Source of the DNA: Deltaproteobacteria bacterium
GTDB lineage: Bacteria > Desulfobacterota > Deferrimicrobia > Deferrimicrobiales > Deferrimicrobiaceae
Direction of reading: 5' to 3'
Assembly: GCA_016219515.1 (NCBI GenBank)
Contig: JACRMU010000002.1
Span: forward strand, 1 to 32,051
Length of the DNA: 32,051 nt
A program made the position numbers and the translations under genes. The notes beneath the pieces were generated by a model. That model was not told the DNA's origin and did not search any database. It saw only the letters and a program-made list of their open reading frames with translations. Shown here piece by piece: positions 1 to 32,051 of this stretch. Position 1 is the stretch's first letter. The number at the start of each line of letters is the position of its first letter.

Positions 1-1
1 C

Positions 2-3000
2 CGGCTGGTTTCCATGGGCCACGTGGAGGGGTTCTATTACAAGCCCCGCGTGGACCGGGAGATCCTCCGGGAATACGCGGAGGGGCTGATCGCCACGTCG
101 GCCTGCCTCCAGGGGGAGATCCCGCGGACGCTGATGCAGGAAGGTGCGAAGGCGGCCGCCGAAACCGTCGATGCGTACAAAGAGATCTTCCGGGACGGGA
201 GATTCTTCCTCGAGATCCAGGACAACGGGCTCGCGGAGCAGAACAAGGCGAACAAGGAGCTGGTCGACCTCGCCCGCAGGACGGGGACCCCGCTGGTCGC
301 CACGAACGACTGCCACTACCTCGAGCGCGGGGACGCGCGGGTCCACGACGTCCTCCTCTGCCTGCAGACGGGGAAGACGATCGGGGCGGCCGACCGGATG
401 CGGTTCGGCAGCGACCAGTTCTACGTCAAGTCCGCCGACGAGTTCGACGTCGCGTTCGGGAAGATCGCCCCCGAGGCCCTGAAGAACACGATGGCCATCG
501 CCGAGCGGTGCAAGGTCACGCTCGAACTGGGGGTCAACAAGATCCCCGCGTTCCAGGTCCCGGAGGGGCTGACCTCCGAGGAATATATCCGGAAGCTCTG
601 CGTCGACGGGCTCGCCCGCCGGTTCCAGGAGAAGCGGAAGCGGGGGGAAACGATCTCCGCGGAGGACGAGGCGGTCTACCGGAAACGGCTGGATTTCGAA
701 CTTTCGGTCATCGCGAGCAGCGGTTTTTCCGGGTACTTCCTGATCGTCTGGGACTTCATCCGGCACGCCAAGGAGACCGGGATCCCCGTGGGGCCGGGCA
801 GGGGGAGCGCCGCGGGAAGCCTCGCCGCGTACGCCTTGCGGATCACGGAGATCGACCCGATCCCTTACGGGCTGCTCTTCGAGCGGTTCCTCAACCCCGA
901 GCGGATCAGTCTTCCCGACGTGGACTGCGACTTCTGCAAGGAGCGGCGGGACGAGGTCATCCGGTACATCAAGGAGCGGTACGGGGAGGAGAACGTCACC
1001 CAGATCATCACCTTCGGGACGATGAAGGCCCGCGCGGCGGTCCGGGACGTGGGGAGAGTCATCGAGATGCCCTACGCGGAAGTCGACCGGATCGCGAAGC
1101 TGATCCCGCCGGACCTGGGGATGACGATCGACCGGGCGCTGCAGGTGGAGCCGCGGCTCAAGGAGGCCATCCAGGAAAACCCGAAGGTGGGGGAGCTGTT
1201 CGAGTACGCGCGGTCGATCGAGGGGCTCTCGCGGCACGCGTCCACGCACGCCGCGGGGGTGGTGATCGCGAACAGGCCGAGCACGGAATACGTCCCCCTC
1301 TACCGGAGCTCCAACGGCGACATCACCGCGCAGTTTTCCATGAAGGACATCGAGCGGGTCGGGCTGGTGAAGTTCGGCGTGCTGGGCCTGCGGACCCTGA
1401 CGGCGATCCACGACACCCTGGCGCTGCTGCGGGAGCGGGGGGAGGAGCCGGACCTTTCGACCATCCCCATGGACGACGCCGATACGTACGCGATGCTCTC
1501 CCGGGGGGACACCCCGGGGGTCTTCCAGTGCGAAAGCGGCGGGTTCACGGACCTTCTCACCCGGCTCAAGCCGGAAGTGTTCGCGCACCTGATCCACGCC
1601 GTGGCGCTCTACCGCCCGGGCCCCCTCCAGAGCGGCATGGTGGAAGACTTCATCGAGCGCAGGCACGGGCGGAAAAAGACCGATTACCCCTTCCCGCAGC
1701 TGGAGGAGATCCTGCGGGACACCTACGGCGTCATGGTCTACCAGGAACAGGTCATGCAGATCGCCGTGACCCTGGCCGGGTTCTCGATGGGGGAGGCCGA
1801 CGTCCTCCGGCAGGCGATGGGGAAGAAGGACACCGCCCTCATGGAGAAGCAGAAGGAGCGCTTTCTCAAGGGGGCGGCGAAGAACGGCATCCCGGGGAAC
1901 AAGGCGCAGGCGCTGTTCGAGCAGATCGCGCAGTTCGGCGAGTACGGGTTCAACAAGTCGCACAGCGCGGCCTACGCCATGGTCGCCTACCAGACCGCGT
2001 ATCTCAAGGCGCACTACCCGGTGGAATATTTCTGCGCCCTGATGACGTCGGAGTCGGGCGACACCTCCAAGATCATCCGGTACATCAACCACTGCCGCGA
2101 GAAGGGGATCCCGATCCTCCCGCCGGACGTCAACGAGTCCCGGTTCGCTTTTTACCCCGCCGGGAAGGCGATCCGGTTCGGCCTTTCGGCGATCAAGGGG
2201 ATCGGCGAGTCCGCGATCCAGGCGATCCGCGAGGCCAGGGGGGAAGAGCCCTTCGCTTCGTCGGCCGACTTCCTGTCACGCGTGGACCTGAGGAAGGTGA
2301 ACAAGCGGGCGCTGGAAAGTCTCATCAAGGCGGGAGCGTTCGATTCCCTCGATTCGGACCGGGGGCGTCTGTTCGTGACGCTGCCGTCCCTGATGGAGGA
2401 CGCCCAGGAAGAGACGCGGCGGAAGGAATCCGGCCAGTTCGCCCTGTTCGGAGGCCCCGGGGAAACGAAGAAGCCCGCGAAGGAAGGGAAGGCGGGCGCG
2501 GCGGCGGCCCCCGCGTGGACCCGGAGGGAGCGGCTCGACGCGGAGAAGGAGACGCTGGGATTCTACATCACCGGGCACCCCCTGGACTCCTTCGCGGAAG
2601 AGATCGCGCTGTTCGCCAACGTCACCTCCTCCAGGATCGGAACGTTGAGGCCCGGGACCGAGATCAAGATCGGCGGGGTCGTGAGCGACCTTAAGAAAAA
2701 AACGACGAAACGGGGCGACGCGATGGCGATCCTTCGCCTCGAGGACCTCGAAGGGATCATCGAGGTGGTCGTCTTTCCGGAGACGTATCGCGCTTCCCTG
2801 GGCGCCCTTTCCTCGGACGAGCCGATCTTACTTCTGGGAAGGGTCGATTCGGACGAGAACTCCTCCAAGCTGCTCGCAGAGGAGATCTTCCTCATGAAGA
2901 ACGTCCGGGAGCGGCTGGCGAAATCGGTCCATTTCCAGGTGAATCTCGAACGGATGGCGCCTTCCGACATTTCCGAGCTGCGACGCATGATCGAGCGGCA

Positions 3001-3154
3001 CAGCGGAGGGAAAAAGGGGTTCCTGCACCTGCTGCGCGACGGGGAGTTCGAGGCCGTGGTCGCGCTGCCGGACGGGACGGGAGTCACCCCCTCCCTGGAA
3101 CTTGCCCGCGAGCTTCGCTCCCGGTTCGGGTACGACATGCTGCATCTCCACTGA
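2..3154 (+). CDS. dnaE: DNA polymerase III alpha subunit (5' partial)
   Basis: Replicative polymerase of the family-C (DnaE) type. The window opens inside the N-terminal PHP domain: the frame is open from base 2, and the ATG at 14 is internal (family motif around GFYYKPRVD), so roughly the first hundred residues lie outside. Visible in order: the rest of PHP (NDCHYL), the palm with GPGRGSAAGS and PDVDCDF (catalytic Asp pair), HASTHAAGVV, YRPGPLQSGM, YGFNKSHSAAY, a helix-hairpin-helix segment near GLSAIKGIGES, a likely internal clamp-binding motif QFALF, and a C-terminal OB fold (IKIGGVVSDLKKK). The third catalytic Asp, expected in the motif KFDFLGL, is Gly here (KFGVLGL, codon 1376-1378). The stop overlaps the hflX start by one base (TGATG). 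Confidence 0.97.
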   Translation, partial: RLVSMGHVEGFYYKPRVDREILREYAEGLIATSACLQGEIPRTLMQEGAKAAAETVDAYKEIFRDGRFFLEIQDNGLAEQNKANKELVDLARRTGTPLVATNDCHYLERGDARVHDVLLCLQTGKTIGAADRMRFGSDQFYVKSADEFDVAFGKIAPEALKNTMAIAERCKVTLELGVNKIPAFQVPEGLTSEEYIRKLCVDGLARRFQEKRKRGETISAEDEAVYRKRLDFELSVIASSGFSGYFLIVWDFIRHAKETGIPVGPGRGSAAGSLAAYALRITEIDPIPYGLLFERFLNPERISLPDVDCDFCKERRDEVIRYIKERYGEENVTQIITFGTMKARAAVRDVGRVIEMPYAEVDRIAKLIPPDLGMTIDRALQVEPRLKEAIQENPKVGELFEYARSIEGLSRHASTHAAGVVIANRPSTEYVPLYRSSNGDITAQFSMKDIERVGLVKFGVLGLRTLTAIHDTLALLRERGEEPDLSTIPMDDADTYAMLSRGDTPGVFQCESGGFTDLLTRLKPEVFAHLIHAVALYRPGPLQSGMVEDFIERRHGRKKTDYPFPQLEEILRDTYGVMVYQEQVMQIAVTLAGFSMGEADVLRQAMGKKDTALMEKQKERFLKGAAKNGIPGNKAQALFEQIAQFGEYGFNKSHSAAYAMVAYQTAYLKAHYPVEYFCALMTSESGDTSKIIRYINHCREKGIPILPPDVNESRFAFYPAGKAIRFGLSAIKGIGESAIQAIREARGEEPFASSADFLSRVDLRKVNKRALESLIKAGAFDSLDSDRGRLFVTLPSLMEDAQEETRRKESGQFALFGGPGETKKPAKEGKAGAAAAPAWTRRERLDAEKETLGFYITGHPLDSFAEEIALFANVTSSRIGTLRPGTEIKIGGVVSDLKKKTTKRGDAMAILRLEDLEGIIEVVVFPETYRASLGALSSDEPILLLGRVDSDENSSKLLAEEIFLMKNVRERLAKSVHFQVNLERMAPSDISELRRMIERHSGGKKGFLHLLRDGEFEAVVALPDGTGVTPSLELARELRSRFGYDMLHLH

Positions 3155-4278
3155 TGCCGCCGCCAGGGGGATCCACGGAAAACGCGTGGCTGGTATGGGT
3201 GGAGAGGAAGCGGCGGCCGGCGGCCGGGGTACACGCGCCTCCCGACCTGCTGGCGGAGCTGAAAAGCCTCGTCGAGTCGGCCGGAGGCGTCGTGAAGGGC
3301 GGGCAGACCCAGGCGGTGGCCTCGGAAAACCCGGCGACCCTCGTCGGAAAGGGGACGCTGGAGCGGCTCAAGGATACGGTGAGGGAGAACGGCGTCGATC
3401 TCGTCGTTTTCCAGAACCTGCTCCGGCCGAAGCAGCAGGTGCTCCTGGAGAAGGAACTGGAGGTGAAGGTCCTCGACCGGCGAGAGGTGATCCTGGACAT
3501 CTTCGCCCAGCGCGCGCGGACGCGGGAAGGAAAGCTGCAGGTGGAGCTGGCGCAGCATTCGTTCCGCTTGGGGCGGCTGATCGGGGGACGAAGGGAGCTG
3601 TCCCGCTTGGGCGGAGGGATCGGGACCCGCGGCCCGGGCGAGAAGAAGCTGGAAGAGGACCGGCGGAGGATCCGGACGCAGTTGCGGCAGATCGAGCGCG
3701 AGCTCGACGAGGTCCGCCGGACCCGGAAGATCCATTACCAAAGGCGGAAGGAGGTCGGCTTCCCGGTCCTGGCGCTGGTGGGATATACCAACGCGGGGAA
3801 ATCGACCCTGTTCAACCGCTTGACGGGGGCAAAGGTGTTCGTCGCGGACCGGCTCTTCGCGACGCTGGACCCCACGGCGCGCAAGGTCGTTCTTCCGGGA
3901 GGGAAGGAAGCGATCCTGGTGGATACGGTGGGGTTCATCCATGACCTTCCGGACGAGCTGCGCGAGGCGTTTCTCGCCACCCTGGAGGGGATCGGGGAGG
4001 CGGACCTGCTGATCCACGTGGTGGACGGCAGCTCGGAGCGGATGGAGGACAATATCGCATCCGTCCACAAGATCCTTGCCGCGCTGAAATTCCATGAGAA
4101 GCCCGCCGTCATGGCGGTCAACAAGGCGGACCTTGGAACGGCGGGAGGCCGCATGCCGGAGGGCGGGATCCGCATCTCCGCAAAAACCGGGGTAGGGCTG
4201 GAAACGCTGATCCGGGCCGTGGAAGGAGGAATATGCACGCCCCGTTGGGGCGGGAACGGTTTGACGAAGCCCGCCTGA
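3154..4278 (+). CDS. hflX: GTPase HflX
   Basis: Ribosome-associated GTPase of the Obg-HflX superfamily, which in other bacteria splits or rescues stalled 70S ribosomes under stress. The 374-residue product shows the N-terminal HflX domain (GKGTLERL, RPKQQVLLE), the family linker motif GTRGPGEKKLEEDRR around residues 157-171, a coiled-coil-like Arg/Glu stretch, and then the G domain: P-loop GYTNAGKST (210-218), DTVGF (257-261), NKAD (323-326) and SAKTG (342-346). Translation is probably coupled to dnaE (1-base overlap). The last 15 codons overlap the beginning of the next gene in another frame, so the extreme C-terminus is probably not constrained by HflX function. Confidence 0.96.
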   Translation: MPPPGGSTENAWLVWVERKRRPAAGVHAPPDLLAELKSLVESAGGVVKGGQTQAVASENPATLVGKGTLERLKDTVRENGVDLVVFQNLLRPKQQVLLEKELEVKVLDRREVILDIFAQRARTREGKLQVELAQHSFRLGRLIGGRRELSRLGGGIGTRGPGEKKLEEDRRRIRTQLRQIERELDEVRRTRKIHYQRRKEVGFPVLALVGYTNAGKSTLFNRLTGAKVFVADRLFATLDPTARKVVLPGGKEAILVDTVGFIHDLPDELREAFLATLEGIGEADLLIHVVDGSSERMEDNIASVHKILAALKFHEKPAVMAVNKADLGTAGGRMPEGGIRISAKTGVGLETLIRAVEGGICTPRWGGNGLTKPA

Positions 4279-4832
4279 TCAACATCGCGAACGCCCTCAC
4301 CGCGTTCCGGGTTCTTCTCGTGCCCCTGTTCGCCCATTTCCTCATCACGGGGAGGGTACGCCGCTCGCTGATCGTGTTCGCCGTCTGCGGGCTCAGCGAC
4401 GCGCTGGACGGCCTGCTGGCGCGCAAGCTGCGGCAGCGGACCGTCGTGGGGTTCTACCTGGACCCGATCGCCGACAAGCTGCTGATGGCGACCGCCTTCG
4501 TCGTGCTCGCCTACGTGAAGATCCTACCGGTCTGGCTTGCGGTCCTGGTGATCAGCCGCGACCTGTTCATCCTGGTCGGAAGCGTCCTCATCCTCCTGCT
4601 TCACGGATCGGGCAGGATCCGGACGACGGTCGCCAGCAAGACGAACACCTTCGTTCAGGTTCTCACCGTGATCTATTTCCTCGCCGTGCGGGCATTCCCG
4701 GAGGTCGGGCAGGCCGCGCCGGGAACGGAGGCGGCGGCGACCGCCGTCGTCGTGGGCCTGTGCGCGCTGACCACGACGGTGTCCGGACTTCAATACCTCT
4801 TCATCGGCATGCGGAAGATTTCCCATGAATGA
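4233..4832 (+). CDS. pgsA: CDP-alcohol phosphatidyltransferase (PgsA-like)
   Basis: Integral membrane enzyme that most likely makes phosphatidylglycerol phosphate from CDP-diacylglycerol and glycerol-3-phosphate. The CDP-alcohol phosphotransferase signature D-x2-D-G-x2-A-R-x8-G-x3-D-x3-D is intact, with D56, D59, G60, A63, R64, G73, D77 and D81, and several hydrophobic segments follow. Length is 199 residues, normal for the family. The ATG at 4233 sits just after an AGGAGG sequence (4224-4229) at short spacing and lies 46 bases inside the end of hflX; the 3' end overlaps the next gene by 8 bases. Cardiolipin synthase or another CDP-alcohol transferase of the same fold cannot be excluded from sequence alone. 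Confidence 0.85.
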   Translation: MHAPLGRERFDEARLINIANALTAFRVLLVPLFAHFLITGRVRRSLIVFAVCGLSDALDGLLARKLRQRTVVGFYLDPIADKLLMATAFVVLAYVKILPVWLAVLVISRDLFILVGSVLILLLHGSGRIRTTVASKTNTFVQVLTVIYFLAVRAFPEVGQAAPGTEAAATAVVVGLCALTTTVSGLQYLFIGMRKISHE

Positions 4833-6144
4833 GCGCACCGTGGGGGTGCGCGTCGAGTCCGTGGCGGCCGGCAGCATCGCTGCGCGCGCCGGGATCGCGC
4901 CGGGCGACCGCATCGTTTCCGTTTCCGGGGAGCCGGTCTTCGACCTTCTGGACCTGCATTTCCATACGAGCCGCAGCCGTTTCCGGCTTCGATGGGCGAC
5001 TCCCGCGGGAACGGCGGCGGAGAAGGAGTTCCGGCCCGGCGGGGCGGGGTTGGGGATCTTCCCCGAGCCGATCCGGGTAAAGCGTTGCCGGAACAAATGC
5101 ATCTTTTGTTTCGTCCACCAGCTTCCGCGCGGGCTGCGGCGCAACCTCTACGTCAAGGATGAAGACGTCCGGCTTTCCTTCCTCCACGGGCAGTACGTGA
5201 CGTTTTCCGACATCTCCGGGGAAGAGCTGCGGAAGATCCTTGCATACCGTCTCTCTCCCCTCTACGTGTCGATCCATACCACGGACGCCGAACTGCGCCG
5301 CAGGATGCTGGGGAATCCCGAAATTGCCGATATCATGAGCGTGATGAGGCGGCTCGTCGACGGAGGGATCGTCCTGCACGGACAGATCGTCGTTTGCCCC
5401 GGGATCAACGACGGCGAGGAATTGGAGCGGACCATCCGTTCGCTGATGCCTCTTCGTCCGGGGCTTGCCACCGTCGCCGTGGTGCCGGTGGGACTTACCT
5501 CGCACCGGGAGGGGCTGCCGCCGCTGCGCCCGGTCGGCCGAAAGGAGGCGGTCGATACGCTCGCCCTGCTGGAGAAGATCCGGCGCGTCGCGGGAAGGTC
5601 GGGAGGGGAGCCGTTCGCGGTCGCCGCCGACGAATATTACCTGATCGCGAAGAAGGAGATCCCGGGAAGGAAGTCGTACGGATCGTTCGCGCAGATCGGG
5701 AACGGCGTGGGCCTTCTCCGGAGGTTCGAGGACGACGCAAGGGCGGTCTTCCGGCGGAAACGCTGGAAGCCGGCCGGCACGGGAGGGGCGGTCGTCACGG
5801 GGTACTCCCCGCGGGGGTATGTTAAGCCCTTCCTGGCGGAGTTTTCGCGGCGAGCCGGCGCGAGGTTCGAGGCGGTCGCCGTCGAGAACCGCCTCATGGG
5901 AAGAAGCGTCAACGTGACGGGGCTGCTGGGGGGGAGGGACATCCTGAGGGCGCTCCGGCAAAGGGGAACGATCCGGCGGGTATACCTCCCCTCGGTGACC
6001 TTGAGAGACGCCGGGGACCTGTTCCTGGACAACCTTTCGCCCGAAGAACTGGCCCGGGAAACCGGCGCGGAGGTCCGGGTATTCGATCCCACCCCCAGGG
6101 GTTTTTTCGACGCGGTGTATAAAACGGAAACATCCATAATATAA
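4825..6144 (+). CDS. DUF512 family protein with PDZ and radical-SAM-like domains
   Basis: Product of 439 residues with three recognisable parts: an N-terminal PDZ-like domain (about 1-75, AGSIAARAGIAPGDRI), a radical SAM-type Cys motif C88-x3-C92-x2-C95 (CRNKCIFC) followed by a barrel-like region with HGQIVVCPGIND, and a C-terminal DUF512 region (GSFAQIGNGVGLLRRF onward). This is the widespread DUF512 / TIGR03279-type family, a putative Fe-S oxidoreductase of unknown substrate. The start overlaps the end of the phosphatidyltransferase gene by 8 bases, so it is probably translated from the same mRNA. The stop is followed at once by the promoter for tRNA-Val. Family assignment is firm; the biochemical role is not known. 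Confidence 0.88.
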   Translation: MNERTVGVRVESVAAGSIAARAGIAPGDRIVSVSGEPVFDLLDLHFHTSRSRFRLRWATPAGTAAEKEFRPGGAGLGIFPEPIRVKRCRNKCIFCFVHQLPRGLRRNLYVKDEDVRLSFLHGQYVTFSDISGEELRKILAYRLSPLYVSIHTTDAELRRRMLGNPEIADIMSVMRRLVDGGIVLHGQIVVCPGINDGEELERTIRSLMPLRPGLATVAVVPVGLTSHREGLPPLRPVGRKEAVDTLALLEKIRRVAGRSGGEPFAVAADEYYLIAKKEIPGRKSYGSFAQIGNGVGLLRRFEDDARAVFRRKRWKPAGTGGAVVTGYSPRGYVKPFLAEFSRRAGARFEAVAVENRLMGRSVNVTGLLGGRDILRALRQRGTIRRVYLPSVTLRDAGDLFLDNLSPEELARETGAEVRVFDPTPRGFFDAVYKTETSII

Positions 6145-6174
6145 TTGACATCTTACGGTTAGTTTTGTTATTAA
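6145..6174 (+). promoter_or_regulatory. Sigma-70-like promoter for tRNA-Val
   Basis: Consensus -35 TTGACA at 6145-6150, starting on the base after the DUF512 stop. An 18-base spacer leads to TATTAA at 6169-6174 as the -10 (TTATTA one base earlier with 17-base spacing is also possible). The tRNA begins 19 bases further on. This AT-rich island is conspicuous in the G+C-rich background. It may also feed thrS and the downstream translation genes, since no other promoter is obvious before thrS. Confidence 0.7.
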
Positions 6175-6193
6175 TGTTGGTTCGACATCCTGG

Positions 6194-6270
6194 GGGCGAT
6201 TAGCTCAGATGGTTAGAGTACCTGCTTGACATGCAGGGGGTCACTGGTTCAAGTCCAGTATCGCCCACCA
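6194..6270 (+). tRNA. tRNA-Val (anticodon GAC)
   Basis: A 77-nucleotide cloverleaf. The acceptor strands GGGCGAT (6194-6200) and ATCGCCC (6260-6266) pair perfectly and the 3' ACCA is encoded. D-arm TAGCTCAGATGGTTAGAG is present, the anticodon stem CCTGC/GCAGG encloses loop TTGACAT with anticodon GAC at 6228-6230, and the T-loop is GGTTCAAGT. A run of six T residues follows the CCA directly. Confidence 0.97.
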
Positions 6271-6308
6271 TTTTTTCTCCCCGGCACGGAGGATTCGGAT
6301 TCGGCGAA

Positions 6309-6325
6309 GCGCCGCCCGCCGGCGC
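6309..6325 (+). promoter_or_regulatory. G+C-rich hairpin in the thrS leader
   Basis: GCGCCG (6309-6314) and CGGCGC (6320-6325) form a perfect 6-bp stem around a CCCGC loop, 34 bases ahead of the thrS start. It lacks a T-run on its 3' side, so it is not a standard terminator. ThrS represses its own translation through leader structure in E. coli; whether this hairpin plays such a part is inference only. Confidence 0.3.
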
Positions 6326-6359
6326 GTGAAAAGATTGTTGCCTTGAAGAAGGAACGCGG

Positions 6360-8210
<1,851 letters not shown>

Positions 8211-8221
8211 AGGAGGGAGCC

Positions 8222-8857
8222 ATCAGCAAGGAATCCAGAATCAACGAGCAGATCCATGTGCCGGAGGTGCGGCTGGTCGGAGCAAACAACGAACAGCTCG
8301 GAGTCGTTTCCATCAACGAGGCATTGCAAAGGGCCCGCGCGCTCGACCTCGACCTGGTGGAGGTGGCGCCCGCCGCGGCGCCCCCGGTTTGCCGGATCAT
8401 GGATTACGGGAAGTTCAAGTACATGCAGAGCAAGCGGGAGCAGGAGGCCAGGAAGAAGCAGACCGTGATCCAGGTCAAGGAGATCAAGGTCCGGCCGAAG
8501 ACGGACGAGCACGATCTGAACGTAAAGATCAAGCACATCCGCCGGTTCCTGGAAGAAGGCGACAAGGTCAAGGTGACGGTTCGGTTCCGCGGGAGGGAGC
8601 TGACCTACGCGTCCCAGAGCGGTTTCGAAGTGCTCAAGCACGTGCTGGAAGCGGTCGGCGACCTTTCCAAGGTCGAATCGCCGCCGAAGATGGAGGGGAA
8701 AACGATGATGATGGTCGTTTCCCCCACGGCGCACAAGAAAAAGACAACCGGTCCGCAGGCCGCCGCTTCCGGGCAACGGCCGGCGACGACGGGGGGGGCG
8801 CCCAAACCGACGCCGGCAGCGCCTCCCGCACCGGCGGAAAAACAGGAGGGGAAATAA
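8222..8857 (+). CDS. infC: Translation initiation factor IF-3, ATC start
   Basis: IF-3 binds the 30S subunit and monitors start-codon choice. The 211-residue product has the N-terminal domain (RINEQIHVPEVRLVG), the linker rich in Lys/Arg, and the C-terminal domain (KEIKVRPKTDEHDL, FLEEGDKVKVTVRFRGRE). The reading frame begins upstream of any ATG/GTG/TTG that would keep the conserved N-terminus. The plausible start is ATC at 8222, placed five bases after a strong AAAGGAGG. infC is known to use non-canonical AUN starts that IF-3 itself discriminates against, giving autoregulation. Residues after about 170 form a Pro/Ala/Thr-rich tail that is not part of the usual 180-residue factor. Overlaps rpmI by one base. 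Confidence 0.95.
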   Translation: MSKESRINEQIHVPEVRLVGANNEQLGVVSINEALQRARALDLDLVEVAPAAAPPVCRIMDYGKFKYMQSKREQEARKKQTVIQVKEIKVRPKTDEHDLNVKIKHIRRFLEEGDKVKVTVRFRGRELTYASQSGFEVLKHVLEAVGDLSKVESPPKMEGKTMMMVVSPTAHKKKTTGPQAAASGQRPATTGGAPKPTPAAPPAPAEKQEGK

Positions 8858-9054
8858 TGCCGAAGATGAAATCGAACCGGGGCGCGAAGAAGCGCTTCCG
8901 CGCAACGGGGGCGGGCGGGATCAAGCGCGCCAAGGCGGGGAAAAGCCACATCTTGAGCACCAAGAACCGGAAGAGGAAGCGGGGGTTGCGCAAGAGCGCA
9001 TTGGTCGATTCGGCGAACGAGAAGTCGATCCGCCGCCTGCTGCCTTATCTTTAA
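8857..9054 (+). CDS. rpmI: Large ribosomal subunit protein bL35
   Basis: A 65-residue, Lys/Arg-rich protein beginning MPKMKSNRGAKKRF and ending RRLLPYL, typical for L35, with the conserved KRAKAGKSHIL segment. It starts at the TAATG junction with infC and has AGGAGGGG upstream inside the infC 3' end, so translation is coupled. It sits in the standard infC-rpmI-rplT order. Confidence 0.97.
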   Translation: MPKMKSNRGAKKRFRATGAGGIKRAKAGKSHILSTKNRKRKRGLRKSALVDSANEKSIRRLLPYL

Positions 9055-9078
9055 GAGAAAAGAGAGAGGAATACCGAG

Positions 9079-9435
9079 ATGCCACGCGTAAAAAGAGCCG
9101 TACATTCACACAAGAAGCGACGCAAGATCTTCAAGTTGGCGAAAGGGTTCCGCGGAGGGCACGGAAGTCTGCTGCGCACGGCGAAGGAGACGGTCGCCCG
9201 CGCGTTGCGGTACGCCTACCGCGACCGCAGGAACAAGAAGCGGGAGATCCGCTCCCTCTGGATCGTTCGGGTCAACGCCGCGGCCCGGGAAAACGGGCTT
9301 TCCTACAGCCAGTTCCTTTTCGGGCTGAAGAAGGCGGGGATCGAGGTCGACCGGAAGATCCTGGCGGACCTCGCGATCAACGACGCCCCCGGGTTCCGCG
9401 CACTGGCGGAAGCGGCCAAGGCAGCCATCGCTTGA
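9079..9435 (+). CDS. rplT: Large ribosomal subunit protein bL20
   Basis: A 118-residue basic protein beginning [16 protein letters not shown] and containing the L20 hallmarks [35 protein letters not shown] and NGLSYSQF. It binds 23S rRNA early in 50S assembly. A purine-rich stretch (AGAGAGAGGA) precedes the ATG. The short gap from rpmI leaves no room for an extended L20 operator structure there. Confidence 0.97.
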
Positions 9436-9450
9436 AAAGGCGGCCATCGG

Positions 9451-10485
9451 TTGACTGACCCGTCCGACCGGTTGAAGGAGCTGCAGGAAGCGGGATTGCG
9501 CGCCATTTCCGCGGCCGCGAGCGAGAGCGATCTCCTCGACGCCAAGGGGAAATATTTCGGGAAGAAGGGCGCGGTTTCCGAGATCCTCAAGACCGTCGCC
9601 TACCTCCCGGCCGAGGAGAAAAAACGGATCGGGGGGGCCGCCAACGAGGCGCGCGGGGCGCTCGAGGCCGCATTCAATGCGCGCCTCGATGAAATCCGCG
9701 AAAGGGAGCGGCTTGCGAGGGAGGGGAGCGGCCTGCTGGACGTGACGCTCCCCGGCAGGTCGGCGTCCGTCGGGCACCGCCATCCCGTTTCCCGGACCCT
9801 TTCCGATATCGTTTCCGTGTTTCAGCGCCTCGGGTTTTCCGTCCGCCTCGGCCCGGAGATCGAAAAAGACTACTACAACTTCGAGGCCCTCAACATCCCC
9901 AAGGACCATCCCGCCCGGGACATGCAGGACACGTTCTACATGGACTGGCCGGAGATGGACCTGGTCCTTCGAACGCACACTTCCCCCATCCAGATCCGGA
10001 CGATGGAGGGGATGCGCCCTCCCGTGCGGGTGATCGCACCGGGCGCGGTGTACCGCTGCGATTCCGACGTCACCCACAGCCCGATGTTCCACCAGGTGGA
10101 AGGGTTCGCCGTCGACCGGAGCGTCACCATGGCCGACCTGAAAGGGTTGCTCACCGAGTTCTGCGGGATGATGTTCGGTCCCGGTCTGCCGTTGCGGTTC
10201 CGGCCGAGCTTCTTCCCCTTCACCGAGCCGTCGGCGGAAGTGGATATCCGATGCGTCATCTGCCGCGGGGCCGGATGCCGGGTTTGCAAGGATTCCGGGT
10301 GGCTGGAGATCCTGGGGTGCGGGATGATCGACCCCTCCGTCTTCGGCTTCGTCGGATACGACCCGGAGGAGTACACCGGATTCGCTTTTGGGATGGGTGT
10401 GGAACGGATCGCGATGCTGCGCCACGGCATCAACGACATTCGGCTTTTCTTCGAGAACGACATCCGCTTCATTTCGCAGTTTTAG
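9451..10485 (+). CDS. pheS: Phenylalanyl-tRNA synthetase alpha subunit
   Basis: Catalytic alpha subunit of the alpha2-beta2 PheRS. The 344-residue product has the N-terminal coiled-coil region (about 1-95), then class II motifs: GHRHPVSRT, the motif 2 region around VYRCDSDVTHSPMFHQVEG, and the motif 3 end GFAFGMGVERIAML. A CxxC-x4-CxxC cluster (CVICRGAGCRVC) lies before the final motif, as in some bacterial PheS. The start is a TTG at 9451, chosen because the N-terminus then aligns with E. coli PheS; the ribosome-binding site is weak (AAAAGG about ten bases upstream). pheT follows after 31 bases. Confidence 0.96.
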   Translation: MTDPSDRLKELQEAGLRAISAAASESDLLDAKGKYFGKKGAVSEILKTVAYLPAEEKKRIGGAANEARGALEAAFNARLDEIRERERLAREGSGLLDVTLPGRSASVGHRHPVSRTLSDIVSVFQRLGFSVRLGPEIEKDYYNFEALNIPKDHPARDMQDTFYMDWPEMDLVLRTHTSPIQIRTMEGMRPPVRVIAPGAVYRCDSDVTHSPMFHQVEGFAVDRSVTMADLKGLLTEFCGMMFGPGLPLRFRPSFFPFTEPSAEVDIRCVICRGAGCRVCKDSGWLEILGCGMIDPSVFGFVGYDPEEYTGFAFGMGVERIAMLRHGINDIRLFFENDIRFISQF

Positions 10486-10516
10486 CCGCAGGAAGAACGA
10501 TCAGGGGCAGGCGCGA

Positions 10517-12925
10517 GTGAAAATCCTTTATTCCTGGCTCAAGGAATTCGTGGACACCCGGCTTTCCGCCGCGGAGATCGGGGATGCCCTCACGATGGCG
10601 GGGGTCGAGGTCTCCTCCTGCCGGTTCCTTGGAGAAGGATTCGACAACGTCGTCACGGCGAAGATCCTGGCGCAGGGGCCGCACCCCAACGCCGACAAGC
10701 TTTCTCTCTGCCGGGTAACCGACGGCTCCCGGGAATACCCGATCGTCTGCGGCGCGAAGAACATGCAGCAAGGAGACGTCGTGGCGCTGGCGCGCACCGG
10801 CGCGAAGCTTCCCAACGGGATGGAGATCAAGAAGGCGAAGATCCGGGGCGAGGTGTCGGAGGGGATGCTCTGTTCGGAAATGGAGCTTCGCCTGTCGGAG
10901 GAATCGGCGGGGATCATGATCCTCCCTCCCGAGACCGAATTGGGGAAACCCCTGGCGGATGCCATCGGACTTTCGGACTGGCTTCTGGAAGTCGAGATCA
11001 CGCCGAACCGGGGAGATTGCCTGAGCGTCCTGGGGGTGGCGCGCGAGGTCGCAGCCATCACCGGGGAAAAAGTTTCCGTTCCCGAGGCGCCGATCCGGGA
11101 GAGCGACCTGCCCATCGGAGATTTCGCTTCCGTGGCGGTGACGGACGCGGATCTCTGCCCCCGGTATTCCGCCCGCGTGATCTCCGACGTGACGATCGCC
11201 CCGTCTCCGGACTGGATGCAGCGGCGCCTTTCGCTCTGCGGCGTCCGGCCGATCAACAACATCGTCGATATCACGAATTACATTTTCCTGGAGCTGGGCC
11301 AGCCGATGCACGCCTTCGACCTGGACCGCCTGGGGGGCCGGAAGATCGACGTGAAACGATCGGGCATTCCCCGAAGCTATGTCACCCTGGACGGAGCCGC
11401 GCGGGAGATCCTTCCGGAGATGCTGCTCATCTGGGACGGCGAAGGGCCCGTGGCGGTTGCGGGAGTGATGGGAGGGCAGAACACCGAGGTGCTTCCCTCG
11501 ACGCGCCGCGTCCTCTTCGAAAGCGCGCATTTCGCCCCCGCCTCCATCCGTTGGACATCGCGGCGGCTCGGGCTGTCTACCGAGTCTTCCTATCGTTTCG
11601 AACGCGGGGTAGATCCGGGCGGGACGATGTACGCCGCCGACCGCGCGGTGTCCCTTCTCTCACGGTTCGCCTCCTTTGCCGTGGCCCGTGGGGTGTTCGA
11701 CGTAGGGGGAGGAACGGATTTTTCGCGGTCCGTTCCGTTCCGCCCGGCCAGGGCGGGGCGGATCCTGGGCAGGGAATGCACCGAAGAAGAATGCGCGGAT
11801 GTTCTTCGCCGGCTCGAATTCCCCGTACGGGACGAGGGGCAGGGACGGTGGAGCGTCACCGTGCCTCCGCACCGGTTCGACATCGAGCGGGAGATCGACC
11901 TGGTGGAGGAAGTGGCTCGCATCACGGGGTACGACAAGATCCCCACGACCTACCCTGAATCCGGCGCCCCGGAATTTTCGCCGGACGACCGGTTCGTGAA
12001 AATCACGGAGGACGCATCCGAATTCCTGCGGAGCCAGGGGTTCACCCAGGCGATCAACTTCTCCTTCGTGCCAGAAAAGGAATGGAGGCAATACGCACAC
12101 ATGCTGGGGTTCGACCCTTCGGACGCCATGCGGCTTACGAATCCGATCTCGGACGACACGACGATGATGCGTCCCCACCTTCTGATGGGGCTGCTCCATA
12201 ACCTCGCCTCGAACCTCCGCCGGTTCGTCGAGGACATCCGGCTGTTCGAAGCGGGCAAGGCGTTCGGGAAGTCGTTCACGGAAGGTCATTTCGAGGAGCC
12301 GCGACTGGGATTCGTCCTGTATGGAAGACGGCTTCCGGAAAACTGGAGCGGAGGGCCGAACGCCCTTGATTTTTTCGATGCGAAGGGGGTGGCCGAGTCC
12401 CTCCTGTCCTTCCTTGGCGCATCGCCCGTCCATTTCGTGCCGACGGTTGCGAAGCCGTTCCTTTCCCGGGGGAAAGCGGCGGAAATATTGAAGGATGGGG
12501 AATGCGTGGGATGGCTGGGAGCGGTCCGCCGGGAGCTCGCGGCGGCGCTGGAGATTCCCGGCGCGGTATTTTACGGGGAGATCCGGATCGGAGCGGCGAC
12601 CCGCTCCAGGCCGCCGGAAGCGCAATATCGGGCCGTGCCGAAATTTCCTCCCGTTATCCGGGACATTGCGTGTATCCTTTCCGAACAGGTTCCCGTCGGG
12701 GACATCCTGTCGATGGTGTCCGTCCTTGCGGAAGAAATCGAATCGGCGACGGTCTTCGATATTTTTACGGGGGAAAAGATCGGCCAAGGGCAAAAGAGCG
12801 TTGCGATCCGGGTGAAAATCCAGCCGCTGGACAGAACCTTGACGGATGCCGACGTAAATAGTATACATACCAAAATAGTAAATTTATTGGAGAATCGCTT
12901 CGGCGGCAAAATTCGCACGTCGTAA
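10517..12925 (+). CDS. pheT: Phenylalanyl-tRNA synthetase beta subunit
   Basis: Beta subunit of PheRS, 802 residues, of the expected length. GTG at 10517 gives the standard N-terminus (KILYSWLKEFVD). Domains in order: the OB-fold tRNA-binding domain (HPNADKLSLCRV, ICGxxNM-like CGAKNMQQGD), B3/B4 editing region (NIVDITNYI, LGQPMHAFDLDRL, GVMGG), B5 (RITGYDKIPTTYPE), the class II-like core (NPISDDTTMMRPHLL), and the C-terminal ferredoxin-fold anticodon-binding domain (KFPPVIRDIACIL to the end). The 3' end is noticeably more AT-rich than the body. Confidence 0.96.
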   Translation: MKILYSWLKEFVDTRLSAAEIGDALTMAGVEVSSCRFLGEGFDNVVTAKILAQGPHPNADKLSLCRVTDGSREYPIVCGAKNMQQGDVVALARTGAKLPNGMEIKKAKIRGEVSEGMLCSEMELRLSEESAGIMILPPETELGKPLADAIGLSDWLLEVEITPNRGDCLSVLGVAREVAAITGEKVSVPEAPIRESDLPIGDFASVAVTDADLCPRYSARVISDVTIAPSPDWMQRRLSLCGVRPINNIVDITNYIFLELGQPMHAFDLDRLGGRKIDVKRSGIPRSYVTLDGAAREILPEMLLIWDGEGPVAVAGVMGGQNTEVLPSTRRVLFESAHFAPASIRWTSRRLGLSTESSYRFERGVDPGGTMYAADRAVSLLSRFASFAVARGVFDVGGGTDFSRSVPFRPARAGRILGRECTEEECADVLRRLEFPVRDEGQGRWSVTVPPHRFDIEREIDLVEEVARITGYDKIPTTYPESGAPEFSPDDRFVKITEDASEFLRSQGFTQAINFSFVPEKEWRQYAHMLGFDPSDAMRLTNPISDDTTMMRPHLLMGLLHNLASNLRRFVEDIRLFEAGKAFGKSFTEGHFEEPRLGFVLYGRRLPENWSGGPNALDFFDAKGVAESLLSFLGASPVHFVPTVAKPFLSRGKAAEILKDGECVGWLGAVRRELAAALEIPGAVFYGEIRIGAATRSRPPEAQYRAVPKFPPVIRDIACILSEQVPVGDILSMVSVLAEEIESATVFDIFTGEKIGQGQKSVAIRVKIQPLDRTLTDADVNSIHTKIVNLLENRFGGKIRTS

Positions 12926-12948
12926 GACGAGCCGGGAGGGAGGGCTGC

Positions 12949-13236
12949 ATGACGAAGGCGGAATTGGTCGAGATCGTCTACGAAAAGGTCGGCGGTCTGT
13001 CGAAGAAGGAGTCGCAGGATATCGTGGAAGCGATTTTCGATACGATGAAGACCAGCCTGAAAAGCGGAGAGAAAATCAAGATATCCGGCTTCGGCAACTT
13101 CATTCTGCGCGACAAGCGTCCGCGGAAGGGCCGTAACCCGCAGACCGGGGACGACATTCAGATCACGGCGCGGCGGGTGCTCACGTTCCGGCCCAGCCAG
13201 ATACTGAAAGCGCACATCAACGATAAGAAGTCCTGA
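12949..13236 (+). CDS. ihfA: Integration host factor alpha subunit
   Basis: A 95-residue DNA-bending protein of the HU/IHF family. Begins [19 protein letters not shown]; contains SGFGNF and the DNA-arm motif GRNPQTG. Position straight after pheT is the same as in E. coli, which supports the alpha-subunit call over HU. GGGAGGGAGGGC precedes the ATG. Confidence 0.93.
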
Positions 13237-13256
13237 AACGACCTCCAGGGGCAGGC

Positions 13257-13693
13257 GTGACGAGGCCCGCGATTCCGGACAAGTTTTACTTTAAGATCGG
13301 AGAGGTCGGCGAGATCTTGGGCGTGCAGCCCTACGTCGTGCGTTTCTGGGAATCGGAATTCCGCCTGACCCCAACGAAAAACCGTTCGAAGCACCGCGTC
13401 TACAACCGCCAGGAGCTGGATACTCTTCTGGAAATCCGGCGGCTCCTTTACGAGGAGCGGTTTACCATCGAGGGTGCGAAGAAGAAGTTAAAGGATGCGT
13501 TGAAGAAAAAGACGAAACAGCTCGATTTGGGTCTGGAAGAAAAGAGCCACAAGGTCCTCCTTCAGCGCGTGAAGAAGGACCTGGGCAAGATCCGGGAGAT
13601 GCTGCCAACCTGGTCATCATCGAAGTGCAGCGCGGGGAATACTTCGGCGAGGACGACATCGAACGGATCGAGGACGATTTCGGCCGCGCATGA
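13257..13693 (+). CDS. MerR-family regulator, apparent 3' frameshift
   Basis: Small DNA-binding regulator starting at GTG 13257. Residues 10-80 form a MerR-type winged helix ([30 protein letters not shown]), followed by a Lys-rich coiled coil. As written, the frame runs past codon 116 (CTG 13602-13604) into a Ser/Thr-rich tail and stops at 13778. Restoring one G after 13604 gives a high-GC3, protein-like continuation ([18 protein letters not shown]...) that stops at 13693, for a 145-residue product. I therefore take 13693 as the original end. The literal reading also covers the likely tRNA-Pro promoter. The break may be a sequencing error or a real mutation. This MerR gene commonly follows ihfA in deltaproteobacterial genomes. 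Confidence 0.8.
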
Positions 13694-13752
13694 TGCTACC
13701 ATGGACATTGGCCTGCATTTCTCACCACGGTTCGCCGCGAGGCGGATTTCGC

Positions 13753-13781
13753 GTGACAACGGCAGGGGGTACGGGTAAGAT
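13753..13781 (+). promoter_or_regulatory. Sigma-70-like promoter for tRNA-Pro
   Basis: GTGACA at 13753-13758 and TAAGAT at 13776-13781 are separated by exactly 17 bases, and the tRNA starts 13 bases after the -10. This is a good match with one -35 and two -10 deviations from consensus. Confidence 0.6.
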
Positions 13782-13793
13782 GCTTTCCCTGGG

Positions 13794-13871
<78 letters not shown>

Positions 13872-13902
13872 TTTTCGTTTTCCGTAGTCCTCACGAATCG
13901 TC

Positions 13903-14661
13903 TTGAAGCATTCTCCGCCCATAATCCTGGTGTGCAACGACGACGGCGTCCGGTCGGAGGGGATCGTTGTCCTCGCCGAAACGCTGCGCGCATTGGGGAC
14001 GGTGTACGTGGTCGCGCCCGACCGCGAACGGAGCGCCGCCAGCCACGCCTTGACCCTTGCGCATCCGCTTCGCATCGAGAAGTTGGAGAACCGCGTATAC
14101 GCTGTTGACGGGACCCCGACCGATTGCGTGAACCTCGCGGTAAACCGGATCCTGAGGAAAAAGAAGGTGGCGCTCGTCGCCTCCGGAATCAACAAGGGTG
14201 CGAACATGGGGGACGACATCACGTACTCCGGCACGGTGTCGGCGGCGATGGAGGGGACGCTTCTGGGCATCCCGTCGATCGCCGTTTCCCTGGCTTCCCG
14301 GAGCCGGTTCCGGTTCGGCGATGCCGCTGCGTTCGCCCTGATCGCCGCCCGGAGAGTGCTGCGGCATGGGCTTCCGAAGGACACGTTCCTGAACATCAAC
14401 CTTCCCAACATTCCGGCGGAAGAGGTGCGGGGGATACGGATCACCCGGCAGGGGAAGCGGATCTACGGAAACGGAATCGTGGAAAAGAAGGACCCGCGGG
14501 GGAGGAAATATTACTGGATCGGCGGGGACATCCCGAGCCGCGAGGATATCCCGGGGTCCGACCTGGAAGCGGTGGAGCAGGGATGCATCTCGGTGACCCC
14601 GATCCACCTCGATCTTACGAACTACGCTTCCATGCGCGCGCTCCGCCGCTGGAAATGGTGA
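13903..14661 (+). CDS. surE: 5'/3'-nucleotidase SurE
   Basis: Metal-dependent survival-protein nucleotidase, 252 residues. The metal site is intact: D13 and D14 (CNDDG), S44 (DRERSAASHA) and N97 (SGINKGANMG), followed by the conserved TYSGTVSAAMEG. The start is the TTG at 13903; an in-frame stop lies at 13885-13887, and there is no clear ribosome-binding site, so the exact N-terminus is uncertain by a few residues. It heads a surE-pcm-M23 lipoprotein series resembling E. coli surE-pcm-nlpD. Confidence 0.95.
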   Translation: MKHSPPIILVCNDDGVRSEGIVVLAETLRALGTVYVVAPDRERSAASHALTLAHPLRIEKLENRVYAVDGTPTDCVNLAVNRILRKKKVALVASGINKGANMGDDITYSGTVSAAMEGTLLGIPSIAVSLASRSRFRFGDAAAFALIAARRVLRHGLPKDTFLNINLPNIPAEEVRGIRITRQGKRIYGNGIVEKKDPRGRKYYWIGGDIPSREDIPGSDLEAVEQGCISVTPIHLDLTNYASMRALRRWKW

Positions 14662-14677
14662 CGACCCTCGATGAAAT

Positions 14678-15331
14678 ATGAAGGGTAAGGATCCGTTCGC
14701 GCCGAAGCGCCGCCGAATGGTGGCGGAACAGATCCGGGCCCGTGGGATCCATAACGAGCGGCTCCTCGCCGCGATGGAAGAGATCCCAAGGCACCTTTTC
14801 GTCCCGTCCTTCCTGCTGGAGCGGGCCCACGACGACGGGCCGCTTCCCATCGGGGAAGGGCAGACGATTTCCCAGCCGTACATCGTCGCGGAAATGACCG
14901 CGGCCCTTGCGCTTATGGGGACGGAGAAGGTGCTGGAAATCGGAACGGGCTCCGGGTACCAGACGGCCATTCTCTGCCGGCTGGCAAAGGAAGTGGTCAC
15001 CGTCGAGCGGATCGCTTCCCTCCAAACTTCCGCGGAAAGGATCCTTCGGGAACTGGGCGTGGAGAACGTGCGCTTCCGGACGGGGGACGGCACCCTGGGA
15101 ATACCCGATGAGGCCCCCTTCCACCGGATCCTCGTCACCGCCGCGGCGCCGGGCGTTCCGCCGCCCCTGTTCGAGCAGCTCGCCGAAGGCGGGATCGCGG
15201 TGCTTCCGATCGGCGGAAGATGGGAGCAGGAACTGATCCGCGTGACGAAGGAATCGGGAAAGATGCGGAAAGATTTCCTGGGCGGGTGCCGGTTCGTCCC
15301 CCTCATCGGGCAATGCGGATTCCCCGACTGA
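14678..15331 (+). CDS. pcm: Protein-L-isoaspartate O-methyltransferase
   Basis: Repairs isoaspartyl damage in proteins using S-adenosylmethionine. The 217-residue product has the family hallmarks HLFVPSF, GEGQTISQPYIVAEM, the SAM motif VLEIGTGSGYQTAIL (around residue 85), ERI at the end of the next strand, and HRILVTAAAPGVP. It lies 16 bases after surE and overlaps the next gene by 19 bases. Confidence 0.96.
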   Translation: MKGKDPFAPKRRRMVAEQIRARGIHNERLLAAMEEIPRHLFVPSFLLERAHDDGPLPIGEGQTISQPYIVAEMTAALALMGTEKVLEIGTGSGYQTAILCRLAKEVVTVERIASLQTSAERILRELGVENVRFRTGDGTLGIPDEAPFHRILVTAAAPGVPPPLFEQLAEGGIAVLPIGGRWEQELIRVTKESGKMRKDFLGGCRFVPLIGQCGFPD

Positions 15332-15825
15332 TCCGGAATATTTTTCTCCCGTGCGCTTTCGCCGCTCTTATTATCGGATGCGCGGCCGGAACGGGAATCC
15401 GACCCCCCGCGGACGCGGACGCCGTGGATTCCGCCCTGCGGCGTTTCCGGTGGCCGGTGGAAGGGAAGATCGTCTCGGGGTTCGGAGGGCGGCAGGGGCG
15501 GCAGCATCGCGGCGTGGATATCGTTGCGCCGGAAGGCACGCAGGTTCGCGCGGCGGAATCCGGATTCGTTTTCTACGTCGGAAACCAGTGGAAGGGATAC
15601 GGGAACGCGGCCGCGCTCGACCACGGGAGAGGGATCACGACGCTGTACGGACATTTGCGGGAAATTCATGTAAAATCCGGTGATGCGGTTCCGGCGGGGG
15701 GGCTGATCGGAACCGTCGGGAAAACCGGAAACGCCACCACCCCTCACCTTCATTTCGAGATCCGGGTAGGGGATCGGGCCGTGGATCCGGGAGAATATCT
15801 AAAGGAGACGTATACTACGAAATGA
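15313..15825 (+). CDS. M23 (LytM/NlpD-like) peptidase lipoprotein
   Basis: A 170-residue predicted lipoprotein: hydrophobic signal with lipobox I20-I21-G22-C23, a short linker, then a LytM endopeptidase domain. The zinc and catalytic positions are all present: H65 and D69 (QHRGVDI), H114 (LYGHL), H145 and H147 (HLHFE), so it is likely an active peptidoglycan hydrolase and not a degenerate EnvC/NlpD-type activator. ATG 15313 was chosen because the signal peptide starts there. It lacks a LysM domain, unlike E. coli NlpD, although it has the same position after surE-pcm. The ATGA overlap couples it to apt. Confidence 0.9.
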
Positions 15826-16343
15826 AGCAGCTGAAGAAACGGATACGGAACATCCCGGACTTCCCGAAGAAGGGGATCCAGTTCAAGGACATCACCACGC
15901 TGTTGTCGGATCCTTCCTCCTTCCAGCGGGCCATCGATCTCATGGCCCACCGGCACTTCCACGAAGGGATCGACGCGGTCGTGGGCGTGGAAGCGAGGGG
16001 CTTCATCATGGGAGCGGCGATGGCGTACAAGCTGGGCACGGGCGTCCTCCTGGTGAGGAAGCCGGGGAAGCTGCCGTTCCGCACCGTGTCCGCGACGTAC
16101 GATCTGGAGTATGGGAAGGACCGGCTGGAGATCCACGCGGACGCCATCCGTCCGGGGATGCGGGTGATCGTTGCGGACGACGTGCTCGCGACGGGGGGAA
16201 CCATGGCCGCCGTGGCGGGCCTTCTGGACAAGCTGGGGGCGGAAATCGTGGAATGCTGTTTCCTGGCCGAGTTGACGGACTTGAAGGGACGCGAGAAACT
16301 GAAAGGGCGGAAGGTGTTTTCCCTGCTGAAGTTCAACGAGTAG
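15822..16343 (+). CDS. apt: Adenine phosphoribosyltransferase
   Basis: Salvages adenine to AMP with PRPP. Product of 173 residues, full length, with the N-terminal [15 protein letters not shown], the flexible-loop region RKPGKLPF, and the PRPP-binding motif [14 protein letters not shown]. It shares an ATGA overlap with the upstream peptidase gene; a GGAG sequence precedes it. Confidence 0.96.
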
Positions 16344-16370
16344 GGAAGCGGGACGCAACGTCGGGGATAC

Positions 16371-16447
16371 GCCCCCGTAGCTCAGGCGGATAGAGCAGCG
16401 GTTTCCTAAACCGTTTGCCGGGTGTTCGAGTCACCCCGGGGGCGCCA
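16371..16447 (+). tRNA. tRNA-Arg (anticodon CCT)
   Basis: A 77-nucleotide cloverleaf with acceptor strands GCCCCCG (16371-16377) and CGGGGGC (16437-16443), discriminator G and encoded CCA. The anticodon stem GCGGT/ACCGT encloses loop TTCCTAA, anticodon CCT at 16405-16407 (reads AGG). T-arm GGGTGTTCGAGTCACCC. The 3' end is shared, in antisense, with the end of the HTH gene on the other strand. Confidence 0.96.
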
Positions 16448-16625
16448 TCTTCCTCTGTTCTTTTCCGAGGAACCTCTCGATGTCCCTCCGCCGGAATCGC
16501 CACTGGTTGCCGCTTTTGTACCCCTTGAGGAGACCTTTGCGGGCCATGTCGTTCACGGCGTCAGGGCTCATGTCGAGGAGGATCGCCAGGTCGCGGGTTT
16601 TGAGGATGTTCGGAAGCGCTTCCAA
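16431..16625 (-). CDS. Small helix-turn-helix (excisionase-type) DNA-binding protein
   Basis: A 64-residue protein that is almost wholly one winged-helix domain of the HTH_17/excisionase class: ILKTRDLAILLDMSPDAV, then WRFRRRDIERFL. Start is TTG at 16625 with AGGAG about 11 bases upstream. The last codons (MAPPG and the TGA) are antisense to the T-arm and acceptor 3' strand of tRNA-Arg, a 17-base overlap. No integrase or other mobile gene is nearby. It could be a local transcription regulator acting on the divergent promoter to its right, or a remnant of an element once integrated at the tRNA. Confidence 0.75.
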   Translation of the reverse strand: MEALPNILKTRDLAILLDMSPDAVNDMARKGLLKGYKSGNQWRFRRRDIERFLGKEQRKMAPPG

Positions 16626-16652
16626 ATGAGGAAGTTCTCCTGCCTATCGATT

Positions 16653-16688
16653 TTGACAGAAAATAGCATAACGTTATAAAAATGTAAA
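16653..16688. promoter_or_regulatory. Overlapping divergent promoters with a central palindrome
   Basis: On the + strand TTGACA (16653-16658), 16 bases, TATAAA (16675-16680), pointing to the membrane HEXXH gene. On the - strand TTTACA (16688-16683), 17 bases ending in TGC, TATTTT (16665-16660), an extended -10 pointing to the HTH gene. The palindrome ATAACGTTAT (16668-16677) lies inside both promoters and would be a natural operator; the small HTH protein is the obvious candidate ligand. Promoter match is seen; operator function is inference. Confidence 0.5.
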
Positions 16689-16767
16689 CCAGTCAGATGC
16701 GATTAATGAATAGACGGTTTATCCATACGATAAAATACGGTTTCCGTTGGGTTTCGGAGATCCTTTA

Positions 16768-17433
16768 TTGAGAGTTTTTCTCTTTTCTCTCGCAGGGATA
16801 CCTCTTCTCATCCTGTTCGGCATCCTTCTCTACGGCTTCCCGGCGCAGGCGGCGGTCCTGTACACCAGGGAGGAGGGCTGGATCCTCCTGGGAGGAGCCG
16901 CGCTGTACCTCGTCACGCACGCCGTCATCAGGAAGCCCGAAAGGATGTACCTCTGGGCCCACGAGTTTTCCCATCTGATCGCGGCCAAGATTTTCCTGCG
17001 GAAGGTCCATTCGTTCCACATCACGTCCCGCGACGGCGGGAAGGTCGTGATCGACCGCACGAACGTGGTCATCGACCTTGCGCCGTACATCTTCCCCCTG
17101 TACAGCTTGGCCGCGGGGTGCGCTGCGGTTCTCCTGCGTTCCGCTTCCCCGTGGGTTCCCGACGTCTACCTTGCCCTGGCCTCCTTCCTGTTCTCCATGC
17201 ACCTCCTGTTCTCGGCGGAAGGATTTTTCAAGGGACAGCCGGACGTGAAGAGGAGCGGCCGCCTCTTTTCCGGAGCGGTCGTGTTCTTGTCGCTTATGTT
17301 ATGGATCCCCTGCCTGCTGGCCCCGGGAACGGCCGCCGGATGGAAGGGGGCCGTCTCGGCGTACAAGGGGTGGTTTTCCGCGTCGGTGGCCGACGCGCGC
17401 AGGCTATTTCTGTACGGACGTTCCTTTTTTTAG
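16768..17433 (+). CDS. Putative membrane-embedded HEXXH metalloprotein (M50-like)
   Basis: Polytopic membrane protein of 221 residues with about five hydrophobic segments. H65-E-F-S-H69 follows the second hydrophobic stretch, as in membrane-embedded M50-type zinc proteases, and DLAPYIFPLYSLAAG around 105-120 could supply the loop seen near the third ligand in such enzymes, but I find no clear NPxxDG motif. TTG 16768 is chosen over an in-frame TTG at 16747 because GGAG lies eight bases upstream of it. It is monocistronic, and its last 30 bases overlap the convergent thioredoxin-like gene. The family is uncertain, and the protease role is a hypothesis. Confidence 0.7.
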   Translation: MRVFLFSLAGIPLLILFGILLYGFPAQAAVLYTREEGWILLGGAALYLVTHAVIRKPERMYLWAHEFSHLIAAKIFLRKVHSFHITSRDGGKVVIDRTNVVIDLAPYIFPLYSLAAGCAAVLLRSASPWVPDVYLALASFLFSMHLLFSAEGFFKGQPDVKRSGRLFSGAVVFLSLMLWIPCLLAPGTAAGWKGAVSAYKGWFSASVADARRLFLYGRSFF

Positions 17434-17979
17434 ACCGGCAACGGCGGCATCGAAGTTCCGGATCATTTCCCGCATCCCTTCCGCAACGTAGACCGCCCGA
17501 ACCGTCCCGCCCCCGTCCACCAGCACGGCCGTCGGCGTCTTTTCGACTCCATACGGATCCGACGCGATGAAGAAATCGCCGCGGAGATCGTCGTAAAGGA
17601 CCGGGTAGGCGATGCCGGAATCCCTTGCGAACGCCTGCACCGCATGCGAAAAACGTTTCCCGTCGAGGTTCACGCTCACGACCCGGACCGATCCGCCGTA
17701 TCGCCGGGCGATGTCGTTCAGGAACGGGGTCAGTTCGCGGCACAGCGGGCAGAAGGCGGACCAGAACACGACCAGCGAGGGCTTCCTGCCTTCCGGCCGA
17801 AAGGAGACCCGCTTCCCGTCGATGTCCGAAAGGGCGAATGCGGGCGCCTTTTCCCCGGGACGGAGAAGAGGCCTCAACGCCGTCTGCCGGGAGTCCGACG
17901 CGGCGAAGGAGAATGAGCCCGCGGACAGAAGGAGCGCGAGGAGTGCCGCTCCGGCGACCCGGACCGGAGATGTCGGCAT
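17404..17979 (-). CDS. TlpA-like thioredoxin-fold protein, periplasmic
   Basis: A 191-residue protein with a signal peptide (hydrophobic 8-27, AxA-like site near FAAS) and a TlpA/ResA-type thioredoxin fold: KAPAFALSDIDG, active site C77-P-L-C80 preceded by FWSAF, and the cis-Pro motif KTPTAVLVD. Such proteins reduce periplasmic disulfides, often the CXXCH thiols of apocytochrome c before haem attachment. It is the last gene of the operon with the multihaem cytochrome, starting two bases after its paralogue. The 3' end overlaps the convergent membrane gene by 30 bases. Confidence 0.88.
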   Translation of the reverse strand: MPTSPVRVAGAALLALLLSAGSFSFAASDSRQTALRPLLRPGEKAPAFALSDIDGKRVSFRPEGRKPSLVVFWSAFCPLCRELTPFLNDIARRYGGSVRVVSVNLDGKRFSHAVQAFARDSGIAYPVLYDDLRGDFFIASDPYGVEKTPTAVLVDGGGTVRAVYVAEGMREMIRNFDAAVAGLKKGTSVQK

Positions 17980-17981
17980 CG

Positions 17982-18500
17982 CTACCTCCCCAGGCGGATC
18001 GCCGTGATCACTTCGGCGATGTTATCCTGCGACGCCCAGTAGTAGTTCGGTTCCGCGAAGCGGACCACTCCCTTCTTGTCGAGAATGACGCTGGTCGGGA
18101 GGGCATTGATGCAGAAGCCGTTCCATGCCTCCAGGTTCTTGTCGAGGAGCACGGGGAAATCGATTTTCCACTCCTTGAGGGTGCTCCGGATCCGCTCGAT
18201 ATGCGCCCGGGAGATGTTCTGGCTTTCCTGGTTGATGGCGACGACGACGATGTCCGGGCTCGTCTTGTAGACTCCCTGGAGGAAGGTCAGCTCCTCCTCG
18301 CAGCGGGGGCACCACGATGCCCAGAAGGCAAGAAGGACGATTTTCCCGCGGAGCTCGGAGAGCGAAAGCGTTCCCCCGTCGAGCTTCGGAAGACGGATGT
18401 CCGGAACATCCTTCCCCACCTCCACGCAGAGCGAATGGGCGGTCGGGGCGAAGAACGCCAGCGCAATAATGCAGGCGAGAGATGCCGCGATGCGTTTCAT
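17982..18500 (-). CDS. TlpA-like thioredoxin-fold protein, periplasmic
   Basis: A 172-residue paralogue of the next gene: signal peptide MKRIAASLACIIALAFF followed by THS, DVPDIRLPKLDG, active site C64-P-R-C67 in the WASWCPRC context, and cis-Pro NALPTSVILD. The ATG at 18500 is preferred over an upstream in-frame start because it begins a canonical signal peptide and has AAGGA about nine bases before it. It begins five bases after the cytochrome stop. Two tandem thiol oxidoreductases behind a 12-haem-motif cytochrome suggest service in its maturation or a linked thiol redox step (inference). Confidence 0.88.
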   Translation of the reverse strand: MKRIAASLACIIALAFFAPTAHSLCVEVGKDVPDIRLPKLDGGTLSLSELRGKIVLLAFWASWCPRCEEELTFLQGVYKTSPDIVVVAINQESQNISRAHIERIRSTLKEWKIDFPVLLDKNLEAWNGFCINALPTSVILDKKGVVRFAEPNYYWASQDNIAEVITAIRLGR

Positions 18501-18505
18501 GTCGT

Positions 18506-20050
18506 CTACGTTCCTTTCGCGGGAGTGGGATGGCACCTGTAACAGATGCTACGGAAATCCGGCGCGGGGAGAAAGTCGTTTTTCGCCATCGATTCCCCGG
18601 GAAGGTAGCGATGATCATGGATGGTGACCTCCCCGTTCCGGTCGCGCGCGGGAGGATGGCAGGACAGGCAGGGGGTGCTCTCGATCCCTTGACGGGAATG
18701 GCCCCGCGGCGGAGGGAGGACCGTCCCGTCGTGGCAGGAAAGGCAGAATTCCTGCGCCGTCATCTTCTTCGGCCCGTTGCTTGCCGCTTCCTTCCGCCCG
18801 ACCCGGAAATTCTTGCAGAGGTCGCACGTTTCGCCTTCCACGAGGAGCATCCGGGAGCGCCAGAAGAGATACTGGGCGTGGCGGTCCGCGTAGCTGTCGT
18901 TTCCCTTGAAGGAAGCGTCGTCCTGCCCGGGCTTGGGCGTCAGCCCCTGGAAGTACTGCCGCAGGTCCGCCCCGGGGATGAACCCGACGGGGAAGCTGTA
19001 TTCGCCGGTCGCGTCGTGGCCGGTGGTGTGGCACGACTCGCAGATCATGGAGCGGCGCGGCTCGGAGAGTTTCCCGGGGTGCACGATGTCGGCGGCGCTC
19101 GCGGTGGAGGCGTGCTTCTTCCCCGGCCCGTGGCACGCCTCGCAGCCGATTCCCTCCTCCGAATACTTGCGAAGGTAGGGGTTGTACCCGGTGGTATGGC
19201 AGCCCGCGCACGATCTCAGCCAGTCCATCTCCCGCCAGTACATGAGATTCCACTTTTTCGAGCGGACCAGCCAGATGGGGGTGCGGACCACCAGCGCGTC
19301 CCCCTTGCGGCTGATGAACCTCTGGACGTTCCTGCTTCCTATGACGTAGGCGATTTCGGAGGAGAGCAGGGGAGAGGATTCCGTGAACTGCGCGAGCACG
19401 GCGTCCGGGTTCCTGCGCGGATTGCGCAGCATCCTCGCGTGGGCGGTGTGTTCCCACCGGCGGTACGCCTCCGGGTGGCATGATGCGCAGGCCCTTGCCC
19501 CGGCATACTGCGCGGGATCGACCGCCGCAACATCGACGCGGGACTTCATGTTCCGGAGCCGGTGGCAGGATTCGCAGATCTCTCCGGCGGGGCTGGGAAT
19601 CCGCAGGAAGTACGTCCGGTACTTTCCGGGGAGGAACGGGAAGGCGGCATCCCTTGCCTTCTCGAACAGCGTGCGGCCCGTGTGGCGACGGTTGGAGAAG
19701 GCGGGTGCGTGGGGGGCATGGCACGTGATGCACGTCATGGTGCCGTCGATGTCCAGTGGGAGGTCCTTCCCCCGGCCGCTTCCCGGTGCGATGTCGACGG
19801 GGTGGGCGATCTGCGAAGGATGGCAGGAGACGCACAGGCTGTAAATGTCCTTCCGGAAGTTCATCATCGCGTACGGGCGGCCCGCAGCGGGCCGGTTTTC
19901 CATGTGGCATTCGCCGCAGCGGGCGGGATCCTTCATGAAAGCATGCGGATTCGCGGAATTGGAGGCGTCGGTCCGCCACCACGCGAACGCCGCGTAGAAT
20001 GCGGCATACGCGGCGAACGCCGCAACGACGAGCAGCGCCTTTCGGATCAC
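18506..20050 (-). CDS. Multihaem c-type cytochrome with 11 CXXCH and one CXXCK
   Basis: A 514-residue exported or membrane-anchored cytochrome: N-terminal hydrophobic anchor (5-25), then CXXCH motifs at residues 45, 73, 107, 159, 188, 281, 303, 337, 436, 461 and 503, and CDLCK at 409-413. Thus up to 12 c-haems, one with Lys as the candidate proximal ligand, as in the catalytic haem of NrfA-type nitrite reductases. The segment ACASCHPEAYRRWEHTAHA resembles cytochrome c554-type domains. Start is GTG at 20050, overlapping the HAMP-like gene by four bases. It is followed by two thioredoxin-like genes. It could be a nitrogen- or sulfur-compound reductase or an electron conduit; the substrate cannot be read from the sequence. 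Confidence 0.9.
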   Translation of the reverse strand: MIRKALLVVAAFAAYAAFYAAFAWWRTDASNSANPHAFMKDPARCGECHMENRPAAGRPYAMMNFRKDIYSLCVSCHPSQIAHPVDIAPGSGRGKDLPLDIDGTMTCITCHAPHAPAFSNRRHTGRTLFEKARDAAFPFLPGKYRTYFLRIPSPAGEICESCHRLRNMKSRVDVAAVDPAQYAGARACASCHPEAYRRWEHTAHARMLRNPRRNPDAVLAQFTESSPLLSSEIAYVIGSRNVQRFISRKGDALVVRTPIWLVRSKKWNLMYWREMDWLRSCAGCHTTGYNPYLRKYSEEGIGCEACHGPGKKHASTASAADIVHPGKLSEPRRSMICESCHTTGHDATGEYSFPVGFIPGADLRQYFQGLTPKPGQDDASFKGNDSYADRHAQYLFWRSRMLLVEGETCDLCKNFRVGRKEAASNGPKKMTAQEFCLSCHDGTVLPPPRGHSRQGIESTPCLSCHPPARDRNGEVTIHDHRYLPGESMAKNDFLPAPDFRSICYRCHPTPAKGT

Positions 20051-20646
20051 GCGGTTCCCGGATCGAGGGTCTGCGAGGCCTCGCGGAGGCGGACGACCAC
20101 CTCCAGCGATTTTTCCAGCGCGGCCCGTTCCTCCGGCGGGAGGGGGATCAGGAGAAACTTCGACTGCAGGTCCTGCGCCAGCAGATCCGCGGAATGGACC
20201 AGCTCCTGAACGGCGACGATCCGCTCCCGGTTCGCCTGCAGCGCGGACCGGTACGATTCTCCCAGGCCGTAGAACAGGTCGCCGTTGCGGAAGTGGAAGT
20301 CGGTTCCGAAGTATCCGGCCTCGAGGCGGGAAATGAGGACGTTGAACTTATAGATCGGTCCGCCGAGGCGATGCGATTCCCGAAGGGCGAGAAGGAGTGT
20401 GGTCCCGATCGTCAGGAAAAAGGAGATCCCGCCGCTGATCAGCACGGCGGGAAAGAGGATCTGCCACGTGTTGCGCAGCCGGAGGTGGACGCTGTAGAAG
20501 CTGCGGCCGAGCTCTTCATCCGTAAGGTAGTAGAGGAGAACGCAGAGGAGAAGGGTCCCCACGGCGCAAACGGAGCCGACCTTCAGGAGAAACGGCCCCT
20601 GGGTCCGGATGTCGATCAGATACTTTCGCCGTTTTTGATTTCCCAT
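20047..20646 (-). CDS. Two-helix membrane protein with HAMP-like region
   Basis: A 199-residue protein with a basic N-terminus, membrane helix 1 (about 20-42), a short external loop, membrane helix 2 (about 62-88), a HAMP-like segment (GPIYKFNVLISRLEAG through GDLFYGLGESYRSAL) and a C-terminal coiled-coil-like tail to the end. There is no kinase, GGDEF or methyl-accepting output domain. ATG 20646 has GGGGGAA ahead. It is first in the operon and overlaps the cytochrome by four bases, so the two products are likely made together. It may be a signalling adaptor or a membrane partner of the cytochrome; the function is unknown. Confidence 0.75.
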   Translation of the reverse strand: MGNQKRRKYLIDIRTQGPFLLKVGSVCAVGTLLLCVLLYYLTDEELGRSFYSVHLRLRNTWQILFPAVLISGGISFFLTIGTTLLLALRESHRLGGPIYKFNVLISRLEAGYFGTDFHFRNGDLFYGLGESYRSALQANRERIVAVQELVHSADLLAQDLQSKFLLIPLPPEERAALEKSLEVVVRLREASQTLDPGTA

Positions 20647-20704
20647 CGATTCCCCCGGGAAGTGTCGATTACCGTTTCGTAACGGATTTTTTTCCCTGTC
20701 TTTA

Positions 20705-20731
20705 TAAACTTTTCGGCGGATTTGGCGTAAA
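20705..20731 (+). promoter_or_regulatory. Possible sigma-28-like promoter
   Basis: TAAACTTT (20705-20712), 11 bases, GGCGTAAA (20724-20731). Compared with the flagellar sigma-28 consensus TAAAGTTT-N11-GCCGATAA, 7 of 8 and 5 of 8 bases match at the right spacing. It points to the GGDEF gene. The match in the second element is modest and chance is possible. Confidence 0.25.
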
Positions 20732-20763
20732 ATTTACCAGAATGTAACGGAGAATCGTCCAAC

Positions 20764-22302
20764 GTGAAAATGTCGCTCTGGAAAAGACTTAGAGCTCCCG
20801 GTCGCAAGAGCGATCTTGTCATGGCCGTCGTCCTCATCCTCATTTTCATTTCCTTCGAGTTTTCCGACCGATCCTCCGCGGAAGCCGTAAGGCATTGCGT
20901 GACCGCATTCGGGTTCATCTGGATGTACCTGCGGTACATGAAGCCGGCCGATTACTCCGTGGATCTTCTTTCCGACACGATGAAGAAGCACGGGGAGGCG
21001 ATTCCGTCCGGATCCGACCCCCTGGCGGCGGCCGATGCGACCAAGGAATGCCTGGAACGTTTCGCGGCGGAGGTCGCGCACCTGCAGCAGGAACGGCAAT
21101 TGTTGAAGGACCAGCGTCTCATCGAGTTGGCGAAGATGCATCAGGACCTGATCACGCACCACCGGTGCACCAAGAAGATGTTGGGTTCTTTCCGCACCGA
21201 GGAGGTGTTCGACGCCCTCCAGAAAGGGGTGAGGGACGGGCTCGGGTTCCAGGGAGCGGCGCTCGGGGTGATCGACCGGGACGGATGTCTCGCGTTCCAT
21301 GAGGAATTCGATATCGCCACCGGTCCGTCGGTGGCCCGCATCCCCGCATGGGACGAGGGATCGCTGCTCGCGAACGCGTTCTGGAGCGGGAATTCCATCC
21401 TGTCCCAGTCGCTGGCGGAGCATGCGTTCTGTCCGGAGGACAAGACCGTGATCGGGGAAGGCCCTTTCTTCCTTCTCCCCGTTTCCCGGAAGTTGGTGGG
21501 GAAATGCTCAGAAGTGAAGAGCTGCGGGAACGTCGATTGCACCGCGTTCCTTACAAGGAACAGTCGCTGCTGGGTGGACCATTACGACGACTGCTTCGCC
21601 AACGCCGCCCTCCCCGCCACGGAGCGGCGGAAGGCCTGCGTCCTGTGCGAAATGTTCTCGCCGACCGCGCTGCTGGCGGTGCGCACCCGGGAGGAGTCCA
21701 GGAAAATATCGAGGGAGACGGTCGTCCCGGTCGTCACCCTCGTGAACGAGGCCTCCATGGCGCTCGAGGTGGTGGAGCTCCACGAAAACATGAGGAAGAT
21801 GTCGATCACCGACGGCCTGACCGGTTTGTACAACCACCGGGAGTTCTACCAGCAGCTGCGGCGGGAGCTGGAAAGGGCGCGCCGGTACCGCCATTCCGTC
21901 TCCCTCCTCCTCATCGACGTCGACGACTTCAAGAGGTTCAACGACAGCTACGGGCACCTCGCGGGCGACCTGGCGCTGCGGAAGATCGCCGACATGCTGC
22001 GAAACTGCGCGCGCGCCACGGACGTCGTGGCGCGGTACGGGGGAGAGGAGTTCGGGGTCATCCTTCCGGAATCGACCTCCGCCGGCGCCCTCATGTTGGC
22101 GGAGCGCATCAAGACGGAAGTGGGGAAGCACGATTTTCTCCCCCAGGTACCCGGGGAAGTCCATCTCACGGTCAGCATCGGAATCTTCACGGCGGAGGAG
22201 GGGGCCGCGACGGAGGACCAGCTCGTCCGCTACGCCGACGAGGCCGCCTACAGCGCGAAGAGCGCCGGGAAGAACCGCGTCGTGGTCAAGTCCCATGCTT
22301 GA
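20764..22302 (+). CDS. Membrane diguanylate cyclase with Cys-rich GAF-like domain
   Basis: A 512-residue signalling protein: two N-terminal hydrophobic helices (about 18-32 and 43-58), a coiled coil (95-135), a GAF-like domain (about 140-340), and a C-terminal GGDEF domain with the active motif GGEEF (426-430), metal motif IDVDDFK and an intact inhibitory RATD I-site five residues before GGEEF. It should make c-di-GMP from GTP. Inserted in the GAF-like part are seven cysteines (248, 254, 259, 269, 277, 292, 295), suggesting metal, Fe-S or redox sensing. Start is GTG 20764 with GGAG upstream; an ATG lies two codons in. It overlaps the dGTPase gene by eight bases. Confidence 0.92.
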   Translation: MKMSLWKRLRAPGRKSDLVMAVVLILIFISFEFSDRSSAEAVRHCVTAFGFIWMYLRYMKPADYSVDLLSDTMKKHGEAIPSGSDPLAAADATKECLERFAAEVAHLQQERQLLKDQRLIELAKMHQDLITHHRCTKKMLGSFRTEEVFDALQKGVRDGLGFQGAALGVIDRDGCLAFHEEFDIATGPSVARIPAWDEGSLLANAFWSGNSILSQSLAEHAFCPEDKTVIGEGPFFLLPVSRKLVGKCSEVKSCGNVDCTAFLTRNSRCWVDHYDDCFANAALPATERRKACVLCEMFSPTALLAVRTREESRKISRETVVPVVTLVNEASMALEVVELHENMRKMSITDGLTGLYNHREFYQQLRRELERARRYRHSVSLLLIDVDDFKRFNDSYGHLAGDLALRKIADMLRNCARATDVVARYGGEEFGVILPESTSAGALMLAERIKTEVGKHDFLPQVPGEVHLTVSIGIFTAEEGAATEDQLVRYADEAAYSAKSAGKNRVVVKSHA

Positions 22303-23449
22303 GCGGGAGGAGCTCGAGCGCCGGGAAGAGGAGCGCCTTGCGCCGTACGCCGTGAAAAGCGGCGGGTCCCGAGGGCGGAAGCATCCCGAGCCGGAAGACC
22401 CTTTCCGGTCCGTGTTCCAGAGGGACCGGGACCGAGTGATCCATTCCGCCGCCTTCCGGCGGCTGGAATACAAGACCCAGGTCTTCGTCAACCACGAGGG
22501 CGACCATTACCGGACCCGCCTCACGCACACGATCGAGGTTTCCCAGATCGCCCGTTCCGTTTCCCGGGCCCTTCGCCTGAACGAAGACCTGACCGAGGCG
22601 ATCGTCCTTGCCCACGACCTTGGTCACACCCCGTTCGGGCACGCGGGAGAACGGGTGATGGACGCGCTGATGGAAGGGGAGGGGGGGTTCGAGCACAACC
22701 TGCAGAGCCTGCGGGTCGTCGACGTCCTGGAGAAGCGGTATCCCCATTTCGACGGCTTGAACCTTTCCTACGAGGTAAGGGAAGGGATCTGCAAGCACAG
22801 CTCGGAGTACGATCACCCGCCCGCGGTGCGTGGATTCGACGAACCGGGGTTCCCCTGCCTCGAAGCGCAGGTGGCGGATATCTCCGACGAGATCGCATAT
22901 TGCAACCACGACGTGGAGGACGGGTTGCGCTCCGGGATGCTTACCCCTGCTTCCCTCGAATCGGTGGAGTTGTGGCGCGAGGCGCTTCTCGCGGCGTATG
23001 GAAAATATAAAGTAATAGATGAAGATGTCCTGTATTCGAGGACGATATCGCACATGATATCCTCTTTAACGCAGAACCTGATCCGGACGAGCCATGCGCT
23101 TCTCGGGGAAAACGGCATCCGGACTCCCGACGAAGGACGAACGTGCCGGAGCCGGTGCATTTCCTTCGACGGCGCATTCTCCGCGATGAAGGACGCTCTG
23201 AAGGCATTTCTTTTGAAGGAGATGTACGGAAACTACCGCGTGATACGGATGGAGCAGAAGGCGCGGCGCATCATCGGGGACCTATTCCATTCCTACTGCG
23301 ACCGTCCCGAGCAGCTTCCTCCCCACATCTATTCCCGGGTGAAGATCGACGGGATCCGCAGGGTCGTCTGCGACTACATTGCGGGGATGACGGACCGGTA
23401 CGCGATGGAGGAGTACCGCAAGCTCTTCGATCCCTTGTCGAAGGTGTAG
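22295..23449 (+). CDS. dgt: Deoxyguanosinetriphosphate triphosphohydrolase-like protein
   Basis: HD-domain dNTPase of 384 residues. Family motifs: FRSVFQRDRDRVIHSAAFRR near the N-terminus, H78 (RLTHTIEV), H107-D108 in HDLGHTPFGH, and the distal Asp in DISDEIAYCNHD. It removes triphosphate from dNTPs, dGTP being the classic substrate. Length matches the shorter bacterial dGTPase-like type and not the 505-residue E. coli enzyme. The start overlaps the diguanylate cyclase by eight bases. Codons around 23000-23060 are more AT-rich than the rest. Confidence 0.93.
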   Translation: MLEREELERREEERLAPYAVKSGGSRGRKHPEPEDPFRSVFQRDRDRVIHSAAFRRLEYKTQVFVNHEGDHYRTRLTHTIEVSQIARSVSRALRLNEDLTEAIVLAHDLGHTPFGHAGERVMDALMEGEGGFEHNLQSLRVVDVLEKRYPHFDGLNLSYEVREGICKHSSEYDHPPAVRGFDEPGFPCLEAQVADISDEIAYCNHDVEDGLRSGMLTPASLESVELWREALLAAYGKYKVIDEDVLYSRTISHMISSLTQNLIRTSHALLGENGIRTPDEGRTCRSRCISFDGAFSAMKDALKAFLLKEMYGNYRVIRMEQKARRIIGDLFHSYCDRPEQLPPHIYSRVKIDGIRRVVCDYIAGMTDRYAMEEYRKLFDPLSKV

Positions 23450-23458
23450 ATTATATAA

Positions 23459-24262
23459 ATGAATGAAAGGGAAGATCCAAGCAGCCGCTTCAAGAGGGCC
23501 GTCGAGAAGAACTTCGACGAGAGCGCCGGGATCTACGACGCCTTCGAGGAAAAGCACCACCTGTTCGAAAACCTGACCCGGCGGCTGTGCGAGCTGATCG
23601 AGCCGGATGTCCCGGAACGGATTTTGGACGTCGGCTGCGGGACCGGGATTTCCACACTTGCGCTGCACCGGGCGTTTCCCCGTCCTCCGGTCGTCTACGG
23701 GATCGACCTTTCCGATGCGATGCTTCTGCGCGCAAGGGACCGCTGCAAGGGGCTTCCCGGGATCTATTTCGTCCGGGGGGACGCGGAACGCCTCTCGAAC
23801 TATTTCCACGACAATTTCGACGCGGTGTTTTACACCGCATCGATTTTCCTGATCCCGAGGTACGCGGAATCGATCGCCCAGGCATGCGGCCTGATCGTGC
23901 CCGGGGGAGTCATTGCCATCAGTTTCTATTCCGGGTTGTTCGACGAGCATCAGAAGGACGCCGTCTCCCGCGCGTTCCCCGAGGTGAAATACCAGTACGG
24001 AGCGGTATCGTTTGCGGAGTTGCAGGAATGTCTTTCCGCCCAGGAGGCGGCGTTCCGCAGCACGGAGGTCGATTACCACTTCGAGATCAGCCGGGAATTC
24101 CTCTTCGATTTTTTAAGCATCCCGGCGCAGTCGGCCGGCCTGTTTCCGAAAATTCCCTACCTTCAGCGGATCCCGATGGTGCGCGATTTCTGCGACCGGC
24201 TGGCGGAGCAGGTGAGTCCCTTGTTCATGGGCTGGAAGTTCGTGCTTTCGAGGAAGCGGTAG
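23459..24262 (+). CDS. Class I SAM-dependent methyltransferase
   Basis: A 267-residue protein with a Rossmann methyltransferase fold: motif I ILDVGCGTGISTLAL (about 55-69), acidic strand end YGIDLSDAML, RGDAERL and DAVFYTASIFLIPRY, PGGVIAISFYSG. The substrate is unknown. The ATG at 23459 lies nine bases after the dGTPase stop in an AT-rich junction without a clear ribosome-binding site, so it is probably the third gene of the same transcript. About 236 bases without a gene follow; there I see only AT-rich stretches (for example TTGACATAATAT near 24286) and no convincing structure. Confidence 0.85.
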   Translation: MNEREDPSSRFKRAVEKNFDESAGIYDAFEEKHHLFENLTRRLCELIEPDVPERILDVGCGTGISTLALHRAFPRPPVVYGIDLSDAMLLRARDRCKGLPGIYFVRGDAERLSNYFHDNFDAVFYTASIFLIPRYAESIAQACGLIVPGGVIAISFYSGLFDEHQKDAVSRAFPEVKYQYGAVSFAELQECLSAQEAAFRSTEVDYHFEISREFLFDFLSIPAQSAGLFPKIPYLQRIPMVRDFCDRLAEQVSPLFMGWKFVLSRKR

Positions 24263-24498
24263 ATCTTTCTTTTTCCCTGTCGTATTTGACATAATATGTA
24301 TTACCAGACGTTGTTTTGGACCACCCTCCGAAGGCGGTTCCGGGCACTTTCCTTACATCTATCTGTATTTGCCCCCCCGTGTTACTTAAACGGGTTGATG
24401 GACTGCGCGAAAACGGTGTTGTTCACCGGCTCTCTCCCCTCATGGTAATATCGGCCGTGTGGAGACGGACTCGCGGATGACACGATGAAGGAGATGCC

Positions 24499-24897
24499 AT
24501 GCAGAACCGAATTGTGATCCGGTATCAGGACGGACGGAAGCTGAAAGGATTCACCGGCGATTTCATCGCAGGAAAAGAGTTTTTCCACATCACCGAAACC
24601 GGGGTGTTATCGGAAAAGCCTGTAGAGGTCAGGGTTTCGGAACTGAAGGCGGTCTTCTTCGTCAAGGACCTGGAGGGAAACGCCACCTACGAGGAACAGA
24701 AGGCCTTCGATCCGTCAAAGCCGATCGCGGGACGCAAGATCTATGTCCGGTTCAATGACGGGGAACAGATCGTGGGATTCACGCAAGGCTATAAACCAGG
24801 CCGCGCGGGTTTTTTCCTCGTCCCGGCCGATCCACTCTCGAACAACGACCGGATATACATCGTCTGCTCGGCCACGCAGGAGATCAAATTCCTGTAA
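24499..24897 (+). CDS. DUF6982-like conserved protein
   Basis: A 132-residue soluble protein built from two similar beta-rich halves: each begins with a strand and a DG pair (IRYQDGRKLKGFTGDF; VRFNDGEQIVGFTQGY) followed by a turn with a GKEF/GRAGFF-type strand. The central piece VRVSELKAVFFVKDLEG matches what I recall of the DUF6982 family, common in deltaproteobacteria, of unknown function. The start at 24499 has AAGGAGA eight bases upstream. Base composition is nearer 50% G+C than that of most neighbours. It is followed 27 bases later by the repeat copy belonging to the GH57 3' end. Confidence 0.8.
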   Translation: MQNRIVIRYQDGRKLKGFTGDFIAGKEFFHITETGVLSEKPVEVRVSELKAVFFVKDLEGNATYEEQKAFDPSKPIAGRKIYVRFNDGEQIVGFTQGYKPGRAGFFLVPADPLSNNDRIYIVCSATQEIKFL

Positions 24898-24923
24898 TTT
24901 ATTGAAAGTCCATATACACCCCG

Positions 24924-24959
24924 CATCCGCTCCTTGAAGCCCTTCCCCGGCAGTCCCGC
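24924..24959. repeat. Direct repeat, left copy (remnant of GH57 3' end)
   Basis: 36 bases matching 25904-25939 at 33 positions; all three differences are C/T transitions. The right copy codes (minus strand) for the GH57 C-terminus. In this copy the same frame would read AGLPGKGFKERM in place of AELPGKDFEERM, all three changes being amino-acid changing, as expected for an unselected remnant. Similarity continues weakly to both sides (TACACC on the left, CGTA on the right). Confidence 0.8.
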
Positions 24960-24972
24960 ACCGTAGCAACTC

Positions 24973-25001
24973 TTGACACGTTTGCGCGGTTATGTAAACG
25001 T
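24973..25001 (+). promoter_or_regulatory. Candidate promoter/operator of the outer-membrane protein gene
   Basis: TTGACA at 24973-24978 with an overlapping inverted repeat ACGTTT (24978-24983), 12 bases, AAACGT (24996-25001). No good -10 sits at normal spacing (TATGTA is only 12 bases away), so positive regulation through the inverted repeat is possible. Weak evidence. Confidence 0.3.
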
Positions 25002-25050
25002 TGCGCTGCGTGCAGAGTTTTACATATGGATGCAGTAGGAAGGAGAATTC

Positions 25051-25875
25051 ATGAAACGCTTACACCTGATGGCTCTCGCCTGTGCATTCATCCTCATGAG
25101 CATGGTCCCTCTCACATCCCCGGCCGAGGAAATCACAAGGTATGCATATAAAAGACATACCTTTGAATTGGGAACCGAAATCTCCTACCGGAAATACCAG
25201 GAACCCGATGTGATGCGGCAGAAAGGCTGGATGTACGGATTGTTCGGTTCCTATGCCCACCACAATAAACTGATGTTGAAAGCGGAATTCCGGGGTGATT
25301 TCGGAGACATCGATTATGTCGGCGGCACACAGGGGGGAACATATTTGAACTTGAACAATGTGCCTGAATACATGTTGGAGGCCCGGGGTTTGATCGGATA
25401 CGATTTCCCGGTATGGAAGTCCACGGTACTGACGTATTTCACGGGAATCGGATATCGATACTTGAATAACGACGCACACAAGAAATACAGCGGCGGTTAT
25501 GAACGGGAATCGAACTATATATACAGCCCGATCGGGATGGTGTTCAAGACCAATATTGGAAACGGCTGGTCGATGGAAGAAACGGCGGAATTCGATTATT
25601 TCTGGCGTGGGGAACAGAAAAGCCATTTAACCGATGCCTCGACCGTCTTTCCCGACATTTCCAATACCCAGCGGGACGGATATGGCTTGAGAGGATCCGT
25701 TATCGCGAAAAAACAGTGCGGGAAGGTCAATTTCGAAGCAGGAGCTTTCCTCCGGCATTGGAATATAAAGAAGTCGTATATCGAGTACAGGGACATCGGC
25801 GGATTGACCTATATGTTCTGGGAGCCGAAAAATGAGACCACGGAAGTCGGGGTTCTGCTGGGAGTGAAATTTTAA
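25051..25875 (+). CDS. Outer-membrane beta-barrel protein
   Basis: A 274-residue exported protein: signal peptide MKRLHLMALACAFILMSM with cleavage near SPAEE, then alternating aromatic/hydrophobic strands with Tyr/Gly-rich turns, and a terminal Phe (GVLLGVKF), the usual end of a beta-barrel assembled by BAM. A strong AAGGAG precedes the ATG. Three sampled 60-base lines counted 38, 48 and 45% G+C, clearly lower than the surrounding genes, and codons such as AAA, TAT, TTG and GGA are favoured. It lies between two 36-bp direct repeats, suggesting recent arrival. No specific family or substrate is recognised. Confidence 0.82.
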   Translation: MKRLHLMALACAFILMSMVPLTSPAEEITRYAYKRHTFELGTEISYRKYQEPDVMRQKGWMYGLFGSYAHHNKLMLKAEFRGDFGDIDYVGGTQGGTYLNLNNVPEYMLEARGLIGYDFPVWKSTVLTYFTGIGYRYLNNDAHKKYSGGYERESNYIYSPIGMVFKTNIGNGWSMEETAEFDYFWRGEQKSHLTDASTVFPDISNTQRDGYGLRGSVIAKKQCGKVNFEAGAFLRHWNIKKSYIEYRDIGGLTYMFWEPKNETTEVGVLLGVKF

Positions 25876-25891
25876 GAACCGAATCGGAGGG

Positions 25892-28144
25892 CTACACCTC
25901 CCACATCCGCTCCTCGAAGTCCTTCCCCGGCAGTTCCGCCGTAAAGGTCCCGTACATCGGCCAGCGCTCCCCGATCAGGCCGTTTCCGGAAAGCGTCATG
26001 AAGAAATCGATCGTGTCCTCTCCTTCGCAACGAAGCAGCCGGAACGGGATCCCAAGCTCCAGCACCTTCTGAAATGCGGCCGATATCGTTTCCGGGTGTG
26101 TCCCGGCATCCTTGTCGTCGGCGGTTTCCTCGATGGTACCCGCGGACAGCGCCAACGTCCTGTCGGAAGGCCCGATGACCATCGAGATCTTCCGGTTTTT
26201 CGTCGGGAAGAGGAATTCCACCTCGATCGGCGTTTCGATCTCGCTCACCGCCGGAATGAAATCGGCCCGCAGGTAAAGGAACGATTCATCGAACCCGTAA
26301 AAAAGGCAGGCAAGAATGCCGTGGCCGGCACGGTGCATCGTCCCGAAGCCGGGATTCGGGACGTAGCGCGTGGCGCCGCTCCATTCGAAGTAGGAAGTGA
26401 TATTTCCGCTGATTCGAGGACGCAGATACATCCTCGGGCTTTGCAGGTAGCTGGTCCCCGCGGGCATGCGGTCGGGCCGGATGATGGGAATGTCGAGCGC
26501 ATCGGGCGATGCCTCCCCCATCTCCCGGTAGGCCGCCTTGAGCTGGTGTCGGAAAAGGCGGTCGAATTCGGGCCCGTGCGGGGTGAAATGCTCATCCCCG
26601 TACCACCAGCACCAGTCGGATCCCTCCGCGACGAAAAGATGTTCCCTGGCTTTTTGCAGGTTCGGGGGAAGCTCTTCGCCGGTTTTTCGCGCGTGATCCT
26701 GACGCACCTGCCACAGGGACCTCGCCCGTGTCAGCAATTCCCACGCTTTCCGGTCTTCCGGGTGCCCTATCCAGATGTTGAATGTGCCGTCGATCCAGGA
26801 ACCCGTGGGAATATTTTTTAGTGTATCTATATTATCAGTATGTTGCATGGCTTCGGATAATGTACAGCATGATATATCCGGCCCCATTTTTCCGAGCCGG
26901 TCCATGAGCGTCCGCAGGAAGAGGCGCCCGGAGTCGTAGAAATATTCCCAGGCGTTTTCTCCATCCAGGATCACCGGGATCGTGTAGGTCTCTTTCCTTG
27001 TCTCGCGAGGCAGGGATGCGAGCCGTTTGTGGATCGATTGGATTTTTTGGACGAAATCGTTTACCGCTTCGAAGGTTCCCCAGCGGGAATATTCGAACCC
27101 GATGAGGTCGGAGAGGCGGTGGTCCCGGAAGAAAAGGCGCAGCGGACCGCCCGAGGTTTCCGCCAGGTACGGACGATAGAGCCAGTCGGGATCCACGGGG
27201 ATCCCCTCGGTGTCCCTCCGGACGGTCTTTCCCAATGCCCTCGCGAGGAGCCCTTCGTCCGTGGCGCTCCAGCGGAAGCCGGCGCGGGCGGAGAGTTCCA
27301 GGGATGCGGGACTGATCGATCCTTCGGAGGGCCATACGCCGGCGGGATACGATCCGAACAGGGATCGGAACGCCTCCCTCCCCTCGATCAGCTGGTCGAG
27401 GGCGTCTTCGGGATACGCGAAAGGCACCTTGGGAAGCGGCGCACCCGGGAGGGCGTCCTGCGCCGCATGCGTATCGATGAGAAGCGGAAGGATCGGATGA
27501 TACATCGGCGACGAGGAGAGCTCCCCCCCGTTTTCCTCCGACAGCTTCCGGTATTCCGGGATCACCAGGGCCATGGTTTCGATCTGCCGGTCCAGCACGT
27601 AGTTCTTTTCCCTCTCCGTGTATCCCCTCCCCTTCCGCCATAGCCGGGAAAGCTCCTGGTCCTCCTCCCGCAGGAGGGGGTGGAACCACGTCAGGTTGAA
27701 GAGGGTCATGAGATCGGTGTATTCGGAAGCGCCGAATCCGCCCGGCTGCCCCGGCTTGCCGACGGAACGGCGGGCGTCTTCCTGCCGCATGTAAAGGTCC
27801 GCGTACCGCGTCTGGGGAAGGATCATCGTCGGGGGGAAGGCGGAGAAGAAGTTCCGGAGAAGGAACTCCTCTTCCTCCCGCGTCAGGTCGAGGGCGTTCT
27901 TCCGGGAAAGGGTGAGGAAAATGTCCTCCGCCCCGTTCTCCGCGTAATCCTTGAGCTGCACGAGAAGGGACGGGACGAGATTCACGGTGTGGCGGACCTC
28001 CGGAAACTGCCGGAAGATCCGGGGGAGCACCAGGTAGTCCTTGATGGCGTGGAGGCGGACCCAGGGAAGAATGTAGGTCCCCGTTTCCGGGTCCTTGTAA
28101 TACGGCTGGTGCATGTGCCAGAGAAAGCAGACGTGGACTTTCAT
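25892..28144 (-). CDS. Glycoside hydrolase family 57 protein
   Basis: A 750-residue enzyme of the GH57 alpha-glucan group (alpha-amylase, amylopullulanase or glucanotransferase type). The conserved regions appear in order: HMHQP (10-14), YHPILPLL (215-222), GVWPSEGSISP with candidate nucleophile E274, FRDHRLSDLIGF with candidate acid D346 (D341 nearby), and LDGENAWEYF near 395. A C-terminal domain of about 200 residues follows (from SPRMYLRPRISG), probably beta-rich. There is no signal peptide, so cytoplasmic action on glycogen-like polymers is likely. ATG at 28144, 15 bases after the TPR gene. It is the last gene of the operon, and its 3' end is duplicated beyond the neighbouring barrel gene. 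Confidence 0.93.
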   Translation of the reverse strand: MKVHVCFLWHMHQPYYKDPETGTYILPWVRLHAIKDYLVLPRIFRQFPEVRHTVNLVPSLLVQLKDYAENGAEDIFLTLSRKNALDLTREEEEFLLRNFFSAFPPTMILPQTRYADLYMRQEDARRSVGKPGQPGGFGASEYTDLMTLFNLTWFHPLLREEDQELSRLWRKGRGYTEREKNYVLDRQIETMALVIPEYRKLSEENGGELSSSPMYHPILPLLIDTHAAQDALPGAPLPKVPFAYPEDALDQLIEGREAFRSLFGSYPAGVWPSEGSISPASLELSARAGFRWSATDEGLLARALGKTVRRDTEGIPVDPDWLYRPYLAETSGGPLRLFFRDHRLSDLIGFEYSRWGTFEAVNDFVQKIQSIHKRLASLPRETRKETYTIPVILDGENAWEYFYDSGRLFLRTLMDRLGKMGPDISCCTLSEAMQHTDNIDTLKNIPTGSWIDGTFNIWIGHPEDRKAWELLTRARSLWQVRQDHARKTGEELPPNLQKAREHLFVAEGSDWCWWYGDEHFTPHGPEFDRLFRHQLKAAYREMGEASPDALDIPIIRPDRMPAGTSYLQSPRMYLRPRISGNITSYFEWSGATRYVPNPGFGTMHRAGHGILACLFYGFDESFLYLRADFIPAVSEIETPIEVEFLFPTKNRKISMVIGPSDRTLALSAGTIEETADDKDAGTHPETISAAFQKVLELGIPFRLLRCEGEDTIDFFMTLSGNGLIGERWPMYGTFTAELPGKDFEERMWEV
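25904..25939. repeat. Direct repeat, right copy (GH57 3' end)
   Basis: Partner of 24924-24959, offset exactly 980 bases, 33 of 36 positions identical. It lies within the coding end of the GH57 gene (residues AELPGKDFEERM on the minus strand), so this is presumably the original copy. Confidence 0.8.
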
Positions 28145-28159
28145 CCGGCGACGGTTCCC

Positions 28160-28855
28160 CTATTCCGCCTGGGAAAGCTTGAGTTCGACGAACTCCTTCA
28201 TCCGGGGATCGGAGGCCTCCGTGAGAATCCGCCGGTACAGCGCGACGGCTTCCTGCTTCCGCCCCGCAAGCTCCAGCGTGCGCGCCTCCCCGAATTGCGC
28301 CTGGGCCTTCAGCGTCCCCCCGGCGGCTGCCGCTGCGTCCCGGTAGGCGACGGCCGCCGCCGCATGGTCCCCCTTGGCCTCGAGCGCCTGCGCCAGCCCT
28401 TGCCGGAGGAGGAACGGCATGATCTCTTCCGCCTTGCCGGTCTGGATCGCGGCGCGGAAATTCGCCTCGCTCAAGGCGTAGTTCCCCCGAAGGAATGCGA
28501 TGCTTCCCAGGTAATACCTGGCGTACACCGCCGCCTTGGTTCCCGGGTGCATGTTGACGTGGGAGGCAAGGAACTGCTCCAGGCGCGCGAGCTTTTCGTC
28601 GTCCGCCGCGGGGGCCTGCAGGAGCTCCCTCGCCCGGTTCAAGTGGGGCCACAGCTCGCGGGCCGCCTTGTTTTCCTCCCAACGGAAATAGGCCTGGGCG
28701 CCGAAGACCCCTCCCAGAAGGAGCAGGATTCCCAGCACCCCGGCCAGCACCTTGGCGCGGTTTTCCTTCGTCCACTCGACCGTCCGCCCGAACGCCGAAA
28801 GGAATTCGTCCGGGCCTTTCAGGTCCTTGCGGGTGTACTTGATCTTTTCCGCCAT
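28160..28855 (-). CDS. Membrane-anchored tetratricopeptide-repeat protein
   Basis: A 231-residue protein: cytoplasmic basic N-terminus (MAEKIKYTRKDLKGPDEF), one membrane helix (about 36-56), then helical TPR-like repeats in the periplasm (ARYYLGSIAFLRGNYALSEANFRAAI; LRQGLAQALEAKGDHAAA; FGEARTLELAGRKQEAVALYRRIL). The layout resembles YfgM-type ancillary proteins and other TPR scaffold proteins. It sits 12 bases after the PHP gene and 15 before GH57. The partner is unknown. Confidence 0.85.
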   Translation of the reverse strand: MAEKIKYTRKDLKGPDEFLSAFGRTVEWTKENRAKVLAGVLGILLLLGGVFGAQAYFRWEENKAARELWPHLNRARELLQAPAADDEKLARLEQFLASHVNMHPGTKAAVYARYYLGSIAFLRGNYALSEANFRAAIQTGKAEEIMPFLLRQGLAQALEAKGDHAAAAVAYRDAAAAAGGTLKAQAQFGEARTLELAGRKQEAVALYRRILTEASDPRMKEFVELKLSQAE

Positions 28856-28867
28856 CCGTTTTCCCCT

Positions 28868-29515
28868 TTATATCCTTCCTTCCAGAAGCTCCAACGCGTT
28901 TTTCTGCATCCGGCCCGCGTCCGCCTCGGAAAGGCCCGCGCCCCGGATGATCTTCAAAGCGGCATCCCACGTCGTGAAGTCGCCCGGAGAATGCGAATCG
29001 GTATTGTACACCATGCGGGCGCCGTGTTTCGCGGCCAATCGCGCGACATGGCCGTTCGTCAGCGAGTGGCCTCTGCGCGCGGTGATTTCCAGGAGCACGC
29101 CGTTTTTCTTCGCCAGCAGGACCTCTTCCTCCGTGATCAGGCCGGGATGCGCCAGGATGTCCGCCTTGGCGCGGATCGCCGCAAGGTTGGTCCCTTTCGG
29201 TACGGGCTCCACGATCGTCTCCCCGTGCACGATGACCACCTTTGCGCCTTTCTTCCTCGCCAGCGCCACGAGCGGCGCGATCAGGCGGGGGGGCACGTGC
29301 GTGATCTCCACGCCGGGATATACCTTGGCTCCCACCTTCCCCCGCAGTTCGTCGCAGACGTGCGACATCCCTTTCAGGACATGTTCGAGGTTGGAGGGAT
29401 CCGCGTGGTCCGTGATGGCAAGATGGGTGTATCCGGCAAACAGGGCCCGGGAAACGACCTCGGACGGGATGAGCTCCCCGTCGCTGAACGTGGAATGCAT
29501 GTGAAGATCGATCAT
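28868..29515 (-). CDS. PHP-domain metal-dependent hydrolase
   Basis: A 215-residue histidinol-phosphatase-like PHP protein. Metal ligands typical of the family are visible: H5 and H7 in DLHMHSTFSDG, ITDHAD, GVEITH, VHGE, LAHPGL and NTDSHSPGD. It could be a phosphoesterase acting on a nucleotide or sugar phosphate. ATG 29515 overlaps the stop of the receiver gene (ATGA) and has GGGAGGGAA upstream. Confidence 0.88.
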   Translation of the reverse strand: MIDLHMHSTFSDGELIPSEVVSRALFAGYTHLAITDHADPSNLEHVLKGMSHVCDELRGKVGAKVYPGVEITHVPPRLIAPLVALARKKGAKVVIVHGETIVEPVPKGTNLAAIRAKADILAHPGLITEEEVLLAKKNGVLLEITARRGHSLTNGHVARLAAKHGARMVYNTDSHSPGDFTTWDAALKIIRGAGLSEADAGRMQKNALELLEGRI

Positions 29516-30552
29516 ATTCCCTCCCCCTCGAGGAATTGCCGGACGACGCACTCCACCGCATCCCGGATCTCTTCCGGCGACAGCTGCTCCATCTCCTGGA
29601 CCTTGAGGGAGCATCCGAGCTTCTCGACGCGGCTCTGGAAGAGCCGGAGCGTGTTCTTTCCCAGCCCGAAATTGGTGAACGTCTTCCCCATCACCGCCAG
29701 GACGGCCCGCGCGTCGGCGCCCCGGGTGTAGTCGGACACCGCCAGCAGCCCATCGAGGGAACTGGACACCTCGTCCTTGAGAAAGGCGATGATCCCCACG
29801 GGCCGGGGAGCGATCGCGTACCAGACGGGCGAAACGGATTGCAGGTAAGGGAACGCGTAGAGGAGCAAAGCGTTCTCCTCGCCCACCCGGATCTTCCCGA
29901 ACTTGCCGAGCGGAAATCCATCCTTCCTCCGCAGGGCGAAGAATGCGCCGTCCGCTTCGAATTCCCGGAACCGGCCCAGCGCCGTGACGACCCCTTCCAG
30001 AAAAAAGGGATCCGGGAGGAAGAGGACGATCCGTCCCGCTTTCCCGTCCCCGAACGGGCCCATCTCCTCCATGCGGCTTTTCAGCCGCGCGATGTCTTCG
30101 GGAGGGAGAAACTCGCATTTCGCGGGGAGCGATTCGAACGCTCCGAACCTCGGGAACCCCTGTCCCCCCGGGATGAGATCGGGGAAAAGGATGCGCTGGA
30201 TCCGGAGGAGAATCTCCTCTTCCTGGAACGGCCTTCGCAAGAATTCGTCCACCCCCGGGAGGAATCCCGGGACGCCCTGTTCCTTGTCGCTCAGGAAAAG
30301 GATCGGGACACCCATCGTGTTCGGGTTGGTGCGAAGTATCCGCACGAGCCGGTCGGGCGACAGCAATCCGGCGGAGAGGTCCAGCAGCAGGAGGTCCGGA
30401 TGGTGGAGAAGCGCCTCGGAGAGCGCTTTACTCCCGTCGGAGGCCTCGATGACCTCCAGCCCCTTCCCCCGCAAGAGGTTTCCCAGGGATCGCCGGGACT
30501 CCGAGGAGGGGTCTGCGATCAGGATTTTTTTCGATGCGGAGGTCGCCGTCAT
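29512..30552 (-). CDS. Receiver-domain protein with atypical phospho-acceptor site and unassigned C-terminus
   Basis: A 346-residue protein. Residues 8-120 are a CheY-like receiver: KILIADPSS, D58 (LLLLDLS), S88 (LFLSDKE), but the acidic pocket has a single D14 and the conserved Lys before Pro is Arg (LRRPF), so phosphorylation chemistry may be altered. Residues about 170-346 form a second domain (RIVLFLPDPFFLEGVV; VWYAIAPRPVGIIAFL) that faintly resembles a small-GTPase-like fold without a P-loop; I cannot name it. ATG 30552 is chosen because it starts the receiver directly and has AAAGGGA upstream; an open frame continues to 30654 without support. Confidence 0.75.
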   Translation of the reverse strand: MTATSASKKILIADPSSESRRSLGNLLRGKGLEVIEASDGSKALSEALLHHPDLLLLDLSAGLLSPDRLVRILRTNPNTMGVPILFLSDKEQGVPGFLPGVDEFLRRPFQEEEILLRIQRILFPDLIPGGQGFPRFGAFESLPAKCEFLPPEDIARLKSRMEEMGPFGDGKAGRIVLFLPDPFFLEGVVTALGRFREFEADGAFFALRRKDGFPLGKFGKIRVGEENALLLYAFPYLQSVSPVWYAIAPRPVGIIAFLKDEVSSSLDGLLAVSDYTRGADARAVLAVMGKTFTNFGLGKNTLRLFQSRVEKLGCSLKVQEMEQLSPEEIRDAVECVVRQFLEGEGI

Positions 30553-30566
30553 GTCCGTCTTTCCCT

Positions 30567-31520
30567 TTAAAAGTTTCCCTGGAGGCGGTAATGCTCCTGC
30601 ATCTTCTCCATCATCGCTTCCACCAGCCACTCGTCCGCCGTGTGAAATCCGCACACTTCATCCTGCCGGCCAGCGGCGAAAATCCCGTACGCTCCGTCCT
30701 CCTTCAAGTACAAAAGGACCTCCTTTTCCTTCAGGGCTTCCGTCGGGTCGATCTCGCACCCCAAGTTTTTCGCGCCGTCCCGGATGCCCCCCGCCGGCCC
30801 GACGACGCAGACGTTTCGGCGCGCCGGCTCGTCGGATTCGAAGGAAAGGAATATTCGCTTGTAGATTTCCGGCCTGGGTCCGGCGGCGATCACGAGCCCC
30901 CGGAAATTCCCCTGCAAGGACACGTCCTGGGCCACCGCTTCCACGAGGCGGAGATACGTCTCCCGGGGGAGCGTAAAGTGCCGGTTTTTCCCGAGGTCCT
31001 TGTCGACGCGCTCCGGCGTGCCCATGAGGATGTCGAAGGCATCCCAGAAGGTTTTTTCCATGAGGTGCATGCGGTATAGCGGGCTTTTCTTCTGCCGAAG
31101 ATACTTTTTCTCTCCGGCGCGGTACAGTTCCTCGAAAACCTTGCCGTCCCTCGGATACGTGGCGGACTCCAGCATCCCCATCCCGCGGACCGTCTTCCGA
31201 AGCCTGCGCAACGTCAGCAAGGAACCGAAGTGGTCGGTTTCCGGCAGCACGACGCAGAATCGGTCGCGGGAAACGCGTGCGATGAGATCGGAATTCCGAA
31301 GCGCCTTCCGCATCCCGTCGACCATCCCGGAAAGCGCCCCGGAGGGCGGCTCCTCACGGAGCTTCTCCGCCGAAGAGGCGCCGTCGCCGAGAAAGAGGAA
31401 TACGAGAGAGAGCGGACGCCGGAACCGGCCGGCCTTGCTGCATTCCTTTTCCAGGCAATCCGCAAGGAAGTCCGCCGAGTAGGCGCCTGTTTCGGGGTCG
31501 CGAAGCGTGGCCTTCTCCAT
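30567..31520 (-). CDS. Degenerate GGDEF protein with possible DICT-like C-terminal domain
   Basis: A 317-residue protein. The first about 150 residues follow the GGDEF fold (LRDPETGAYSADFL; ALRNSDLIARV), but the GGDEF motif is SRDRF (84-88) and the first metal Asp is missing, so it should not make c-di-GMP. The C-terminal part (from TLPRETYLRLVEAVAQD, VIAAGPRPEIYKRIFLSF, VCVVGPAGG, LLYLKEDGAYGIFAA) has the helix/strand pattern I associate with DICT sensory domains; this is a suggestion only. The start at 31520 has AGGA eight bases upstream; 31535 in frame is an alternative. It is 14 bases ahead of the receiver gene. Confidence 0.72.
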   Translation of the reverse strand: MEKATLRDPETGAYSADFLADCLEKECSKAGRFRRPLSLVFLFLGDGASSAEKLREEPPSGALSGMVDGMRKALRNSDLIARVSRDRFCVVLPETDHFGSLLTLRRLRKTVRGMGMLESATYPRDGKVFEELYRAGEKKYLRQKKSPLYRMHLMEKTFWDAFDILMGTPERVDKDLGKNRHFTLPRETYLRLVEAVAQDVSLQGNFRGLVIAAGPRPEIYKRIFLSFESDEPARRNVCVVGPAGGIRDGAKNLGCEIDPTEALKEKEVLLYLKEDGAYGIFAAGRQDEVCGFHTADEWLVEAMMEKMQEHYRLQGNF

Positions 31521-31545
31521 GTGCCCGGTCCTCATGGACCCGCGG

Positions 31546-32031
31546 CTACATTTTGTACTTGCTGAAATCTTCGGGGTCCATCTTCTCGAGCAGCTCGGTC
31601 CACTTGTCCTTGTCGGCACCGGTGGCGGAGGCGTCGATGCGCACGGCTTTTTCGATGACGGCATCGTGGACGAGGATCGGGGCCTCCATGCGAAGCGCGA
31701 TGGCGATCGCGTCGCTGGGCCGCGTGTCGATCGCCACCGCCTTGCCGCCGGCATCGAGATGGAGCTCCGCGTAATAGGTGTTGTCCTTGATGTCGGTCAC
31801 CTCAACGCGAAGCAGGCGGACGCCCAACGTATCCATGACGTTCTTGAAGAGGTCGTGGGTCATCGGCCGCGGCATCCGGACCTTCTCCAGCCCGACGGCG
31901 ATGGCGTTGGCCTCCAGGATGCCGATCCAGATGGGAAGGATGTGCCGGTTCTCCGCATCCCGCAAAATGACGATCGGCGATTGGGTGGCGGGATCGACCG
32001 TGATTCCCACGACCTGCATTTCCTTAGGCAT
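31546..32031 (-). CDS. Bifunctional nuclease family protein (DUF151)
   Basis: A 161-residue protein of the BFN/DUF151 family: SPIVILRDAENRHILPIWIG, EANAIAVGLE, RPMTHDLFKNVMD, and the Asp-rich RPSDAIAIALR, followed by a shorter C-terminal (UvrB/C-like) segment. Members were described as having DNase/RNase activity in plants, though the role in bacteria is unsettled. ATG 32031 is backed by GGAAGGAG six to seven bases upstream, still within the window. The gene is complete and appears to head the minus-strand operon, although further genes may lie upstream outside the window. Confidence 0.93.
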   Translation of the reverse strand: MPKEMQVVGITVDPATQSPIVILRDAENRHILPIWIGILEANAIAVGLEKVRMPRPMTHDLFKNVMDTLGVRLLRVEVTDIKDNTYYAELHLDAGGKAVAIDTRPSDAIAIALRMEAPILVHDAVIEKAVRIDASATGADKDKWTELLEKMDPEDFSKYKM

Positions 32032-32051
32032 CGGGAGCTCCTTCCACGCCC

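Follow-up and report, generated by a model that had tools for sequence, protein, structure and literature searches.

A conserved unit of a multihaem cytochrome, two thioredoxins and a HAMP-like membrane protein as a candidate periplasmic redox relay

Four closely packed genes in the window, a 32,051-nucleotide stretch of DNA analysed here, raise the question of what a multihaem cytochrome might do together with a pair of thioredoxins and a membrane protein which resembles the HAMP segment of signalling receptors. The initial annotation described the group as an extracytoplasmic electron-transfer system with a built-in membrane adaptor, which fits the sequence, and in addition as self-maturing. 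The unit provides a concrete conserved candidate for redox sensing of the periplasmic electron-transfer chain in metal-reducing and other multihaem bacteria.

Organisation and conservation of the unit

Gene 1 (20047..20646, minus strand) encodes a 199-residue membrane protein with two transmembrane helices, a predicted short periplasmic loop and a HAMP-like C-terminal part which is predicted to be cytoplasmic. Gene 2 (18506..20050, minus strand) begins with a GTG start and encodes a 514-residue c-type cytochrome with 11 haems which is probably membrane-anchored. They are followed by two TlpA/ResA-like thioredoxins which are predicted to be secreted, thioredoxin 1 with a CPRC active site (gene 3, 17982..18500, minus strand, with an alternative GTG start at 18536) and thioredoxin 2 with CPLC (gene 4, 17404..17979, minus strand). 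The spacings of -4, +5 and +2 bases reported earlier are borne out on these four minus-strand reading frames, and the 4-base overlap between the GTG start of gene 2 and the stop of gene 1 is found in all seven members of the source organism's family that have the unit.

The order and orientation of the four genes are kept in all 17 loci examined, which represent 13 genera and seven families and of which the AT-richer ones were read from six-frame ORFs. The identity of the orthologues falls to 22-54% and the pairwise distances of the unit genes are correlated (r 0.88-0.93; 0/2000 permutations; 17 loci). The grouping is far beyond chance, and the earlier statement that the genes are surely one unit is strongly supported; the check proposed with it, conservation of the neighbours in relatives, did not refute the unit. 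No description of the combination of TlpA, HAMP and multihaem cytochrome was found in the literature searched, the coverage of which left subscription papers mostly outside.

A conserved element which resembles a sigma-28 promoter, TAAA-N15-GCCGAAAA (20710..20736, minus strand), is located upstream of gene 1. It has a single exact match in the genome, where FliA is present, and the same element precedes gene 1 in two further genomes (G010 and G011), while a reversed-pattern control yields matches across the family on a similar order to the element's own. The element itself is genuine and is shared by three genomes at this position; as judged from its sequence, the sigma-28 role is putative.

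The HAMP-like membrane protein

The description of the gene 1 product as HAMP-like finds some support in orthologues, four of the 17 matching PF00672 (best 2.3e-6), whereas the window protein is below Pfam detection, with no PF00672 match at E <= 10. A profile built from gene 1 also picks up the HAMP region in nearby histidine kinases and in an MCP. The protein has an invariant H54 and a HAMP-type helix, SHRLGGPIYKF, and its AF2 model (pLDDT 75.6) consists of long helices, with a helix at residues 97-109, a loop and a second helix at 126-164. A Foldseek search was too weak to be used, the best match being an MCP model (E 0.46) with HAMP proteins among the others (E at least 0.46). The 199-residue polypeptide does not extend beyond the HAMP-like helices and carries no output domain. 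The earlier remark that there is no signalling output is true of this polypeptide, although signalling genes lie in its surroundings.

Signalling neighbours and the proposed function

Divergently adjacent to gene 1 lies a diguanylate cyclase gene (20764..22302, plus strand; GGDEF 1.5e-48) with an intact GGEEF motif and a conserved cysteine cluster, orthologues of which occupy the same place at loci L038, L039, L043 and L110. Across the 17 loci, 13 units have a diguanylate cyclase or response-regulator gene beside or within them, in three arrangements and at two loci inside the operon; in other families the candidate output is either a GAF-GGDEF protein encoded within the operon or a receiver-LuxR regulator. 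An adjacent signalling gene is absent at four loci (one genus and L118). The divergent cyclase is a candidate output partner, and its linkage may in part reflect regional synteny, as an HD (dgt-like) neighbour is also common to L038 and L110.

A second cassette, which recurs in relatives, encodes a TlpA protein, a fusion of TlpA to a decahaem cytochrome and a membrane GAF-GGDEF protein in which the GGDEF is degenerate. The fusion is present in all seven family genomes with the unit compared with one of the 17 without it, and in nine of ten distant genomes with the unit. Phylogeny and an overall richness in cytochromes confound this co-occurrence: six distant genomes having only the 8-haem relative likewise carry the fusion.

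The whole is tentatively read as a periplasmic haem/dithiol redox unit which forms a split redox sensor or relay coupled to cytoplasmic signalling, a reading held with slightly less than even confidence. The 11-haem cytochrome would be anchored in the inner membrane by an N-terminal helix, face the periplasm and act as an electron carrier, and it would also present a single haem-free CXXC pair. The secreted thioredoxins may reduce, oxidise or read this pair and thereby link the thiol-disulfide state to the redox state of the haems. The two-helix HAMP-like protein would sit beside the cytochrome and transmit the redox state through the membrane to an output encoded by a separate gene, here probably the divergent diguanylate cyclase and in other families the receiver-LuxR regulator or the in-operon GAF-GGDEF protein, as gene linkage suggests. 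What the sequences establish is the unit with its conservation, the haem-free CXXC, the make-up of the cytochrome from two cassettes and the presence of signalling neighbours; export and topology, an effect of the thioredoxins on the CXXC, contact of the cytochrome with the HAMP-like protein, transfer of a signal and the choice of output are inferred. A more specific version, in which the cytochrome and both thioredoxins share the haem-free dithiol and drive a HAMP-only protein that controls a separate cyclase or response regulator, is possible but held more loosely. If true, haem and thiol redox state would be read jointly and relayed across the membrane, and the haem-free CXXC offers one residue pair open to mutation.

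Alternatively, the unit could serve plain electron transfer or terminal reduction, as a periplasmic reductase or a disulfide-reducing branch off the quinol pool, with the HAMP-like protein as a structural or dimerising anchor that does not signal. The C-terminal half of the cytochrome matches PF13435 of the cytochrome c554 clan (53.5 bits against a cut-off of 20.8), and residues ~175-380 align in phmmer searches with the multihaem proteins 6i5b (8.3e-16), presumably OcwA of Thermincola, and 6qvm (1.9e-15). The TlpA-decahaem fusions suggest that electrons are exchanged directly between haem and thiol, and the four loci without a signalling neighbour are also consistent with plain transfer. However, a HAMP-type segment would be unusual as an anchor, signalling genes are linked to 13 of the 17 loci and twice enter the operon, and a membrane GAF-GGDEF protein is also encoded in the parallel fusion cassette. 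Plain transfer is judged somewhat unlikely.

The thioredoxins and haem maturation

The identification of two TlpA-like thioredoxins is upheld: both proteins match AhpC-TSA/Redoxin (PF00578/PF08534) above cut-off with one CXXC each, and the active-site cysteines are retained without exception (17/17 orthologues of gene 3, 16/16 of gene 4). Both also resemble the ResA, DsbE and StoA models, which would agree with a dedicated role in maturation whereby the two proteins reduce the haem-attachment cysteines like CcmG, ResA or CcsX and the unit matures itself. A precedent is SirH, a TlpA-family protein whose operon also encodes a dedicated haem lyase and which helps the multihaem sulfite reductase SirA to mature (PMC6976685). 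The scores of thioredoxins 1 and 2 nevertheless fall far under the curated cut-offs of ResA (82.6 and 68.4 against 170 bits) and DsbE (38.9 and 42.8 against 123 bits), and neither a haem lyase nor a CcdA/DsbD-like thiol transporter is encoded inside the four-gene unit. Two ResB/CcsA-type pairs are located elsewhere in the genome, on other contigs, one of them with its own TlpA-TPR proteins, and the whole genome holds 18 redoxin-domain matches. Dedicated maturation would in addition leave the presence of two thioredoxins, gene 1 and the haem-free CXXC unexplained. On these grounds the self-maturing part of the initial annotation is not sustained and such a function is judged unlikely; TlpA proteins of cytochrome-rich genomes are not necessarily all maturation factors.

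The cytochrome and its haem-free dithiol

The cytochrome contains 11 CXXCH haem motifs rather than the 12 counted originally, the twelfth candidate being CDLCK, which has no histidine. The cysteines of this CDLC (residues 409-412; 18815..18826, minus strand, within the cytochrome gene) are the sole two non-haem cysteines of the window cytochrome, are invariant in 17/17 orthologues and are also present in 7/8-haem paralogues. Other cytochromes with at least four haems in the loci examined have no haem-free CXXC, except for the thioredoxin site of the TlpA fusions. The dithiol is a more informative feature than the motif count, and it illustrates that haem-motif counts made from sequence can conceal a conserved dithiol.

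As CXXCK is a true haem site in the nitrite reductase NrfA (reviewed in PMC6976685), CDLCK could be a twelfth, lysine-ligated haem forming a catalytic site, and the lysine is present in 13 of the 17 orthologues. This is very improbable, and the motif is rejected as a haem site because the fifth residue varies: it is R in one orthologue, G in two and N in one, and G in the 7/8-haem paralogues, so that no conserved lysine ligand of the NrfA type is found among the 17 orthologues and the paralogues. A dedicated lyase is also absent from the unit. An AF2 model of the cytochrome built with 17 sequences (pLDDT 47.8) was discarded.

At the sequence level the cytochrome unites two separate cassettes, one of the 4-haem/HAMP-like type and one that combines a 7/8-haem CXXC cytochrome with paired TlpA proteins. 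Over residues ~1-165 it is similar to 4-haem cytochromes (E 1e-17 to 1e-25) that are mostly encoded together with HAMP-like membrane proteins; gene 1 in turn matches the second HAMP-like protein of these cassettes (E 1e-17 to 1e-23). The remainder of the cytochrome matches TlpA-linked 7/8-haem cytochromes, and the 7/8-haem CXXC paralogues sit in cassettes of the order cyt-TlpA-TlpA-cyt. Cassettes of a 4-haem cytochrome with HAMP-like proteins A and B occur at the same-family loci L050, L051, L053 and L055; a published description of them was not found.

That chance adjacency or regional synteny alone explains the grouping has a negligible probability and is refuted by the 17/17 conservation. 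Some flanking genes are likewise syntenic within the family, but the flanks vary around a constant group of four: one genus has a glycosidase-like gene upstream, and other families have a dus-like gene downstream.

Comparison with known systems

No porin of the kind expected for MtrCAB/Pcc-type systems was recognised within the unit or among the annotated neighbours, part of the flanking ORFs being annotated. NrfA shares the CXXCK string with 13 of the 17 cytochrome orthologues, but it belongs to another domain family, and the window cytochrome has neither a conserved lysine nor a dedicated lyase. Like CcmG, ResA, CcsX and TlpA proteins including SirH (PMC6976685), the thioredoxins have a thioredoxin fold, a CXXC, predicted secretion and a co-encoded multihaem cytochrome; unlike them, they come as a pair, score below the family cut-offs and are accompanied by neither haem lyase nor thiol transporter. 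Compared with 6i5b, 6qvm and PF13435 proteins, with which it shares the aligned region, the window cytochrome adds a separate 4-haem N-terminal module and the haem-free CXXC and is constantly accompanied by a HAMP-like protein and a thioredoxin pair. The 4-haem/HAMP-like A/B cassettes are homologous to the N-terminal part of the cytochrome and to gene 1, but lack both the 7-haem CXXC part and the thioredoxins.

The Geobacter chemoreceptors GSU0582 and GSU0935, in which the haem state is proposed to drive signalling (PMC3460858), likewise combine a periplasmic c-type haem with a transmembrane receptor. Each of those receptors is one polypeptide in which a single haem is bound by a PAS domain and the output is of the MCP type, whereas in the window unit the 11 haems belong to a different protein from the HAMP-like one, which lacks an output domain.

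A conserved four-gene unit

The unit is formed by four closely packed minus-strand genes with intergenic distances of -4, +5 and +2 bases in the window (contig C143 of an assembly totalling 2.09 Mb). Gene 1 (20047-20646) encodes a 199 aa protein without a Pfam match, gene 2 (18506-20050) a 514 aa cytochrome which matches several multihaem Pfam families above cut-off including PF13435 and PF14522, and genes 3 (17982-18500) and 4 (17404-17979) encode thioredoxins 1 and 2 of 172 aa and 191 aa, both matching Pfam AhpC-TSA/Redoxin. Hydrophobic segments and charge predict that the cytochrome and thioredoxins are exported and that gene 1 has an N-in, C-in topology. Upstream of gene 1 lies a sigma-28 promoter-like element, TAAA-N15-GCCGAAAA (20710-20736, minus strand), which is also found in two further genomes (G010 and G011), with a near-match in locus L039, and which is the single exact match within the window's genome, itself encoding a FliA-type sigma factor. 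A gene for an M50B-like membrane protein (16747-17433, plus strand) is convergent with thioredoxin 2 and overlaps its end (17404-17433).

Close orthologues of gene 1 occur in 7 of 24 family genomes, and in all seven it is followed by the cytochrome, thioredoxin 1 and thioredoxin 2 in that order (in locus L040 the final gene extends past the end of the fetched contig), with genes 1 and 2 overlapping by 4 bases. Ten further near full-length cytochrome relatives came from a search of the class and a 395-genome sample of the phylum; all have the four genes in unchanged order and strand, two of them (L113 and L119) with a GAF-GGDEF gene and an additional TlpA gene. The proposal of the initial annotation that the genes form one unit is thus borne out in 17/17 loci from 13 genera and 7 families, and the unit is almost certainly real and conserved. 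This holds down to identities of 22% (gene 1), 35% (cytochrome), 35% (thioredoxin 1) and 32% (thioredoxin 2) to the window proteins, and pairwise distances among the four proteins are correlated (r = 0.88-0.93; 0/2000 permutations as high). The flanks vary: the window has a cyclase and the M50B-like gene, and one genus has a glycosidase-like gene upstream. In L112-L117 and L119, from several families, the last thioredoxin gene is immediately followed by a dus-like gene (a putative tRNA-dihydrouridine synthase, judged by its N-terminal sequence). In two distant relatives a 17-haem-motif protein is encoded a few genes downstream of the unit (L111, 10968-12476; L112, 10977-12485).

Haem motifs and maturation

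The cytochrome of the window has 11 CXXCH motifs rather than the twelve first counted, the twelfth being CDLCK (residues 409-413), which lacks the histidine. Both CDLC cysteines are invariant in all 17 orthologues, and the following residue is K in 13, G in two, R in one and N in one; 7/8-haem paralogues carry CDVCG, CEVCG or CDICG at the equivalent position. Since this residue varies and the paralogues have CXXCG there, CDLC is read as a haem-free CXXC and very probably is not a haem site. The window protein, like many of its relatives, has no cysteines outside CXXCH motifs other than these two. In a comparison of all proteins from the fetched loci that carry four or more haem motifs, a haem-free CXXC is limited to the cytochrome superfamily and to fusions of TlpA with a cytochrome, in which it corresponds to the thioredoxin site; the one exception is a signal-peptide string. 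It is slightly more likely than not that the thioredoxins act on CDLC.

The suggestion that the unit is self-maturing finds no support, as it contains neither a lyase nor a thiol transporter and its thioredoxins score far under the ResA and DsbE cut-offs. ResB is present in every family genome at least 90% complete, and in the window's genome ResB and CcsA adjoin two TlpA-TPR proteins and multihaem cytochromes on contig 130, with a second pair on contig 27. In locus L122, ResB/CcsA and multihaem cytochromes are accompanied by TlpA-TPR fusion proteins (8260-9270 and 10001-11134), likely the genome's maturation thioredoxins. By analogy with SirH of Shewanella, a thioredoxin with a maturation role (PMC6976685), such a role is possible for the unit thioredoxins. 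On contig 20 of genome G000, a Redoxin-family match with a single in-frame TGA (21121-21432, plus strand) may represent either a selenocysteine-containing thioredoxin or a pseudogene.

Gene 1 and signalling

The HAMP-like architecture ascribed to gene 1 is recovered in part: 4 of 17 orthologues match Pfam HAMP (best 2.3e-6), whereas the window protein yields none up to E 10. A gene 1 profile picks up the HAMP region of histidine kinases encoded nearby and that of a chemoreceptor. The AF2 model of gene 1 shows long helices, with a helix-loop-helix after TM2, and Foldseek gave no significant match to HAMP proteins.

A signalling gene adjoins the unit in 13/17 loci: an orthologous, divergent cysteine-rich GGDEF protein in five (window, L038, L039, L043 and L110), an in-operon GAF-GGDEF gene in two, and a divergent receiver-LuxR regulator in six (L111, L112 and L114-L117). 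Unit-free loci, a biased set serving as a rough yardstick, have 3 of 338 called genes of those types. The five cyclase cases have other synteny in common, so about three independent arrangements are counted, not thirteen. The diguanylate cyclase of the window (20764-22302, plus strand) carries a cysteine cluster before GGDEF (C248, C254, C259, C269, C277, C292 and C295), largely conserved in five genomes and possibly a metal or redox site. Signalling by the unit through gene 1 is about as likely as not, and the combined reading, a periplasmic haem/dithiol redox unit with signalling through gene 1, is tentative, falling a little short of even.

Relationship to other cassettes

The window's genome holds two copies of a cassette encoding a TlpA, a TlpA-decahaem cytochrome fusion and a membrane protein with GAF and degenerate GGDEF domains (L120, 5043-8912; L121, 1-3752), conserved in relatives (partial on the L178 stretch; diverged and without the cyclase in L180). 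The fusion gene occurs in 7/7 family genomes with the unit versus 1/17 without (Fisher p 2.3e-5), or by genus 4/4 versus 1/7 (p 0.015), and in 9/10 distant genomes with the unit, 6/6 with only the 8-haem relative and 0/9 others. These counts lend support to a general functional connection between thioredoxin and multihaem cytochrome, and are confounded by phylogeny and cytochrome richness.

In a profile of the 17 unit cytochromes, the first ~165 positions match small 4-haem cytochromes (E 1e-17 to 1e-25), whose genes in most loci adjoin one or two two-TM HAMP-like proteins, the second of which is matched by gene 1 (E 1e-17 to 1e-23). Three-gene cassettes of a 4-haem cytochrome and two different such proteins lie in L053 (6496-8134), L050 (7022-8678), L051 (4915-6538) and L055 (6357-7977, near histidine kinase/NtrC genes); the related L054 locus is near an MCP. 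The remainder of the unit cytochrome matches 7/8-haem cytochromes in cyt-TlpA-TlpA-cyt cassettes, found in L124, L128, partial versions and G000 contig 10, where the 7-haem and 8-haem cytochromes flanking the two TlpA genes (L045, 375-3802) both have a haem-free CXXC. In the unit, a single cytochrome therefore brings together the partners found in two distinct cassettes. Within the searchable literature no paper was found describing the combination of TlpA, HAMP and multihaem cytochrome; neither the fixed set of four genes nor its haem-free CXXC seems to have been described there, and the individual parts are of known kinds.
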